A stretch of DNA of 64,000 bases. Origin: Nocardioides pocheonensis. GTDB lineage: Bacteria > Actinomycetota > Actinomycetes > Propionibacteriales > Nocardioidaceae. Both the position numbers and the translations under genes were made by a program. Of this stretch, positions 1-64,000 are shown in pieces (the first letter of the stretch is position 1; every line of letters starts with the position of its first letter). The notes under the pieces were generated by a model that saw only the letters and a program-made list of their open reading frames with translations, had not been told where the DNA came from and made no database searches. Where the stretch lies: assembly GCF_003725535.1 (NCBI RefSeq), contig NZ_RJSF01000049.1:1-64000 (forward strand), given 5' to 3'.

Positions 1-327
1 GGTGCTGACTGGCCGTCGGCGATCACGGTGACCGCTCCGCTGTTCGACAGCCGGCCGAACCTGACCAAGAACTCCAACGGTCAGGACTACGGCGCCTACA
101 AGAGCGACGAGTTCAACGGGCTCGTCGACCAGGCGCAGAACGCGACCGACCTCGACCAGCAGACGCAGTTCCTGCAGCAGGCCGACAAGGTCCTGGCCAA
201 GGACGTCGCCTACATCCCGGTGGACACGGCGATCTTCTACTTCCTGCACGGTTCGGGAGTGAAGAACTACATGAACACCGCTGCTTCGAACGGGTTCCCG
301 GACCTCGGTCCGATCTCGGTGAAGTAG
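1..327 (+). CDS. ABC transporter substrate-binding protein, family 5 (C-terminal part)
   Basis: The reading frame is open from the first base of the window and stops at 325-327, so only the last 108 residues are present. They contain the closing segment typical of extracytoplasmic dipeptide/oligopeptide-binding proteins (SBP family 5): a helix with QQADKVLAKDVAYIPV followed by a short aromatic strand and a final loop. A permease and two ATPase genes of the same transporter class follow, so it most likely captures a peptide or similar solute outside the membrane. The substrate cannot be told from this fragment. The GTG at 28 is internal, not the start. Confidence 0.85.
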   Translation, partial: GADWPSAITVTAPLFDSRPNLTKNSNGQDYGAYKSDEFNGLVDQAQNATDLDQQTQFLQQADKVLAKDVAYIPVDTAIFYFLHGSGVKNYMNTAASNGFPDLGPISVK

Positions 328-353
328 CCGGATCGCAGCACTCGGTGAAAGAT

Positions 354-387
354 TGCTGGGTGGGCGGCGTGAGCCGCCCACCCAGCA
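354..387 (+). terminator. Hairpin after the binding-protein gene
   Basis: A perfect 15-bp inverted repeat (354-368 with 373-387) closes on a GTGA tetraloop. No T-run follows. It lies 27 bases after the binding-protein stop and about 105 bases before the permease start. It may terminate the transcript, or it may stabilise the upstream mRNA so that the binding protein is made in excess over the membrane parts, as is known for other ABC operons. Confidence 0.7.
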
Positions 388-492
388 CTGTCACGAGACG
401 GCCGGACCCCGGCCCGCCACACATCCGATCCACGGACCCGCGTCCGCCCCAGCCCCGGCCAGCGGCCCACAGGCCTTCAAGGTGGTTGTTGA

Positions 493-1509
493 ATGTTCGC
501 CTACATCGTCCGGCGCCTGTTCGCCGGCGTGATCATGCTCGTGGCGATGAGCATGATGACCTTCGTCCTCTTCTTCGCCTCGCCGATCGACCCGGCGCGG
601 TTCGCCTGCGGCAAGATCTGCTCCCCGCAGCAGATCGCCCAGGTCCGCAAGGGTCTCGGCTTCGACCGACCCGTCTGGGAGCAGTGGAAGGACTTCGCGG
701 TCGGCGTGGTCAAGGGCCGTGACTACCCGGCGGACAAGTCGCTGCAGAAGTCCGCTCCGAACCTCGTCGCCCACTGTGCGGCTCCCTGCCTGGGCTACTC
801 CAACGTCAACGTGACCACGGTGAGGGACGAGTTCAAGACCCGAATACCGGTCTCGTTCTCCCTGGCGATCATGGCCTTCATCATGTGGATCGTCGGTGGT
901 GTCGGGCTCGGGGTGATCGCCGCCCTGACGAAGGGCTCCATCATCGACCGCAGCGTGGTCGGGGTCAGTCTGGTCTTCTTCGCGTTCCCGACGTTCTTCG
1001 TCGGCCTGTTCCTGTTGAAGTTCCTGGCGATCAAGTGGGGGATCTTCCCCGTGCCCAACTACGTCAGCATCGCCAACGGCGGAGTGTGGAACTGGCTGGT
1101 CAACCTGGTCCTTCCCGGCCTCACGCTCGCGCTGTTCTACATGGCCGGCTACGTCCGGATGTCCCGCGCGTTCGTGCTGGAGTCCATGGGTGAGGACTAC
1201 CTGCGGACCGCCAAGGCAAAGGGCCTTGCGCCGCGCAAGATCCTGTTCAAGCACACGATGCGGGCAGCGCTGACGCCGCTGGTGACGATGGCCGGTCTCG
1301 ACCTGGCGGGTCTACTCGGCGGGGCGATCATCACCGAGCGTGTGTTCAACTACAACGGCCTCGGCAAGCTGGCGGTCGACTCGATCGCGGTCTACGACCT
1401 GCCCACGATCGTCGGGCTCGTGCTGCTGCTCGGATCGTTCGTGATCGTGGCCAACATCGTCGTCGACATTCTCTACGCCTTCATCGACCCGCGGGTCCGG
1501 GTCGGCTAG
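493..1509 (+). CDS. Dipeptide/oligopeptide ABC transporter permease, DppB type
   Basis: The protein has 338 residues. A long N-terminal membrane helix (about residues 9-29) is followed by a soluble loop and five more hydrophobic segments (near 118-140, 152-175, 200-225, 263-285 and 305-330), the layout of DppB/OppB permeases. The cytoplasmic EAA-type coupling loop (GEDYLRTAKAKGLAPRKILF) lies near residues 232-252 and should contact the ATPases encoded next. It is the only permease between the binding protein and the ATPase genes; the usual DppC partner is not in the window. The ATG at 493 fits the family's N-terminus. Confidence 0.9.
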   Translation: MFAYIVRRLFAGVIMLVAMSMMTFVLFFASPIDPARFACGKICSPQQIAQVRKGLGFDRPVWEQWKDFAVGVVKGRDYPADKSLQKSAPNLVAHCAAPCLGYSNVNVTTVRDEFKTRIPVSFSLAIMAFIMWIVGGVGLGVIAALTKGSIIDRSVVGVSLVFFAFPTFFVGLFLLKFLAIKWGIFPVPNYVSIANGGVWNWLVNLVLPGLTLALFYMAGYVRMSRAFVLESMGEDYLRTAKAKGLAPRKILFKHTMRAALTPLVTMAGLDLAGLLGGAIITERVFNYNGLGKLAVDSIAVYDLPTIVGLVLLLGSFVIVANIVVDILYAFIDPRVRVG

Positions 1510-1519
1510 GAAGGACACC

Positions 1520-2566
1520 ATGAGCTTCCTCTCCGTGCGCGACCTGGTCGTGCACTTCCCGACCGTGGACGGCGTGGTCAAGGCCACCGAGGGCCTGTCC
1601 TACGAGCTGGACCGCGGCAAGACGCTCGGCATCGTCGGCGAGTCCGGCTCGGGCAAGTCGGTCTCCAGCTCGGCGATCCTCGGGCTCCACCGCGGCACCA
1701 ACGCGCAGGTGAGCGGCGAGATCTTCCTCGACGGGGTCGACCTGCTCAAGATCAACGACGAGTCGATCCGGCGCAAGCGGGGTCGCGAGGTCTCGATGAT
1801 CTTCCAGGATCCGCTCTCGGCGATGCACCCGTACTACACGGTGGGCAACCAGATCATGGAGGCCTACCGGATCCACCACGACGTCAGCAAGAAGCAGGCC
1901 CGGGCGCGCACCATCGAGATGCTCGAGCGGGTCGGCATCCCGCAGCCGGACCGCCGGGTGGACGACTACCCGCACCAGTTCTCGGGCGGCATGCGCCAGC
2001 GCGCGATGATCGCGATGGCGCTGATCAACGACCCCGGCCTGCTGATCGCCGACGAGCCGACGACGGCGCTCGACGTGACCGTGCAGGCGCAGATCCTGGA
2101 CCTCCTCCAGGACCTGCAGCGCGAGTTCAACTCGGCGATCATCATCATCACCCACGACCTGGGCGTCGTCGCGGAGATGGCGGACGACGTGCTGGTGATG
2201 TACGCCGGGCGAGCGGTGGAGTACGGCCCCACCAAGGAGATCCTGGTCCACCCGGAGATGCCGTACACCTGGGGCCTGCTCTCCAGCGTGCCTGACGTCG
2301 TCGGCGACACCGACGCGAAGCTGATCCCGATCCGCGGCAACCCGCCGAGCCTGCTCAGCCCGCCTCCGGGCTGCGCGTTCCACACCCGGTGCGACCACCG
2401 CGACAAGGTGCCGGGCGACCTCTGCCGCACCACGGTGCCCGAGCTCACGCCGGCGCGGGCGGGCGGCAACCACACCAAGCGGTGCCACCTGGCGAACCCG
2501 GACGAGGTCTACGCGACCGAGGTGCTGCCGGAGATCGCCCCCGAGACGCTCGAGGAGCAGGGATGA
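1520..2566 (+). CDS. Dipeptide/oligopeptide ABC transporter ATPase, DppD type
   Basis: A 348-residue cytoplasmic ATPase that powers the permease. Walker A GESGSGKS is near residue 40, the signature FSGGMRQR near 154, and Walker [14 protein letters not shown] near 174, followed by an H-loop histidine (ITHDLG). The C-terminus has the extra oligopeptide-transporter domain with a Cys-containing FHTRCDHRD motif. It starts 11 bases after the permease, preceded by AGGAAGGA, and its stop overlaps the start of the second ATPase by ATGA, which implies translational coupling. Confidence 0.93.
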
Positions 2567-3786
2567 CCGAGATGGACCCGGCGGTGGGCGCGCCCGTGGC
2601 CGAGCCCGCGCTGGCCGAGCATCACGCGGCGTCGCGGCGCAACCCCGATGCCCAGCAGGTGCTGAGCGTGGAGAACCTGCGCATGTACTTCCCGGTGAAG
2701 ACCAGTGGGATCATCCGGCGCACGGTCGGGCACGTCCAGGCCGTCGACGGGGTGTCGTTCCAGGTGCCTGCCGGCGGCTCGCTCGGACTCGTGGGGGAGT
2801 CCGGCTGCGGCAAGTCGACGACCGGGCGGCTGATCACGCGACTCCTGCGGCCGACCGGCGGCCGGATCGACTTCGACGGGCGGGACATCGCCCAGCTGAG
2901 CCAGCGCGAGCTGCTGCCGCTGCGGCGGGAGATCCAGATGATCTTCCAGGACCCGGCGACGTCGTTGAACCCGCGGCACACCGTGGGTGCGATCGTTGGA
3001 GCTCCGCTGCAGATCCACAAGGTGCTGCCCAAGGACAAGATCATCCCGCGGGTGCAGGAGCTCCTCGAGATCGTCGGCCTGAACCCTGAGCACTACAACC
3101 GCTACCCGCACGAGTTCTCCGGTGGCCAGCGGCAGCGGATCGGGATCGCCCGGGCGCTCACGCTCCAGCCGAAGCTCCTGGTCGCCGACGAGCCGGTCTC
3201 GGCACTCGACGTGTCGATCCAGGCGCAGGTGATCAACCTGCTCCAGGACGTCCAGAACGAGTTCGGGATCGGGTTCCTGTTCATCGCCCACGACCTCGCG
3301 GTGGTCCGGCACTTCTGCCCCGAGGTGGCGGTGATGTACCTCGGCAAGATCGTCGAGATCGCCGACCGGGAGACGTTGTACCTGCGACCGCACCACCCCT
3401 ACACGCAGGCCCTGCTGTCGGCCGTCCCGGACGTCAAGCAGGCGGCCATCGGCGGTCGGCGCGAGCGGATCCGGCTGGAGGGCGACGTCCCCAGCCCGAT
3501 CCTGCCGCCGTCGGGCTGCCGGTTCCGCACCCGCTGCGCGATCGCCCAGGAGATCTGCGCGAAGGTCGAGCCGCCGTTGCTCCAGATCGCTCCGCGCCAC
3601 AAGGTCGCCTGTCACTTCGCCGGCGAGCTGGGGCACGCGCCGAAGGAGCCGGTGACGATGAAGGTCTGCGGGGTCGACGCGCACGGCGCGCCGGTTCCCG
3701 GCGAGGTTCCCGACGTCCAGCTCAACGAGCCGGGCTTCTCGGACCGCTGGATGGACCTGAAGACCGGCCAGCTCACGGGCGCGTGA
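2563..3786 (+). CDS. Dipeptide/oligopeptide ABC transporter ATPase, DppF type
   Basis: A 407-residue second ATPase of the transporter, expected to pair with the preceding one as a heterodimer. Walker A GESGCGKST is near residue 78, the signature FSGGQRQRIGIARAL and Walker B LLVADEPVSALDV follow, and the C-terminal oligopeptide domain carries FRTRCAIAQEIC. The frame is open further upstream (to 2389), but the ATG at 2563 is chosen because it overlaps the previous stop by four bases. The N-terminal stretch before the ABC domain (about 30 residues) and the C-terminal tail of about 50 residues are longer than usual. Confidence 0.92.
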   Translation: MTEMDPAVGAPVAEPALAEHHAASRRNPDAQQVLSVENLRMYFPVKTSGIIRRTVGHVQAVDGVSFQVPAGGSLGLVGESGCGKSTTGRLITRLLRPTGGRIDFDGRDIAQLSQRELLPLRREIQMIFQDPATSLNPRHTVGAIVGAPLQIHKVLPKDKIIPRVQELLEIVGLNPEHYNRYPHEFSGGQRQRIGIARALTLQPKLLVADEPVSALDVSIQAQVINLLQDVQNEFGIGFLFIAHDLAVVRHFCPEVAVMYLGKIVEIADRETLYLRPHHPYTQALLSAVPDVKQAAIGGRRERIRLEGDVPSPILPPSGCRFRTRCAIAQEICAKVEPPLLQIAPRHKVACHFAGELGHAPKEPVTMKVCGVDAHGAPVPGEVPDVQLNEPGFSDRWMDLKTGQLTGA

Positions 3787-4658
3787 GCGCCGCGGTCGAG
3801 GAGCTCACGGTCGTCCTGCGCGACGGCCGGGAGCTCGCCGCGGCGGTGTCGGGCCCGGCCGGCGGCGTACCCCTGCTCTACCACCACGGCACCCCCGGGT
3901 GCCTCCTGCAGTCCGCCGGGAACCGCGAGGCGTGCGTCGAGCGGGGGCTCCGGTTGCTCACCTACTCACGCGCAGGGGCGGCCGGCTCCAGCCGGCGGCC
4001 GGGCCGCAGCGTGGCGGACGTGGCTGCCGACATGGAGGACCTGCTCGACGCCGTGGGTGCCGACCGGTGCATCGTCGCCGGGAAGTCCGGCGGGGGACCG
4101 CACGCGCTGGCGACCGCCGCGCTGCTCCCGGACCGGGTGGCAGCGGTGATCAGCATCGCCGGGTGCCGCCCCTACGGCGACGGGTTCCTCGACGGCATGG
4201 GCGCCGACAACATCGAGGAGTTCAACCTCGCGCTGCAGGGCGAGGAGGCGCTGCGCCCGTTCGTGCTCAAGCACCGCGAGGCGCTCAAGGACGCCGACGC
4301 GCAGGAGCTCGTCGCCGACCTGGCCACGTTGCTGCCCGAGGTCGACCGCCAGGTGCTGACCAGCGACGTCGGCGCAGACACCGTGGCCGGCCTGATCGGC
4401 GGCGTGCAGGTGCCCGACGCCTGGATCGACGACGACCTCGCCTTCACCCGGGACTGGGGCTTCGACCTGGGCGCGATGACCGTCCCGACGTACGTGTGGC
4501 AGGGCAGCGAGGACCGGATGGTGCCCTTCCACCACGGCCAGTGGCTCGCCGAGCACGTGCCCGGTGCAGTGGCCCACCTCGAGGAGGGCGAGGGCCACTT
4601 CTCCCTCGCCGTCGGCGCCCTGGGGCGCATGCTCGACGAGGCCGTGCGGCACCTCTGA
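3783..4658 (+). CDS. Alpha/beta-fold hydrolase
   Basis: A 291-residue protein of the alpha/beta hydrolase fold. The oxyanion-hole strand is YHHGTPG near residue 33. The nucleophile elbow GKSGG places Ser102 as nucleophile, with Asp244 (in GSEDRM) and His272 (in EGHFSL) completing the triad. The substrate is unknown; GKSGG elbows occur in proline-iminopeptidase-like and esterase-like members. The GTG start overlaps the ATPase stop (GTGA), so the gene is translated with the transporter operon and may process an imported compound; that link is an inference from position. Confidence 0.85.
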   Translation: MSAAVEELTVVLRDGRELAAAVSGPAGGVPLLYHHGTPGCLLQSAGNREACVERGLRLLTYSRAGAAGSSRRPGRSVADVAADMEDLLDAVGADRCIVAGKSGGGPHALATAALLPDRVAAVISIAGCRPYGDGFLDGMGADNIEEFNLALQGEEALRPFVLKHREALKDADAQELVADLATLLPEVDRQVLTSDVGADTVAGLIGGVQVPDAWIDDDLAFTRDWGFDLGAMTVPTYVWQGSEDRMVPFHHGQWLAEHVPGAVAHLEEGEGHFSLAVGALGRMLDEAVRHL

Positions 4659-4700
4659 GCCGGTTCCCACGTCGTGGCCGCTGCCTTCTCGCCCACTCCG

Positions 4701-4706
4701 TAGGCT
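4701..4706 (+). promoter_or_regulatory. Probable -10 box of a leaderless rarA transcript
   Basis: TAGGCT lies 12 bases before the GTG start of rarA, so transcription would begin at or next to the start codon. No convincing -35 box is seen. The same box at the same distance precedes hisE, and TAGATT does so before the DUF222/HNH gene. Confidence 0.5.
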
Positions 4707-4712
4707 GACCGC

Positions 4713-6095
<1,383 letters not shown>

Positions 6096-6106
6096 GGTCA
6101 GCAGCC

Positions 6107-6658
6107 ATGGAGAGCCAGGTCCTCGTCGCAGCCCTTGCGGCCGGCGCCGGAGCGGCTGTGACGCTGCTGCTGGTGACGGTCGTGCTGGTGACCACCCGCC
6201 CGCGGCGGTCGCACGCCGACCTCGAGGCGATGCTCGCCGCAGCGCAGCAGGAGGCCGACGACCTCCGGCACCGCCTCGACGAGCTCACCGAGCCCCCGGT
6301 CGTGCCCGCGCGCGACGACCGAGCCCCGGAACCGGCGTCGTTCGTGATCACCCACGTGGGCGAGGACGCCGGTGACCCCGACCCGGCACTCGAGGCACTC
6401 GCCGTCCCCGACCGGCTGGTGCTCAGTGCCACGCTGGGCGAGCCGCTCGTCAAGGTGGCCGCCTTCTCCCACGGCCTGCGCCGCGCCCTCTCGGCCGAGT
6501 CGCGCAACCGGATCTGGTTCGAGATGCGCCGTGAGGTGCGCGCCTCGCGCCGGCGCCGCCGCCAGCTGCGCAAGCGCCTCGAGCGGGAGTACCGCGCCCA
6601 CCTGCGCTCCGCCGACGACCTGGCCGTCGAGGGCTTCGCCGTGGAGAACCGGGCGTGA
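6107..6658 (+). CDS. Membrane-anchored protein of unknown function
   Basis: A 183-residue protein that I do not recognise. It has one N-terminal membrane helix (about residues 6-29, rich in Ala, Val and Leu), then a short predicted coiled-coil (LEAMLAAAQQEADDLRHRLDEL), an acidic linker and a very basic C-terminal region with a run RRRRRQLRKRLEREYR. It resembles the small membrane-anchored proteins often found just before alaS in actinobacteria. The frame is open far upstream through rarA, but the ATG at 6107, 11 bases after the rarA stop, gives the membrane helix at the very start. Its stop overlaps the next gene. Confidence 0.8.
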   Translation: MESQVLVAALAAGAGAAVTLLLVTVVLVTTRPRRSHADLEAMLAAAQQEADDLRHRLDELTEPPVVPARDDRAPEPASFVITHVGEDAGDPDPALEALAVPDRLVLSATLGEPLVKVAAFSHGLRRALSAESRNRIWFEMRREVRASRRRRRQLRKRLEREYRAHLRSADDLAVEGFAVENRA

Positions 6659-6950
6659 GGCGCGGGTTCTGGTTCGTCGCGGGTGCGGGCGCCGGCGTGT
6701 ACGTGATGGTCCGCGCGCGCCGCGCGGCCGAGACCTTCACGCCCGACGGATTCCGTGACCGGATAGCAGGGCTGGGCGTCGGTGCCCACCTGTTCGCGGA
6801 CGAGGTCCGCGCAGGCATGACCGAGCGCGAAACCGAGTTGCGGCAACGACTCGGGCTGGCGCTTGATGGACCACTCGAGCTGGCGAGCCCGGAGCCGCAT
6901 GCGCCCCTGGCTCGCACGTCGACCACCGAGAGCATGGAAGGCACGCACTG

Positions 6951-6951
<1 letters not shown>
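6655..6951 (+). CDS. Small protein, DUF6167-like, upstream of alaS
   Basis: A 98-residue protein whose N-terminus ([25 protein letters not shown]) forms one membrane helix followed by basic residues. It then has a short amphipathic region and a polar tail. It matches the DUF6167 type commonly encoded immediately before alaS in actinobacteria; the function is unknown. The GTG start overlaps the preceding stop by four bases, and its TGA overlaps the alaS ATG by one base, so the three genes are probably translated together. Confidence 0.75.
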
Positions 6952-9617
<2,666 letters not shown>

Positions 9618-9629
9618 GGGGCTGGGCTC

Positions 9630-10100
9630 GTGGTCGGTGGCGGCTCCCCGATCGGCGTACGCCTGGGCATCGACCCCGGCGACGCCCGGATCGGGGTCGC
9701 CAGCTGCGATCCGCACGGCATCCTGGCGACCCCGGTGGAGACCGTGCCCCGGGGCGACGGCGACCTGGACCGGATCGTCGCGCTCGCCGACGAGCTGGGC
9801 GCCGAGCTGGTCTACGTCGGTCTCCCGCGCTCGCTGAGCGGGGGTGAGGGACCGGCGGCCGGTAAGGTGCGAGGGTTCGCCCAGGAGCTCGCTGCCCGGC
9901 TCGCGCCGCGGGAGCTGCGCCTGGTGGACGAGCGGCTCAGCACGGTCACGGCCGAAGCTGTGCTGCGCGATCGGGGGAAGAAGGGCAGGAAGCGGCGTGC
10001 CGTGGTCGACCAGGCCGCAGCCGTGGTGATCCTGCAGGGAGCGATCGACACCGAGCGGACCACCGGTACTCCGGCGGGCGAGCTGGTGCACCCGATCTGA
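9630..10100 (+). CDS. ruvX: Putative pre-16S rRNA nuclease / Holliday junction resolvase-like protein
   Basis: A 156-residue RNase-H-fold protein of the YqgF/RuvX family, thought to trim the 5' end of 16S rRNA. The acidic active-site strands are seen as GIDPGDARIG near residue 13, VYVGLPRSL near 60, DERLST near 105 and DQAAAVVILQ near 130. It follows alaS by 12 bases, the usual actinobacterial order alaS-ruvX-mltG-aroE. The GTG at 9630 is preceded by GAGGGG, partly within the alaS stop region. Confidence 0.92.
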   Translation: MVGGGSPIGVRLGIDPGDARIGVASCDPHGILATPVETVPRGDGDLDRIVALADELGAELVYVGLPRSLSGGEGPAAGKVRGFAQELAARLAPRELRLVDERLSTVTAEAVLRDRGKKGRKRRAVVDQAAAVVILQGAIDTERTTGTPAGELVHPI

Positions 10101-10120
10101 CGGACGACCAAAGGAACAGC

Positions 10121-11311
10121 GTGAGCAACCTCGGCATCGGCTTCGAACCGGAGGAGCACGAGCCCTCGACGACGCCTGTCGAGGACCACCCGCGTCCCAG
10201 CCGCGCGGCGAGCCGCAGCCGTGGTCGGCGGGCGGAGCGCAGGCGCGGCGGGCGGATGCACAGCTGCCTGCCCGTGCTCGTCATCCTCGTCGTGGTGGCC
10301 GTGGGGGCGTGGTTCGGCGGCGGCTGGGCCGTGGACAAGGTCAGGCAGGTGATGGGAGAGAACCCCGACTACGCCGGTCCCGGCTCCGGTGCCGTGAGCT
10401 TCGAGGTGCACCAGGGAGACACCGCCGTGCTCATCGGCCGCAACCTGAAGGCCGCGGGCGTGGTGAAGTCGGTCGGGGCGTTCACGGACGCCGCCCGCAC
10501 GGACTCCCGCTCCCGAGGGATCCAGGTCGGCTTCTACCAGCTGAAGAAGCAGATGAAGGCGGCCGACGCCCTGGCCGTGCTGGTGAACCCGAAGAACCTG
10601 GTCCAGGCCCGCGTCACGATTCCGGAGGGCTACCGGATCAAGGACATCACGAAGGCGATCGTCGACAAGACCGACATCACCGCGGTGCAGGTGCAGACCG
10701 CGCTCAAGGACACCAAGGCGCTCGGGCTCCCGCCCGAGGCGAAGGGCAACCCCGAGGGCTACCTGTTCCCCGCGACGTACTCCGTCGTGCCGGGCGAGAC
10801 CGCGGCGCAGCTGCTCGGTCAGATGGTGGCCAAGACCGTGGCGGTCGAGAAGCAGCTCGACATCGCGGCGAAGGCGCAGGCGCTCGGTCTCACCCCGGAG
10901 CAGATCCTGACGGTCGCGAGCATCCTCGAGTACGAAGGCAGTCGCGACCAGGACTACCCGAAGATCGCCCGCGCCATCTACAACCGGCTGGACAAGGGCA
11001 TGGCGCTCCAGTCGGACGCGACCGTCGCCTACGCGAACAACCTGTCCGGCACCGTGTGGACGACCCAGGCGCAGCGGGACAACCCGTCGCCGTACAACAC
11101 CTACGTGCACACCGGACTGCCGCCGGGGCCGATCGGGTCACCGGGGGAGAAGACGATCGAGGCGGCGCTCAACCCGGCCGACGGCCCGTGGCTCTACTGG
11201 CTCGTGGTCAACCTGAAGACCGGTGAGACCAAGTTCAACACCACGCTCGAGGGGCACAACCAGGACAAGGCACTGCTCGACAAGTACTGCCAGACCTCGG
11301 ACGCCTGCTGA
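10121..11311 (+). CDS. mltG: Endolytic murein transglycosylase MltG
   Basis: A 396-residue cell-wall enzyme that cleaves nascent peptidoglycan strands. A basic cytoplasmic N-terminus (residues 24-46, many Arg) precedes a single membrane helix at about 49-67. The extracellular part has a LysM-like subdomain and the YceG catalytic domain; ASILEYEGS near residue 266 carries the expected catalytic Glu, followed by IARAIYNRL and LQSDATVAYA. The GTG start at 10121 has a clear AAAGGAA ribosome site. The gene lies between ruvX and aroE, as in many actinobacteria. Confidence 0.94.
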   Translation: MSNLGIGFEPEEHEPSTTPVEDHPRPSRAASRSRGRRAERRRGGRMHSCLPVLVILVVVAVGAWFGGGWAVDKVRQVMGENPDYAGPGSGAVSFEVHQGDTAVLIGRNLKAAGVVKSVGAFTDAARTDSRSRGIQVGFYQLKKQMKAADALAVLVNPKNLVQARVTIPEGYRIKDITKAIVDKTDITAVQVQTALKDTKALGLPPEAKGNPEGYLFPATYSVVPGETAAQLLGQMVAKTVAVEKQLDIAAKAQALGLTPEQILTVASILEYEGSRDQDYPKIARAIYNRLDKGMALQSDATVAYANNLSGTVWTTQAQRDNPSPYNTYVHTGLPPGPIGSPGEKTIEAALNPADGPWLYWLVVNLKTGETKFNTTLEGHNQDKALLDKYCQTSDAC

Positions 11312-11314
11312 GCG

Positions 11315-12181
11315 ATGGGCATCGACGTCTCCGGTGGCTCCGTGGCGCGGCGCTGCGCCGTCCTCGGCTCCCCGATCGCGCACTCCCTGTCGCCGGTGCT
11401 GCACCGCGCGGCGTACGCCGAGCTCGGCCTCGACTGGAGCTACGAGGCGATCGAGGTGGACGGGCCGCGGCTCGAGTTGTTCCTGGCCGGTCTCGACGCG
11501 ACCTGGCGCGGTCTCTCGCTCACCATGCCGCTCAAGCGCACCGTGATGCCGCTGCTCGACGAGGCCGACTCCTGGGCGGTGGTGTCCGGCGGTGCCAACA
11601 CGGTCGTGCTCGAGGCCGGCCGGTTGCTGGGCCACAACACCGACGTGCCGGGCGCGGTCGCCGCCCTCGCGGAGGTGGAGGTCCCCGACCTGCGCCGTGC
11701 CGTCGTGCTCGGAGGCGGCGCCACCGCTGCCTCGGTGCTGCTCGCGCTCTCCGAGCTCGGCTGCCAGGAGGCACGCCTGCTCGTGCGCAACCCGGCTCGC
11801 GCCGTGGAGACCCTGGCGGCGCTCGACCGCCACGGTCGCGGGCCCGGTATCTGGGTCGGCCGGCTGACCGACCCGCTCGAGCCGGCCGACGTCGTGGTCT
11901 CGACGATCCCTGCCGAGGCGCAGACCCCCGCGCTGGCGGCGGCCGCGGCTGCGGCGCGCGTGGTCTTCGACGTGCTCTACGACCCCTGGCCGACGCCGCT
12001 CGCCGCGGCCGCTGCTGCGCACGGGGCCGTCGTCGTCGGTGGCCTCGACCTCCTCGTCCACCAGGCCGCCCTCCAGGTGCGCCTGATGACAGGTCGTGAG
12101 GCACCTCTTGACGTGATGCGCGCCGCGGGCGAGAGTGCGCTCGCCGCACGGCCCACCGACGGCGCCGGGGACCGGTCGTGA
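11315..12181 (+). CDS. aroE: Shikimate dehydrogenase
   Basis: A 288-residue enzyme that reduces 3-dehydroshikimate to shikimate with NADPH. The substrate-binding SLSP (GSPIAHSLSPVLH, about residue 22), the catalytic-lysine segment SLTMPLKR near 70, GGANTV near 93 and the catalytic Asp in GHNTD near 110 are all present, followed by a Rossmann loop GGGATA. It starts three bases after mltG and overlaps the next gene by four bases. Confidence 0.93.
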   Translation: MGIDVSGGSVARRCAVLGSPIAHSLSPVLHRAAYAELGLDWSYEAIEVDGPRLELFLAGLDATWRGLSLTMPLKRTVMPLLDEADSWAVVSGGANTVVLEAGRLLGHNTDVPGAVAALAEVEVPDLRRAVVLGGGATAASVLLALSELGCQEARLLVRNPARAVETLAALDRHGRGPGIWVGRLTDPLEPADVVVSTIPAEAQTPALAAAAAAARVVFDVLYDPWPTPLAAAAAAHGAVVVGGLDLLVHQAALQVRLMTGREAPLDVMRAAGESALAARPTDGAGDRS

Positions 12182-12933
12182 GCTGGGAGTCCGGCTATCC
12201 CGCCGCGGCCCTCCTGGGCCTGCTGGTCGGCGCGCTGAGCGGCTGGTGGTGTCCGCAGCTGATCGCGCGCATCCCCGAGCCGGAACCCGAGCCCGTCGAC
12301 GAGGAGCCCGGTGAGACCGACGTGCGCTCGACGCTCCCGCCACCGCCCCCGAAGGAGACGTACGTCCACATCGCCGGCCTCCCGGGCCTGGCGCAGCGGA
12401 CTGCCGCCGCGTCCGCCCTGGTCGGCGGCGTCCTCGGGGCGAGCGTCGGGTGGTCGTGGTCTTTGCTCTTCCTGCTGCCGCTGGCGCCGATCGGGGTGGC
12501 GCTCACGGTCATCGACTGGCGGACCACGCTGCTGCCGACCCGCTTGATCGCACCGACGTACGCCGTGACGCTGGTCGGCGTCGCCCTGGCGGCTGTGGCG
12601 GAGGGTGACCTGGACGTGGCGCTGCACGCGTTGATCGGGTGGGCGGTCATGGGCGGGATCTTCTTCGTGCTGTGGTTCATCTACCCCCGCGGGCTCGGCT
12701 ACGGCGACGTCCGGCTCTCCGGGATCCTCGGCCTCGCCCTCGGTGCGCTCGGCTGGGGCGAGCTGGCCACCGGGATCTACGGGGCCTTCCTCCTCGGCGG
12801 TGTCGGCGGCGCTCTGCTCAGCCTGCTGCGGATCGTCAACCGCAAGCGGTTCCCGTTCGGTCCGTTCATGCTCGTCGCGGCCGTGCTCGCGGTCGCGGTC
12901 GGTCCGTGGGTCGCCGACCGGTTCGGCTACTGA
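12178..12933 (+). CDS. Prepilin peptidase (A24 family), reduced form
   Basis: A 251-residue polytopic membrane protein. The two catalytic aspartates of the A24 aspartyl proteases appear as VIDWRTTLLPTRLI and GLGYGDVRLSGILG, in the right order and with helices between. The N-terminal methylase domain of full PilD enzymes, with its paired CxxC motifs, is absent; instead there is one helix and a proline/acidic linker (residues 32-60). No pilin or secretion genes are near, so the substrate is elsewhere. GTG start overlaps aroE (GTGA). A lone peptidase in the aro cluster is seen in other actinobacteria. Confidence 0.88.
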   Translation: MSWESGYPAAALLGLLVGALSGWWCPQLIARIPEPEPEPVDEEPGETDVRSTLPPPPPKETYVHIAGLPGLAQRTAAASALVGGVLGASVGWSWSLLFLLPLAPIGVALTVIDWRTTLLPTRLIAPTYAVTLVGVALAAVAEGDLDVALHALIGWAVMGGIFFVLWFIYPRGLGYGDVRLSGILGLALGALGWGELATGIYGAFLLGGVGGALLSLLRIVNRKRFPFGPFMLVAAVLAVAVGPWVADRFGY

Positions 12934-12995
12934 CCGGAGCCTCGCGCCGGGTCTCGCTCCCGGAGCCGCGCCGCGGGCCACCCCGGCCCGCGTGA

Positions 12996-13001
12996 AAGAC
13001 T
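12996..13001 (+). promoter_or_regulatory. Possible -10 box of a leaderless aroC transcript
   Basis: AAGACT sits 12 bases before the aroC ATG, the same spacing as better matches before rarA, hisE and the DUF222/HNH gene. The first base deviates from the TANNNT consensus and no -35 box is evident. The 74-base gap before aroC is the largest in the aro block, so a promoter here is plausible. Confidence 0.3.
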
Positions 13002-13007
13002 TGCGCC

Positions 13008-14186
13008 ATGCTCCGTTGGCTCACGGCGGGGGAGTCCCACGGGCCCTCCCTGGTCGCAATCCTCGAAGGTCTGCCTGCCCACGTCCGGGTGACCTCGGCC
13101 GACATCGCCGACGCCCTGGCGCGGCGCCGCCTCGGCTACGGCCGCGGTGCGCGGATGAAGTTCGAGCAGGACGAGGTGACCATCACCGGCGGCGTCCGCC
13201 ACGGCGAGACGATGGGCGGCCCGGTGGCGATCCAGGTGGGCAACACCGAGTGGCCCAAGTGGGAGCAGGTGATGTCGGCCGACCCGGTCGACCCGGCGGA
13301 GCTCGAGGCGCTCGCGCGCAACGCCCCGCTCACGCGGCCGCGACCGGGCCACGCCGACCTGGTCGGCATGCAGAAGTACGACTTCGACGAGGCCCGGCCG
13401 ATCCTCGAGCGCGCCTCCGCACGTGAGACGGCGGCGCGGGTCGCCCTGGGCAGGGTCGCTACCGCCTTCCTCGAGCAGGCCACGGGCGCCCGGCTGCTCT
13501 CCCACGTGGTCGAGCTCGGGGGCGTGCCCGCACCCGCCGGCCTGGTGCCGCGCCCCGAGGACCTCGCCTCGATCGACGCCGACCCGGTCCGCTGCCTGGA
13601 CGCCGACGCCTCCAAGGCGATGGTCGCCGCGATCGACCAGGCCCACAAGGACGGCGACACGCTCGGCGGCGTGGTCGAGGTCGTCGTCCACGGCCTGCCG
13701 CCGGGTCTCGGCTCCCACGTGCACTGGGACCGCCGCCTCGACGCCCGCCTCGCGGGGGCCCTCATGGGCATCCAGGCGATCAAGGGGGTCGAGGTGGGCG
13801 ACGGCTTCGCCCTCGCCGCGACACCCGGCTCACTGGCCCACGACGAGATCGAGCAGGGCGGGGACGGCATCCGTCGTACGTCGGGACGCGCGGGCGGCAC
13901 CGAGGGCGGGATGTCGACCGGCGAGGTGCTCCGCGTGCGCGCCGCGATGAAGCCGATCGCGACGGTGCCGCGGGCCCTGCGCACGGTCGACGTAGCCACC
14001 GGCGAGCCGGCGGTCGCGCACCACCAGCGCTCGGACGTGTGCGCAGTCCCCGCCGCGGGCATCGTCGCCGAGGCGATGGTGGCGCTGGTGCTGGCGGACG
14101 CCGTGCTGGAGAAGTTCGGCGGCGACTCGGTGAAGGAGACGCGGCGCAACGTCGAGAGCTACCTCGACACGCTGAGGTTCCGGTGA
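13008..14186 (+). CDS. aroC: Chorismate synthase
   Basis: A 392-residue enzyme that converts 5-enolpyruvylshikimate 3-phosphate to chorismate with reduced FMN. The family signatures are clear: [16 protein letters not shown] at the N-terminus, [17 protein letters not shown] near 40, the RPGHAD segment near 110, [12 protein letters not shown] near 135, and the C-terminal [14 protein letters not shown] followed by a late [14 protein letters not shown] helix. Normal length. It overlaps aroK by four bases. Confidence 0.97.
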
Positions 14187-14698
14187 CCCCCCGTGTCGTG
14201 CTGGTCGGGCCGATGGGCGCCGGCAAGACGACCGTGGGCCGGCTGGTCGCCGATGCCCTCGGCGTGCGCTTCCTCGACACCGACGAGGTGGTCGAGCGCG
14301 AGGCCGGCAAGCCGGTCGCGGAGATCTTCGTCGACGACGGCGAGCCGCACTTCCGCGCGTTGGAGCGGGCGGCCGTGACCGCGGCGCTCGAGGGCCACGA
14401 CGGCGTGCTGGCCCTGGGTGGCGGGGCCGTGATGGACCCCGCGACGCAGGAGCAGCTGACTGCTCACGAGGTGGTGTTCCTCCGAGTGGGCCTCACCGAC
14501 GCCGCCCAGCGGGTGGGTCTGGGGGTGTCGCGGCCGCTGTTGCTGGGCAACGTCCGCGGCCGGATCAAGCAGCTGCTCGACGAGCGCACGCCGGTCTACG
14601 AGTCGGTGGCGCGGCACGTCGTCGACACCGACGGCCTGACCGCGGCCGAGGTGGCCGACCGCGTGCGTGCAGTGGTGGAGGATGAGGTCCGTGAGTGA
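14183..14698 (+). CDS. aroK: Shikimate kinase
   Basis: A 171-residue kinase that phosphorylates shikimate at O3. The P-loop [12 protein letters not shown] begins near residue 8, the shikimate-binding Asp lies in FLDTDEVVE near 32, and GGGAVM near 78 is the substrate-binding glycine motif. The lid region has RPLLLGN. The frame is open upstream inside aroC, but the GTG at 14183 overlaps the aroC stop (GTGA) and starts directly with the first beta strand. The stop lies inside the aroB start region. Confidence 0.95.
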
Positions 14699-15830
14699 GT
14701 CCCGACAGGCGCGACCCGCGGCGACCCGGATGCCCGTGCGTCGCTCTGCGGTGGTCCCTGAGCCTGCCGAAGGGTACGACGTCGTGGTCGGCCACGGCGT
14801 GCTCGACGAGGTGCCGAGGATGCTCGGTGAGGCTCCCGAGCGCGTGGCCGTCTGCTACGCCGAGCCGCTCTCCGGGCTCGCGGAGCGCGTGATCGCCCAG
14901 CTCCACGCCTACGAGGTGCTCCGCCTCGAGCTTCCCGACGGCGAGGTCGGCAAGACCGGCCCGGTCGCGCTCGCCGCCTGGGAACGGCTCGGCGCCGCGG
15001 GGTTCACGCGCTCCGACGCGGTCGTCACGGTCGGTGGCGGCGCCACCACGGACATGGGCGGCTTCATCGCGGCCACGTGGCTGCGCGGTGTGCGGGTCGT
15101 GCACGTGCCGACCACCCTGCTCGCCATGGTCGACGCCGCGGTCGGCGGCAAGACCGGCATGAACACCTCGGCCGGGAAGAACCTGGTCGGGTCGTTCCAC
15201 GAGCCCGCCGGCGTGGTCTGCGACCTCGACCTGCTCGGCACCCTCCCGGAGCCCGAGCTGATCGCCGGGCTCGGCGAGGTCGTCAAGTGCGGCTTCATCG
15301 CCGACCCCGAGATCCTCGCGCTGGTGGAGCGCTGCCCGGCGGACGCCCTCGAGCCCAGGTCAGGGGAGCTGCGTGAGCTCGTCGAGCGCGCGATCGCGGT
15401 GAAGATCGCGGTCGTCCAGGAGGACCTGCGCGAGACCGGTGGTCGCGACGGCCACCCGGGACGCGAGGTGCTGAACTACGGGCACACCATGGCGCACGCG
15501 ATCGAGAAGGCCACCCAGTACGCCGTGCGCCACGGCGAGGCGGTCGCCCTCGGCATGGTGTACGTCGCCGAGCTGGCCCGTCTCGCCGGTCGCCTCGACG
15601 ACGAGGTCGCCGCCCGGCACGCCTCCGTGCTGGCCTCGGTCGGGCTGCCGGTCCGGTTCGCCGGTGCTTCGTTCGAGGAGCTCCTCGCCACCATGCGGAT
15701 CGACAAGAAGGCCCGCGGCTCCCGTCTGCGGTTCCTCGTGCTCGACGGCCTCGCGCGGCCCGCGATCCTGACCGACCCATCCGAGGACCTCCTGCGCGCG
15801 GCGTACGAGCACCTGGCAGGCGCGCGATGA
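14691..15830 (+). CDS. aroB: 3-Dehydroquinate synthase
   Basis: A 379-residue NAD- and zinc-dependent enzyme that makes 3-dehydroquinate from DAHP. GGGATTDMGGFIA near residue 110, the VPTTLLAMVDAAVGGKTG segment near 140, LGEVVKCGFI near 195 and the metal-binding NYGHTMAHA and RHGEAVALG are present. GTG at 14691 is preferred because GGAGGA lies eight bases upstream; ATG 14682 is possible. Residues 1-27 form an Arg/Ala-rich extension, and residues 22-28 (VPEPAEG) are encoded by a short dispersed repeat. Confidence 0.94.
   Translation: MSESRQARPAATRMPVRRSAVVPEPAEGYDVVVGHGVLDEVPRMLGEAPERVAVCYAEPLSGLAERVIAQLHAYEVLRLELPDGEVGKTGPVALAAWERLGAAGFTRSDAVVTVGGGATTDMGGFIAATWLRGVRVVHVPTTLLAMVDAAVGGKTGMNTSAGKNLVGSFHEPAGVVCDLDLLGTLPEPELIAGLGEVVKCGFIADPEILALVERCPADALEPRSGELRELVERAIAVKIAVVQEDLRETGGRDGHPGREVLNYGHTMAHAIEKATQYAVRHGEAVALGMVYVAELARLAGRLDDEVAARHASVLASVGLPVRFAGASFEELLATMRIDKKARGSRLRFLVLDGLARPAILTDPSEDLLRAAYEHLAGAR
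14754..14777 (+). repeat. Short dispersed repeat (reverse orientation) in aroB, arms CCCT/AGGG
   Basis: The 12-nt core GAGCCTGCCGAA matches the other copies in reverse orientation, but the flanking arms are CCCT and AGGG in place of GGTT and AACC. Both arms changed together, so the hairpin is kept (14756-14759 with 14771-14774, plus a G-T/A-C extension past a one-base bulge). It encodes VPEPAEG near the start of AroB. Confidence 0.75.
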
Positions 15831-16267
15831 GCGACCTGCGGCGGGTGCTCGTGCTCAACGGGCCGAACCTCGCTCGCCTGGGCCGCCGGCAGCCGGAGAT
15901 CTACGGCTACACGTCGTACGACGAGCTGGTCGACCTCTGCGTCGGGTGGGGCCGCGACCTGGGCCTCGAGGTGGAGGTCCGGCAGACCAACCACGAGGGC
16001 GACCTGCTCGACTGGCTCAACGCCGCGGCGGACGAGGAGACACCCGTCGTGCTCAACGCGGCGGCGTGGACCCACTACTCCTACGCGATCTACGACGCCT
16101 GTGCCCAGCTCGTGGCGCCGCTCGTCGAGGTGCACCTCTCGGACCCCGAGCAGCGCCCGGAGGTCTTCCGGCACACGTCCGTGGTCACCCCGCACGCTGC
16201 AGCGGTGGTCGCGGGTTACGGGATCGACGGGTACCGGATGGCGCTGGAGCACCTGGCCGGCCGCTAG
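15827..16267 (+). CDS. aroQ: 3-Dehydroquinate dehydratase, type II
   Basis: A 146-residue dodecameric-type dehydratase. It has the N-terminal LNGPNLARLGRRQPEIYG with the catalytic Tyr in the flexible lid, NHEGDLLDWLN, the catalytic His in WTHYSYAIYDA and the C-terminal EVHLSD..EVFRHTSVV. Relative to the common GAYTHTS the region reads AAAWTHYS, a conservative variation. The ATG overlaps the aroB stop by four bases. It completes five chorismate-pathway genes in this block; DAHP synthase and EPSP synthase are not in the window. Confidence 0.95.
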   Translation: MSDLRRVLVLNGPNLARLGRRQPEIYGYTSYDELVDLCVGWGRDLGLEVEVRQTNHEGDLLDWLNAAADEETPVVLNAAAWTHYSYAIYDACAQLVAPLVEVHLSDPEQRPEVFRHTSVVTPHAAAVVAGYGIDGYRMALEHLAGR

Positions 16268-16270
16268 ACT
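16265..16270 (+). promoter_or_regulatory. Possible -10 box for efp-nusB
   Basis: TAGACT overlaps the aroQ stop and lies 72 bases before the efp ATG, giving a leader of about 60 bases. No good -35 element is visible. The 69-base gap is otherwise without a recognisable feature. Confidence 0.35.
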
Positions 16271-16336
16271 CTCCCGTCGGCGTGGACGCACCGCGCCGCC
16301 TTCTGCATTCTCCGACAGGACAAGGTTCCCGCACGC

Positions 16337-16900
16337 ATGGCAACGACGAACGACCTCAAGAACGGCATGGTTCTCAACATCGACGGCCAGCTCTGGTCCG
16401 TGGTGGAGTTCCAGCACGTCAAGCCGGGCAAGGGTCCCGCCTTCGTGCGCACGAAGCTGCGCAACGTCGAGTCCGGCAAGAACGTCGACAAGACCTTCAA
16501 CGCCGGCACCAAGGTGGAGACCGCGACGGTCGACCGTCGCACCATGCAGTACCTGTACAACGACGGCACGTCGTACGTCTTCATGGACACCGGCACCTAC
16601 GACCAGCTCGAGATCTCCCCGGAGATCGTGGGCGACGCCAAGAACTTCCTGCTGGAGAACCAGGAGGCGATCGTCGCCACGAACGAGGGCCGCGTGCTCT
16701 TCGTCGAGCTGCCCGCCTCGGTCGAGCTCGTGATCACCTTCACCGAGCCCGGCCTGGCCGGCGACTCCGCGACCGGACGCACCAAGCCGGCCACGCTCGA
16801 GACCGGCCACGAGATCCAGGTGCCGCTGTTCATCAACCAGGGCGAGAAGGTCAAGGTCGACACCCGCGACTCGTCCTACCTCGGCCGCGTCAAGGGCTGA
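16337..16900 (+). CDS. efp: Elongation factor P
   Basis: A 187-residue factor that rescues ribosomes stalled at consecutive prolines. Domain I carries the tip loop with Lys32 in the palindromic context PGKGP ([15 protein letters not shown]). This is the loop of the actinobacterial EF-P subfamily, reported to work without modification of the lysine. Domains II and III follow, ending with SSYLGRVKG. Normal length; the ATG at 16337 gives the usual start [10 protein letters not shown]. Confidence 0.97.
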
Positions 16901-16916
16901 CGGCCGCGGTCTCTCG

Positions 16917-17333
16917 ATGAGTGCACGCTCCAAGGCCCGCAAGCGGGCGCTCGACCTGATCTTCGCCGGCGAGGCGCGCGGGCGGCGCCCCGGCGACTTC
17001 CTCGACGACCAGATCGAGGCCGGCGAGACGCCTTCGAACGACTACACGGTGACCCTCGTGCGGGGTATCGAGGAGCGGCTGGAGCGGATCGACGAGCTGA
17101 TCTCGACGTACGCCGAGGGCTGGAGCCTGGCGCGGATGCCGGCGGTCGATCGCAACGTGCTCCGGATCGGGGTCTTCGAGGTGCTCTGGGTCGACGACGT
17201 GCCGGACGCGGTCGCGGTCAGCGAGGCGCTCAACCTGGTGCGCGACCTGTCCACCGACGAGTCACCGGCCTTCGTCAACGGCGTGCTCGGCCACATCGTG
17301 CGCGACAAGGAGCGACTCACCAGCCAGGACTGA
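16917..17333 (+). CDS. nusB: Transcription antitermination factor NusB
   Basis: A 138-residue all-helical RNA-binding protein used in rRNA antitermination. The N-terminal ARSKARKRALDLIFAGEARG contains the boxA-binding arginines, and the C-terminal half has MPAVDRNVLRIGVFEVL and INEA-like VSEALNLVRDL, then FVNGVLGHI. It follows efp by 16 bases, as in most actinobacteria. In those genomes pyrR comes next or after one regulator gene; here the accessory block intervenes. Confidence 0.95.
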   Translation: MSARSKARKRALDLIFAGEARGRRPGDFLDDQIEAGETPSNDYTVTLVRGIEERLERIDELISTYAEGWSLARMPAVDRNVLRIGVFEVLWVDDVPDAVAVSEALNLVRDLSTDESPAFVNGVLGHIVRDKERLTSQD

Positions 17334-17385
17334 GCCGCCGCGCGGTTCCGTGACACGCACGTCGTCGGCTGGTTGGGTTCTCGGT

Positions 17386-18738
17386 ATGACGGGAACTGAG
17401 CAGGAGTGCGACGTCGTCGTGGTGGGTCTGGGCCCGGGCGGCGAGTACGCCGCCACGGAGCTGGCCAAGGCGGGCCTCGAGGTGGTGGCGGTCGACGAGC
17501 GGCTGGTCGGCGGCGAGTGCCCGTACTTCGGGTGCGTGCCGACCAAGATGATGATCGCCGCCGCGACGGCGCTGCGTGAGGCCGGTCGGGTCTCGCAGCT
17601 CGCCGGCGCTGCGCAGGTCGACCCGTCGTGGGCTCCGGTCGCCCGCCGGATCCGGGACGAGGCCACCGACGACTGGGACGACGCGGTGGCCGTCAAGCGC
17701 CTCGAGGACGCCGGCGCGCGCTTCGTGCGCGGGAGCGGTGTGATCACGGGCCCCCAACAGGTGACGGTGGACGGCACGGCGTACGCCGCGCGACGCGGGA
17801 TCGTGCTGAACACCGGGACGAGGCCCTCGGCGCCGCCGATCGACGGGCTCGCGGACGTGGACTACTGGACAAACCGCGACGTCGTGCGCCTGACGGAGCT
17901 GCCCGAGTCGATCGTGGTCATCGGCGGGGGACCGATCGGCTGCGAGATGGCGCAGGTGCTGGCGCAGTTCGGGGTCCGCGTGGCTGTGGTGGAGGTGGCC
18001 GACCGCCTGGTCGCCGTCGAGGAGCCGGAGTCCTCGGAGGCACTCGAGAAGGCGTTCACCGACCTCGGCATCGAGGTCGTGACGGGCGCCAGCATCGACC
18101 GGGTGACCCGCGGCGGTCACGGGATCGCGGTGCACGTGGACGGGCGCCCGCTGCAGGCCGAGCGGCTGCTCGTGGCCGCCGGCCGACGCAACAACCTCTC
18201 CGGCATCGGCCTGGAGCACGTCGGGCTCGAGGCCGAGGCCCGGGTGCTCGACCCCGACGAGCGGATGCGGGTCGCTGACGGGGTGTGGGCGATCGGCGAC
18301 ATCACCGGCAAGGGCGCGTTCACGCACATGTCGATGTACCAGGCGGCGATCGTGGTGCGCGACATCCTCGGCCAGGACGGTCCCTGGGCCGACTACCGAG
18401 CCGTGTCCCGCGTGACGTTCACCGCGCCCGAGATCGGCTCCGTGGGGTTGACCGAGAAGCAGGCCCGGGACCAGGGGCTCGAGGTGCGGACCGCGACCGG
18501 GGACCTCGGCTCACGCGGGTGGATCGCCTCGGAGCCGGGACTGGTCAAGCTGGTGGCCGACGCGGCCCGCGGCGTGCTGGTCGGCGGCACGGCGGTCGGC
18601 CCCTCCGGTGGTGAGGTGCTCTCCTTGATCACCACGGCGGTGCACGCCGAGATCCCGATCGCGACCCTGGCTGCCATGCACTTCGCCTACCCGACGTACC
18701 ACCGCGCGCTGCAGCCGGTGCTGCAGCAGCTGTTGTGA
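17386..18738 (+). CDS. FAD/NAD(P)-dependent disulfide oxidoreductase (lipoamide-dehydrogenase/mercuric-reductase-like)
   Basis: About 450 residues. The FAD-binding GLGPGGEYAATELA is near residue 13. The redox pair CPYFGC (two Cys, four residues between) is near 45. A second Rossmann motif VIGGGPIGCEMAQVL near 180 binds NAD(P), and WAIGDITGKGAFTHM near 305 closes the FAD site. At the dimer interface the usual His-Pro-Thr with a distal Glu reads AYPTYHRAL, so the lipoamide active-site base is not present in standard form. The substrate is unknown. The frame extends to GTG 17350, but ATG 17386 starts just before the first beta strand. Confidence 0.85.
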   Translation: MTGTEQECDVVVVGLGPGGEYAATELAKAGLEVVAVDERLVGGECPYFGCVPTKMMIAAATALREAGRVSQLAGAAQVDPSWAPVARRIRDEATDDWDDAVAVKRLEDAGARFVRGSGVITGPQQVTVDGTAYAARRGIVLNTGTRPSAPPIDGLADVDYWTNRDVVRLTELPESIVVIGGGPIGCEMAQVLAQFGVRVAVVEVADRLVAVEEPESSEALEKAFTDLGIEVVTGASIDRVTRGGHGIAVHVDGRPLQAERLLVAAGRRNNLSGIGLEHVGLEAEARVLDPDERMRVADGVWAIGDITGKGAFTHMSMYQAAIVVRDILGQDGPWADYRAVSRVTFTAPEIGSVGLTEKQARDQGLEVRTATGDLGSRGWIASEPGLVKLVADAARGVLVGGTAVGPSGGEVLSLITTAVHAEIPIATLAAMHFAYPTYHRALQPVLQQLL

Positions 18739-18778
18739 CCTGCCGGCGCGCGTAGCGTGCCCTCGGGCATGCCGCTGG

Positions 18779-18796
18779 CCCGGCGCGTGCGCCGGG
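18779..18796. terminator. Hairpin between convergent genes
   Basis: CCCGGCGC and GCGCCGGG face each other across two bases between the ends of the flavin oxidoreductase (plus) and the DUF222/HNH gene (minus). It is short and lacks a T-run, so terminator function in either direction is only likely. Confidence 0.4.
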
Positions 18797-18811
18797 TGCG
18801 GGGCGGGGTGG

Positions 18812-20212
18812 CTACTGGTCGGGTGGGTCCGCGGGGCTGGGCACGGTCGGCGGGCTCAGGTCGGTGGTGCCGGTGCGGTCGCGGAGCCAGGTGTGTCCGT
18901 GGGGACTGTGCCAGAGGTATTCGCCGGGTGTGAGCATGGTGTAGGTCCAGCCGCCATGGGTCTTCAACCGGTGGTGTCGTCTGCAGAGGGCAGCGAGGTT
19001 GTCGCTCGATGTCGATCCACCTTCTTGCCAGGGGACGATGTGGTCCTTGTCGCAGCCTCGGGCGGGACGCTGGCACCAGGGAAAGACGCAGGTGCGGTCC
19101 CTGAGCTCGATCTGCTCGGTGAGTGTGGGGCTGGGCTGGTAGCCGGCCGACTGCAGGGTTTCGGCGAGGTCGAGGACCGGCCGCACGGTGATCCTCGTGG
19201 TCGGGTTGGTTGAGCCTGCCGAAACCCCGCACCAGTCGGCGACCTGCCCGGCGGTGACGAGGTGTCCGCCGGCGTTCTCCAGCCACGCCGGTGCGAGCCG
19301 GTCGCCGGAGGTCAGTGCGGCGTCAGAGAGGTGCACGTAGAGCACCACCTCTCGCCGACGCGCGACAGTCGAGCCTCCACCGCGGGTGGTTGAGCCGCCG
19401 AGCTGGGTGGTTGAGCCTGCCGAAACCACCGGGTCCGGGCTCTCGAACTCCAGCACCTGCTCACCCCGAGCGAGCATCCCGACCGCGAGTGACCGGCGCA
19501 CGTCGAGCGACTCTTCGTTCCCGAGCACGGCGAGCTGCTCAGCACCCCGCCGGACGGCGTCGTCGAGGTCGATCGCGTCGGCGAGGTCGAGCTCGCCGTG
19601 GACGCGGCTGGTGCCGGCGAAGGAGACCTGGTCGTGGTCGATGGTGAAGTACCGCTGCTCGGCCGACCGGTCCCGCTGCTCGGCGGCCAGCTCCGGCATG
19701 AACCGGCCGATCGCCTCGTCGACCAGCCGTTGGGTCTGGGTGGGTCCGGTCTGGTGCGCGAACGGCGCCACCTGGGCGTCCACGAACCCAGCGGCCTCTT
19801 GGTTGAGGTGGAGGGTGGCATCAGCGATCCGCTTGGCCCGCCACGGCGCCAGGTTTCCGGCCTGCACCCGTGCCCAGGTCTTCGGGAGTCGGTGGGCCAG
19901 CTCCAGGGCCTGGGCGACCAGGTTCCGACCGGACTCCGCCGACAACCCGAGTGCGGCGGCGAGCTCCCAGACCGCGAACTCACTGACCAGAGGTGCGCCG
20001 TCGCCGGCGATCGGGATCCCGGTGTCCCGACCGGTGCCGGTCACCAGCGTCGCGGCGTCGCCGAGGTCGTCGACCACATGGAGGTGCGCCCACTCCAGGG
20101 TGGTGGCGAGGACCCGAGCTTCGGCCGCGTTCGCCTCGGCGCGAGCCTGCCGAATCGACCCGAGCACAGCACCAGCCGTAGTGGCGGTGTCGGTGCTGGT
20201 GGTCGGGTTCAT
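18812..20212 (-). CDS. DUF222 and HNH endonuclease domain protein (13E12 type)
   Basis: A 466-residue protein. The N-terminal two thirds is the helical DUF222 domain (about residues 25-330), and the C-terminus is an HNH nuclease: CVFPWC, then DKDHIVPWQEGGSTSSDNLAALCRRHHRLKT (written here as one zinc/HNH unit near residues 385-425). Such genes are multicopy in actinobacteria and their role is unsettled. Two short dispersed repeats lie in its coding sequence (VSAGST at about 265 and 335), plus a degraded third. A TAGATT box 12 bases before the ATG suggests leaderless expression. It sits beside an array of the same repeats. Confidence 0.9.
   Translation of the reverse strand: MNPTTSTDTATTAGAVLGSIRQARAEANAAEARVLATTLEWAHLHVVDDLGDAATLVTGTGRDTGIPIAGDGAPLVSEFAVWELAAALGLSAESGRNLVAQALELAHRLPKTWARVQAGNLAPWRAKRIADATLHLNQEAAGFVDAQVAPFAHQTGPTQTQRLVDEAIGRFMPELAAEQRDRSAEQRYFTIDHDQVSFAGTSRVHGELDLADAIDLDDAVRRGAEQLAVLGNEESLDVRRSLAVGMLARGEQVLEFESPDPVVSAGSTTQLGGSTTRGGGSTVARRREVVLYVHLSDAALTSGDRLAPAWLENAGGHLVTAGQVADWCGVSAGSTNPTTRITVRPVLDLAETLQSAGYQPSPTLTEQIELRDRTCVFPWCQRPARGCDKDHIVPWQEGGSTSSDNLAALCRRHHRLKTHGGWTYTMLTPGEYLWHSPHGHTWLRDRTGTTDLSPPTVPSPADPPDQ
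19206..19228 (-). repeat. Short dispersed repeat inside the DUF222/HNH gene, copy 1
   Basis: Core GAGCCTGCCGAA with GGTT/AACC arms on the plus strand; on the coding strand it reads GVSAGSTNP. It lies in the loop between DUF222 and the HNH domain and keeps the frame open. Confidence 0.75.
19406..19430 (-). repeat. Short dispersed repeat inside the DUF222/HNH gene, copy 2
   Basis: A perfect short-form copy with 6-bp GTGGTT/AACCAC arms. On the coding strand it gives VVSAGSTT. A degraded neighbour (19386-19405) extends the segment to a Gly/Ser/Thr-rich stretch QLGGSTTRGGGST. Confidence 0.8.
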
Positions 20213-20218
20213 GGTTCG

Positions 20219-20224
20219 AATCTA
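20219..20224 (-). promoter_or_regulatory. Probable -10 box of a leaderless DUF222/HNH transcript
   Basis: Read on the minus strand, TAGATT lies 12 bases before the ATG at 20212. The geometry is identical to the boxes before rarA and hisE. No clear -35. Confidence 0.45.
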
Positions 20225-20324
20225 GGGGTGACCACCGACAGAAATGGGCCCGGATCCCCTTGCTGGTAGGGGAATTCGGAAGACTTCTTGAGAATCTTTC
20301 GCGCCCGCCTTCGACTCGGGATCC

Positions 20325-20931
20325 GGTGGTTTCGGCAGGCTCAACCACCTGGGGTTGGCTCGGCGGTCGGTGGCTGGGTCCAGAGCCGTGGGGTGGTTTC
20401 GAGGCGCGCTGGCGCTCGCACCTCAACCACCAAGGAGGCTGCGGATCCGTGAGCCGACAGCAGAACCCTGGCCGGCGCGGGACCGCGTCGTCGCCGCCCG
20501 GTCCCCCGGCACGGACCGCGACCCGACGAGCATGGTTTCGGCAAGCTCAACCAGCGGTGGTTGGGGTCCCTGCCCGTCGCGTGGTTTCGAGGCTCGCTGG
20601 CGCTCGCACCTCAACCACCCAAGCACCGCTGAGCCGCAGCCGGCAGCGAGACCCGGCCCGACGCAGTACCCCGTCGTCGCTGCCCGTTCCCCGGCACAGA
20701 CCGCCACCGGCCAGGGTGGTTTCGAGGCTCGCTGGCGCTCGCACCTCAACCACCGAGGGACTCGCGCCCGACCGCGAGTCCCAGCCGCGCGCCGGTACCG
20801 CTTCGTCGCTGCCCGTCCCCCCGGCGCAGACCGCCACCGGCCAGAGTGGTTTCGGCAGGCTCAACCCCCGTGGGGCTGGGCTACCAAGCAGAGTGGTTTC
20901 GAGGCTCGCTGGCGCTCGCACCTCAACCACC
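20325..20931 (+). repeat. Array of short modular repeats between DUF222/HNH and DUF1206 genes
   Basis: The 785-base gap 20213-20997 has no gene. It holds seven elements, all in the same orientation. Short form (5-nt core): 20325-20349, 20533-20553 (one change, AAG for AGG) and 20846-20867. Long form (20-nt core, 38-39 nt): 20393-20431 (one change), 20581-20619, 20716-20754 and 20893-20931. All begin GTGGTTTCG (or TGGTTTCG) and end CTCAACC(AC). Order is short-long-short-long-long-short-long. The spacers also repeat: a 44-nt unit is shared by 20671-20714 and 20801-20844 and more weakly by about 20484-20527. An open frame continues through the array into DUF1206 but looks non-coding. Confidence 0.9.
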
Positions 20932-20997
20932 GATCGGGAGCCGGCGTCCGCCACCCTGCCCGCCGCATCCGACCGCCCGCACGGGGTACCGAGGGCC

Positions 20998-21840
20998 ATG
21001 ACACAGATGTCCGAAGCTGGGGTGGGGGACCGGGTTGAGCGCGTCGGGCAACGGGCGGACGCGAGCGGCTGGCTCGACACGGCCGTGCGGTTCGGCCTGG
21101 TTGCCTACGGGGTCGTCTACCTGATGATCGCCTGGGTGGCGGGCCAGCTCGCCGTCGGCCACCACTCCGGCCGGCCGTCGCCTCAGGGCGCGCTCGCGGA
21201 GCTGGCCCGGCAGCCGCTCGGCAAGGTGCTGCTGTGGGCGATCGCGGTCGGCCTGTTCCTGCTGGTCGCCTGGAGGCTGCTCGAGGCGTTCGTCGGCCAC
21301 CGGAGCTCCGACGGTGCCGAGCTCGCGGGGAAGCGGGCCCTGTCGGCGGGCAAGGCCGTGCTGTACGGCGCACTGGGCGTGAGCGCGGTCAAGGTGGCCA
21401 CGGGGAGCGCTCAGCAGGGTCAGTCCGCGCGGGCCCGGACGATGACCGCGAAGCTGATGGATCTCCCCGCGGGGCAGTGGATCGTCGGGCTGATCGGCCT
21501 GGCCATCATCGTGTACGGCGCGGTCCTCATCTGGAACGGCTTCACCGACCGGTTCCTCAAGCACCTCGACGGGCAGGGACGCTCCGGGGACGCCGGACGT
21601 GCCTACACGTGGTTCGGCCGGATCGGCTACTGCGCGAAGGGTCTCGCCTTCGGGATCGTCGGTGTCCTGGTCGGCTACGCCGCGGTCACGCACCAGCCGA
21701 AGAAGTCAGGTGGGCTCGACCAGGCGCTGGCCAAGCTCCTGCACCAGCCGTTCGGCCCGTGGCTGCTGCTGGCGACCGCCGTGGGCATCGGCTGCTACGG
21801 CCTCTTCTGCTTCGCCTGGGCCCGCCACCTCTCGCGCTGA
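20998..21840 (+). CDS. DUF1206 family membrane protein
   Basis: A 280-residue membrane protein with six hydrophobic helices in three pairs, each pair opening with a related segment (LVAYGVVYLMIAW; AVLYGALGVSAVK; YCAKGLAFGIVGV). This threefold repeat is the hallmark of DUF1206, whose function is unknown. The frame is open well upstream through the repeat array; ATG 20998 is chosen because it gives a short polar N-terminus before the first helix, though ATG 21007 is equally possible. GAGGG lies only two bases before 20998. It converges with the next gene, seven bases apart. Confidence 0.8.
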   Translation: MTQMSEAGVGDRVERVGQRADASGWLDTAVRFGLVAYGVVYLMIAWVAGQLAVGHHSGRPSPQGALAELARQPLGKVLLWAIAVGLFLLVAWRLLEAFVGHRSSDGAELAGKRALSAGKAVLYGALGVSAVKVATGSAQQGQSARARTMTAKLMDLPAGQWIVGLIGLAIIVYGAVLIWNGFTDRFLKHLDGQGRSGDAGRAYTWFGRIGYCAKGLAFGIVGVLVGYAAVTHQPKKSGGLDQALAKLLHQPFGPWLLLATAVGIGCYGLFCFAWARHLSR

Positions 21841-21847
21841 GCGCCCG

Positions 21848-24295
21848 TCAGGCGCGCACGGCCAGGCCGTCGGGATCGACGAGCGGGCGCAGCGACACCG
21901 AGGCAGGGCAGCGCGTGCCCCCCACGTCCACCGCGTACGACGCGCCCAGAAGCCAGTCGCGGTCGACGACCCCGCCGGCGGGGTCCCACACGTAGGCGAG
22001 CCCGACTCCGGCGCCCACCGTCGCGCCCCAGGCTGCGGACATGACCTGGCCGGCCGGAGCGCCGTCGCGCAGCACGAGCTCGCCGCCCCACGGCATCACC
22101 TCGGGGTCGGCGAGGGCGAACGACACGAGCCGTCGGTGTGCCCCTTCGGCACGCACGCGCTCCACCGCAGTCCTCCCGAGGAAGTCGACGTCGCCCTTGA
22201 GCTTGCAGGCGAACTGCAGGCCGGCCTCCACCGGACCGTAGTCCGGCGTGAGCTCGCGGCCGAACGCGCGGTAGCCCTTCTCCAGCCGCAGCGAGTCGAT
22301 CGCGTAGTAGCCGCCGCGCCGAACCCCCAGGTCGGCGCCCGCATCGACGAGGTCCTCGTGGACCCCGACGGCGAACTCCGCCGGCACGTAGAGCTCCCAC
22401 CCGAGCTCGCCGACGTAGGTCATCCGGGTGGCGCGCACGGTCGCGTAGCCGAGGTCGATCTCCCGGCTGGTGGCGAAGGGGAAGCCGACCAGGTCGGCGC
22501 GGGTCAGGCGCGAGAGCAGGTCGCGCGACCGCGGACCCATCACGCCGAGCACGGCGTACGCCGACGTGACGTCGACGACCTGCGTCGACGAGCCCGCCGG
22601 GAGGTGGCGTCGGAGGTGGTCCTGGTCGCGCTCCGTGGTCGCGGAGCTGCTCACCAGGAGGAACTCGGTGGGGGACAGCCGGGTCACCGTGAGGTCGGAC
22701 TCGTAGGTCCCGCGCGCGTTGAGCAGACCGGTGTAGACGACGCGGCCGGTCGGCACCGCCACGTCGGCCGTGCACAGCCACTGCAGGTCGGCCTCGGCGT
22801 CCGGTCCGACGACCAGGTACTTCGAGAACGACGTCTGGTCGAACACCGTCACCGCCGTACGGGTGTTCGCGTGCTCGGCGGAGACGTGCGGCAACCAGTC
22901 CGGCTTGGCCCACGTGGGGGTGGAGGCGAAGCCCTCGGGTGCGAAGTAGTTCGGTCGCTCCCAGCCCATCTTGCTGCCGAACCGGGCGCCGGCCGCCTCG
23001 AGCAGGTGGTGGACGGGGGACCGGCGGAAGGGCCGGGCGGTGCGCATCTCGCGGTCCGGCCACGGGATCTCGTAGTGCAGGCCCAGCACCTCGCCGACGC
23101 GGTCACGAAGCCACGTGCTGTTGCCGTTGAACCGGGCGAACCGCCGGATGTCGACCGCGGTGAGGTCGGAGGTCGGCTCACCCTCCACGATCCACTCGGC
23201 CAGCGCGCGTCCGGCCCCGCCGGCCGACGCGATGCCCACCGAGTTGAAGCCCGCGCCCACGTAGAAGTTCCGCACCTCGGGTGCCGCACCGAGGATGAAC
23301 TGGTTGTCCGGGGTGAAGCTCTCCGGGCCGTTGTAGAACTTCCGGATCCCCGTCTGCGCAAGGGCCGGGACGCGCTGCACCGCGCTGTCCATCAGCACCG
23401 AGAAGTGCTCCCAGTCCTCGTCGAGCAGCTGGAACTCGAACGGGTACGGCACGTCCTCGGGGGCGACCCAGGGCTTGGCCTCGGGTTCGAATCCTCCGAC
23501 GACCAGCCCGCCGACCTCCTCCTTGAAGTACGTGTAGCCGTCCGGGTCGCGCAGGATCGGGAGGTCCGGCCGCACACCGTCGATCTGGTCGGTCACCACG
23601 TAGAAGTGCTCGGCCGAGTGCAGCGGCACCGTCACGCCGGCCATACGGCCGACCTGCGCGGCCCACTGGCCCGCGCAGTTCACGACCACCTCGGCCTCGA
23701 TGTCCCCCGCGTCGGTGCGGACCCCGGTCACGGCGTCACCTGCCAGCAGCACGTCGGTCACGCGCACGCGCTCGAAGACCTGCGCCCCGCCCTGCCGCGC
23801 GCCCCGGGCGAGTGCCTGGGTCAGGTCGGTGGGGTTGGCCGTGCCGTCACCGGGCAGCCACAGGGCGCCGGCGAGGTCGTCGATGCGAATCAAGGGGTAG
23901 CGCTCCGCGGCCTCGGCCGGCGTGAGCAGGTGGCACTCGAGCCCGTAGGCGTCGGCGGACGCGGCCGTACGCCGCAGCTGGGTCATCCGGTCCGGCGTGC
24001 GCGCGACCGTCACGCCACCGACCCGCTTGAACCCGGACGACAGGCCGACCTCCGCCTCGAGCGACTCGTAGAGCGAGGCGGAGTACTGCACCAGGCGGGT
24101 TCCGCTCTCCGTGGCCCGCAGCTGACCGACGAGGCCGGCCGCGTGCCACGTCGTACCGCCGGAGAGGTGTCCCTGCTCGAGCAGCACGACGTCGGTCCAG
24201 CCGAGGCGCGCGAGGTGGTAGGCGACGCTGGTGCCGATCACGCCGCCGCCGACGATCACCACGCGGGCCCGTGCGGGCAGAGTCGGCTCAGGCAC
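21848..24295 (-). CDS. Dimethylglycine/sarcosine dehydrogenase-like FAD oxidoreductase fused to a GcvT domain
   Basis: An 815-residue two-domain enzyme. The N-terminal DAO-type domain has the FAD motif VVIVGGGVIGTSVAYHLARLG (residues 9-29) and GTTWHAAGL near 48, whose His is the covalent FAD site in dimethylglycine and sarcosine dehydrogenases. The C-terminal half from about residue 430 is a GcvT/aminomethyl-folate domain (FDQTSFSKYLV; YVGELGWELYVP; SLRLEKGYRAFGRELTPDYGP). It should oxidatively remove an N-methyl group and pass the one-carbon unit to tetrahydrofolate. The GTG at 24295 overlaps the kinase-like gene by eight bases; the open frame upstream of it is not protein-like. Confidence 0.88.
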   Translation of the reverse strand: MPEPTLPARARVVIVGGGVIGTSVAYHLARLGWTDVVLLEQGHLSGGTTWHAAGLVGQLRATESGTRLVQYSASLYESLEAEVGLSSGFKRVGGVTVARTPDRMTQLRRTAASADAYGLECHLLTPAEAAERYPLIRIDDLAGALWLPGDGTANPTDLTQALARGARQGGAQVFERVRVTDVLLAGDAVTGVRTDAGDIEAEVVVNCAGQWAAQVGRMAGVTVPLHSAEHFYVVTDQIDGVRPDLPILRDPDGYTYFKEEVGGLVVGGFEPEAKPWVAPEDVPYPFEFQLLDEDWEHFSVLMDSAVQRVPALAQTGIRKFYNGPESFTPDNQFILGAAPEVRNFYVGAGFNSVGIASAGGAGRALAEWIVEGEPTSDLTAVDIRRFARFNGNSTWLRDRVGEVLGLHYEIPWPDREMRTARPFRRSPVHHLLEAAGARFGSKMGWERPNYFAPEGFASTPTWAKPDWLPHVSAEHANTRTAVTVFDQTSFSKYLVVGPDAEADLQWLCTADVAVPTGRVVYTGLLNARGTYESDLTVTRLSPTEFLLVSSSATTERDQDHLRRHLPAGSSTQVVDVTSAYAVLGVMGPRSRDLLSRLTRADLVGFPFATSREIDLGYATVRATRMTYVGELGWELYVPAEFAVGVHEDLVDAGADLGVRRGGYYAIDSLRLEKGYRAFGRELTPDYGPVEAGLQFACKLKGDVDFLGRTAVERVRAEGAHRRLVSFALADPEVMPWGGELVLRDGAPAGQVMSAAWGATVGAGVGLAYVWDPAGGVVDRDWLLGASYAVDVGGTRCPASVSLRPLVDPDGLAVRA

Positions 24296-25202
24296 CGGAC
24301 GCCTCCTCGAGCAGTCGGGTGAACCCGGGATCGGCGAACGCGGCCCGGGCCTTCTCGTAGCGCTCCAGTCCCCAGGACCAGAAGTCGAAGTCCAGCGGAC
24401 TGGCGGCCGCCTGGATGAACCCCCACAGCGACCAGCCGTAGCTGCTGCACAGCGCCTGGAGCCGCACCCGGGCGTGGTCGGCACGCGTCGGGGTGCCGAA
24501 GTAGGCCTCCGTCCAGGCCTGCGTCATCTCCGGGGTGAACCCGCACTCGGCGGCGGTGTTGCCGAGCTCGAAGCAGGCGTCGTTGTTGCCGGAGTACTCG
24601 TAGTCGATGAGCCAGGTCCGCGTGCCGTCGTCGATGAAGTTCGCGGCGAGCAGGTCGTTGTTGCAGGGCACGGTCCCCGTGGCGCGGACGGCGAGCGCAC
24701 GGCGTACGTCGTCCCACGGGTCGGCGTAGGCCTCGTAGCCGTCGGGAAGCCGGAAGCCGCGCTCGCGGATCGTCGCCAGGTACGCCGCCCGGCGGGCGAA
24801 CATGTCGAAGTGACCGGTGAACCGCGGCCCGGCGTGCAGGGCGCGCACCGCTCGCGCCGCGCGGGTCATCACGTCGGGGTCGGTGAAGTCGGCGTCGACC
24901 AGCGCCCGTCCCGGCAGGTAGCCGATCACGAGCATGCCGAGATCGGGTCGGAACTCGAGCACCGGCGCACCGACGCCTGCCTCGGCGGCGGCGAGGGTGT
25001 TGCGGTGCTCCGCCTCGCGGTCGATCCCGAGCAGGGACGGGTCGCCGTGCGAGCACCGCACGACCACGTCCAGCGCCGGCTCCCGGCCGTCGTCCGTGCG
25101 GACGCGCAGGTTGACGTTGGTGAGCCCACCGGGCAGCTCGGTGACGGACCAGGACCGCCCCGCCAGCACGGCGAGGCGGTCCAGGTGTTCCCCAGACGTC
25201 AA
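24288..25202 (-). CDS. Choline/ethanolamine kinase-like phosphotransferase (APH fold)
   Basis: About 304 residues of the aminoglycoside-phosphotransferase/choline-kinase fold. GGLTNVNLRV near residue 24 is the nucleotide loop. The catalytic loop reads CNNDLLAANFI, and the metal-binding segment is WLIDYEYSGNNDACFELGN, the pattern of choline kinases. The first residue of the loop, usually His, is Asn here. It lies two bases after the permease and overlaps the FAD/GcvT gene by eight, so all three form one operon. The start is uncertain: TTG 25202 follows the permease stop; a GTG at 25169 is an alternative. Confidence 0.78.
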   Translation of the reverse strand: MTSGEHLDRLAVLAGRSWSVTELPGGLTNVNLRVRTDDGREPALDVVVRCSHGDPSLLGIDREAEHRNTLAAAEAGVGAPVLEFRPDLGMLVIGYLPGRALVDADFTDPDVMTRAARAVRALHAGPRFTGHFDMFARRAAYLATIRERGFRLPDGYEAYADPWDDVRRALAVRATGTVPCNNDLLAANFIDDGTRTWLIDYEYSGNNDACFELGNTAAECGFTPEMTQAWTEAYFGTPTRADHARVRLQALCSSYGWSLWGFIQAAASPLDFDFWSWGLERYEKARAAFADPGFTRLLEEASGA

Positions 25203-25204
25203 GG

Positions 25205-26815
25205 TCAGGCGTCGAACGCCTCGACGACGGCCTCGTCGATCGTGTGCTTCGGCCCGGTGAACCAGTGGCGGGCCGAGGCGAACCACCAGATCGTGACCAG
25301 CGCGATCGTGCCGAAGGTGAGGATCGGTGCGTAGTTCACGAACTTCCAGGCGAAGTCCTTGTTGCCGATCCAGCCCGACGGGTAGAGCGGGAGGATGAAG
25401 TAGATCGAGATGACGACGATCTCGATCACCGCGACCAGGTTCATCCACTTGTACTTCGGGCCGTTCGTCCAGCCGCCCGGTTCGAACCCGTCGCCGAGCT
25501 TCCAGCGCAGGAAGATCGGGATCGCGAAGGCGAGGTACAGACCGATCACCGCGACCGACACGACGGCGTAGAAGGCGGTCGGCAGGATGATCGGCGCGTC
25601 CTTGGTGCCGAAGTTGACCTCGATCAGGGCCGGCAGCGTGATCAGCCCGGCGATCACGGTCACGAACATGACGGCGTTCGCGGGCACCTTCTTGGCATTG
25701 ACCTTCGACCAGATCGCCGACCCGGGGATGGCGCCGTCGCGGCTGAACGCGAAGGTCATCCTCGAGGCGCTGGTCAGGCACGCGGTCGTGCAGAAGAGCT
25801 GCCCCGCCGCGGAGATGAGGATCACGATGGTGTGCCAGGAGGTGCCCAAGGCCTGGCCGAGGATGACGTCGGAGCCGTAGTACCCCTGGTTGACGCCGTC
25901 GGTGACGGCTCCCGGGTCCTTCACGGCGAAGAGGAGCGCGAGCAGCAGGATCCAGCCGCCGACGGCCGAGTAGAAGATCGAGCGCCAGATGCCCTTGGCG
26001 GCGCCGTCGGCGGCGTCGTGGGTCTCCTCGGAGAGGTGGGCCGAGGCGTCGAACCCCGTGATCGTGTACTGGGTGAGCAGGAAGCCGAGGGGGAGGACCA
26101 GGAACCAGAACATCGTGCCGTTGTTGGCCCCGCCGTCGTACCCGGAGTTGTTGATCCGCTCGCTGAGCACCCAGCCCACGCTCTGGTGGTGGTCAGGGAC
26201 GATCACCAGCACGAGGATGATCAGGGCTGCTCCGGCGACGTGCCACCACACCGAGATGTTGTTGACGATCGCCAGCAGGTGGCTGGAGAAGATGTTCGCG
26301 AGCGCCGCCAGCACGAGGATCACGACGAACTCGATGAACACCCGCTGCAGGCTGTAGTGGGCTGCCCAGCTCTTGCTCAGCAGGCCGAGGAAGATGTCGA
26401 CGAAGTTGGCCGCGCCGTACGCGACCGACGCCGTGACCGCGATCAGGCCGATCAGGTTCAGCCAGCCGGTGTAGAAGCCGGCTGCCGGGCCGCCGAGCTT
26501 GGACGCCCACCAGTAGATGCCGCCCGAGGTCGGGTACGCCGACACCAGCTCGGACATCGTGAAGCCGATGATCAGGATGAACAGCGAGATGACCGGCCAG
26601 CCCCACGTGATCGCGATCGGCCCGCCGTTGCTCCACGCCTGGCCGAACGTGGTGAAGCAGCCGGCGAGGATCGAGATGATCGAGAACGAGATCGCGAAGT
26701 TCGAGAACCCGGACCAGGTCCGTGACAGCTCCTGCTTGTACCCGAGCTTGGCGAGGTGGAGTTCGTCGGCGCTCAGCGCATGGTGCTCGTGGATCGGTTC
26801 GTGGGCTTCCGGCAT
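25205..26815 (-). CDS. APC-superfamily amino acid/amine permease
   Basis: A 536-residue transporter with about twelve hydrophobic helices. The N-terminal motif LGYKQELSRTWSGFSNFAISFSI and the GGIYWWASKLGGPAAGF segment near residue 100 are typical of the amino acid/choline/GABA branch of the APC superfamily. It probably imports the amine handled by the flanking catabolic genes. The ATG at 26815 has a GAGAGG ribosome site. A promoter (TCGACA, 18 bases, TAGCGT) lies upstream and overlaps the regulator's promoter. Confidence 0.88.
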   Translation of the reverse strand: MPEAHEPIHEHHALSADELHLAKLGYKQELSRTWSGFSNFAISFSIISILAGCFTTFGQAWSNGGPIAITWGWPVISLFILIIGFTMSELVSAYPTSGGIYWWASKLGGPAAGFYTGWLNLIGLIAVTASVAYGAANFVDIFLGLLSKSWAAHYSLQRVFIEFVVILVLAALANIFSSHLLAIVNNISVWWHVAGAALIILVLVIVPDHHQSVGWVLSERINNSGYDGGANNGTMFWFLVLPLGFLLTQYTITGFDASAHLSEETHDAADGAAKGIWRSIFYSAVGGWILLLALLFAVKDPGAVTDGVNQGYYGSDVILGQALGTSWHTIVILISAAGQLFCTTACLTSASRMTFAFSRDGAIPGSAIWSKVNAKKVPANAVMFVTVIAGLITLPALIEVNFGTKDAPIILPTAFYAVVSVAVIGLYLAFAIPIFLRWKLGDGFEPGGWTNGPKYKWMNLVAVIEIVVISIYFILPLYPSGWIGNKDFAWKFVNYAPILTFGTIALVTIWWFASARHWFTGPKHTIDEAVVEAFDA

Positions 26816-26828
26816 GGTGCACCTCTCG

Positions 26829-26852
26829 GGTCGGACGACACTTGGTCGGACG
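26829..26852. promoter_or_regulatory. Direct repeat GGTCGGACG, candidate operator
   Basis: GGTCGGACG occurs at 26829-26837 and again at 26844-26852, a 15-base period, covering the -10 box and start region of the permease promoter. It could be the binding site of the divergently encoded FadR-type regulator; this is an inference from position. Confidence 0.4.
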
Positions 26853-26879
26853 CTAGACCCGCGTCGTTCACGGTGTCGA
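26850..26879 (-). promoter_or_regulatory. Promoter of the permease operon
   Basis: On the minus strand TCGACA (26879-26874) and TAGCGT (26855-26850) are 18 bases apart, a good sigma-70-type match. The leader to the ATG at 26815 would be about 30 bases. Confidence 0.55.
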
Positions 26880-26895
26880 GACCCCGGTGTAAATT
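26867..26895 (+). promoter_or_regulatory. Promoter of the regulator and catabolic operon
   Basis: TTCACG (26867-26872) and TAAATT (26890-26895) are 17 bases apart. The A/T-rich -10 stands out in this GC-rich sequence. It overlaps the opposing permease promoter by 13 bases, so one bound regulator could block both. Confidence 0.55.
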
Positions 26896-26967
26896 CGGTA
26901 TGAACTCAGACCTTTATCCAGACCGGTTCGTTGACACCCGCGACCGCTCGTGTCGAGGATGTGCCTC

Positions 26968-27714
26968 ATGACCGCCGGATCCCTCCCCGAACCTCCGGTG
27001 ACGGATCTGCTGGACAGCGTGCTGCACCCGGTGCGCGGTCACCATGCCTTCGAGGCCTGCGTGGAGCGGCTGGCCACGGCGATCCGGCTCGGCGTCTACC
27101 CGTTGGGCACGACGCTGCCCAGCGAGCGCGACCTGGCGATCCGCCTCGGGGTGTCGCGGGCGACCCTGCGCGAGGCAATCGCGGCGCTGCGCGAGGCCGG
27201 CTTCGTCGAGACCCGGCGCGGTCGCGGCGGCGGGACCGTGGTGACCCAGAAGCCGAAGACGCCTGCCGGTCGGGCGGCGGTGCGGGTGACGGCCGCGAAG
27301 CGTCGGGCGTGGCTCGACGCGCTCGACTTCCGCCGCGTCGTCGAGCCCGGCGCGGCCGCGCTCGCCGCGGAGCGCGAGCTGACCGACGGGCAGCGCGAGC
27401 AGCTCGAGCAGGCACTCGCCGACGTCAACGAGGCGCGCAAGCCCGCCGAGCACCGCCAGGCCGACTCGCGCCTGCACCTGACCGTGGCCGCGCTCTCGGC
27501 GTCGCCGCGCCTGATCGAGGCGGTCACCAGCGTGCAGGCGAGCCTGCACGAGATGCTGCTCGCGATCCCGGTGCTCGACCGCAACATTGCGCACTCCGAC
27601 CGCCAGCACGCCCGGATCGTCAGGTCGGTGCTCAACGGACAGCCCACTCGCGCCCGCCGGGCGATGGAGGACCACTGCGACGACACCGCCGCGCTCCTGC
27701 GCGGTCTGCTCTGA
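26968..27714 (+). CDS. FadR/GntR-family transcriptional regulator
   Basis: About 248 residues. A GntR winged-helix domain (residues 25-85: LATAIRLGVYPLGTTLPSER, then LGVSRATLREAIAALREAGFV) is followed by an all-helical FCD ligand domain (DFRRVVEPGAAALAA; DSRLHLTVAALSASPRL; HARIVRSVLNGQPTRARRAM) with the Asp/His metal-binding residues of this class. It likely responds to the amine or a glutamylated intermediate and controls both divergent operons. ATG 26968 has GAGG nine bases upstream; GTG 26950 and ATG 26959 are alternatives. Related regulators precede glnA4-type genes in Streptomyces. Confidence 0.87.
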   Translation: MTAGSLPEPPVTDLLDSVLHPVRGHHAFEACVERLATAIRLGVYPLGTTLPSERDLAIRLGVSRATLREAIAALREAGFVETRRGRGGGTVVTQKPKTPAGRAAVRVTAAKRRAWLDALDFRRVVEPGAAALAAERELTDGQREQLEQALADVNEARKPAEHRQADSRLHLTVAALSASPRLIEAVTSVQASLHEMLLAIPVLDRNIAHSDRQHARIVRSVLNGQPTRARRAMEDHCDDTAALLRGLL

Positions 27715-27727
27715 GAAGGATGTGCCG

Positions 27728-29092
27728 GTGAAGACACCACGCAACAACCGCATGCTCACCGTCGGGGACCTCCGGGACCAGGTCGGCATGGGCAAGGTCG
27801 ACACCGTGGTCGTCGCCTTCACCGACATGCAGGGCCGGCTGCAGGGCAAGCGCCTGCACGCGCAGTACTTCCTCGACGTCGTGCTCGGCCACGGCACCGA
27901 GGGCTGCAACTACCTGCTCGCCGTCGACATCGACATGAACACCGTCGACGGCTACGCGATCTCGTCCTGGGAGCAGGGGTACGGCGACATGGAGTTCGTG
28001 CTCGACCTCGACACGATCCGGATGCTCCCGCACCTCCCGGCGACCGCCATGGTGCAGTGCGACCTCGCGTGGCCCGACCGCCGTCCGGTCGTGCAGTCGC
28101 CGCGCGCCATCCTTGCGCGCCAGGTGGCGAAGGCGGCCGACGCGGGGTTCGTGGCCCTGGCCGGCACCGAGCTCGAGTTCATCGTCTTCGACACGACGTA
28201 CGAGGAGGCCTGGAACGCCGGCTACCGCGGCCTTCCGCCGTCCAACCAGTACAACGTCGACTACTCGATCCTCGGCACGAGCCGGATCGAGCCGCTGCTG
28301 CGCGACCTGCGCAACGCCACCTACGCCGCGGGCATGAACGTCGAGGGCGCGAAGGGCGAGTGCAACTTCGGGCAGCACGAGGTCGGGTTCCTGTACGACG
28401 AGGTGCTGGTCACCGCTGACAACCACGCGGTCTACAAGACGATGGCCAAGGAGATCGCCGCCCAGCACGGCAAGGCGCTCACGTTCATGGCGAAGTACAA
28501 CGAGCGCGAGGGCAACTCCTGCCACATCCACCTGTCCCTGCGCGGCGCCGACGGGACGATCGTCTTCGGCGAGGGGGCGGAGCGGTCACCGACGTACGAG
28601 CACTTCATCGCGGGCATGCTCGCCACGATGCGCGACTTCACGCTCCTCTACGCGCCGAACGTCAACTCCTACAAGCGGTTCGCCGCCGGGTCGTTCGCCC
28701 CGACCGCGATCGCCTGGGGGCTCGACAACCGCACCTGCGCGATCCGGCTGGTCGGTCGCGGTCCCTCGGCGCGCCTGGAGAACCGGGTCCCCGGTGGCGA
28801 CGTGAACCCCTACCTCGCGCTCGCCGCGATGCTCGCCGGTGGGCTGCACGGCATCGAAGAGGAGCTCCCGCTCGAGCCGCAGCTGGTCGGCAACGCCTAC
28901 GAGTCGGACAAGCCGCACGTGCCGTCGACCCTGCGCGACGCCCGCGACGCGTTCCACGGGTCCGCGATCGCCCGCTCGGTCTTCGGTGACGAGGTGGTCG
29001 ACCACTACACGAACATGGCCGACGTCGAGCTGCTCGCCTACGGCGCCGCCGTGACCGACTGGGAGCTGCGGCGCAGCTTCGAGCGAATGTGA
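27728..29092 (+). CDS. Glutamine-synthetase-like gamma-glutamyl-amine ligase
   Basis: 454 residues. The glutamine synthetase catalytic segments are present: AGTELEFIVFD near 150, GECNFGQHEVGF near 215, NSCHIHLSL near 265, and RLENRVPGGDVNPYLALAAM near 360. Length and context (regulator, aldehyde dehydrogenase, SDR, amidotransferase-fold hydrolase, amine permease) point to a PuuA/GlnA3/GlnA4-type ligase that joins glutamate to an amine with ATP, and not to a nitrogen-assimilation enzyme. The C-terminal adenylylation motif of GlnA I is not seen. GTG 27728 has AAGGA about eight bases upstream. Confidence 0.85.
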   Translation: MKTPRNNRMLTVGDLRDQVGMGKVDTVVVAFTDMQGRLQGKRLHAQYFLDVVLGHGTEGCNYLLAVDIDMNTVDGYAISSWEQGYGDMEFVLDLDTIRMLPHLPATAMVQCDLAWPDRRPVVQSPRAILARQVAKAADAGFVALAGTELEFIVFDTTYEEAWNAGYRGLPPSNQYNVDYSILGTSRIEPLLRDLRNATYAAGMNVEGAKGECNFGQHEVGFLYDEVLVTADNHAVYKTMAKEIAAQHGKALTFMAKYNEREGNSCHIHLSLRGADGTIVFGEGAERSPTYEHFIAGMLATMRDFTLLYAPNVNSYKRFAAGSFAPTAIAWGLDNRTCAIRLVGRGPSARLENRVPGGDVNPYLALAAMLAGGLHGIEEELPLEPQLVGNAYESDKPHVPSTLRDARDAFHGSAIARSVFGDEVVDHYTNMADVELLAYGAAVTDWELRRSFERM

Positions 29093-29140
29093 GAAGCGGG
29101 TGGCCGAGCGAACGCATGCGAGAGAGGACGTGAGGACGCA

Positions 29141-30502
29141 GTGACCAGCACGCACGAGGTGGTCAACCCGGCGACCGAGGAGGTCGTGACCGAGGTGCCG
29201 CTGGCCTCGGTGGAGGAGACCGACGCGGCGATCGAGCGGGCCCACGAGGCGTTCCCGGCGTGGCGCGACGTGCCGCCGGGGGAGCGCGCGCGGTTGCTGC
29301 GCCGGTTCGCCGACCTCGTCGACGACGCCGTCGAGGAGCTCGCCGAGCTCGAGGTCCGCAACGCGGGGCACACCTGGGGCAACGCGGTCTGGGAGGCGGG
29401 CAACGTCCGCGACGTGCTGAACTACTACAGCGCCGCGCCCGAGCGGCTCTCGGGCCGGCAGATCCCCGTGGCCGGCGGGCTGGACGTCACCTTCCACGAG
29501 CCGCTGGGCGTGGTCGGGGTGATCGTGCCGTGGAACTTCCCGATGCCGATCGCGGGCTGGGGGTTCGCGCCCGCGCTCGCCGCCGGCAACACCGTGGTGC
29601 TCAAGCCCGCCGAGCTCACCCCGCTCACGGCGATCCGGCTCGGCGAGCTGGGCCGGGAGGCCGGACTGCCCGAGGGCGTCTTCACCGTGATCCCCGGCAA
29701 GGGCTCGATCGTGGGCGAGCGGTTCGTGACGCATCCTCTGGTCCGCAAGGTCTGCTTCACCGGCTCGACGGAGGTGGGCAAGCGGATCATGCGCGGCTGC
29801 GCCGACCAGGTGAAGCGCGTGACGCTCGAGCTGGGTGGCAAGAGCGCCAACATCGTCTTCGCGGACGCCGACCTGGCCAAGGCGGCCGCCGCCGCGCCGT
29901 ACGCCGTGTTCGACAACGCCGGCCAGGACTGCTGCGCCCGCTCGCGGATCCTCGTCGAGCGGTCGGCGTACGACGAGTTCGTGAGCCTGCTCGAGCCGGC
30001 GGTGACGGGCCTGCGCGTCACGGACCCGCGCGACCGGGACAGCGAGATGGGCCCGCTCATCTCCGCGGAGCAGAAGGCGGTCGTGCAGGGCTACGTCGAC
30101 GGTGCCGAGGTCGCCTTCGCCGGCACGGCGCCGAGCGGACCCGGGTTCTGGTTCGCCCCGACGGTCGTGCTCGCCACCTCGCCGGGTGAGCGGATCTGGC
30201 GCGAGGAGGTGTTCGGTCCCGTGGTCGCGGTGATGCCGTTCGACGACGAGGCCGACGCGGTCCGGCTGGCCAACGACACGGAGTTCGGGCTGTCCGGGTC
30301 GATCTACACCCGTGACCTCGGCCGCGCGCTGCGGGTCTCGCGGGCCGTCGAGTCGGGCAACCTCAGCGTGAACTCGCACTCGTCGGTGCGCTACTGGACA
30401 CCCTTCGGCGGGTTCAAGCAGTCCGGCCTCGGGCGCGAGCTCGGCCCCGACGCACCGAACAGCTTCACCGACGTCAAGAACGTCTTCTTCGCCCACGACT
30501 GA
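29141..30502 (+). CDS. Aldehyde dehydrogenase family protein
   Basis: 453 residues with the NAD-binding PWNFPMPIAGWGFAPALAAG segment, FTGSTEVG near 206, general-base Glu230 in LELGGKS and catalytic Cys264 in NAGQDCCARSR. It should oxidise an aldehyde to an acid; in this operon the likely substrate is a gamma-glutamylated amino-aldehyde, as for PuuC, but this is inferred. It follows the ligase by about 48 bases and starts with GTG. Confidence 0.9.
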   Translation: MTSTHEVVNPATEEVVTEVPLASVEETDAAIERAHEAFPAWRDVPPGERARLLRRFADLVDDAVEELAELEVRNAGHTWGNAVWEAGNVRDVLNYYSAAPERLSGRQIPVAGGLDVTFHEPLGVVGVIVPWNFPMPIAGWGFAPALAAGNTVVLKPAELTPLTAIRLGELGREAGLPEGVFTVIPGKGSIVGERFVTHPLVRKVCFTGSTEVGKRIMRGCADQVKRVTLELGGKSANIVFADADLAKAAAAAPYAVFDNAGQDCCARSRILVERSAYDEFVSLLEPAVTGLRVTDPRDRDSEMGPLISAEQKAVVQGYVDGAEVAFAGTAPSGPGFWFAPTVVLATSPGERIWREEVFGPVVAVMPFDDEADAVRLANDTEFGLSGSIYTRDLGRALRVSRAVESGNLSVNSHSSVRYWTPFGGFKQSGLGRELGPDAPNSFTDVKNVFFAHD

Positions 30503-30546
30503 CCCGACGCACCGACTGACCACTCACCACCAGAACAGGAACCCAC

Positions 30547-31314
30547 ATGTCAGGACGCCTCGCATCGAAGACGGCCGTGATCACCGGCGGCTGCTCCGGC
30601 ATCGGTCTGGCCACCGCCCGCCGCTTCGCCGAGGAGGGCGCCCACGTCGTCGTGGCCGACATCGACGACGCCCGGGGAGCCGAGGTCGCCGCGGAGATCG
30701 GCGGTCTCTACGTGCACACCGAGGTCACCGACAAGGAGCAGGTCGACGCGCTGTTCGCGACGGCCAAGGAGACCTACGGCTCGGTCGACATCGCCTTCAA
30801 CAACGCCGGCATCTCCCCGCCGGAGGACGACTCGATCCTGGACACCGATCTCGACGCGTGGCGGCGGGTCCAGGAGGTCAACCTCACCAGCGTCTACCTG
30901 TGCTGCAAGGCCGTGCTGCCCTACATGCTCGAGCAGAAGCGGGGCTCGATCATCAACACCGCGTCGTTCGTCGCGGTGATGGGAGCGGCCACCTCGCAGA
31001 TCTCCTACTCCGCCTCCAAGGGCGGCGTGCTGTCGATGACCCGGGAGCTGGGGGTGCAGTTCGCCCGCGAGGGGGTGCGGGTGAACGCGCTCTGCCCGGG
31101 CCCGGTGAACACACCGCTCCTGCAGGAGCTCTTCGCGAAGGACCCCGAGCGCGCGGCGCGTCGGCTCGTGCACGTGCCGATGGGCCGGTTCGCGGAGCCG
31201 GAGGAGATGGCGAACGCGGTGCTGTTCCTGGCCTCCGACGAGTCCAGCTTCATCACGGCGAACACCTTCCTCGTCGACGGCGGGATCTCGGGCGCCTACG
31301 TCACGCCGCTGTGA
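30547..31314 (+). CDS. Short-chain dehydrogenase/reductase
   Basis: 255 residues of the classical SDR fold: the nucleotide motif TGGCSGIGLATARR near residue 14, NNAGIS near 86, catalytic Tyr154 and Lys158 in SYSASKGG, and a C-terminal ITANTFLVDGG. An Asp at the end of strand 2 (VADIDDARG) suggests NAD as cofactor. In the operon it could oxidise a hydroxyl group, for instance of a gamma-glutamyl-ethanolamide, before the aldehyde dehydrogenase acts. The ATG has AGGAAC upstream. Confidence 0.9.
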   Translation: MSGRLASKTAVITGGCSGIGLATARRFAEEGAHVVVADIDDARGAEVAAEIGGLYVHTEVTDKEQVDALFATAKETYGSVDIAFNNAGISPPEDDSILDTDLDAWRRVQEVNLTSVYLCCKAVLPYMLEQKRGSIINTASFVAVMGAATSQISYSASKGGVLSMTRELGVQFAREGVRVNALCPGPVNTPLLQELFAKDPERAARRLVHVPMGRFAEPEEMANAVLFLASDESSFITANTFLVDGGISGAYVTPL

Positions 31315-31338
31315 GCGAAGGGTGAGGAACGAGCAGCC

Positions 31339-32037
31339 ATGATCCCGGTGATCGGCATCACGACGTACCGCGAGCAGGCGCGGTGGGGCGTCTGGGACGT
31401 GCGTGCTGACGTGCTGCACGCGGCGTACGCGCAGGCGGTGGAGGGCGCCGGCGCGGCCGTGATCCTGCTGCCGCCGGGTGACCCGGACCGCGCCGCCACC
31501 GTGCTGGACCGCCTCGACGGGCTCGTCGTGGCCGGCGGCGCCGACGTCGACCCGGCCCGGTACGACGCCGAGCCGCACCCGCGCACCGCGGGGACCCGTC
31601 CCGAGCGGGACGCCTGGGAGCTGGCCCTGCTCGACGCGGCTGCGGCCCGGGACCTGCCCACGCTCATGGTCTGCCGCGGCATGCAGCTCGAGGCGGCGCG
31701 GGTCGGCGGTGACCTGGACCAGCACACGCCCGACGTCGTCGGCCACGAGCAGCACTCGCCGGGGGCCGACGTCTACGGCGACGTCGCGGTGACGACCGTC
31801 CCGGGCACCACCGTCGCCGGCCTGATCGGGCCGGTTCGCACCGTCCGGTGCCACCACCACCAGTCCGTCCGGGCGCACCCGGGCTTGGTCGCAGCCGCCG
31901 TCGCCGAGGACGGCACCGTCGAGGCCCTGGAGCACCCCGACCGCCGCTTCTGGGTGGCCGTCCAGTGGCACCCGGAGACCCAGGACGACGTGGGCCTGTT
32001 CCGTGGCCTGGTGGCCGCCGCGCGCCTCCCGGCGTGA
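31339..32037 (+). CDS. Class I glutamine-amidotransferase-fold hydrolase, PuuD-like
   Basis: 232 residues. The triad of class I amidotransferases is complete: Cys112 in VCRGMQ, His211 and Glu213 in WHPET. The C112 motif CRGMQ and PVIGITTY at the N-terminus are typical of gamma-glutamyl-GABA hydrolases (peptidase C26). It should release glutamate from the gamma-glutamylated product at the end of the pathway. The gene is last in the operon, 24 bases after the SDR, with GAGGAA before the ATG. Confidence 0.88.
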   Translation: MIPVIGITTYREQARWGVWDVRADVLHAAYAQAVEGAGAAVILLPPGDPDRAATVLDRLDGLVVAGGADVDPARYDAEPHPRTAGTRPERDAWELALLDAAAARDLPTLMVCRGMQLEAARVGGDLDQHTPDVVGHEQHSPGADVYGDVAVTTVPGTTVAGLIGPVRTVRCHHHQSVRAHPGLVAAAVAEDGTVEALEHPDRRFWVAVQWHPETQDDVGLFRGLVAAARLPA

Positions 32038-32047
32038 CCCGGGCCAC

Positions 32048-32072
32048 GTTTGTGGGGCAGGGGCACGGGTAC
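32048..32072 (+). promoter_or_regulatory. Stress-sigma-type promoter of csbD
   Basis: GTTT (32048-32051), 15 bases, then GGGTAC (32067-32072). This matches the actinobacterial SigB/SigF-type consensus (GNTT or GTTT, 14-16 bases, GGGTAY). It lies in the 120-base gap before the CsbD gene; the leader would be about 80 bases. Confidence 0.6.
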
Positions 32073-32157
32073 CTGTCGTGAAGCCGAGGGAGACCCCGGC
32101 TGGACCGGATCCGGCGCCGCTGGATCACCCCGAGCAGACCGGATGGGAGCAACCATC

Positions 32158-32328
32158 ATGGGTACTGACGACAAGCTGCAGAACATGGCGGACGAGAAGA
32201 TCGGTGAGGCCAAGGAGACCTTGGGCAAGGCCACCGACAACGACGACATGGAGGCCGAGGGCAAGACCGACCAGGCCAAGGCCGACCTCAAGCAGGCAGG
32301 CGAGAAGGTCAAGGACGTCTTCAAGTAG
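32158..32328 (+). CDS. CsbD-family stress protein
   Basis: A 56-residue, highly charged, helix-forming protein: DDKLQNMADEKIGEAKETLG followed by EGKTDQAKADLKQAGEKVKD. The two related segments with spaced Lys/Glu/Ala are diagnostic of CsbD. These proteins are induced by general stress sigma factors in other bacteria; the molecular role is unknown. ATG 32158 has GGGAG upstream; the open frame back to 32050 is leader. A stress-type promoter and a strong terminator bracket the gene, so it is monocistronic. Confidence 0.85.
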   Translation: MGTDDKLQNMADEKIGEAKETLGKATDNDDMEAEGKTDQAKADLKQAGEKVKDVFK

Positions 32329-32378
32329 GTCGTCCGACCGACCCGCACACCCACGAACCTGCGGGTGATGGATCAGGG

Positions 32379-32416
32379 AACCGGTGGTACCGGGGCACGA
32401 GCCGGTACCACCGGTT
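32379..32416 (+). terminator. Strong hairpin terminator after csbD
   Basis: A perfect 15-bp stem (32379-32393 with 32402-32416) around an eight-base loop, ending in TTT on the 3' side. It isolates csbD from the pyr operon. Confidence 0.8.
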
Positions 32417-32457
32417 TCCGCCGTCCGGGCCCGTCCGGCGGGCAGTGCGGGGACTGC

Positions 32458-32463
32458 TAGGAT
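32458..32463 (+). promoter_or_regulatory. -10 box of the pyr operon
   Basis: TAGGAT lies 66 bases before the pyrR ATG, which gives a leader long enough to contain the PyrR hairpin. No good -35 is visible 17 bases upstream. Confidence 0.5.
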
Positions 32464-32486
32464 CCAGACGTTCGACATCCTTTAAC

Positions 32487-32514
32487 GATCCGTCCCGTGA
32501 GGCGGAGAAGGAGG
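32487..32514 (+). promoter_or_regulatory. PyrR-binding hairpin next to the pyrR ribosome-binding site
   Basis: The segment TCCCGTGAGG (32493-32502) matches the PyrR RNA-binding consensus UCCNGNGAGG and forms a hairpin: CCG and CC (32490-32492, 32494-32495) pair with GG and CGG (32501-32505), with T32493 bulged. The ribosome-binding site AAGGAGG (32508-32514) starts three bases later. No terminator/antiterminator pair is seen, so PyrR bound with UMP probably blocks translation. Confidence 0.7.
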
Positions 32515-32523
32515 TCAGGCGCG

Positions 32524-33093
32524 ATGCCGCCTACCCGACCCGAGGTCCAGCCCGACGCCGACGCGATCACGGGCCGCACCGTCCTCGACGCCCGTGACGT
32601 CTCCCGGGCCCTCACCCGGATCTCGCACGAGATCCTCGAGCGCAACCGCGGGGCCGGCGACCTGGTCCTCCTCGGCATCCCGACACGCGGGGTCCACCTG
32701 GCCCACCGGATCGCGGCGAAGATCTCCGAGGTCGAGGGCACCACGGTCCCGGTCGGGTCGCTCGACGTGACCATGTACCGCGACGACCTCCGGATGCGCC
32801 CGGCCCGCGCGCTGCTGCCCACCGAGATCCCGCCCGGCGGCATCGACGACAAGATCGTGGTGCTCGTCGACGACGTGCTCTACTCCGGGCGCACGATCCG
32901 GGCCGCCCTGGACGCGATGAACGACATCGGCCGGCCCCGCGCCGTCCGGCTCGCCGTGCTCGTCGACCGCGGTCATCGCGACCTGCCGATCCGGGCCGAC
33001 TTCGTCGGCAAGAACCTGCCGACGTCGCACACGGAGAAGGTGGCCGTCCGGGTCGCCGAGCTCGACGGGGAGGACTCGGTGACCCTGCTGTGA
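32524..33093 (+). CDS. pyrR: Bifunctional pyr operon regulator / uracil phosphoribosyltransferase
   Basis: 189 residues of the phosphoribosyltransferase fold. The PRPP loop is [20 protein letters not shown] near residue 105, with [11 protein letters not shown] near 53 and the basic [10 protein letters not shown] segment near 80. In the presence of uridine nucleotides it binds the leader hairpin directly upstream of its own gene. ATG 32524 has a strong GAAGGAGG site; the open frame upstream to 32497 would translate the hairpin and is rejected. Overlaps pyrB by four bases. Confidence 0.95.
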
Positions 33094-34085
33094 ACGCACC
33101 CATGAAGAACCGCCACCTGCTGAGCGCCGGCGACCTCACCCGCGAGGACGCCGAGCTGATCCTCTCGACCGCCGCGGAGCTGCGCTCGCTGGCCGACCGC
33201 CCGATCAAGAAGCTGCCGGCACTCCGCGGTCGCACGATCGTGAACCTCTTCTTCGAGGACTCCACCCGCACCCGGATCTCCTTCGAGGCGGCTGCCAAGC
33301 GGCTCTCGGCCGACGTCATCAACTTCTCGGCGAAGGGCTCCTCGCTGAGCAAGGGCGAGTCGCTCAAGGACACCGCCCTGACGCTCGAGGCGATGGGTGC
33401 CGACGCGGTCGTCGTGCGGCACTGGGCGTCCGGAGCACCGCACAACCTGGCCCACGCCGGCTGGTCGCGCTCCAGCGTGATCAACGCCGGCGACGGCACG
33501 CACGAGCACCCCACCCAGGCCCTGCTGGACGCGTTCACGATGACCCGCCACCTGGCCCCGGAGAAGGGGCAGACCCTCGACGGCCGGCGCGTCGCGATCG
33601 TCGGCGACGTGCTGCACAGCCGGGTGGCCCGGTCCAACGCGCTGCTGCTCCGCACGCTCGGCGCCGAGGTGACGCTGGTGGCCCCGCCGACCCTGCTGCC
33701 GTACGGCGTCGACACCTGGGGCGTGCAGACCTCCTACGACCTCGACGCGGTGCTGCCCAAGACCGACGTCGTGATGATGCTGCGGGTCCAGCGCGAGCGG
33801 ATGAACGCGTCGTACTTCCCGAGCGTCCGGGAGTACTCCCGCCGCTACGGGCTCGACGCGCGCCGGATGGCCACGCTGCAGGACCACGCGATCGTGATGC
33901 ACCCCGGCCCGATGATCCGCGGCATGGAGATCACCGCCGACGTGGCGGACTCCCAGAAGTCCGTGATCGTCGAGCAGGTCACCAACGGCGTCGCCGTGCG
34001 CATGGCGGTGCTGTACCTGCTGCTCGGCGGCGCCGAGCCGGCGATCGCGACCGGCACCCCCGACGAGGAGAGCGAGCAGCAGTGA
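33090..34085 (+). CDS. pyrB: Aspartate carbamoyltransferase catalytic subunit
   Basis: 331 residues. The carbamoyl phosphate site [13 protein letters not shown] is near residue 55, the neighbouring-subunit loop [14 protein letters not shown] near 84, HPTQALLD near 138 and the aspartate-binding MLRVQRERM near 230. It makes carbamoyl-aspartate. No regulatory subunit gene is present, as usual in actinobacteria. GTG 33090 overlaps the pyrR stop (GTGA); ATG 33102 is a possible later start. Confidence 0.95.
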
Positions 34086-35389
34086 CCGACTACCTGATCC
34101 GCGGAGCACGCGTCCTGGGCGGCGCCCCCACCGACCTCGGCATCAAGGACGGCCGGATCGTCGCGGTCGCCGAGGTCTCGGGCTCGACCGGCGGTGCGGT
34201 GGAGACGATCGACGCCACCGGGCTGATCGCCCTGCCGGGCCTGGTCGACCTGCACACGCACCTGCGCGAGCCGGGGCGCGAGGACGCCGAGACGGTCGAG
34301 ACAGGCACCCAGGCGGCCGCGATGGGTGGGTTCACCGCGGTGCACGCGATGGCGAACACCGACCCGGTCGCCGACACCGCGGGCGTCGTCGAGCAGGTCT
34401 GGCGGCTGGGCCGTGAGGCCGGGCACTGCGACGTCTTCCCCGTCGGCGCGGTCACCGTGGGGCTCGGCGGCGAACGGCTCGCCGAGCTCGGCGCGATGGC
34501 CGACTCCGCCGCCCGGGTCCGGGTGTTCTCCGACGACGGCAAGTGCGTGTCCGACCCGGTGCTGATGCGCCGCGCCCTGGAGTACGTCAAGGCGTTCGAC
34601 GGCGTGATCGCCCAGCACGCGCAGGAGCCGCGCCTCACCGAGGAGGCGCAGATGAACGAGGGCGTCCTGAGCGGACGGCTGGGCCTGCGCGGCTGGCCGG
34701 CGGTCGCCGAGGAGGCGATCATCGCCCGCGACGTGCTGCTCGCCGCCCACGTCGGCTCGCGCCTGCACGTGTGCCACGTCTCGACGGCCGGCTCGGTCGA
34801 GATCCTGCGCTGGGCGAAGGCGCTGGCGGAGAAGCAGGGGGGCTGGAGCGTCACCGCCGAGGCGTGCCCGCACCACCTGCTGCTCACCGACGAGCTGGCC
34901 GCGACCTACGACCCGATCTACAAGGTCAACCCGCCGCTGCGCACGGCCGCCGACGTCGAGGCGGTGCGCGCGGGCCTGGCCGACGGCACCATCGACGTCG
35001 TCGCGACCGATCACGCACCCCACCCGCACGAGGACAAGGACTGCGAGTGGCAGGCTGCGGCCTTCGGGATGCTCGGGCTGGAGACTGCCCTCTCGATCGT
35101 GCAGCACACCATGGTCGACCCGGGCCTGCTCGACTGGGCCGGGGTCGCCGAGCGGATGTCCACGGTGCCGGCCAGGATCGGTCGCCTCGCCGACCACGGC
35201 CGACCGATCGCCGAGGGCGAGCCGGCCAACCTGGTCCTCTACGACGCCGGGGTGACCCGCACCGTCGAGGCCAGCGAGCTGGCGTCGCTCTCCCGCAACA
35301 CCCCGTACGCCGGCATGGAGCTGCCCGGCCGCGTGGTCGCGACCTTCCTGCGCGGCCGGCCGACCGTGCTCGACGGGAAGCTGTGCTGA
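34082..35389 (+). CDS. pyrC: Dihydroorotase, type I
   Basis: 435 residues. The amidohydrolase metal motif [10 protein letters not shown] is near residue 58, later metal ligands lie in [10 protein letters not shown] and the ATDHAPH segment near 305, and the C-terminus has [14 protein letters not shown]. It cyclises carbamoyl-aspartate to dihydroorotate. GTG start overlaps pyrB by four bases, and its stop shares one base with the next ATG. Confidence 0.95.
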
Positions 35390-35877
35390 TGGCGCCGCTG
35401 TTCAAGGGCCGGGCGGACCGCAAGGTCCCGCCGCTGGTGCCCATCCCGCCGATCGCGGAGCTTCCGCCGGCACGGATGCAGGCGTCCGCGCGCTACCTCG
35501 GCACCCTGGACAGCGCCGGGCAGAAGGTGGTCGGGCGCAGCCTGTCGGCCAAGAGCTCGGCGCGGCTCTCGCTGTCCGACGAGGCCCTCGACGTGGTGCG
35601 GATCGCCGGGTCCTTCCGGATCCCGACGACCGGCCTGCGCGGCGCCCGCACGGGCGACAGCTTCGGCGGCAAGCCGGTCCGCGACCTGCTCACCGTCCGG
35701 TGGGCCCACGAGGGCCACGAGTGGGAGACCGGCTTCCGCATGGAGGCCGCGCGCAGCGTCCGTGACGCGGCGAAGGCACAGCTGGGCAGCAGCCCGAGGA
35801 CGAAGATCCAGCCCGACGTGGGGGCGTGGGTGCGCACGATCGCGAAGCTCGCCCGCAGCAACGAAGGAGCGCAATAG
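35389..35877 (+). CDS. PH-like domain protein between pyrC and carA
   Basis: 162 residues. A conserved small gene occupies this position in many actinobacteria and normally encodes an N-terminal membrane helix followed by a PH-like beta domain. Here the PH-like part is present ([30 protein letters not shown], described as one unit at residues 36-65; then a TGDSFGGK turn and [10 protein letters not shown]), but the N-terminus is a soluble Lys/Arg/Pro-rich segment with no membrane helix. Function unknown. The stop TAG overlaps the carA GTG by one base. Confidence 0.75.
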
Positions 35878-35898
35878 TGGTTTCGGCAGGCTCGACCA
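35877..35898 (+). repeat. Short dispersed repeat supplying the carA start codon
   Basis: GTGGTTTCG and GCAGG are intact; the right end reads CTCGACCA. The first three bases are the GTG start codon of carA, and the ribosome-binding site lies just outside in the previous gene. It encodes MVSAGST. Confidence 0.8.
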
Positions 35899-37078
35899 TC
35901 AGTCCCGGTGAGGCGATCCTCGTCCTCGAGGACGGTCGCACGTTCCGGGGAGAGTCCTACGGCGCGGAGGGCGAGACCTTCGGCGAGGCCGTCTTCTCCA
36001 CCGGCATGACCGGCTACCAGGAGACGCTGACCGACCCGTCGTACCACCGGCAGGTGGTGGTGATGACGGCTCCCCACGTCGGGAACACCGGCATGAACGA
36101 CGAGGACCCTGAGTCGGGCCGGATCTGGGTCGCGGGGTACGTCGTCCGCGATCCCGCCCGCATCCCGTCGAACTGGCGGGCGACCCACACGCTCGACGAC
36201 GCGCTGCGTGACCAGGGGGTGGTCGGGATCAGCGGCATCGACACCCGCGCCCTCACCCGGCACCTGCGCGAGCGGGGCGCGATGCGGGTCGGCATCTCCA
36301 GCACGGAGACCGACCCCCAGGCACTGCTCGAGCGCGTCCTCGCCAGCGGCGAGATGGCGGGCGCGGAGCTGTCCGACGAGGTCACCACGTCGGAGGCGTA
36401 CGTCGTGCCGGCGGTTTCGGCAGGCTCAACCACCGGAGAGAGGGCAACCACCGGTGCCGGGACGCTTCGGGTGGCCGCGATCGACCTGGGCATCAAGGCC
36501 AACACGCCGCGGATGCTCAGCGAGCGCGGCGTCGAGGTGCACGTGCTGCCGGCGACCGCGAGCATCGAGGACGTCCTCGCCGTCAGCCCGGACGGGCTGT
36601 TCTACTCCAACGGTCCCGGTGACCCGGCGGCCACGACCGCGCAGGTCGCGCTGCTCCAGGACGCCCTCGAGCGCGGCATCCCGTACTTCGGGATCTGCTT
36701 CGGCAACCAGCTGTTCGGCCGCGCGCTGGGCTTCGGCACCTACAAGCTCAAGTACGGCCACCGCGGCATCAACCAGCCGGTGATGGACCGCACCACCGGC
36801 AAGGTCGAGGTGACCGCGCACAACCACGGCTTCGCCGTCGACGCGCCCCTCGAGGGCAGCACCACCACGCCGTACGGCGTCGCGACCGTCAGCCACGTCT
36901 GCCTCAACGACGACGTCGTGGAGGGGCTCGAGCTGCGCGACGCTGTGCCCGACGGTGGGCAGGGCGCGCTGAAGGCGTTCTCGGTGCAGTACCACCCGGA
37001 GGCGGCAGCCGGTCCGCACGACGCGGCGTACCTGTTCGACCGGTTCCTTGACCTGATGAACGAGCGGAAGAAGGCCTG

Positions 37079-37079
<1 letters not shown>
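35877..37079 (+). CDS. carA: Carbamoyl-phosphate synthase small subunit
   Basis: 400 residues; releases ammonia from glutamine for CarB. The N-terminal domain starts after a repeat-encoded leader (VSAGST, residues 2-7) at [14 protein letters not shown]. The amidotransferase domain has the catalytic Cys in GICFGNQ and the His/Glu in VQYHPEA. A second repeat encodes VSAGSTT near residue 181, exactly in the linker between the two domains. GTG 35877 is the first base of the first repeat and has GAAGGAG seven bases upstream; no other good start exists downstream. Confidence 0.93.
36413..36434 (+). repeat. Short dispersed repeat in the carA inter-domain linker
   Basis: A near-perfect copy with GGTT/AACC arms followed by CACC. 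It encodes VSAGSTT between the N-terminal and glutaminase domains and is followed by a further Gly/Thr-rich stretch (GERATTGAG). Confidence 0.8.
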
Positions 37080-40387
<3,308 letters not shown>

Positions 40388-40405
40388 CGGCGAGCGACGA
40401 CTGAG

Positions 40406-41503
40406 ATGACCGGTCCCTACGGAGTCCTGTTCGAGAAGGTGCTGACCCGGGTCGACCCGGAACGAGCCCACCACGGTGCGTTCCGGGCGATCCGGGCCGC
40501 CGGCCCGGTGCTCCGCGGGGTCGACCGGCTGGCCCGCCACGGCACCGGCGTGCGCGCGATGGGCCTCGAGTTCCCGTCCGTGCTCGGGCTGGCGGCGGGC
40601 TTCGACAAGAACGCCGTCGGGATCGACGCCCTCGCGGCCCTCGGCTTCGGCTTCGTCGAGGTCGGCACCGTGACCGGCGAGCCGCAGGGGGGCAACCCGC
40701 GCCCGCGCCTCGCCCGGCTCCCGCTCGACCGGGCCGTCGTCAACCGGATGGGCTTCAACAACGACGGCGCCGAGGCGGTCGCGCGCCGTCTCGCCGCGCG
40801 GGCGGCTCGACTGGCACATGGCAGGGGGGAACGGCAGGGACTCAGCCACCGACCCCGACCATCTGTGGTGCTCGGGGTGAACATCGGCAAGACCAAGGTG
40901 GTTCCCGAGGACGCCGCGATCGGCGACTACGAGAAGAGCACCGGCCTGCTTGCGCCGTACGCCGACTACCTGGTCGTCAACGTCTCCTCGCCGAACACCC
41001 CGGGTCTGCGCGACCTGCAGGCGGTCGCCAAGCTCGAGCCGCTGCTGCGGGCGGTGCGCCGTCGCGCCGACGAGGCGACCGCGGACCGCGACCGCCGCGT
41101 GCCGCTGCTGGTCAAGATCGCGCCCGACCTCAGCGACGACGACGTGCTGGCGGTGGCGGACCTGGCGGTGGCGATCGGGCTCGACGGCATCGTGGCCACG
41201 AACACGACCACGAGCCGCGCGGGCCTGCTGTCGCCGCCCGAGGCCGTCGAGCGCGCCGGTGTCGGCGGGCTGTCGGGCGAGCCGCTGCGCCGCCGTGCCC
41301 TCGAGGTGCTCCGTCTGCTGCGCGGCCGGGTGGGCGACGAGCTCACCCTGGTCGGGGTGGGTGGCATCTCCGGTGTGGAGGACGCGGTCGAGCGGCTGAA
41401 CGCGGGCGCGGACCTGCTGCAGGCCTACACGGCGTTCGTCTACGAAGGTCCACTCTGGCCGCGGCGGATCAACGCGGCACTCGCCAAGGAGGCGGCACGA
41501 TGA
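40406..41503 (+). CDS. pyrD: Dihydroorotate dehydrogenase, quinone type (class 2)
   Basis: 365 residues. FMN/orotate segments AAGFDKNA near 65, [18 protein letters not shown] near 90, NRMGFNN near 112, GVNIGKTK near 155, [11 protein letters not shown] near 193 and the C-terminal [11 protein letters not shown] are those of class 2, membrane-associated enzymes with a catalytic Ser in VSSPNTPG. Residues about 134-152 ([16 protein letters not shown]) look like an extra insertion in a surface loop, with base composition unlike the flanks. The ATG follows carB by 18 bases. Confidence 0.94.
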
Positions 41504-42387
41504 CGGTCTCGGCAGGCTCCACCAACGACGGAGGCTCCACCAGCGAGGGTGGCTCGACCGGCGCGCCCTTCGGCGCCCGCCTCCGCGCGGCCATGGACGC
41601 CCGGGGTCCGCTCTGCGCCGGCATCGACCCTCACGCCGGGCTGCTGACGGCCTGGGGGCTGCCGGACACCGTCCAGGGTCTCGAGCGGTTCGCGCTCGGC
41701 GCCGCCGAGGCGCTCGGACCGGTCGTGGCCGCGGTCAAGCCGCAGTCGGCGTTCTTCGAGCGCTTCGGTGCCCAGGGGGTCGCGGTGCTCGAGCGCACGA
41801 TCGCCGTCTGCCGCGACGCCGGCGCGCTCGTGGTCCTCGACGTGAAGCGGGGCGACATCGGCTCGACGGCGCAGGCCTACGCCGACGCCTACCTCGACCC
41901 TGCCTCGCCGATCGCCGCCGACGCGATCACGGCGAGCCCGTTCCTCGGCTTCGGCAGCCTGACGCCGATGCTGGAGACCGCGCGCAAGCACGACGGCGGC
42001 GTGTTCGTGCTCGCGCTGACCTCGAATCCCGAGGGCCCGCAGTTCCAGCACGCGACGACCGCCGACGGCCGCTCGGTCGCCGCGACCGTGCTCGACTCGC
42101 TGCGCGAGGCCAACGCCGGCGCGGGCGCACTGGGATCCTTCGGCGCGGTGGTGGGCGCCACGATCGGCGACGCGGGCGTCGACCTCGACATCGACGGTCC
42201 GCTCCTGGTGCCCGGGATCGGTGCCCAGGGCGGCACCGTCGACGACGTACGCCGGATCTTCGACGGCGTGCTCGACCGGGTGCTGCCGAGCAGCAGCAGG
42301 GAGATCCTCGGCGCCGGCCCGGAGGCGGGCCGACTGCGCGAGGCTGCCGAGCAGGTCGCGGCGACCTACGCCGCCCTGGTCGGATGA
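41500..42387 (+). CDS. pyrF: Orotidine 5'-phosphate decarboxylase, class 2
   Basis: 295 residues; makes UMP. The catalytic segment [20 protein letters not shown] near residue 105 has the Asp-Lys-Asp array of the class 2 enzymes, with [11 protein letters not shown] near 80 and PGIGAQGG near 238. The first about 24 residues ([20 protein letters not shown]) are a low-complexity Gly/Ser/Thr extension created by a dispersed repeat directly after the start codon. The ATG overlaps the pyrD stop by four bases. Confidence 0.93.
41505..41526 (+). repeat. Short dispersed repeat after the pyrF start codon
   Basis: GGTCTCGGCAGGCTCCACC: two base changes from the consensus. It begins two bases after the ATG and encodes VSAGST. 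Two further GGCTC(C/G)ACC echoes follow at 41533-41541 and 41551-41559. Confidence 0.65.
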
Positions 42388-42845
42388 GTATCCGTCGGAC
42401 GAGCGTCCGCCGGACCGCGGCGACCGTGCTGGTGGCCGTTCTCGTCGCCCTGACCGCCGGGTGCGGCGACCCCGAGAAGGCCTACTGCGGCGCGTTGAGC
42501 GCCGACCAGAAGATGTTCGCCGAGATGCAGGACGACACCAGCGGCCTGGGCCTGCTGCGGCACCGCACCGAGCTGCACGACCTGGCGAGCAAGGCGCCCG
42601 ACGACCTCGCCGACGAGTGGCAGACGTTCCTCGGCGCGATCGACGCATTCGCGGCGACCCTGCACGACGTCGGGGTGAAGCCGGAGGACTTCGTCGACGG
42701 TCAGGCACCTGCCGGGCTCAGCCAGGACACGCGCACGCGGATCGCCCAGGCCGCCAACGAGCTGTCGTCCGACGACGTGGTGACGGCGGCGGACGGCATC
42801 GAGCAGCAGGCGAAGGACGTCTGCAAGCTGCAGCTCGGGTTGTGA
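42384..42845 (+). CDS. Small secreted lipoprotein of unknown function
   Basis: 153 residues. A basic N-terminus (RRTSVRRTA), a hydrophobic stretch and a lipobox LTAGC with Cys at residue 29 mark it as a lipoprotein. The mature part is helical with three further Cys residues (YC near the start, one near the end in DVCKLQL). I do not recognise the family. ATG overlaps the pyrF stop by four bases, so it is expressed with the pyr operon. Confidence 0.8.
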   Translation: MSIRRTSVRRTAATVLVAVLVALTAGCGDPEKAYCGALSADQKMFAEMQDDTSGLGLLRHRTELHDLASKAPDDLADEWQTFLGAIDAFAATLHDVGVKPEDFVDGQAPAGLSQDTRTRIAQAANELSSDDVVTAADGIEQQAKDVCKLQLGL

Positions 42846-42866
42846 GGACCGGGTACCCCACCCGCG

Positions 42867-42896
42867 TTGCAGCCGACGACGCCTGCTGACTAGATT
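42867..42896 (+). promoter_or_regulatory. Promoter of mihF-gmk
   Basis: TTGCAG (42867-42872), 18 bases, TAGATT (42891-42896). It lies in the 113-base gap after the lipoprotein gene and gives a leader of about 55 bases to the mihF GTG. Confidence 0.55.
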
Positions 42897-42958
42897 TCTC
42901 CCCACTGCAGGTGCCCGCACCCGACCTGCCCAGGAACAGTTGAGAAGAGGTCCTGACC

Positions 42959-43279
42959 GTGGCGTTGCCACCACTCACCCCCGAGCAACGGAAGGCGGCG
43001 CTCGACAAGGCCGCCGCGTCTCGGCGGGAGCGGGCCGCAGTCAAGAACCGCCTCAAGCACTCCGGCGCCTCGATCGCCGACGTCCTCGCCGAGGGCGAGC
43101 ACAACGAGGTGATCGGCAAGATGAGGGTGAGCGAGCTGCTGCAGTCGATGCCGGGCCTGGGCAAGGTGCGGGCTGCGCAGGTGATGGACCGGCTGAACAT
43201 CTCCGAGAGCCGGCGCGTGCGCGGTCTCGGCGCCAAGCAGGTCGCTGCGCTGGTGGCCGAGTTCGGCTCCGGTGAGTGA
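42959..43279 (+). CDS. mihF: Integration host factor, actinobacterial type
   Basis: 106 residues of the actinobacterial IHF, a nucleoid protein unrelated to proteobacterial IHF. It has the N-terminal [26 protein letters not shown] and the helix-two-turns-helix segment [20 protein letters not shown] followed by [14 protein letters not shown]. The position before gmk is conserved. The GTG at 42959 has GAAGAGG eight bases upstream. Its 3' end overlaps gmk by eight bases. Confidence 0.95.
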
Positions 43280-43874
43280 CGCCGAGGCTGCCGATCGCGA
43301 CGGTGCCCGCTCCGCGGGTGCGCAGCCCGCGCGGCTGACCGTCCTGGCCGGGCCCACCGCGGTCGGCAAGGGGACCGTGACCGCCTGGTTGCGCGAGCAC
43401 CACCCCGAGATCTGGATCTCGGTCTCCGTGACCACCCGGACGCGCCGACCCGGAGAGGTCGACGGGGTGCACTACCACTTCGTCAGCGACGCTGAGTTCG
43501 ACCGGCTCGTCGAGGAGGACCAGCTGCTGGAGTGGGCCGTGGTCCACCAGCACGCGCGGTACGGCACCCCCCGGCAGCCGGTGCTCGACGCGCTCGCCGA
43601 GCGCCGGCCGGCCCTCCTCGAGATCGACCTGCAGGGCGCGCGCCAGGTGCGCGAGCGGATGCCGGAGGCGCGCTTCGTATTCCTGGCTCCGCCGTCCTGG
43701 GACGAGCTGGTCCGTCGGCTGGTCGGGCGCGGCACCGAGTCCGAGGCCGAGCGCGAGCGCCGGCTGGCGACGGCACGGGCCGAGCTCGCCGCCGAGCAGG
43801 AGTTCGACGCGACCGTGGTCAACCACACGATTCCCGCTGCAGCCGAAGAGTTGGTAGAGTTGATGCGGTCCTGA
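43272..43874 (+). CDS. gmk: Guanylate kinase
   Basis: 200 residues; converts GMP to GDP. P-loop GPTAVGKGT begins near residue 28, the GMP-binding [21 protein letters not shown] near 52, and the LID arginines occur in [18 protein letters not shown] near 155. The GTG overlaps mihF. The first about 20 residues ([17 protein letters not shown]) are an extra polar N-terminal segment. Confidence 0.95.
43855..43860 (+). promoter_or_regulatory. Possible -10 box for rpoZ
   Basis: TAGAGT inside the end of gmk, 81 bases before the rpoZ ATG; TTCCCG 18 bases upstream is a weak -35. It would give rpoZ its own promoter. Confidence 0.35.
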
Positions 43875-43935
43875 GGCGCTCTGCCCAGGAACCGCCCGAA
43901 TCATCCAAGGCTGCCCCAATCTTCCGAGAGGCTCG

Positions 43936-44238
43936 ATGAGCGTGTCCGGCTCCCTGCCCGTTGCCGAGGGGATCACCAACCCCCCGATCGACGACCTCCT
44001 GACCAAGACCGACTCGAAGTACAAGCTGGTCCTGTACGCCGCCAAGCGCGCGCGTCAGATCAACGCGTACTACTCCCAGCTCGGCGAGGGCCTGCTCGAG
44101 TACGTCGGCCCGCTGGTCGACACCCACGTGCAGGAGAAGCCGCTGTCGATCGCGCTGCGGGAGATCAACGACGACCTCCTGGTCTGCGAGGACATCGACC
44201 CCGACGAGGCCGCTGCCGACCAGGCTGCGACCGACTGA
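43936..44238 (+). CDS. rpoZ: DNA-directed RNA polymerase subunit omega
   Basis: 100 residues. The conserved [20 protein letters not shown] and [20 protein letters not shown] segments identify omega, which helps assemble RNA polymerase around beta prime. The acidic C-terminal tail ([11 protein letters not shown]) is usual in actinobacteria. It follows gmk by 61 bases, and coaBC follows by 14. Confidence 0.95.
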
Positions 44239-44252
44239 ATTCCCGCCGGGTC

Positions 44253-45524
44253 GTGACCAGCCCAGATCTCGGCGCAGCGTCGACCCCGTCGACCCCGTCC
44301 CGCCCTCGCGTCGTTCTCGGCGTGAGCGGCGGGATCGCTGCGTACAAGGCCTGTGAGCTGCTCCGGCGCTTCACCGAGTCCGGGCACGACGTGACCGTGG
44401 TCCCGACCGCGGCCGCCCTGGAGTTCGTGGGCGCTCCGACCTGGGCCGCGCTGTCCGGCAAGCCGGTGAGCACCGACGTGTGGAGCGACGTCCACGAGGT
44501 CCCGCACGTGCGTCTCGGCCAGTCCGCCGACCTGGTCGTCGTGGCGCCCGCGACCGCGGACCTGCTCGCCAAGGCGGCGCACGGCCTCGCCGACGACCTG
44601 CTGACCAACACGCTCCTGACCGCGCGCTGCCCGGTGGTGCTCGCGCCCGCCATGCACACCGAGATGTGGGAGCACCCGGCCACGGTGGCCAACGTCGCGA
44701 CGCTGCGCGCCCGTGGGGTGCTCGTGATCGAGCCGGCCGAGGGCCGGCTCACCGGAGCCGACACCGGCAAGGGCCGGCTGCCGGAGCCGGCCGAGATCTT
44801 CGCCGTCGCCACCGACCTGCTCGCCCGCGCGGACGCCGGCGCCGCCGTCCTCGACCTCACCGGACGCCACGTGGTCGTGTCCGCCGGCGGCACGCGTGAG
44901 TACCTCGACCCGGTGCGGTTCCTCGGCAACCGGTCCTCCGGACGGCAGGGCTATGCCCTGGCCCGCACGGCCGCCGCCCGCGGGGCCGAGGTGACCCTCG
45001 TCGCCGCCAACGTCACCCTGCCTGACCCGGCCGGGGTGAAGGTGGTCCGTGTCGAGACCACCGAGCAGATGCAGGCCGAGGTGATGGCCGCCTGCCAGTC
45101 CGCCGACGCCGTCGTGATGGCGGCAGCGCCCGCGGACTTCCGGCCGACGTCGTTCGCGGACACGAAGATCAAGAAGACCGACGACGGCTCCGCGCCGGCG
45201 ATCGAGCTCGAGCAGACACCCGACATCCTCGCCGGGCTGGCCCGCGACCGGCCGCACCCCGGCCTGGTCGTGGTGGGCTTCGCCGCCGAGACCGGTGACG
45301 ACTCGGGCACGGTGATGGACCACGCCCGGGCCAAGCTCGCCCGCAAGGGCTGCGACCTGCTCGTGGTCAACGACGTCTCCGGTGGCCAGGTCTTCGGAGC
45401 CGACGACAACGAGGCCGTGGTGCTGGGCGCCGACGGCAGCACCACCCACGTCGCCCGCGGCTCCAAGGGCGCCTTGGCACACGTGATCTGGGACCGCGTG
45501 ACCCCCCTGCTCCCGGAGCGTTGA
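44253..45524 (+). CDS. coaBC: Bifunctional phosphopantothenoylcysteine decarboxylase / synthetase
   Basis: 423 residues; two consecutive steps of coenzyme A synthesis. The flavoprotein CoaC half has SGGIAAYKACELLR near 27, the catalytic His in VPHVRLGQSADL near 88 and PAMHTEMW near 132. The CoaB half begins near 205 (VVVSAGGTREYLDPVRFLGN) and has KIKKT near 308, the lysine segment for CTP-dependent ligation. GTG start, with a short Pro/Thr-rich N-terminus. Confidence 0.95.
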   Translation: MTSPDLGAASTPSTPSRPRVVLGVSGGIAAYKACELLRRFTESGHDVTVVPTAAALEFVGAPTWAALSGKPVSTDVWSDVHEVPHVRLGQSADLVVVAPATADLLAKAAHGLADDLLTNTLLTARCPVVLAPAMHTEMWEHPATVANVATLRARGVLVIEPAEGRLTGADTGKGRLPEPAEIFAVATDLLARADAGAAVLDLTGRHVVVSAGGTREYLDPVRFLGNRSSGRQGYALARTAAARGAEVTLVAANVTLPDPAGVKVVRVETTEQMQAEVMAACQSADAVVMAAAPADFRPTSFADTKIKKTDDGSAPAIELEQTPDILAGLARDRPHPGLVVVGFAAETGDDSGTVMDHARAKLARKGCDLLVVNDVSGGQVFGADDNEAVVLGADGSTTHVARGSKGALAHVIWDRVTPLLPER

Positions 45525-45599
45525 TGGGGGAGTGCTCGCGAGCGCTGGTGGTGCAGCAGTCGACTCCTGAGATGCCGTCTCGCGATGAGGACGCTCGGT

Positions 45600-45605
45600 T
45601 AGGCT
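45600..45605 (+). promoter_or_regulatory. Probable -10 box for metK
   Basis: TAGGCT lies 83 bases before the metK GTG. The leader of about 70 bases is too short for a SAM riboswitch, and no such motif is seen. A palindrome GCTCGCGAGC (45534-45543) lies upstream, of unknown role. Confidence 0.4.
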
Positions 45606-45682
45606 GACGTGCGTCGACCACCATGGATGTAGCCCCTACCCGACTGGCCGAGATCCGGCCAGGGAAGATGCAGGAGATCGAA

Positions 45683-46876
45683 GTGACTGGACGTCTGTTC
45701 ACCTCCGAGTCGGTGACCGAGGGTCACCCCGACAAGATTGCGGACGCGATCAGCGACACCGTGCTCGACGCGCTGCTCACCGACGACCCGGACAGCCGGG
45801 TCGCCTGCGAGACGATGCTCACCACGGGCCTGGTCGTCGTCGCCGGAGAGGTGACCACCAAGACCTACGCGCCGATCGCCCAGCTGGTGCGCAACAAGAT
45901 CCTGGAGATCGGCTACGACTCCTCGGTGAAGGGCTTCGACGGACACTCCTGCGGCGTCCAGCTCGCGATCGGCACCCAGTCGCCCGACATCGCGCAGGGC
46001 GTCGACCGGGGTCACGAGGCCCGCGTCGGTGGTTCGGGTGACGAGCTCGACAGCCAGGGCGCCGGCGACCAGGGCCTGATGTTCGGCTACGCCTGCGACG
46101 ACACCCCCGAGCTGATGCCGCTGCCGATCACGATCGCCCACCGGCTGGCCGAGAAGCTGACCGAGGTGCGCAAGAACGGCACGCTGCCCTACCTGCGTCC
46201 CGACGGCAAGACCCAGGTCACCATCGAGTACGACGAGCAGGACCGCCCGGTGAAGATCGACACGGTCGTGCTCTCCAGCCAGCACGCCGAGGAGGTCGGG
46301 CTCGACCAGCTCGAGGCCGACGTGAAGCAGCACGTCGTCGACCCGGTGCTGGCCACGTTCGACATCCCGTCCGACGGCTACCGCCTGCTGGTCAACCCGA
46401 CCGGCACGTTCGTCGTCGGCGGCCCGATGGGCGACGCCGGCCTCACGGGTCGCAAGATCATCGTCGACACCTACGGTGGCATGGCCCGCCACGGCGGCGG
46501 TGCCTTCTCCGGCAAGGACCCGTCGAAGGTGGACCGTTCGGCGGCGTACGCGATGCGCTGGGTGGCCAAGAACGTCGTGGCCGCGGGCCTCGCCCGCCGC
46601 TGCGAGGCGCAGGTCGCCTACGCGATCGGCAAGGCCGCCCCGGTCGGCGTGTTCATCGAGACCTTCGGCACCGGCGTGGTCTCCGACGAGACCATCCAGA
46701 AGGCCGTGCTCGAGGTGTTCGACCTCCGCCCGGCCGCGATCATCCGCGACCTCGACCTGAAGCGGCCGATCTACGCCAAGACCTCGGCGTACGGCCACTT
46801 CGGCCGCGAGCTCCCCGAGTTCACCTGGGAGCGCACCGACCGCGCCGAGCAGCTGAAGAAGGTTGCCGGCATCTGA
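45683..46876 (+). CDS. metK: S-adenosylmethionine synthase
   Basis: 397 residues; makes SAM from methionine and [15 protein letters not shown] near residue 14, [14 protein letters not shown] near 98, the GAGDQG hexapeptide near 130 and [19 protein letters not shown] near 270 are all present. The open frame extends to ATG 45623, but GTG 45683 is preferred: it has AGGAG six bases upstream and gives the family's usual start (M)TGRLFTSES. Confidence 0.96.
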
Positions 46877-46905
46877 CGGCAAGCTCCTGCGCATCGCACG
46901 CGTCT

Positions 46906-46941
46906 GAGCCCTCCCGGCCTCGTCAGAGGTCGGGAGGGCTC
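46906..46941 (+). terminator. Terminator after metK
   Basis: A 16-bp stem (46906-46921 with 46926-46941, one G-T wobble) on a GTCA tetraloop, 30 bases after the metK stop. No T-run, as is common in this phylum. Confidence 0.75.
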
Positions 46942-46974
46942 AATGCTTGACTGTGCCCTGGAGAAAGGGGCTGC

Positions 46975-49008
46975 ATGACCGATCCTGAGCCGCAGCTCTC
47001 GCTGCCCGGGATGGTCCGTGCCGAGGCGCGCAAGGCGAAGCCGCCTGCGGAGAAGAAGCCGCAGGCGCTGGCCGAGGTCGACCCGGTCGCGCAGGTGCTC
47101 GTCGACGTCCCGCTCGCGCACCTCGACCGCCCCTTCGACTACGCCGTGCCGGCGACGATGGCGGAGACCGCCGTGGCGGGTGCGCGGGTGAAGGTGCGGT
47201 TCGCCGGCCAGGACGTCGACGGCTTCGTGCTGGCCCGGGCCGCGGAGTCCGACCACCCCGGGCGTCTGCAACCGCTGCGGCGGGTGGTCAGCGCCGAGCC
47301 GGTGCTGAGCCCCGAGATCGCGACCCTCGTGGGCGAGGTGGCCGCCCGTTACGCCGGCGCGCGGTCCGACGTGCTCCGGCTCGCCGTGCCGGCCCGGCAC
47401 GCGGCGACCGAGAAGGCCCCGAGCGCGGCGTTCCCCGTGCCGTCGATCCACGTCCGGCCCGCGCTCTGGTCGGCGTACGCCGGGGGAGCGGCCTACCTCG
47501 AGGCGCTCGCTCGCGGCGAGGCGGCCCGCGCGGTCTGGCAGGCCGCTCCGGGCGACGACTGGACCACGCTGCTGGCCGAGGCGGCGCTGGCGACGGCGAG
47601 CGCCGGTCGCGGCGCCCTGGTGTGCCTGCCGGACCGCCGCGACGTCGACCGGCTCGACGCGGCGCTGCGCGACCGCCTCGGCGGAAGCGCCCACGTCGTG
47701 CTGACCGCCGACGCCGGACCGGCCAAGCGCTATGCCGCGTTCATGGCGATCTCCCGCGGAGCGGCCCGGATCGTGATCGGCACCCGGGCGGCCGCGTTCG
47801 CCCCCGTGCACGATCTCGGACTGGTGGCGATCTGGGACGACGGCGACGACCTGTACGCCGAGCCGCGCGCGCCCTACCCCCACGCGCGTGAGGTCCTGCT
47901 CCTGCGGGCCCAGCTCGGGCAGACGGCAGCCCTGCTCGGGAGCCACGCCCGGAGCGTCGAGGCGGAGTACCTCCTGCACAGCCGCTGGGCGGAGGAGATC
48001 ACCCTGCCGCGCGAGGACCTGCGCCGCCGGATCAGCGTCGGCATCACCGGCGACTCCGACTTCGACCTCGCCCGCGACCCGGCGGCGCGGGCGGCCCGCC
48101 TGCCCAAGGAGGCGTTCGAGACCATCCGTGCCGGACTCGCGATCGGTCCGGTCCTGGTCCAGACGCCCCGGGCCGGCTACGCCACGCGGCTGGCCTGCGA
48201 GCGGTGCCGCACGCCGGCCGAGTGCGGCGTGTGCCACGGGCCGCTGCGGATCACCGACGCCCGCCGTCCTCCGGAGTGCGCCTGGTGCGGGACGGTCGCC
48301 GTCGACTGGAGCTGCCGCGCCTGCGGCGCGCGCGGACTGCGCGCCCCCGTCGTGGGTGAGCGCCGCACCGCCGAAGAGCTGGGTCGGGCGTTCCCCTCGG
48401 TGCCGGTGCGGGTCTCCTCCGGCGACCGGGTCCTCGCCGACGTGCCCGCCAAGCCCGCCATCGTGGTGGCCACGCCGGGCGCGGAGCCGATCGCCCCGGG
48501 TGGGTACGCCGCCGCGGTGCTCCTCGACACGTGGCTGCTGCTCGCGCGGTCCGACCTGCGCGCGAGCGAGGAGGCGCTGCGGCGCTGGAGCAATGCGGCG
48601 GCGCTGGTCGGCTCCGGTTCGTCGCCGGGACGGGTCCTGGCCGTGGGCGACCCGGCCCACCCGGCGCTCCAGGCGCTGGTCCGCTGGGACCACTCGGGGT
48701 TCGCGGACCGGGAGATCCAGGAGCGACGCAGCGCCCACCTGCCGCCGGCGTCCCGGGTCGCCACGCTCGCCGGCGACCCCGCCGAGCTCGAGGGTGCTCT
48801 CGCCGCACTGGTGCTGCCGGCCGGGGCCGAGGTGCTCGGTCCGGTGCCCGACCGCAGCCCGGACGAGGACGCCGTCCGGTACGTCGTCCGCGTGCCGCGC
48901 GCGTCCGGGCCCGCGCTCTCGGCCGCCCTGGTGCGCCTGCAGGCACAGCGCTCGGCCCGCAAGCAGCCCCACCTCAGGGTCGAGGTCGACCCGGTCAGCC
49001 TCGGGTGA
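46975..49008 (+). CDS. priA: Primosomal protein N' (PriA), helicase-motif-deficient form
   Basis: 677 residues. The N-terminal DNA 3'-end-binding domain (VAQVLVDVPLAHLDRPFDY near 38), four zinc pairs (CERC, CGVC, CAWC, CRAC, about residues 405-445) and the C-terminal domain are those of PriA. The ATPase region lacks a Walker A motif (WTTLLAEAAL where GxTGSGKT is expected), and the DEEH box reads IWDDGDD. This is typical of actinobacterial PriA, expected to act in replication restart without unwinding DNA itself. ATG 46975 lies in the metK-priA-def-fmt order. Confidence 0.92.
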   Translation: MTDPEPQLSLPGMVRAEARKAKPPAEKKPQALAEVDPVAQVLVDVPLAHLDRPFDYAVPATMAETAVAGARVKVRFAGQDVDGFVLARAAESDHPGRLQPLRRVVSAEPVLSPEIATLVGEVAARYAGARSDVLRLAVPARHAATEKAPSAAFPVPSIHVRPALWSAYAGGAAYLEALARGEAARAVWQAAPGDDWTTLLAEAALATASAGRGALVCLPDRRDVDRLDAALRDRLGGSAHVVLTADAGPAKRYAAFMAISRGAARIVIGTRAAAFAPVHDLGLVAIWDDGDDLYAEPRAPYPHAREVLLLRAQLGQTAALLGSHARSVEAEYLLHSRWAEEITLPREDLRRRISVGITGDSDFDLARDPAARAARLPKEAFETIRAGLAIGPVLVQTPRAGYATRLACERCRTPAECGVCHGPLRITDARRPPECAWCGTVAVDWSCRACGARGLRAPVVGERRTAEELGRAFPSVPVRVSSGDRVLADVPAKPAIVVATPGAEPIAPGGYAAAVLLDTWLLLARSDLRASEEALRRWSNAAALVGSGSSPGRVLAVGDPAHPALQALVRWDHSGFADREIQERRSAHLPPASRVATLAGDPAELEGALAALVLPAGAEVLGPVPDRSPDEDAVRYVVRVPRASGPALSAALVRLQAQRSARKQPHLRVEVDPVSLG

Positions 49009-49027
49009 GGCCCGAGCCGGTCTCGAC

Positions 49028-49033
49028 TAGGCT
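49028..49033 (+). promoter_or_regulatory. Possible -10 box for def-fmt
   Basis: TAGGCT, 63 bases before the def TTG start. The leader ends in a strong GGAGGAG ribosome site. Confidence 0.35.
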
Positions 49034-49090
49034 CGTCCACTGCATGTTGCCCGCGCGACCGAGCCACGTTCGACCTCCGGAGGAGACGCG

Positions 49091-49633
49091 TTGTCCATCA
49101 GGCCGATCCGGCTGTTCGGTGACCCGGTGCTGCGCACCGCTGCGGCACCGGTGACCGACTTCGACAAGGAGCTGCGCACGCTCGTCGCCGACCTGACCGA
49201 CACCATGCTCGACGCACCCGGTGCCGGGCTCGCCGCGCCGCAGATCGGTGTCGGCCTGCGCGTCTTCACCTGGTACGTCGAGGGTCAGGTCGGCCACCTG
49301 GTCAACCCCGAGCTCCGGCTGTCCGAGCAGACCCAGGACGGCCCCGAGGGCTGCCTGTCCCTGCCCGGCCTCTCGATGGACTGCGTCCGCGCCCAGTCGG
49401 TGGTGGCCCACGGCTTCGACATGCACGGCGAGCCCCTGGTGATCGAGGGGTCCGACCTGCTCGCCCGCGCGATCCAGCACGAGACCGACCACCTCGACGG
49501 GATCCTCTTCATCGACCGGCTCGACCGGGAGGCCCGTCGAGCGGCGATGAAGGCGATCCGGGAGGCCGAGTGGTTCGGCACCGACACGCAGGTCCGGATC
49601 TCGCCGCACGCCACCGGCGGCCTCGGGCTCTAG
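49091..49633 (+). CDS. def: Peptide deformylase
   Basis: 180 residues; removes the formyl group from nascent proteins. The three metal-site motifs are complete: [10 protein letters not shown] near residue 44, EGCLSLPG near 90 and QHETDHLDG near 135. The start is TTG 49091, supported by GGAGGAG seven to eight bases upstream and by the family's start [13 protein letters not shown]. It is followed by fmt after ten bases. Confidence 0.95.
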
Positions 49634-49643
49634 GAGGCACTCG

Positions 49644-50588
49644 ATGCGTGTGGTCTTCGCAGGGACTCCCGAGGTCGCCCTGCCCGCTCTCGACGCGATC
49701 GCCGAGAGCCGGCACGACCTGGTCGGGGTGGTCACCCGACCGGACGCGCCGGCCGGTCGCGGCCGCCACCTGGTCGCGTCGCCGGTGGCCGTGCGGGCCG
49801 AGGAGCTCGGTGTGCCCGTGCTCAAGCCCGACCATCCCCGGGACGCCGACTTCCAGAGCGCGCTGGCCGCGCTGGAGCCCGCGTGCTGCCCGGTCGTCGC
49901 CTACGGAGCGCTCCTCCCGGAGTCGGTCCTCGGGATCCCCGAGCACGGCTGGGTCAACCTGCACTTCTCGGTGCTCCCGCACTGGCGCGGTGCGGCGCCG
50001 GTCCAGCACGCGATCTGGGCGGGTGACGAGGTCACCGGCGCGACCACGTTCCGGATCGTCAAGGAGCTCGACGCCGGCCCGACGTACGGGCTGATGACGC
50101 AGACGGTCCGCCCCGACGACACGGCCGGCACCCTGCTGGCCAAGCTCGCCGAGGGTGGCGCCGGCCTCCTGGTCGCGACCCTCGACGGCATCGAGGACGG
50201 CTCGCTCGAGGCCCGTCCCCAGCAGGAGGACGGCGTCAGCTACGCACCCAAGGTGCGCGTCGAGGACGCGCGCGTCGACTGGGAGGACCCGGCTCTCGGG
50301 GTCGACCGCCGGATCCGCGCGTGCACCCCGGCGCCCGGCGCGTGGACGACGTACGCCGGCGAGCGGATGAAGCTCGGCCCGGTCACCCTGGTCGACACCT
50401 GGGACGCCGACCCGCTGCCCCCGGGCACCCTCGCGGTCACCAAGAACGCCGTCCACGTCGGCACCGGCACGCTGCCGGTGCGGCTCGGGGAGGTCAAGGC
50501 GTTCGGCAAGAAGGCGATGGCGGCGGCGGACTGGGCGCGCGGCGTCCGGGTCGAGTCGGGTGCCCGGCTCGGCGACGACGAGGCGTGA
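49644..50588 (+). CDS. fmt: Methionyl-tRNA formyltransferase
   Basis: 314 residues; formylates initiator Met-t[18 protein letters not shown] at the N-terminus, the folate/catalytic [17 protein letters not shown] near 108 with catalytic Asn, His, and Asp in the following DAGPTYG loop, and the C-terminal tRNA-binding domain ([18 protein letters not shown]) are present. AGGAGG precedes the ATG. Confidence 0.96.
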
Positions 50589-50598
50589 GTGCCGGCGG

Positions 50599-50604
50599 TA
50601 GCCT
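50599..50604 (+). promoter_or_regulatory. Possible -10 box for a leaderless YjbR transcript
   Basis: TAGCCT, 13 bases before the ATG at 50612, with no ribosome-binding site between. The geometry fits a leaderless mRNA. Confidence 0.4.
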
Positions 50605-50611
50605 CGCGCCC

Positions 50612-51061
50612 ATGAGCCGGCCGGCCCGCCCCGAGGACGTCGACGAGATCTGCCGCGCCCTCCCGGAGACCTGGTTCGGCACGAGCTGGGGCGACGTCCC
50701 GACCTGGCTGGTCCCGCACCGGGTCCGCGACGGGCAGGACAAGGGCCGTGGCTTCCTGCTCTACCGCAAGCCCCACCACACCGCCGTCGACCCGGCGACC
50801 GGCGAGCCGTACGACGACCTGCTGGTGATCCGCACCGCCAACGAGGACGACAAGCTGGCCCTCGTCGAGGCGGACGGCCCGTTCTTCACGATCCCGCACT
50901 TCCAGGGCTACAACGCCGTGCTGGTGCAGCTGTCCCGGCTCGGCGAGGTCTCCCGCGACGAGCTCGCCGAGGTGATCACCGACGCCTGGCGGGCGTGCGC
51001 GCCGAAGAGCCTGGTCAAGCGACACCTCGGAGTCCCGGGAACCGGCGCCCGTGCCGACTGA
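50612..51061 (+). CDS. MmcQ/YjbR family protein
   Basis: 149 residues of the small CyaY-like MmcQ/YjbR fold: an N-terminal helix ([14 protein letters not shown]), the W-GDVPTWLV strand, the [15 protein letters not shown] centre and the C-terminal [18 protein letters not shown] helix. Members are thought to bind DNA; the role is not established. The frame is open upstream within fmt, but ATG 50612 begins at the first helix. It overlaps rsmB by 11 bases. Confidence 0.82.
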
Positions 51062-52382
51062 CCCTGCCCGCCTGGTCGCCTTCGACGTGCTCCGCGCGGT
51101 CGCGGACGCGGACGCCTACGCCAACATCGAGCTCTCCCGCCTCCTCCGAGAGCGCCGCGTCTCGGGTCGTGACGCCGCCCTGGCCACCGAGCTGGTCGGC
51201 GGCACGCTGCGGATGCGGGGTGCCTACGACGCGGTCATCGACCAGCTGGTCGACCGACGGCTGGACGAGCCGGTGCGCGACGCCCTCCGGCTGGGGGTGC
51301 ACCAGCTGCTGGCCATGCGCGTGCCGAGCCACGCCGCAGTCGGCACCACCGTCGACCTGGTCAAGAAGCGGATCGGTCATCGGCCCGCGGGGCTCGTCAA
51401 CGCGGTGCTCCGCAAGGCCGCCGGCCGAAGCCTGGAGGAGTGGCTGGCCGGGCACCCGGTCGCGGAGCGGTTCTCCCACCCGGCCTGGGTGGTCAGCGCG
51501 CTGGAGCGGGCCCTGGCGCGACCGGACGAGCTGGAGGCGCTGCTGCGCGCGGACAACGAGCGTCCGGCGGTCACCCTGGTGGCTCGTCCGGGGCTGGCCA
51601 CGCGCGACGAGCTCGGCGGCACCCCGCTGGCGGTCTCGCCGTACGCCGTGGCGCTGGCCGGGGGCGATCCCGGCGCGCTGGCAGCGGTGCGCGAGGGACG
51701 GGCCGGCGTGCAGGACGCGGGCTCGCAGCTGGTCGCGCTCGTGCTGGCTCGCGCCTCGGTCGAGGGCAACGACCGGCGCTGGCTCGACCTCTGCGCCGGG
51801 CCGGGTGGAAAGACCGCTCTGCTCGCGGCCCTCGCCGTGCAGCAGGGGGCGCGGGTCCTCGCCAACGAGCGCCAGCCGCACCGCGCCCGGCTGGTGGCCC
51901 AGGCCACCCGCGCGGCGACGGCGGGGCTGCTGGGCGTGGTGGCCGGTGACGGCACCCGGCCCGCGTGGCCTGCGGCCGCGTTCGACCGGTCCCTGGTCGA
52001 CGCGCCGTGCACGGGGCTCGGCGCGCTGCGACGCCGGCCGGAGAGCCGCTGGCGTCGCGAGCCGTCGGACATCGGCGACCTCGTCACGCTCCAGGCAGCG
52101 CTGCTGGACGCGGCGATCGAGTCGACCCGGCCCGGGGGAGTGGTCGTCTACGCGACGTGTTCCCCGGTCGTGGAGGAGACCGCCGGCGTGGTGTCCAGGG
52201 TGCTCGGCGAGCGCGCCGACGTACGACTGGAGCCGGCGACCGCCCTGCTCCCCGAGGTCGACGACGCCGAGTCGGCGCACCTCGACGGGGCCGTGCAGCT
52301 CTGGCCGCACCGCCACGGCACCGACGCGATGTTCGTCGCAGTCCTGCGCCGGACCGGCGAGTCGGACGCGACCGCCCACTAG
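51051..52382 (+). CDS. rsmB: 16S rRNA (cytosine-967-C5) methyltransferase
   Basis: 443 residues. An N-terminal NusB-like RNA-binding domain ([22 protein letters not shown]) is joined to a SAM methyltransferase domain. [15 protein letters not shown] near 245 binds SAM, and the two catalytic cysteines are in [18 protein letters not shown] near 318 and [10 protein letters not shown] near 367. The GTG at 51051 overlaps the YjbR-like gene. Confidence 0.94.
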
Positions 52383-52385
52383 GAT
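52380..52385 (+). promoter_or_regulatory. Possible -10 box for rpe
   Basis: TAGGAT overlaps the rsmB stop and lies 16 bases before the rpe ATG; no ribosome-binding site is present in between. Confidence 0.35.
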
Positions 52386-52395
52386 CAGGCGCGCC

Positions 52396-53064
52396 ATGGG
52401 AATCCAGATCACGCCGAGCGTCCTCAACGCCGACCTGTCCCGCCTTGCCGACGAGGTCGCGCGGATCCCCAGCTCCGACTGGGTGCACATCGACGTGATG
52501 GACAACCACTTCGTCCCCAACCTGACCCTCGGGCTGCCGGTCTTCGAGTCCCTCGCGCGGGCGACCGACCTGCCGCTCGACGCGCACCTCATGATCGAGG
52601 ACCCCGACCGGTGGGCGCCGGCGTACGCCGAGGCGGGTGCCGGCTCCGTCACGTTCCACGTCGAGGCCGCCAAGGCGCCCGTCCGGCTGGCCCGGGAGCT
52701 GCGGGCGAAGGGAGCGCGCGCCTCGATGGCGCTCAAGCCGGCCACCGGAATCGACCAGTACGCCGATGTCCTCGGCGAGCTCGACATGGTGCTCCTGATG
52801 ACGGTCGAGCCCGGGTTCGGCGGGCAGAAGTTCCTCGACCTGGTGCTGCCGAAGATCCGCCGCACCCGCGAGCTGATCTCCGCCGCGGGCCTCGAGGTCT
52901 GGCTGCAGGTCGACGGCGGGGTGTCCCCGGAGACGATCGAGCGCTGCGCCGAGGCCGGTGCCGACGTCTTCGTCGCCGGGTCGGCGGTGTTCTCCGCCGA
53001 CGACCCGGATGCCATGGTCCAGCAGCTGCGCAAGCTCGCCGCCGGAGCCACGCCGCACGGCTGA
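52396..53064 (+). CDS. rpe: Ribulose-phosphate 3-epimerase
   Basis: 222 residues; interconverts ribulose and xylulose 5-phosphate. The TIM-barrel catalytic segments are [16 protein letters not shown] near residue 34, [13 protein letters not shown] near 66, [12 protein letters not shown] near 136 and VDGGVSPET near 175. The frame extends upstream, but ATG 52396 gives the standard start ([13 protein letters not shown]). In related genomes ribD follows; here three other genes come between. Confidence 0.95.
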
Positions 53065-53150
53065 ACCACGCACCGGCGTCGCGCCCTCATGGGCTAGTCC
53101 AGCGGAGCCGGCCTCGGGGCCAGAAGTCGCGCATGCAGCAGCATGTGCGC

Positions 53151-53870
53151 ATGCGGATCCTGGTGGCCTCGGACCTGCACTACCGGTTGCCGCACTACGA
53201 CTGGCTGGTCGGGGCCGCCGCGGACGTCGACGTGGTCGCGCTCGCGGGCGACCTCGCCGACGTGGTGAGCCCGGTGCCGCACGAGGTCCAGACCGTCGTC
53301 CTGCGGACCTACCTGCGCCGGCTCGCGGACACCGGCCCGGTGTTCGCGGCGTCCGGCAACCACGACCTGGACGGGCCGGGCACGCACGGCGAGCAGGTGG
53401 CCGGCTGGCTCAGCAGCTCCGACCACGAGCGACTCCACGTCGACGGGACCAGCGTCGACCTGGAGGACACGCGGTTCACGGTCTGCCCCTGGTGGGACGG
53501 GCCGGTCACCCGTGACGAGGTGGGCGCCCAGCTGCGCGCTGCGGCGGTGGACCGACCCGCGCGGTGGGTGTGGCTCTACCACGCGCCCCCCGCCGGGACG
53601 GCGCTGTGCAACGACGGCCGACGCACCTTCCCCGACGAGCAGCTCACCGCCTGGATCGAGGAGCTGGAGCCCGACCTGGTCTTCTGCGGTCACATCCACC
53701 AGGCGCCCTGGATCGACGGCGGCACCTGGCACGCGAGGCTCGGCAGGACCTGGGTCTTCAACGCCGGGAAGCAGATCGGCAAGGTCCCGCCCCACATCAC
53801 CGTCGACACCGCGACGGCGACCGCGCACTGGTTCGGGGTGTTCGAGTCAGAGACCGTGAGCCTCGGCTGA
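53151..53870 (+). CDS. Metallophosphoesterase
   Basis: 239 residues with all the calcineurin-type metal motifs: SDLHYR at residue 8, LAGDLADV near 33, GNHDLDG near 70 and CGHIHQAPW near 182, the last including the catalytic His ligands. Substrate unknown. ATG 53151 starts at the first beta strand; an in-frame ATG at 53133 would add six residues. The 3' end overlaps the opposing cyclic-nucleotide-binding gene by 24 bases. Confidence 0.85.
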   Translation: MRILVASDLHYRLPHYDWLVGAAADVDVVALAGDLADVVSPVPHEVQTVVLRTYLRRLADTGPVFAASGNHDLDGPGTHGEQVAGWLSSSDHERLHVDGTSVDLEDTRFTVCPWWDGPVTRDEVGAQLRAAAVDRPARWVWLYHAPPAGTALCNDGRRTFPDEQLTAWIEELEPDLVFCGHIHQAPWIDGGTWHARLGRTWVFNAGKQIGKVPPHITVDTATATAHWFGVFESETVSLG

Positions 53871-54359
53871 GTGGTCGTGGTCGCCCTCAGGGTCGCGCGC
53901 CGACCCGGTGCGCGCGGCCGGCCCCTGGTGGTGCACCAGGTGGTCGAGGATCCGGTCGACCATGCCGAGGTGCCCCTCCTCGCCGGCGAACTGCTGCTTG
54001 ACGTCGACCAGGTACTGCGTGAGTCCGTCCAGGCGCGAGGCCGTGGTGCGCAGAACGGCGAGAGCTGCGCCCGGCTCGCGCGTGAGGAACGCCGTGGGAT
54101 CCTCGACGACGCGCACGCGGACGTCGCCGACGGCCCGCACGGTCGCGGTCGCCGGCTTGTCCAGCACCGCGGCCATCTCCCCGAACACCGCGCCCGGTGT
54201 GTCGACGCGCGCGAACGGCAGTCCGTCGTGCTCGATCACCACGACGCCCTCCTGCAGCACGTACATCCTCGTCGTGCGGCTGCCTTCGTCGATGAGGGTC
54301 TCGGACGGCGCGATCTCGAGCAGCGGCAGCCGGGCCGAGAGCGCGAGCAGATCGGTCAT
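53847..54359 (-). CDS. Cyclic nucleotide-binding domain protein
   Basis: 170 residues comprising a single cNMP-binding beta-roll of the Crp type (SETLIDEGSRTTRMYVLQEG; FGEMAAVLDKPATATVRAVGD) followed by a helix. No helix-turn-helix is present, so it is not a complete Crp regulator. The phosphate-binding cassette FGEMAAVL departs from the usual FGE..LL..PR.A pattern by lacking the Arg, so nucleotide binding is doubtful. The tail is His/Asp-rich. Confidence 0.82.
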   Translation of the reverse strand: MTDLLALSARLPLLEIAPSETLIDEGSRTTRMYVLQEGVVVIEHDGLPFARVDTPGAVFGEMAAVLDKPATATVRAVGDVRVRVVEDPTAFLTREPGAALAVLRTTASRLDGLTQYLVDVKQQFAGEEGHLGMVDRILDHLVHHQGPAARTGSARDPEGDHDHSAEAHGL

Positions 54360-54460
54360 GGGCCCTCCCAGGCTCCGCGGGGGCTCATTCTCTCACCTCG
54401 ACCGCGGGCGAGCCGGCGCGTCCGGTCCGGGCGTTCTCGACGTACGGCGGGATCCCGGAC

Positions 54461-54494
54461 CCGACGACGCCCGGTCGGGACCGGGCGTCGTCGG
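54461..54494 (-). terminator. Hairpin at the end of the secreted phosphoesterase gene
   Basis: A 14-bp perfect stem (54461-54474 with 54481-54494) around a six-base loop, 28 bases past the phosphoesterase stop on the minus strand. Confidence 0.65.
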
Positions 54495-54521
54495 CGTACC
54501 GAGGGGGCTGGCTCGTGCCGA

Positions 54522-56228
54522 TCAGCTGTGCCCGCGCCGGCCGATCATGAGCGCGCTCCTCAACGTGCTCACCCGCGCATCGCGGGTGGAGAGCGGCGCC
54601 AGGCCGTAGGCCCGCTCGATGGTGGCGAGGATCGACGTCGTGTCGTGCCAGCCGTGGTCGACCCCCGAGTGGCTGAAGCGACCGCCGATGATCAGCGCCG
54701 GGATCCTGGTGCCGGGCCCGAACTGGTCGGCCGGGGCGACGCCCGCGTGGCTGCCCTGTCCGGGAGGCGCCATGTGGTCGCGCTGGCCGCCGAACTCGTC
54801 GTAGGTGACCACGACCAGGGTGTCCTTGCCGTCAGGGCCCCTCAGGGCCGCCTTGATCAGCCGGACCAGGTGCCTCTCGCCGCTGTGGGTGCTCGCGTAG
54901 CCGGGGTGCTCGTTCTCCTCGCCGATCGGCTTGACGAACGACACCTTCGGCAACGTCCCGGCGTGTGCTGCCGCGAAGAACGCGGTCTCGTCCTTCAGGT
55001 GGGCCCGTCCGGGCATGCCCGGCGCGTAGTTCTGGAAGTAGTTCAAAGGCTGGTGGTGGTACTGGAACAACGGGTCAGGGTGGCCAGCCGCTGCTGCGTC
55101 CCAACCGCCGGCGTACCAGTTCCACGAGATGTGCTTGGCCGACATCTCGTCGCCGATGTTGGTCTCGTAGAAGGGCTTCGTCGGGTCGACGTCGTTGATG
55201 CCCGGGAGCACGTTCGAGCCGCCCCCGCTCGGCGCCCACGACGGCTGCATGGTGTTGACCGCGTAGTTGCCGCAGGCGAAGCCGCTCACCGTGGTCGGCA
55301 GACCGCACGACTGGGTGAGCACGGCGTCGTTGTAGGCGACGGCGGGGTCAGGGTTGTAGAGGGGGTAGTTCTTGTTGGGGAAGCCGGCGGCGTCGAGGAC
55401 GCTGTTCTTGCCCGCAGGGATCGCGAGCTGGCTGGTGTCCCACTGGGGCGGCTGCGCGGCGACGAGGTACTGGTGGTTGAGGAACGATCCCCCGAAGGCG
55501 CCCTGGAAGAAGTGGTCCGCCACCACGTAGTTCGGCCCCTTCCGGGAGTGCAGGTACCGGTAGACCGGCAGCTTCCTGGTGCGGTAGCGGCCCACGGTGA
55601 GACCGACGGCGTCACTGCCGGTCGCGTAACGGTCCTGCCGGCCGTGGTCGAGCTGGTACTGCTCCTGGTAGAAGCGGTGCACGAGGTCGCGGGTGCACCC
55701 ACCGGGCAGGCCCTGGGGGTCGCCCTTCTGCACGCCGTTGGCGGCGAACACCGTCGGCGGAGCACAGGTCCGGTCGGCCGGCTTGATGTAGGTGGGGATC
55801 CTGAACGGCTTGCTCGAGGTGAAGTGGCTGTCGAAGGCGACCCCTCGGGCGGTCGTTCCCGAGCAGCGTGGCGTCAGCGCCCCGGGGTGGGTCGTGCCGT
55901 CGAGCCACGTGACCGTCTGCGAGGTCGTGACGAGGTTCGCGTCGTTCTGCAGCAGACAGGTGATCGGGTGGCCGGCCTGGTCGACCTGGCTCCTCCGAGC
56001 CTTGGGCTTGTGCAGCCCGTTCACCGTCTGGGCGCCCACCCGGCCCCAGCCGCCGTACAGGTTGTCGAAGCTGTGGTTCTCCTCGAAGATCACGACCAGG
56101 TGCTTGTAGCCGCCGATGGTCGGCTTCTTGCGGGCCGCCTGCGCTCCAGTGCCCTGCGCAGTCGGGACGACGACGAGCGCCAGGGCGGCGATCGTCACGA
56201 GGATGATGGTGCGAACCTTCCCAGACAT
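54522..56228 (-). CDS. Secreted phosphoesterase (phospholipase C / acid phosphatase AcpA family)
   Basis: 568 residues. A Sec-type signal peptide (residues 1-30: basic start, LVTIAALALVVVP core, likely cleavage after an Ala in GAQA) precedes the PF04185-type domain: HLVVIFEENHSFDNLYGGW near 45 with metal-binding Glu/Asn, FFQGAFGGSFLNHQYLVAA near 240, HPGYAST near 445 and VVVTYDEFGGQRDH near 478. It hydrolyses phosphoesters outside the cell; the substrate is unknown. The ATG at 56228 has AGGAG upstream; the frame beyond it is not coding. Transcribed away from the rib operon. Confidence 0.87.
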   Translation of the reverse strand: MSGKVRTIILVTIAALALVVVPTAQGTGAQAARKKPTIGGYKHLVVIFEENHSFDNLYGGWGRVGAQTVNGLHKPKARRSQVDQAGHPITCLLQNDANLVTTSQTVTWLDGTTHPGALTPRCSGTTARGVAFDSHFTSSKPFRIPTYIKPADRTCAPPTVFAANGVQKGDPQGLPGGCTRDLVHRFYQEQYQLDHGRQDRYATGSDAVGLTVGRYRTRKLPVYRYLHSRKGPNYVVADHFFQGAFGGSFLNHQYLVAAQPPQWDTSQLAIPAGKNSVLDAAGFPNKNYPLYNPDPAVAYNDAVLTQSCGLPTTVSGFACGNYAVNTMQPSWAPSGGGSNVLPGINDVDPTKPFYETNIGDEMSAKHISWNWYAGGWDAAAAGHPDPLFQYHHQPLNYFQNYAPGMPGRAHLKDETAFFAAAHAGTLPKVSFVKPIGEENEHPGYASTHSGERHLVRLIKAALRGPDGKDTLVVVTYDEFGGQRDHMAPPGQGSHAGVAPADQFGPGTRIPALIIGGRFSHSGVDHGWHDTTSILATIERAYGLAPLSTRDARVSTLRSALMIGRRGHS

Positions 56229-56463
56229 GCTGGTTCTCCTGCCCTGTCGGATGAATGACGCGGGCGCCGCCCGGACAGCGTGACCCCGGAGCCCGAGGGC
56301 CGTTGGGCGAGTGACGGCCGAAGCCTCAGGATGCGCCCGGGCCCGCGTAGGGGTCAACGACTCGGCTTCTGGGTACGTGGTCGAGGCTTGGCGCGCCCAT
56401 GTGACCGGCGCAACGTGGGCCGTCGGTCCCCGATGTGGCAGGCTTGTCCCACGAGTGAAGACT
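56229..56463. other. Upstream region between the phosphoesterase and the FMN riboswitch
   Basis: This 235-base stretch must hold the promoters for two divergent units. I see no convincing -35/-10 pair, repeat or small gene in it. Confidence 0.5.
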
Positions 56464-56592
56464 CGCGTGCTCTGGGATCGGTGTAATTCCGAGCCGGCGG
56501 TGACAGTCCGCGACCCGTTCGCAGCCAGCGATCGGTTGACCAGGTGGAAATCCTGGACCGACGGTGAAAGTCCGGATGGGAAGCAGCACGCG
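56464..56592 (+). promoter_or_regulatory. FMN riboswitch (RFN element)
   Basis: The closing stem P1 is CGCGTGCT (56464-56471) with AGCACGCG (56585-56592). Inside are the conserved RFN segments: GGTGTAATTCCGAGCCGGCGG, read here in parts around 56480-56500, then TGACAGTCCGCGACCC, and on the 3' side CCGACGGTGAAAGTCC followed by GGATGGGAAGCAG. It senses FMN and controls the ribD operon that starts 77 bases downstream. No terminator with a T-run follows; the pyrimidine-rich stretch CCCCTCCCC (56631-56639) could pair with the GGAGGAG ribosome site (56656-56662), so translational control is likely. Confidence 0.93.
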
Positions 56593-56669
56593 CGGCTGTC
56601 GCGAGCCGTTGACGCCCGCGACCCCTGCGCCCCCTCCCCGAGCCCGCGGCCCGGAGGAGAGAGAGGCGC

Positions 56670-57752
56670 ATGACGACCACCCAGGTCCCCGCGAGCGCGG
56701 TCGAGCGGGCGATGCGTCGCGCCCTCGAGCTGGCGGCGTCTCCCGGCGTACCGCTCGGACCGAACCCGCGGGTCGGCTGCGTGCTCCTGGCGGCCGACGG
56801 CTCGGAGGTGGCCGAGGGCTTCCACCGGGGAGCCGGTACGCCGCACGCCGAGGCCGCCGCGCTCGCGGAGGCCGGTGAGGCCGCACGCGGTACGACGGCC
56901 GTCGTCACGCTCGAGCCCTGCAACCACACCGGCCGGACCGGGCCGTGCGCCGAGGCGCTGATCAAGGCGGGCGTGGCCCGCGTCGTGTTCGCCCAGCCGG
57001 ACCCCAACCCGGTGGCCGCCGGGGGAGCCGAGGCTCTGCGTGCCGCGGGGATCGCGGTGGAGATGGGTCTCCTCGAGCGAGAGGCCCGGCAGCTGAACCG
57101 GGCCTGGACGTTCGCCCTCGAGCACGGTCGCCCGTTCGTCACCTGGAAGTTCGCCACGACCCTCGACGGCCGCAGTGCTGCCACCGACGGCAGCAGCCGC
57201 TGGGTGAGCTCGCGACCGGCGCGGGTCGACACCCACCGGCTGCGCGGGCAGTGCGACGTGATGATGGTGGGCTCCTCCACCGTCGCGATCGACGACCCCG
57301 AGCTCACGGTGCGCGACGAGTACGACCTGCCGCTCGCCCACCAACCACTGCGAGCCGTGGTGGGCCTGCGTGAGCTCCCCGAGGACAAGCGCGTCTTCAA
57401 CGACCGGGCCGAGACCGTGCGACTGCGCACGCACGACCCCCGGGCGGCGCTCGCGGAGCTGTTCTCGCTCGGCAAGCGGCACGTGTTCCTCGAGGGCGGG
57501 CCGACCCTGGCCGCGGCCTTCCTGCGGGCCGGGCTGGTCGACGAGGTGGTCGCCTACGTCGCGCCGATGCTGCTGGGGGCCGGGGCCGCCGCCGTCGGCG
57601 ACCTGGGCATCACCACGATCGGCGACGCGTTGCACCTGCAGATCACCGACGTGACCCCGCTCGGCAACGGGCCCGAGACCAACGTGCGCCTCACGATGAG
57701 GCCGATCCAGGCGGACCCGGACCGCCACCACCGCAACGAGGAGACAGCCTGA
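56670..57752 (+). CDS. ribD: Bifunctional riboflavin deaminase/reductase RibD
   Basis: 360 residues; two early steps of riboflavin synthesis. The deaminase has the zinc motifs HAEAAAL near residue 59 and PCNHTGRTGPC near 84. The reductase half (KFATTLDGRSAATDGSSRWV near 158; FLEGGPTLAAAFL near 272) binds NADPH. GGAGGAG precedes the ATG by about seven bases. It is the first gene of the FMN-riboswitch operon and shares a base with the ribE start. Confidence 0.95.
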   Translation: MTTTQVPASAVERAMRRALELAASPGVPLGPNPRVGCVLLAADGSEVAEGFHRGAGTPHAEAAALAEAGEAARGTTAVVTLEPCNHTGRTGPCAEALIKAGVARVVFAQPDPNPVAAGGAEALRAAGIAVEMGLLEREARQLNRAWTFALEHGRPFVTWKFATTLDGRSAATDGSSRWVSSRPARVDTHRLRGQCDVMMVGSSTVAIDDPELTVRDEYDLPLAHQPLRAVVGLRELPEDKRVFNDRAETVRLRTHDPRAALAELFSLGKRHVFLEGGPTLAAAFLRAGLVDEVVAYVAPMLLGAGAAAVGDLGITTIGDALHLQITDVTPLGNGPETNVRLTMRPIQADPDRHHRNEETA

Positions 57753-58339
57753 TGTTCACCGGAATCGTCGAGGAGCTCGGCCAAGTGGCACACATCGAGC
57801 CGCTCAACGAGGCGGTCCGCCTCTCCGTGAAGGGCCCCGAGGTCGCCCGTGACGCCCGCGCGGGCGACTCGATCGCGGTCAACGGCGTGTGCCTCACCGT
57901 GGTGACCAAGGAGAAGGGCGTGTTCACCGCGGACGTCATGCTGCAGACCCTCGCCCACACCTCGCTGGGTGCTCTCCGCGTCGGCGCGCCGGTCAACCTG
58001 GAGCGCGCGGTGACCCCGACGACCCGGCTGGGCGGCCACATCGTCCAGGGACACGTGGACGGGACCGGCACGATCGTCAGCCGCACGCCGAGCGAGCACT
58101 GGGAGGTCGTGGAGATCTCGCTGCCCGTCGAGCTGAACCGCTACCTCGTCGACAAGGGCTCGATCACCGTCGACGGGATCTCGCTGACCGTCGTGGAGGT
58201 CCGCGCCGACTCGTTCACCGTGAGCCTGATCCCCGAGACCCTGGCCCGCACCACGCTGGGCTTCAAGCAGCCCGGTGACGTCGTGAACCTCGAGGTCGAC
58301 GTCATCGCCAAGTACGTCGAGAAGATGGTGACCCGATGA
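57752..58339 (+). CDS. ribE: Riboflavin synthase alpha subunit
   Basis: 195 residues made of two homologous lumazine-binding barrels: [12 protein letters not shown] with NGVCLTVV near 44, then [13 protein letters not shown] near 90 with [10 protein letters not shown] near 140. It dismutates two lumazines to riboflavin and a pyrimidine. The C-terminus forms the trimerisation helix ([14 protein letters not shown]). It overlaps ribBA by four bases. Confidence 0.96.
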
Positions 58340-59727
58340 CCGACCCCCTCACTGACCCCACCAGCACTCCCCATCGCGCCGGCATCCCGCTGGACAGCGT
58401 CGAGGAGGCGATCGCGGACATCGCGGCCGGCAAGGCCGTCGTGGTGGTCGACGACGAGGACCGCGAGAACGAGGGCGACATCATCTTCGCGGCCTCGAAG
58501 GCGACCCCCGAGCTGATGGCGTTCACCATCCGCCACTCCAGCGGCGTGATCTGCGTCCCGATGCCGGCCGAGATGCTCGACCGCCTCGAGATCCCGTTGA
58601 TGACACCGCACAACAAGGACCGGCTGCGGACGGCGTACACGATCTCCGTCGACGCCCGCGACGGCGTGTCGACGGGCATCTCGGCCGCCGACCGCGCGCA
58701 CACCGCCCGCGTGCTGGCCGACTCCGCGACCGAACCCTGGGAGATCACCCGGCCCGGGCACGTGTTCCCGCTGCGCTACCGCGAGGGCGGCGTGCTGGTC
58801 CGGCGTGGGCACACCGAGGCGGCCGTCGACCTGGCCCGCATGGCCGGCCTCACGCCGGCCGGCGTCCTGGTCGAGGTCGTCAACGACGACGGCACGATGA
58901 AGCGCGGGCCCGAGCTGCGCGAGTTCGCCGACGAGCACGGCCTCAAGCTGATCTCGATCGAGCAGATGGTCCACCACCGGCGCCGGACCGAGACCCACGT
59001 CGAGCGGGTGGCCGAGACCCGGCTCCCGACCAAGTACGGCGACTTCACCGCGTTCGGCTACCGGATCACGGTCGACGACTCCGAGCACATCGCCCTCGTG
59101 TACGGCGACCCGGCCGACCTGCCGGGGGAGCCGGTGCTCACCCGGGTGCACAGCGAGTGCCTCACCGGAGACGTGTTCGGCTCCGCGCGCTGCGACTGCG
59201 GCCCGCAGCTCGAGGAGGCGCTGGAGCGGATCGCGGAGGAGGGCCGCGGGGTGGTGATCTACCTGCGCGGGCACGAGGGCCGCGGGATCGGGCTGCTGGC
59301 GAAGCTGCAGGCCTACCAGCTCCAGGACGGCGGACGCGACACCGTCGACGCGAACCTCGACCTCGGCCTCCCGGCCGACGCCCGCCACTACGGCGCCGCG
59401 ACCCAGATCCTGCGGGACCTCGGCATCGACACGGTGCGGCTGCTGACGAACAACCCCGACAAGACCTCCAGCCTGGAGTCCTACGGCATCCCGGTCGCCG
59501 AGCGGGTCCCGCTGACGCCCCGGCCCAACGACCACAACCTGACCTACCTGCGCACCAAGCGCGACCGGATGGGCCACGACCTGCCCGACCTGGCGTCGAC
59601 GCACGAGCCCTTGTTGGTTGAGCCTGCCGAAACCGACCACGCCCCGGTGGTCGACCAGCCCCCGGTGGTCGACCAGCCCCCGGTGGTTGAGCCTGCCGAA
59701 ACCACCCCGACGCGAGGAGCGAGCTGA
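58336..59727 (+). CDS. ribBA: Bifunctional DHBP synthase / GTP cyclohydrolase II RibBA
   Basis: 463 residues. The N-terminal DHBP synthase ([15 protein letters not shown] near 37; [13 protein letters not shown] near 113) supplies the four-carbon unit, and the C-terminal cyclohydrolase ([19 protein letters not shown] near 272 with zinc cysteines; GHEGRGIGL near 312; LLTNNPDK near 370) opens GTP. After the catalytic end near residue 425 comes a tail of about 38 residues made of VEPAET, two PVVDQP units and VEPAETTP, encoded by two dispersed repeats and an 18-nt tandem repeat. It overlaps ribH by one base. Confidence 0.95.
59616..59634 (-). repeat. Short dispersed repeat in the ribBA tail, copy 1
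   Basis: Reverse-orientation copy with GGTT/AACC arms and intact core; read as VEPAET in the ribBA frame. Confidence 0.75.
59645..59681 (+). repeat. 18-nt tandem repeat in the ribBA tail
   Basis: Two adjacent copies of CCGGTGGTCGACCAGCCC, each encoding PVVDQP, leading into the second dispersed repeat, whose first bases are the same (CCGGTGGT). Confidence 0.8.
59682..59706 (-). repeat. Short dispersed repeat in the ribBA tail, copy 2
   Basis: A perfect reverse-orientation copy with seven-base arms GGTGGTT/AACCACC, encoding VVEPAETT just before the end of RibBA. Confidence 0.8.
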
Positions 59728-60218
59728 TGAGCGGAGACGGCAGCCCCCAGGACCGGCCCTTCGACTGCCACGACCTGCGCGTCGCCGTCGTCGCGGCGAG
59801 CTGGCACGAGCGCGTGATGACCGGCCTGCTCGACGGGGCCCTCGACGCCCTGCGGCGGCACCAGGTCGAGTCGCCCGTCGTGGTGCGCGTGCCCGGCTCG
59901 TTCGAGCTCCCGGTCGTCGCGAGCGCCCTGGCCGCCCAGGGCTTCGACGCGGTGATCGCCCTGGGCGTGATCATCCGCGGCGGCACCCCGCACTTCGAGT
60001 ACGTCTCCTCGGCCGCCACGGACGGACTGGCCCGGGTCGCCCTGGACCACAACATCGCGATCGGCTTCGGGCTGCTCACCTGCGACAACGAGCAGCAGGC
60101 CCTCGACCGGGCCGGCCTCGAGGGATCCAGCGAGGACAAGGGCTACGAGGCGACCAGCGCGGCGCTTCTCACCGCAGTGACCTTGAAGCGGATCAGGCGT
60201 CGCGAACATCTAGGCTAG
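59727..60218 (+). CDS. ribH: 6,7-Dimethyl-8-ribityllumazine synthase
   Basis: 163 residues; condenses the RibD and RibB products to lumazine. [16 protein letters not shown] near residue 52, the [23 protein letters not shown] segment near 83 with the catalytic His, and the [17 protein letters not shown] end near 113 are conserved. It completes the riboflavin pathway in this operon. Confidence 0.96.
60211..60216 (+). promoter_or_regulatory. Probable -10 box of a leaderless hisE transcript
   Basis: TAGGCT, 12 bases before the hisE GTG, overlapping the ribH stop. Spacing and sequence are the same as before rarA. Confidence 0.45.
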
Positions 60219-60222
60219 GCGC

Positions 60223-60486
60223 GTGAAGACGTTCGAGGAGCTGTGGCAAGAGCTCAGCGAGAAGGCTGAGACGCGCCCGGCGGGCTCCGGCACGGTGCAG
60301 GCGCTCGACGCCGGCGTGCACGCGATCGGCAAGAAGGTGGTCGAGGAGGCCGCCGAGTCCTGGATGGCCGCCGAGCACGAGGGCCATGACCGGGCGGCCG
60401 AGGAGATCAGCCAGCTGCTCTACCACACGCAGGTGCTGATGCTCGCCGCCGGAATCACCCTCGACGACGTCTACGCACACCTCTAG
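60223..60486 (+). CDS. hisE: Phosphoribosyl-ATP pyrophosphatase
   Basis: 87 residues of the all-alpha MazG-like HisE family: [30 protein letters not shown] with the metal-binding Glu cluster, and [19 protein letters not shown]. It carries out the second step of histidine synthesis. Its small size and position next to hisG are usual for actinobacteria. Confidence 0.95.
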
Positions 60487-60493
60487 GACCCCC

Positions 60494-61396
60494 ATGCCTT
60501 CCACCCCAGACCCCACCTCCGGGCCGGCCGCCACCAACGGCAACGGCCGGCTGCTCCGGATCGCGCTGCCCAACAAGGGCTCGCTCGCCACCTCGGCCTC
60601 GGAGATGCTCCGCGAGGCCGGCTACCGGCAACGCTCGGACTCCAAGGAGCTCGCCCTCCTCGACGCCGCCAACGGCGTGGAGTTCTTCTACCTGCGCCCT
60701 CGTGACATCGCCCTGTACGTCGGCGAGGGCACCCTCGACATCGGCATCACCGGACGCGACCTCCTGCTCGACTCGGGGGCCAAGGCCGAGGAGGTGATGA
60801 GCCTCGGGTTCGGCCGGTCCAGCTTCCGGTTCGCCGCCCGTCCGGGGGTTCTCGGCTCGCTCGGTGACCTCGCCGGCAAGCGGATCGCGACCTCGTACGT
60901 CGGGCTGGTGCGCCGCCACCTCGAGGAGCACGGCATCGACGCGTCCGTCGTCCGCCTCGACGGAGCCGTCGAGACGAGCATCCAGCTCGGCGTCGCCGAC
61001 GTGATCGCCGACGTCGTCGAGACCGGCAGCACCCTCAAGCAGGCGGGCCTGGAGATCATCGGCGACGTGCTGCTGGAGTCCGAGGCCGTGCTGATCACGC
61101 GCAGCGGGGCCGACGAGCCCGACAGCTTCGAGGTGTTCAAGCGCCGTCTCGACGGCGTCCTGGTGGCGCGGTCCTACCTGATGATGGACTACGACATCCC
61201 CGCCGACCGCGTCGAGGAGGCGGTCGCCCTGACGCCCGGCCTCGAGAGCCCCACGGTCTCGCCGCTTCATCGCGAGGGCTGGGTCGCGGTGCGCTCGATG
61301 GTCCCGAGCGCGGGGGCACAGCGGCTGATGGACGATCTCTACGGCATCGGCGCCCGGGCGATCCTGCTCACCGACATCCACGCCTGCCGGCTCTGA
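60494..61396 (+). CDS. hisG: ATP phosphoribosyltransferase, long form
   Basis: 300 residues; first step of histidine synthesis. LLRIALPNKGSLATSASEML near residue 17, DIALYVGEGTLDIGITGRDLL near 72, the PRPP loop in ADVIADVVETGSTLKQAGL near 172, and a C-terminal ACT-like regulatory domain (LTPGLESPTVSPL onward) that binds histidine make it the long, HisZ-independent form. It follows hisE by seven bases. Confidence 0.95.
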   Translation: MPSTPDPTSGPAATNGNGRLLRIALPNKGSLATSASEMLREAGYRQRSDSKELALLDAANGVEFFYLRPRDIALYVGEGTLDIGITGRDLLLDSGAKAEEVMSLGFGRSSFRFAARPGVLGSLGDLAGKRIATSYVGLVRRHLEEHGIDASVVRLDGAVETSIQLGVADVIADVVETGSTLKQAGLEIIGDVLLESEAVLITRSGADEPDSFEVFKRRLDGVLVARSYLMMDYDIPADRVEEAVALTPGLESPTVSPLHREGWVAVRSMVPSAGAQRLMDDLYGIGARAILLTDIHACRL

Positions 61397-61397
61397 G

Positions 61398-61868
61398 GTG
61401 GCCGCGTCCGTGCCCGACCAGCCCACGCTCCCGCACACTTGGCGCCCGTACGGCGCCCGCCTGGTCGGCACCGTGCTCGGAGGACTGCTCCTGGTGCTGG
61501 TCGTCGCGGTGTGGATCGCGTGGGGCGCCGAGGTGCGCTCGCGGTTCACGCTGCTGCAGCGTTCGACGCTGGTCGGGCTCGGCGTGCTCGCCTTCGTCGG
61601 CTGGTACGCCCTGGTGCGGTCCCGCGTCACCGCGGACGCGTCCGGCGTGACGGTCGTGAACGGCTACAGCCGCCGGGTGCTCGAGTGGTCGCAGGTGCTG
61701 TCGGTCAACCTGCGCCGCGGAGCCCCGTGGGCCGGCCTCGACCTCTCCGACGGCACGTCGATCGCCCTGTTCGCGATCCAGGGGTCCGACGGCGACCGGG
61801 CCGTGCGCGCGGTCCGTGAGCTGCGCGCTCTCGTGGCGGCGCAGACGCCGACCGACCGCGACGACTGA
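61398..61868 (+). CDS. PH-domain membrane protein
   Basis: 156 residues. Two membrane helices (about 21-43 and 58-74: GTVLGGLLLVLVVAVWIAW; LVGLGVLAFVGWYALV) are followed by a bacterial PH-like domain (VTADASGVTVVNGYSRRVLE; WAGLDLSDGTSIALFAIQ). Function unknown; a gene of this type next to hisG is common in actinobacteria. GTG start, one base after hisG. Confidence 0.8.
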   Translation: MAASVPDQPTLPHTWRPYGARLVGTVLGGLLLVLVVAVWIAWGAEVRSRFTLLQRSTLVGLGVLAFVGWYALVRSRVTADASGVTVVNGYSRRVLEWSQVLSVNLRRGAPWAGLDLSDGTSIALFAIQGSDGDRAVRAVRELRALVAAQTPTDRDD

Positions 61869-61877
61869 GCGCGAGGT

Positions 61878-62423
61878 TCAGTCCGCGTCGGTGCGCACGA
61901 CGAGGTCGGCGCGTGCCCGGGTGTCCTGCTCCGCGAACAGACGCGCCTCGTCGCGGGTCCACGCGTCCCAGTGGTCGCGCAGGGCGTCGCCGTCCCGGGC
62001 CAGCGCACGGGCCTGCCGGAGGTCCGGCGCTGCCTCGACCCAGACCAGGGTCGTGATCAGGGGCGCCCACGCGCGGTTGCCGGCGCCCACGCCCTCGAGC
62101 ACGAGCAGCGGCACGGGCTCGACCTCGCGGGCCTCGGCGTACGCCCCGGCGCACCAGTCGTAGCGGCGGTAGCGTCCGCGCCGTCCCGCCGCCAGGGGCT
62201 CGAGCACCCCCAGCACCATCGGGTCGACCTCCGGCAGGCCGCCCCAGCCGGGGTAGAGGTCGTCGAGATGGAGCACCGGAGCACCCGCGAGCGAGCCGAC
62301 CTCGGCGGCCAGGGTGGTCTTCCCCGAGCCGGCGGGGCCGTCGACGGCGACCAGGCGCCCGGCGCCCAGGGTCGGCGGGCGCGACCGGGCCAGCGCGAGG
62401 ACCTCGGCCGCACGACCGGTCAC
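61878..62423 (-). CDS. P-loop nucleoside/uridine-kinase-like ATPase
   Basis: 181 residues. Walker A GPAGSGKTT near residue 29, a DDLYPGWGG segment near 54 that resembles the substrate Asp of uridine kinases, and YDWCAGAYAE near 87 place it in the uridine kinase-like P-loop group. The phosphate acceptor is not known. The start is GTG 62423, seven bases after the upstream gene on the minus strand. It converges with the PH-domain gene nine bases apart. Confidence 0.78.
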   Translation of the reverse strand: MTGRAAEVLALARSRPPTLGAGRLVAVDGPAGSGKTTLAAEVGSLAGAPVLHLDDLYPGWGGLPEVDPMVLGVLEPLAAGRRGRYRRYDWCAGAYAEAREVEPVPLLVLEGVGAGNRAWAPLITTLVWVEAAPDLRQARALARDGDALRDHWDAWTRDEARLFAEQDTRARADLVVRTDAD

Positions 62424-62430
62424 CGAGCGA

Positions 62431-63657
62431 TCACCAGGCGCAGCCGAGGCCGCGGTAGGTCGGGACGGTCTCCACCACTCGGTCGTCCGAGACCAGGTGC
62501 ACGACGTTCGTGTGCTCGGCGAGCTCGCCCGACTTGGCGTGCCGGAACCACACCCAGTCGCCGATGGAGAGCTCGGGCACTCCCGGCCCGGTCAGCGGGG
62601 TCTGGACCTCGCCGGCGCCCTCGAGCCCGGTGAGGTGCAGGCCCGGCGGCGCCCACGGGGTCGGCGCCCGGTCCTTGCCGGTCGGACCGCTCGCGACGAA
62701 CCCGCCGCCCGCGACCGTCACGATCCCGTCCGCGGGCCGGCGCACGACGGGGAGCCCGTAGAACGCCGCGGGTCGCGGGTCGAAGCTCTCGTAGTGGTCG
62801 AACAGCGTCGGCACCAGCAGGCCCGAGCCGGCGGCGACCTCGGTGACGGCGGCGTCGGCGGCGGTCGCCTCGACGCTGCCCGAGCCCCCGCCGTTCCAGA
62901 ACTCCAGGTCGACCACCTCGCTCAGCGCGCGGGCGATCGCGCCGCGGCGGTCGGCGAGCTGGGTCATCGAGGCCGACTTCAGCCGGCGCACCACCATCGA
63001 CTTCGCCCGCTGACCCGGTACGTCGTCCGGCACTCCGGCGACCTGGCCCTCGTAGGTCATCACCCCGACCAGCGCGAAACCGGGACGGTCGACCACGTGC
63101 CGGGCGAACCGGAGCACCTCGGCCGGGTCGTGCAGCGGTGACCGCTTCGGCCCGACGTGCGAGCGGCCCAGACGGAGGCCGGCGTCGACGTCGATCGCGA
63201 CCCGGACCGGACGGTCGGCCGACCGTCCCAAGCCGCGCCGTTGCTCGTCGACCAGGTCCAGGTGCACCGGGTCGTCGACCATGAGGGTCACGGTGGCCAG
63301 CGCCCGCTCGTCGCCGAGCAGCCGGCGCAGGGCGCCTCGGTCGACGGAGGGGTAGCCGAGGACGACGTCGTCGCTGATCTCCTGGTCGCAGAGCCAGAGC
63401 GCCTCGCGCAGTGCGTAGGCGAGCACGCCGGAGAAGCCGTCACGGGCGAGGGCCCGCTCGAGCAGCGCCGGGACGCGCAACGACTTCGACGCGACCCGGA
63501 TCGGCGTACCGGCGGCACGTCGCGCGAGGTCCGCCGCGTTCGCGTCGAAGGCCTCGAGGTCGACGACGACGAGCGGCGTCGCCGGGTCCTCCAGGCCCGC
63601 GACCGCATCGGTGAGCCGGCGGGCCAGCCGGTGGCGCTCGGCGGGACGTTCCTCCAT
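62431..63657 (-). CDS. Fold-type III PLP enzyme (alanine racemase N-domain; amino acid aldolase/deaminase-like)
   Basis: 408 residues. The N-terminal barrel begins with TPLVVVDLEAFDANAADLARRA, then RVASKSLRVP, whose first Lys is the expected PLP lysine near residue 54. GVMTYEGQVAG and FWNGGGSGS form the phosphate-binding loops. The C-terminal part (WVWFRHAKSGELAEHTN) resembles D-threonine aldolase/D-serine dehydratase, with a His that could bind metal. The exact reaction is unknown. ATG 63657 is three bases after the previous stop; the open frame further upstream is not coding. Confidence 0.82.
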   Translation of the reverse strand: MEERPAERHRLARRLTDAVAGLEDPATPLVVVDLEAFDANAADLARRAAGTPIRVASKSLRVPALLERALARDGFSGVLAYALREALWLCDQEISDDVVLGYPSVDRGALRRLLGDERALATVTLMVDDPVHLDLVDEQRRGLGRSADRPVRVAIDVDAGLRLGRSHVGPKRSPLHDPAEVLRFARHVVDRPGFALVGVMTYEGQVAGVPDDVPGQRAKSMVVRRLKSASMTQLADRRGAIARALSEVVDLEFWNGGGSGSVEATAADAAVTEVAAGSGLLVPTLFDHYESFDPRPAAFYGLPVVRRPADGIVTVAGGGFVASGPTGKDRAPTPWAPPGLHLTGLEGAGEVQTPLTGPGVPELSIGDWVWFRHAKSGELAEHTNVVHLVSDDRVVETVPTYRGLGCAW

Positions 63658-63659
63658 GC

Positions 63660-64000
63660 TCAGGAGATCCCGTGCTTGCGCAGGATCGCCTCGATGTCGC
63701 CGAGGTCCTCGTCGATCGCCGGAGGACCGGAACGGCGCCGGTCGACCACCGCGGGAGTGCCCTTCGCGTCGACCTCGCGGCCGCCGCGGCCCCCCAGCAC
63801 CGCCGAGGCCCCGAACAGCACCACCGAGACGCCGACGAGCACGATGCCCAGCCAGACCACGGGGCTGAAGACGAGGTGCAGCGCCCAGCGCCCCACGCTG
63901 TCGCCGATGTCGAAGGCCAGCTCGAGCACGCCGGTCAGCCACGCGGCCACGGGGAGGATCGTCCAGGCAGAGCCACGCAGCCCCGCGGCCAGCCCTCGGG
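63660..64000 (-). CDS. Membrane protein, probably 5'-truncated by the window edge
   Basis: The frame stays open to the window edge and reads protein-like upstream of the first visible start (GTG 63950, which has no ribosome-binding site), so the true start probably lies outside. The visible part has two hydrophobic segments (AWTILPVAAWLTGVLELAF; VVWLGIVLVGVSVVLFGASAVL) and a polar tail of about 45 residues ending DIEAILRKHGIS. I do not recognise the family. It is followed closely by the PLP enzyme and the kinase-like gene, probably as one operon. Confidence 0.65.
   Translation of the reverse strand, partial: RGLAAGLRGSAWTILPVAAWLTGVLELAFDIGDSVGRWALHLVFSPVVWLGIVLVGVSVVLFGASAVLGGRGGREVDAKGTPAVVDRRRSGPPAIDEDLGDIEAILRKHGIS

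Follow-up and report, generated by a model that had tools for sequence, protein, structure and literature searches.

A palindrome array at the 5′ end of a multi-copy mobile DUF222-HNH element in Nocardioides pocheonensis

The palindrome array at positions 20326-20931 of the window (the whole stretch of DNA analysed, 64,000 nucleotides of contig NZ_RJSF01000049.1 of Nocardioides pocheonensis) makes up the terminal repeats at the 5′ end of a mobile DUF222-HNH element, one of multiple copies in the genome. The array is not a stand-alone structure and forms the 5′ part of a unit of about 2.17 kb, which carries a DUF222-HNH endonuclease gene (Table 1). The reading to which we incline, tentatively and without calling it probable, is that of a 5′ end array of a mobile element whose nuclease cuts the short (S) and long (L) forms of the palindrome and thereby drives the change of the array as well as the seeding of S elsewhere.

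Table 1. Features of the DUF222-HNH element and of its array, with positions in the window.
Feature	Position	Strand	Remarks
Whole element	18765-20931	-	array (5′ relative to the gene), DUF222-HNH gene and, at the 3′ end, terminal hairpin + GGCATGCCC
3′ terminus	18765-18796	-	hairpin CCCGGCGC-AC-GCGCCGGG (18779-18796), then CCAGCGGCATGCCC
DUF222-HNH endonuclease gene	18812-20212	-	466 aa, intact; beside the array
Second short form in DUF222-HNH frame	19206-19228	-	in some own copies, absent from others
Short form in DUF222-HNH reading frame	19407-19429	-	reads VVSAGSTT; protein alignment with relatives broken or gapped around the site
Conserved leader 5′ of start codon	20213-20297	-	inverted repeat TCCCC-TACCAGCAA-GGGGA; similar in readable own copies
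Short form S1	20326-20348	+	GTGGTTTCGGCAGGCTCAACCAC and near variants
Long form L1	20392-20431	+	GGTGGTTTCGAGGCTCGCTGGCGCTCGCACCTCAACCACC and near variants
Spacer 1	20432-20531	+	
Short form S2	20532-20554	+	GTGGTTTCGGCAGGCTCAACCAC and near variants
Long form L2	20580-20619	+	GGTGGTTTCGAGGCTCGCTGGCGCTCGCACCTCAACCACC and near variants
Spacer 2	20620-20714	+	matches 44 genome places, itself included
Long form L3	20715-20754	+	unit without short form; GGTGGTTTCGAGGCTCGCTGGCGCTCGCACCTCAACCACC and near variants
Spacer 3	20755-20845	+	
Short form S3	20846-20868	+	GTGGTTTCGGCAGGCTCAACCAC and near variants
Long form L4	20892-20931	+	outer end of element; GGTGGTTTCGAGGCTCGCTGGCGCTCGCACCTCAACCACC and near variants
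Gene at 20998	20998 (start)		DUF1206; divergent from the DUF222-HNH gene

Seven palindromes on the same (+) strand follow each other in the order S-L-S-L-L-S-L. An earlier note on this DNA had described this order and the common orientation, and both are borne out by the coordinates and by a shuffle control, in which the S and L patterns (up to three mismatches) found no match in 100 dinucleotide shuffles of the window. The gaps from S to L amount to 44, 26 and 24 nt, those from L to the next element to 101, 97 and 92 nt. The array is located between two divergent genes with starts at 20212 and 20998. The spacers are copies of one another and not unlike, contrary to what would be expected of a CRISPR array. 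At the gathering threshold Rfam yields no match at the array or the element; the only match in the window is an FMN riboswitch elsewhere (RF00050, 56463-56593, + strand, 90.9 bits).

When positions 18500-21200 are compared with 20 regions, the homology in most cases breaks off at 18740-18766 at one end, while at the other it reaches as far as palindrome ends, up to 20931-20934. The 3′ ends of 16 copies of the same genome are alike, consisting of the hairpin and GGC(A/G)TGC (A in 13, G in 3), after which the flanks diverge; shared flank beyond the 3′ end is found only between loci L098 and L103. Most copies contain the stem CCCGGCGC-AC-GCGCCGGG, other stems that still pair are present in L097, L100 and L105, and L101 has one mismatch. 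The same kind of 3′ end, with a different but pairing stem, is seen in the four copies examined of the nearest relative, G001. Folding of the isolated 50-nt 3′ end gives no gain in stability over shuffled versions (z -0.27), and the hairpin therefore rests on these changed yet pairing stems. On the 5′ side the readable copies stop at the end of an S in some cases and at the end of an L in others, and in L092 and L102 short repeats of the palindrome tail follow. Contigs C1, C2, C3, C5, C23, C33, C34, C35, C36 and C42 end in or near arrays of the element, so that its copy number may be misjudged.

The flanks of eight element copies were searched in 30 genomes. At L094 the flanks adjoin without the element in 14 relatives, and L102 and L104 have an empty site in one relative each; these three loci were picked for comparison since both flanks had come up together. 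For the other five copies, that of the window included, the flanks do not lie side by side among the matches listed for the 30 genomes. The intergenic flanks at the three empty sites are too diverged for a base-exact junction or a target duplication to be defined. As judged from the empty sites, insertion of the element is shown at three loci.

Within the protein encoded by the element, Pfam detects DUF222 (34.6 bits, cut-off 24.4) and HNH (31.3 bits, cut-off 21.4) and no further domain, and thus no known transposase domain. With both domains and several copies, the gene would be placed by its sequence in the DUF222-HNH (13E12-type) multi-copy family. Membership in IscB was considered and rejected, the NCBIfam score of 19.8 bits being far below the cut-off of 175. 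The HNH part resembles the HNH of IscB-type elements weakly (the same NCBIfam score; best PDB chain with E 0.31), whereas the DUF222 domain and the lack of an Rfam match at the locus (gathering threshold) distinguish the window protein from IscB. A tblastn search of the genome gives 35 matching pieces, which correspond to 18 window-type places with the window included, a count that omits four pieces of 29-40% identity; the 17 places outside the window are 62-97% identical to the window gene. Some of these copies are partly cut by contig ends or runs of N, and because the breaks are at least partly such assembly gaps, no conclusion is drawn from "broken" copies. Between copies of the window's genome (G000), dN/dS as calculated by a script of our own making ranges from 0.20 to 0.40 (median 0.25; 19 pairs, seven copies or pieces), between those of G006 from 0.14 to 0.24 (21 pairs) and between seven of eight retrieved copies of G002 from 0.14 to 0.23 (21 pairs), the medians across the three genomes being 0.25, 0.20 and 0.18. 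These low values point to purifying selection on the DUF222-HNH gene. A library of anti-phage defence systems contains no match to the protein. Among 72,556 plasmid records ten match, of which one from Georgenia covers 86% of the query with 45.5% identity and the other nine cover 17-20%; among 50,697 phage records three match, covering 11-18%. The viral contigs gave no confirmed match, and a single match of 28 residues in the named genomes was judged to be due to chance.

The arrangement of the window's array recurs in the set of 17 arrays of the same genome, several of which are truncated at contig ends or at runs of N. Their S-to-L gaps (n = 25) measure 21-27 nt in 14 cases, 41-45 nt in nine cases, which represent the gene-proximal pair, and more in the remaining two; L-to-S gaps of 90-101 nt are found in 15 of 19 cases and L-to-L gaps of the same size in seven of ten. 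The composite unit consists of a spacer (~97 nt), S (23 nt), a linker (~25 nt) and L (38 nt). Since L-to-L and L-to-S gaps are about equally long, an L-L junction represents a unit without S and linker. The loss of a short form before position 20716, as proposed in the earlier note, fits this picture, given that spacer and L replace spacer, S, linker and L here and in five other arrays. Likewise the shared 44-nt spacer unit described there is real, although it extends further: the whole spacer of ~97 nt is common to the arrays. Twenty-two spacers between an L and the next element, 85-105 nt long and free of N, were compared from 13 arrays (others were excluded for length or N). Their identity averages 77.5% between arrays and 79% within them, compared with 62% (maximum 69%) for shuffled spacers. 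The nearest spacer is found in the same array in two of the 22 cases, with a mean of 1.1 for random labels, and both cases belong to one array other than that of the window; in array L093 two identical spacers stand side by side. As the nearest spacer is seldom located in the same array, the window's array is not the product of a recent local amplification, and by these spacer comparisons it appears to be old and reshuffled. Array content varies among the element copies inside one genome. The matches of spacer 2 are distributed over arrays beside a DUF222 copy (30), contig ends (12) and two short stretches elsewhere (26-30 nt), and the composite unit is thus almost exclusive to the DUF222-HNH element.

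The earlier note had explained the array by amplification of a composite unit, which would amount to local tandem amplification through unequal recombination, unconnected with the neighbouring gene. The composite unit itself, the lost short forms and the identical adjacent spacers of L093 agree with this proposal. It is nevertheless very unlikely in view of the occurrence of the same unit in 17 arrays, of 42 of the 44 spacer matches beside DUF222-HNH copies or at contig ends, and of spacers that are hardly more alike within arrays than between them. What stands of the proposal is the composite unit with its lost short form; a recent local duplication does not agree with the scarcity of nearest spacers inside the same array.

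Both palindrome forms are dispersed over the genome, with 139 exact matches of S and 83 of L and none in backward controls, and 26 of the 83 L are located within 2 kb of a window-type DUF222 copy, where 1.5 would be expected. For fifteen S sites that lie within genes or at their margins, the sequence with S removed was searched in 24 genomes, and at no fewer than twelve of them the junction is spanned by a match of a relative. Because the own genome also spans the junction, with the extra length of S, the match lengths decide on insertion. Ten of these sites were aligned with two relatives each, eight of them harbouring a single S (16 comparisons). At a single S the lengths differ by a net 18 bp in 12 of 15 comparisons, by 15 bp in two and by 20 bp in one. 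In the remaining comparison of the 16 (L272 of G001 with L240) the relative possesses a palindrome of its own type at the same place of the gene in opposite orientation, which may indicate a preferred insertion site. Two S sites with tail repeats display larger length differences. At the gene sites compared, the alignments show S as an insertion in frame, absent in the relatives and with a net gain of mostly 18 bp.

Ten proteins with S in frame were submitted to NCBIfam, two of which remained without a name. In GatB and in an FAD-binding protein the matched part includes S. In Mfd, NarG and a GH1 beta-glucosidase, S is close to matched stretches or lies between them, and in NarH, threonine--tRNA ligase and an aldehyde dehydrogenase it falls outside the stretch that matches best. 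Three of these proteins (NarG, NarH and the aldehyde dehydrogenase) are incomplete here and score below the curated cut-offs. By a third-position GC threshold of our own, 25 of 91 S places have a clearly coding context and 66 do not. The 25 coding S, which include a few doublets in one gene or copies in the DUF222 gene, are read as VSAGSTT (15), VEPAET (8) or SLPKP (2) and never in any of the other three frames, the absence of which points to selection against them.

Regulatory or structural DNA, such as terminators or sites of gyrase or nucleoid proteins, between the divergent genes starting at 20212 and 20998 would be in keeping with the position of the array. It would also be in keeping with the weak single-strand folding of L (-8.1 kcal/mol, z -1.7) and S (-2.9 kcal/mol, z -1.5), with the inverted doublets of S and with the majority of S places outside clearly coding context. 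Against this explanation, which we regard as improbable, the stems are not followed by a T tract, S is found inside coding sequences as well, and the unit accompanies the DUF222-HNH gene in unlike surroundings.

REP sequences and their associated Y1 transposases (RAYT) are characterized by multi-copy short imperfect palindromes, which form inverted doublets and cluster at one gene family. S and L resemble them as dispersed short palindromes that cluster at the DUF222-HNH family. Inverted doublets (S+ S-) are present in G000 at C3:275475, C5:61025, C40:193711, C40:229732, C40:776975, C40:848800, C40:852487 and C42:15062, a layout that we take to be similar to that of REPINs. On these grounds we considered a REP/RAYT system of the classical kind, which would depend on a Y1 (HUH) transposase. 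In contrast to such systems, the associated gene here encodes DUF222-HNH, and S also inserts in frame. The profile of the Y1 transposase (Y1_Tnp, PF01797) has no match in the genome, while the control matches in five of 14 genomes. This contradicts the classical system, to which we assign hardly any likelihood, unless its transposase gene is hidden by a gap of the assembly.

A further property of S concerns its immediate surroundings. In 122 distinct S with 100-nt flanks, examined for periods of 14-30, a tandem duplication of GGCTCAACC(ACC) together with some local flank is found 3′ of S in 25 cases and 5′ of S in two; these stricter counts replace a looser one of tail repeats (38 of 122 downstream, four upstream). 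The period is 18-22 in 24 of the 25 duplications, and the remaining one, with a period of 29, corresponds to two adjacent S. A single site in the DUF222 gene accounts, through its paralogous copies, for ten of the 25. Outside the arrays and the DUF222 gene the ratio is 12 of 60 (3′) to one of 60 (5′), the 12 including the adjacent S pair and one outer end of an array; the automatic grouping of the S sites misplaced a few. As the one-sidedness follows the orientation of S, its source seems to be S itself.

Duplications on one side only would result if an enzyme made one cut in S and another 18-22 nt away. The DUF222-HNH enzyme encoded beside the arrays is an obvious suspect for the spread of the palindromes, and its HNH nuclease is a candidate cutter, which would recognize S and L and break them at offset positions. 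The array could subsequently expand or contract through recombination or through fill-in and end joining, and the same processes would leave the one-sided duplications and occasionally seed S elsewhere. In that case the array would supply the element with cut sites and might also be its end for replication or insertion.

Of 30 genomes, 16 contain matches to the DUF222-HNH protein with E of 1e-40 or better; they all belong to the same genus, and several have many matches. DUF222 matches are present in all 24 genomes of the genus searched, with 1 to 20 each. Copies in G001, G002 and G006 have arrays next to them, 5′ or 3′ of the copy or at both ends, and the palindromes of these arrays are distinct in sequence; such arrays were seen at one copy in each of the three genomes, and repeated flank pieces at others. 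The dispersed S form is that of the arrays, namely GGTTTCGGCARGCTCAACC in G000, mostly GGTTTCGACAGGCTCAACC in G001 and nearly always GGTCTCGACARGCTCGACC in G002, among the matches listed. In the 24 genomes of the genus the numbers of DUF222 and palindrome matches are correlated (Spearman 0.48, p 0.017; per Mb 0.43, p 0.037), with kinship left uncontrolled in these values. In G007, which has 20 DUF222 matches, the loose palindrome pattern finds only 38 matches and the S pattern finds no match. Within 420 nt, no array is found at three copies of G007 or at one copy of G018, and one copy of G011 has none either, apart from a single palindrome-like stretch. Conversely, 20 palindrome-rich places chosen as being without a known DUF222 copy (13 in G002, four in G018, two in G013 and one in G001) were searched by tblastn with eight DUF222 proteins in stretches of 10 kb (5.3 kb up to a contig end in G001), and DUF222 is absent at 19 of them. 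The palindromes hence form arrays without the gene as well. Regular tandem arrays with palindromes about 30-62 bp apart and no DUF222 in 10 kb were observed at L295, L304, L306 and L307 (G002, G018 and G013).

An obligatory link between DUF222 and the palindromes is opposed by G007 and by the 19 of 20 places. It is accordingly a serious possibility that the palindromes represent an independent selfish dispersal system, similar to REP sequences or to Rickettsia palindromic elements and mobilized by another factor, that the DUF222-HNH element carries them as cargo, and that the arrays vary by ordinary recombination or slippage. The arrays of relatives without DUF222 nearby, the DUF222-rich and palindrome-poor G007 and the insertion of S in unrelated genes argue for it. 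The strong clustering of L at DUF222 copies and the near confinement of the spacer unit to the element argue against it, as do the lack of a match for the Y1 transposase and the fact that in four species, whose palindromes differ, arrays adjoin DUF222 genes. On account of G007 and the arrays free of DUF222, spread by another enzyme with subsequent colonization of the element is nearly as likely as cutting by the HNH nuclease.

A more far-reaching version of the preferred reading, in which the DUF222-HNH nuclease acts on S and L, sees in the DUF222-HNH proteins the enzymatic part of another type of REP system. Independently of Y1, they would cut the species-specific palindromes of the arrays and plant 18-bp copies across the genome, including in-frame linkers (VSAGSTT or VEPAET) in conserved enzymes. 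In this full extent the proposal is doubtful, and rather unlikely to hold as it stands. Short palindromes that insert in frame into conserved genes and leave one-sided duplications could provide an answer to the spread of REP-like repeats that does without RAYT. The fixed hairpin end, the empty sites and the candidate cut-site array render the mobility of the DUF222 gene directly testable. No published function of DUF222 genes was found in the openly licensed literature searched, and no link between DUF222 and palindromes in the titles and abstract beginnings of the openly licensed papers listed.

By name, the DUF222-HNH repeat comes close to the REP13E12 or 13E12 repeat family (DUF222-HNH) of mycobacteria. 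The DIVE paper names REP13E12/HNH endonuclease/DUF222 among repetitive elements (PMC10589994). The repeated DUF222-HNH gene is the common feature, a likeness by name and description. Palindrome arrays and a fixed hairpin end, as seen in the window's element, are not mentioned in the available portion of that paper or in the titles and abstract beginnings listed.

For the insertion in frame, Rickettsia palindromic elements are, to our knowledge, the nearest match. These are described, in the accessible part of a review, as sequences of about 150 bp that reside in frame in unrelated genes (PMC10969869). As far as that part goes, S is similar in being inserted in frame into unrelated genes and absent in relatives, but differs in that it adds mostly 18 bp, encodes VSAGSTT or VEPAET, and has arrays with a candidate enzyme gene beside them. 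In-frame palindromes with one-sided duplications of 18-22 bp would constitute a source of protein insertions. Elsewhere in the window, short forms are located at 35878 (+) and at 36412 (+), the latter reading AVSAGSTT in frame, and those at 59615 and 59684 (-) read VEPAET in the frame of one ORF, with tail-like repeats following at 59684.
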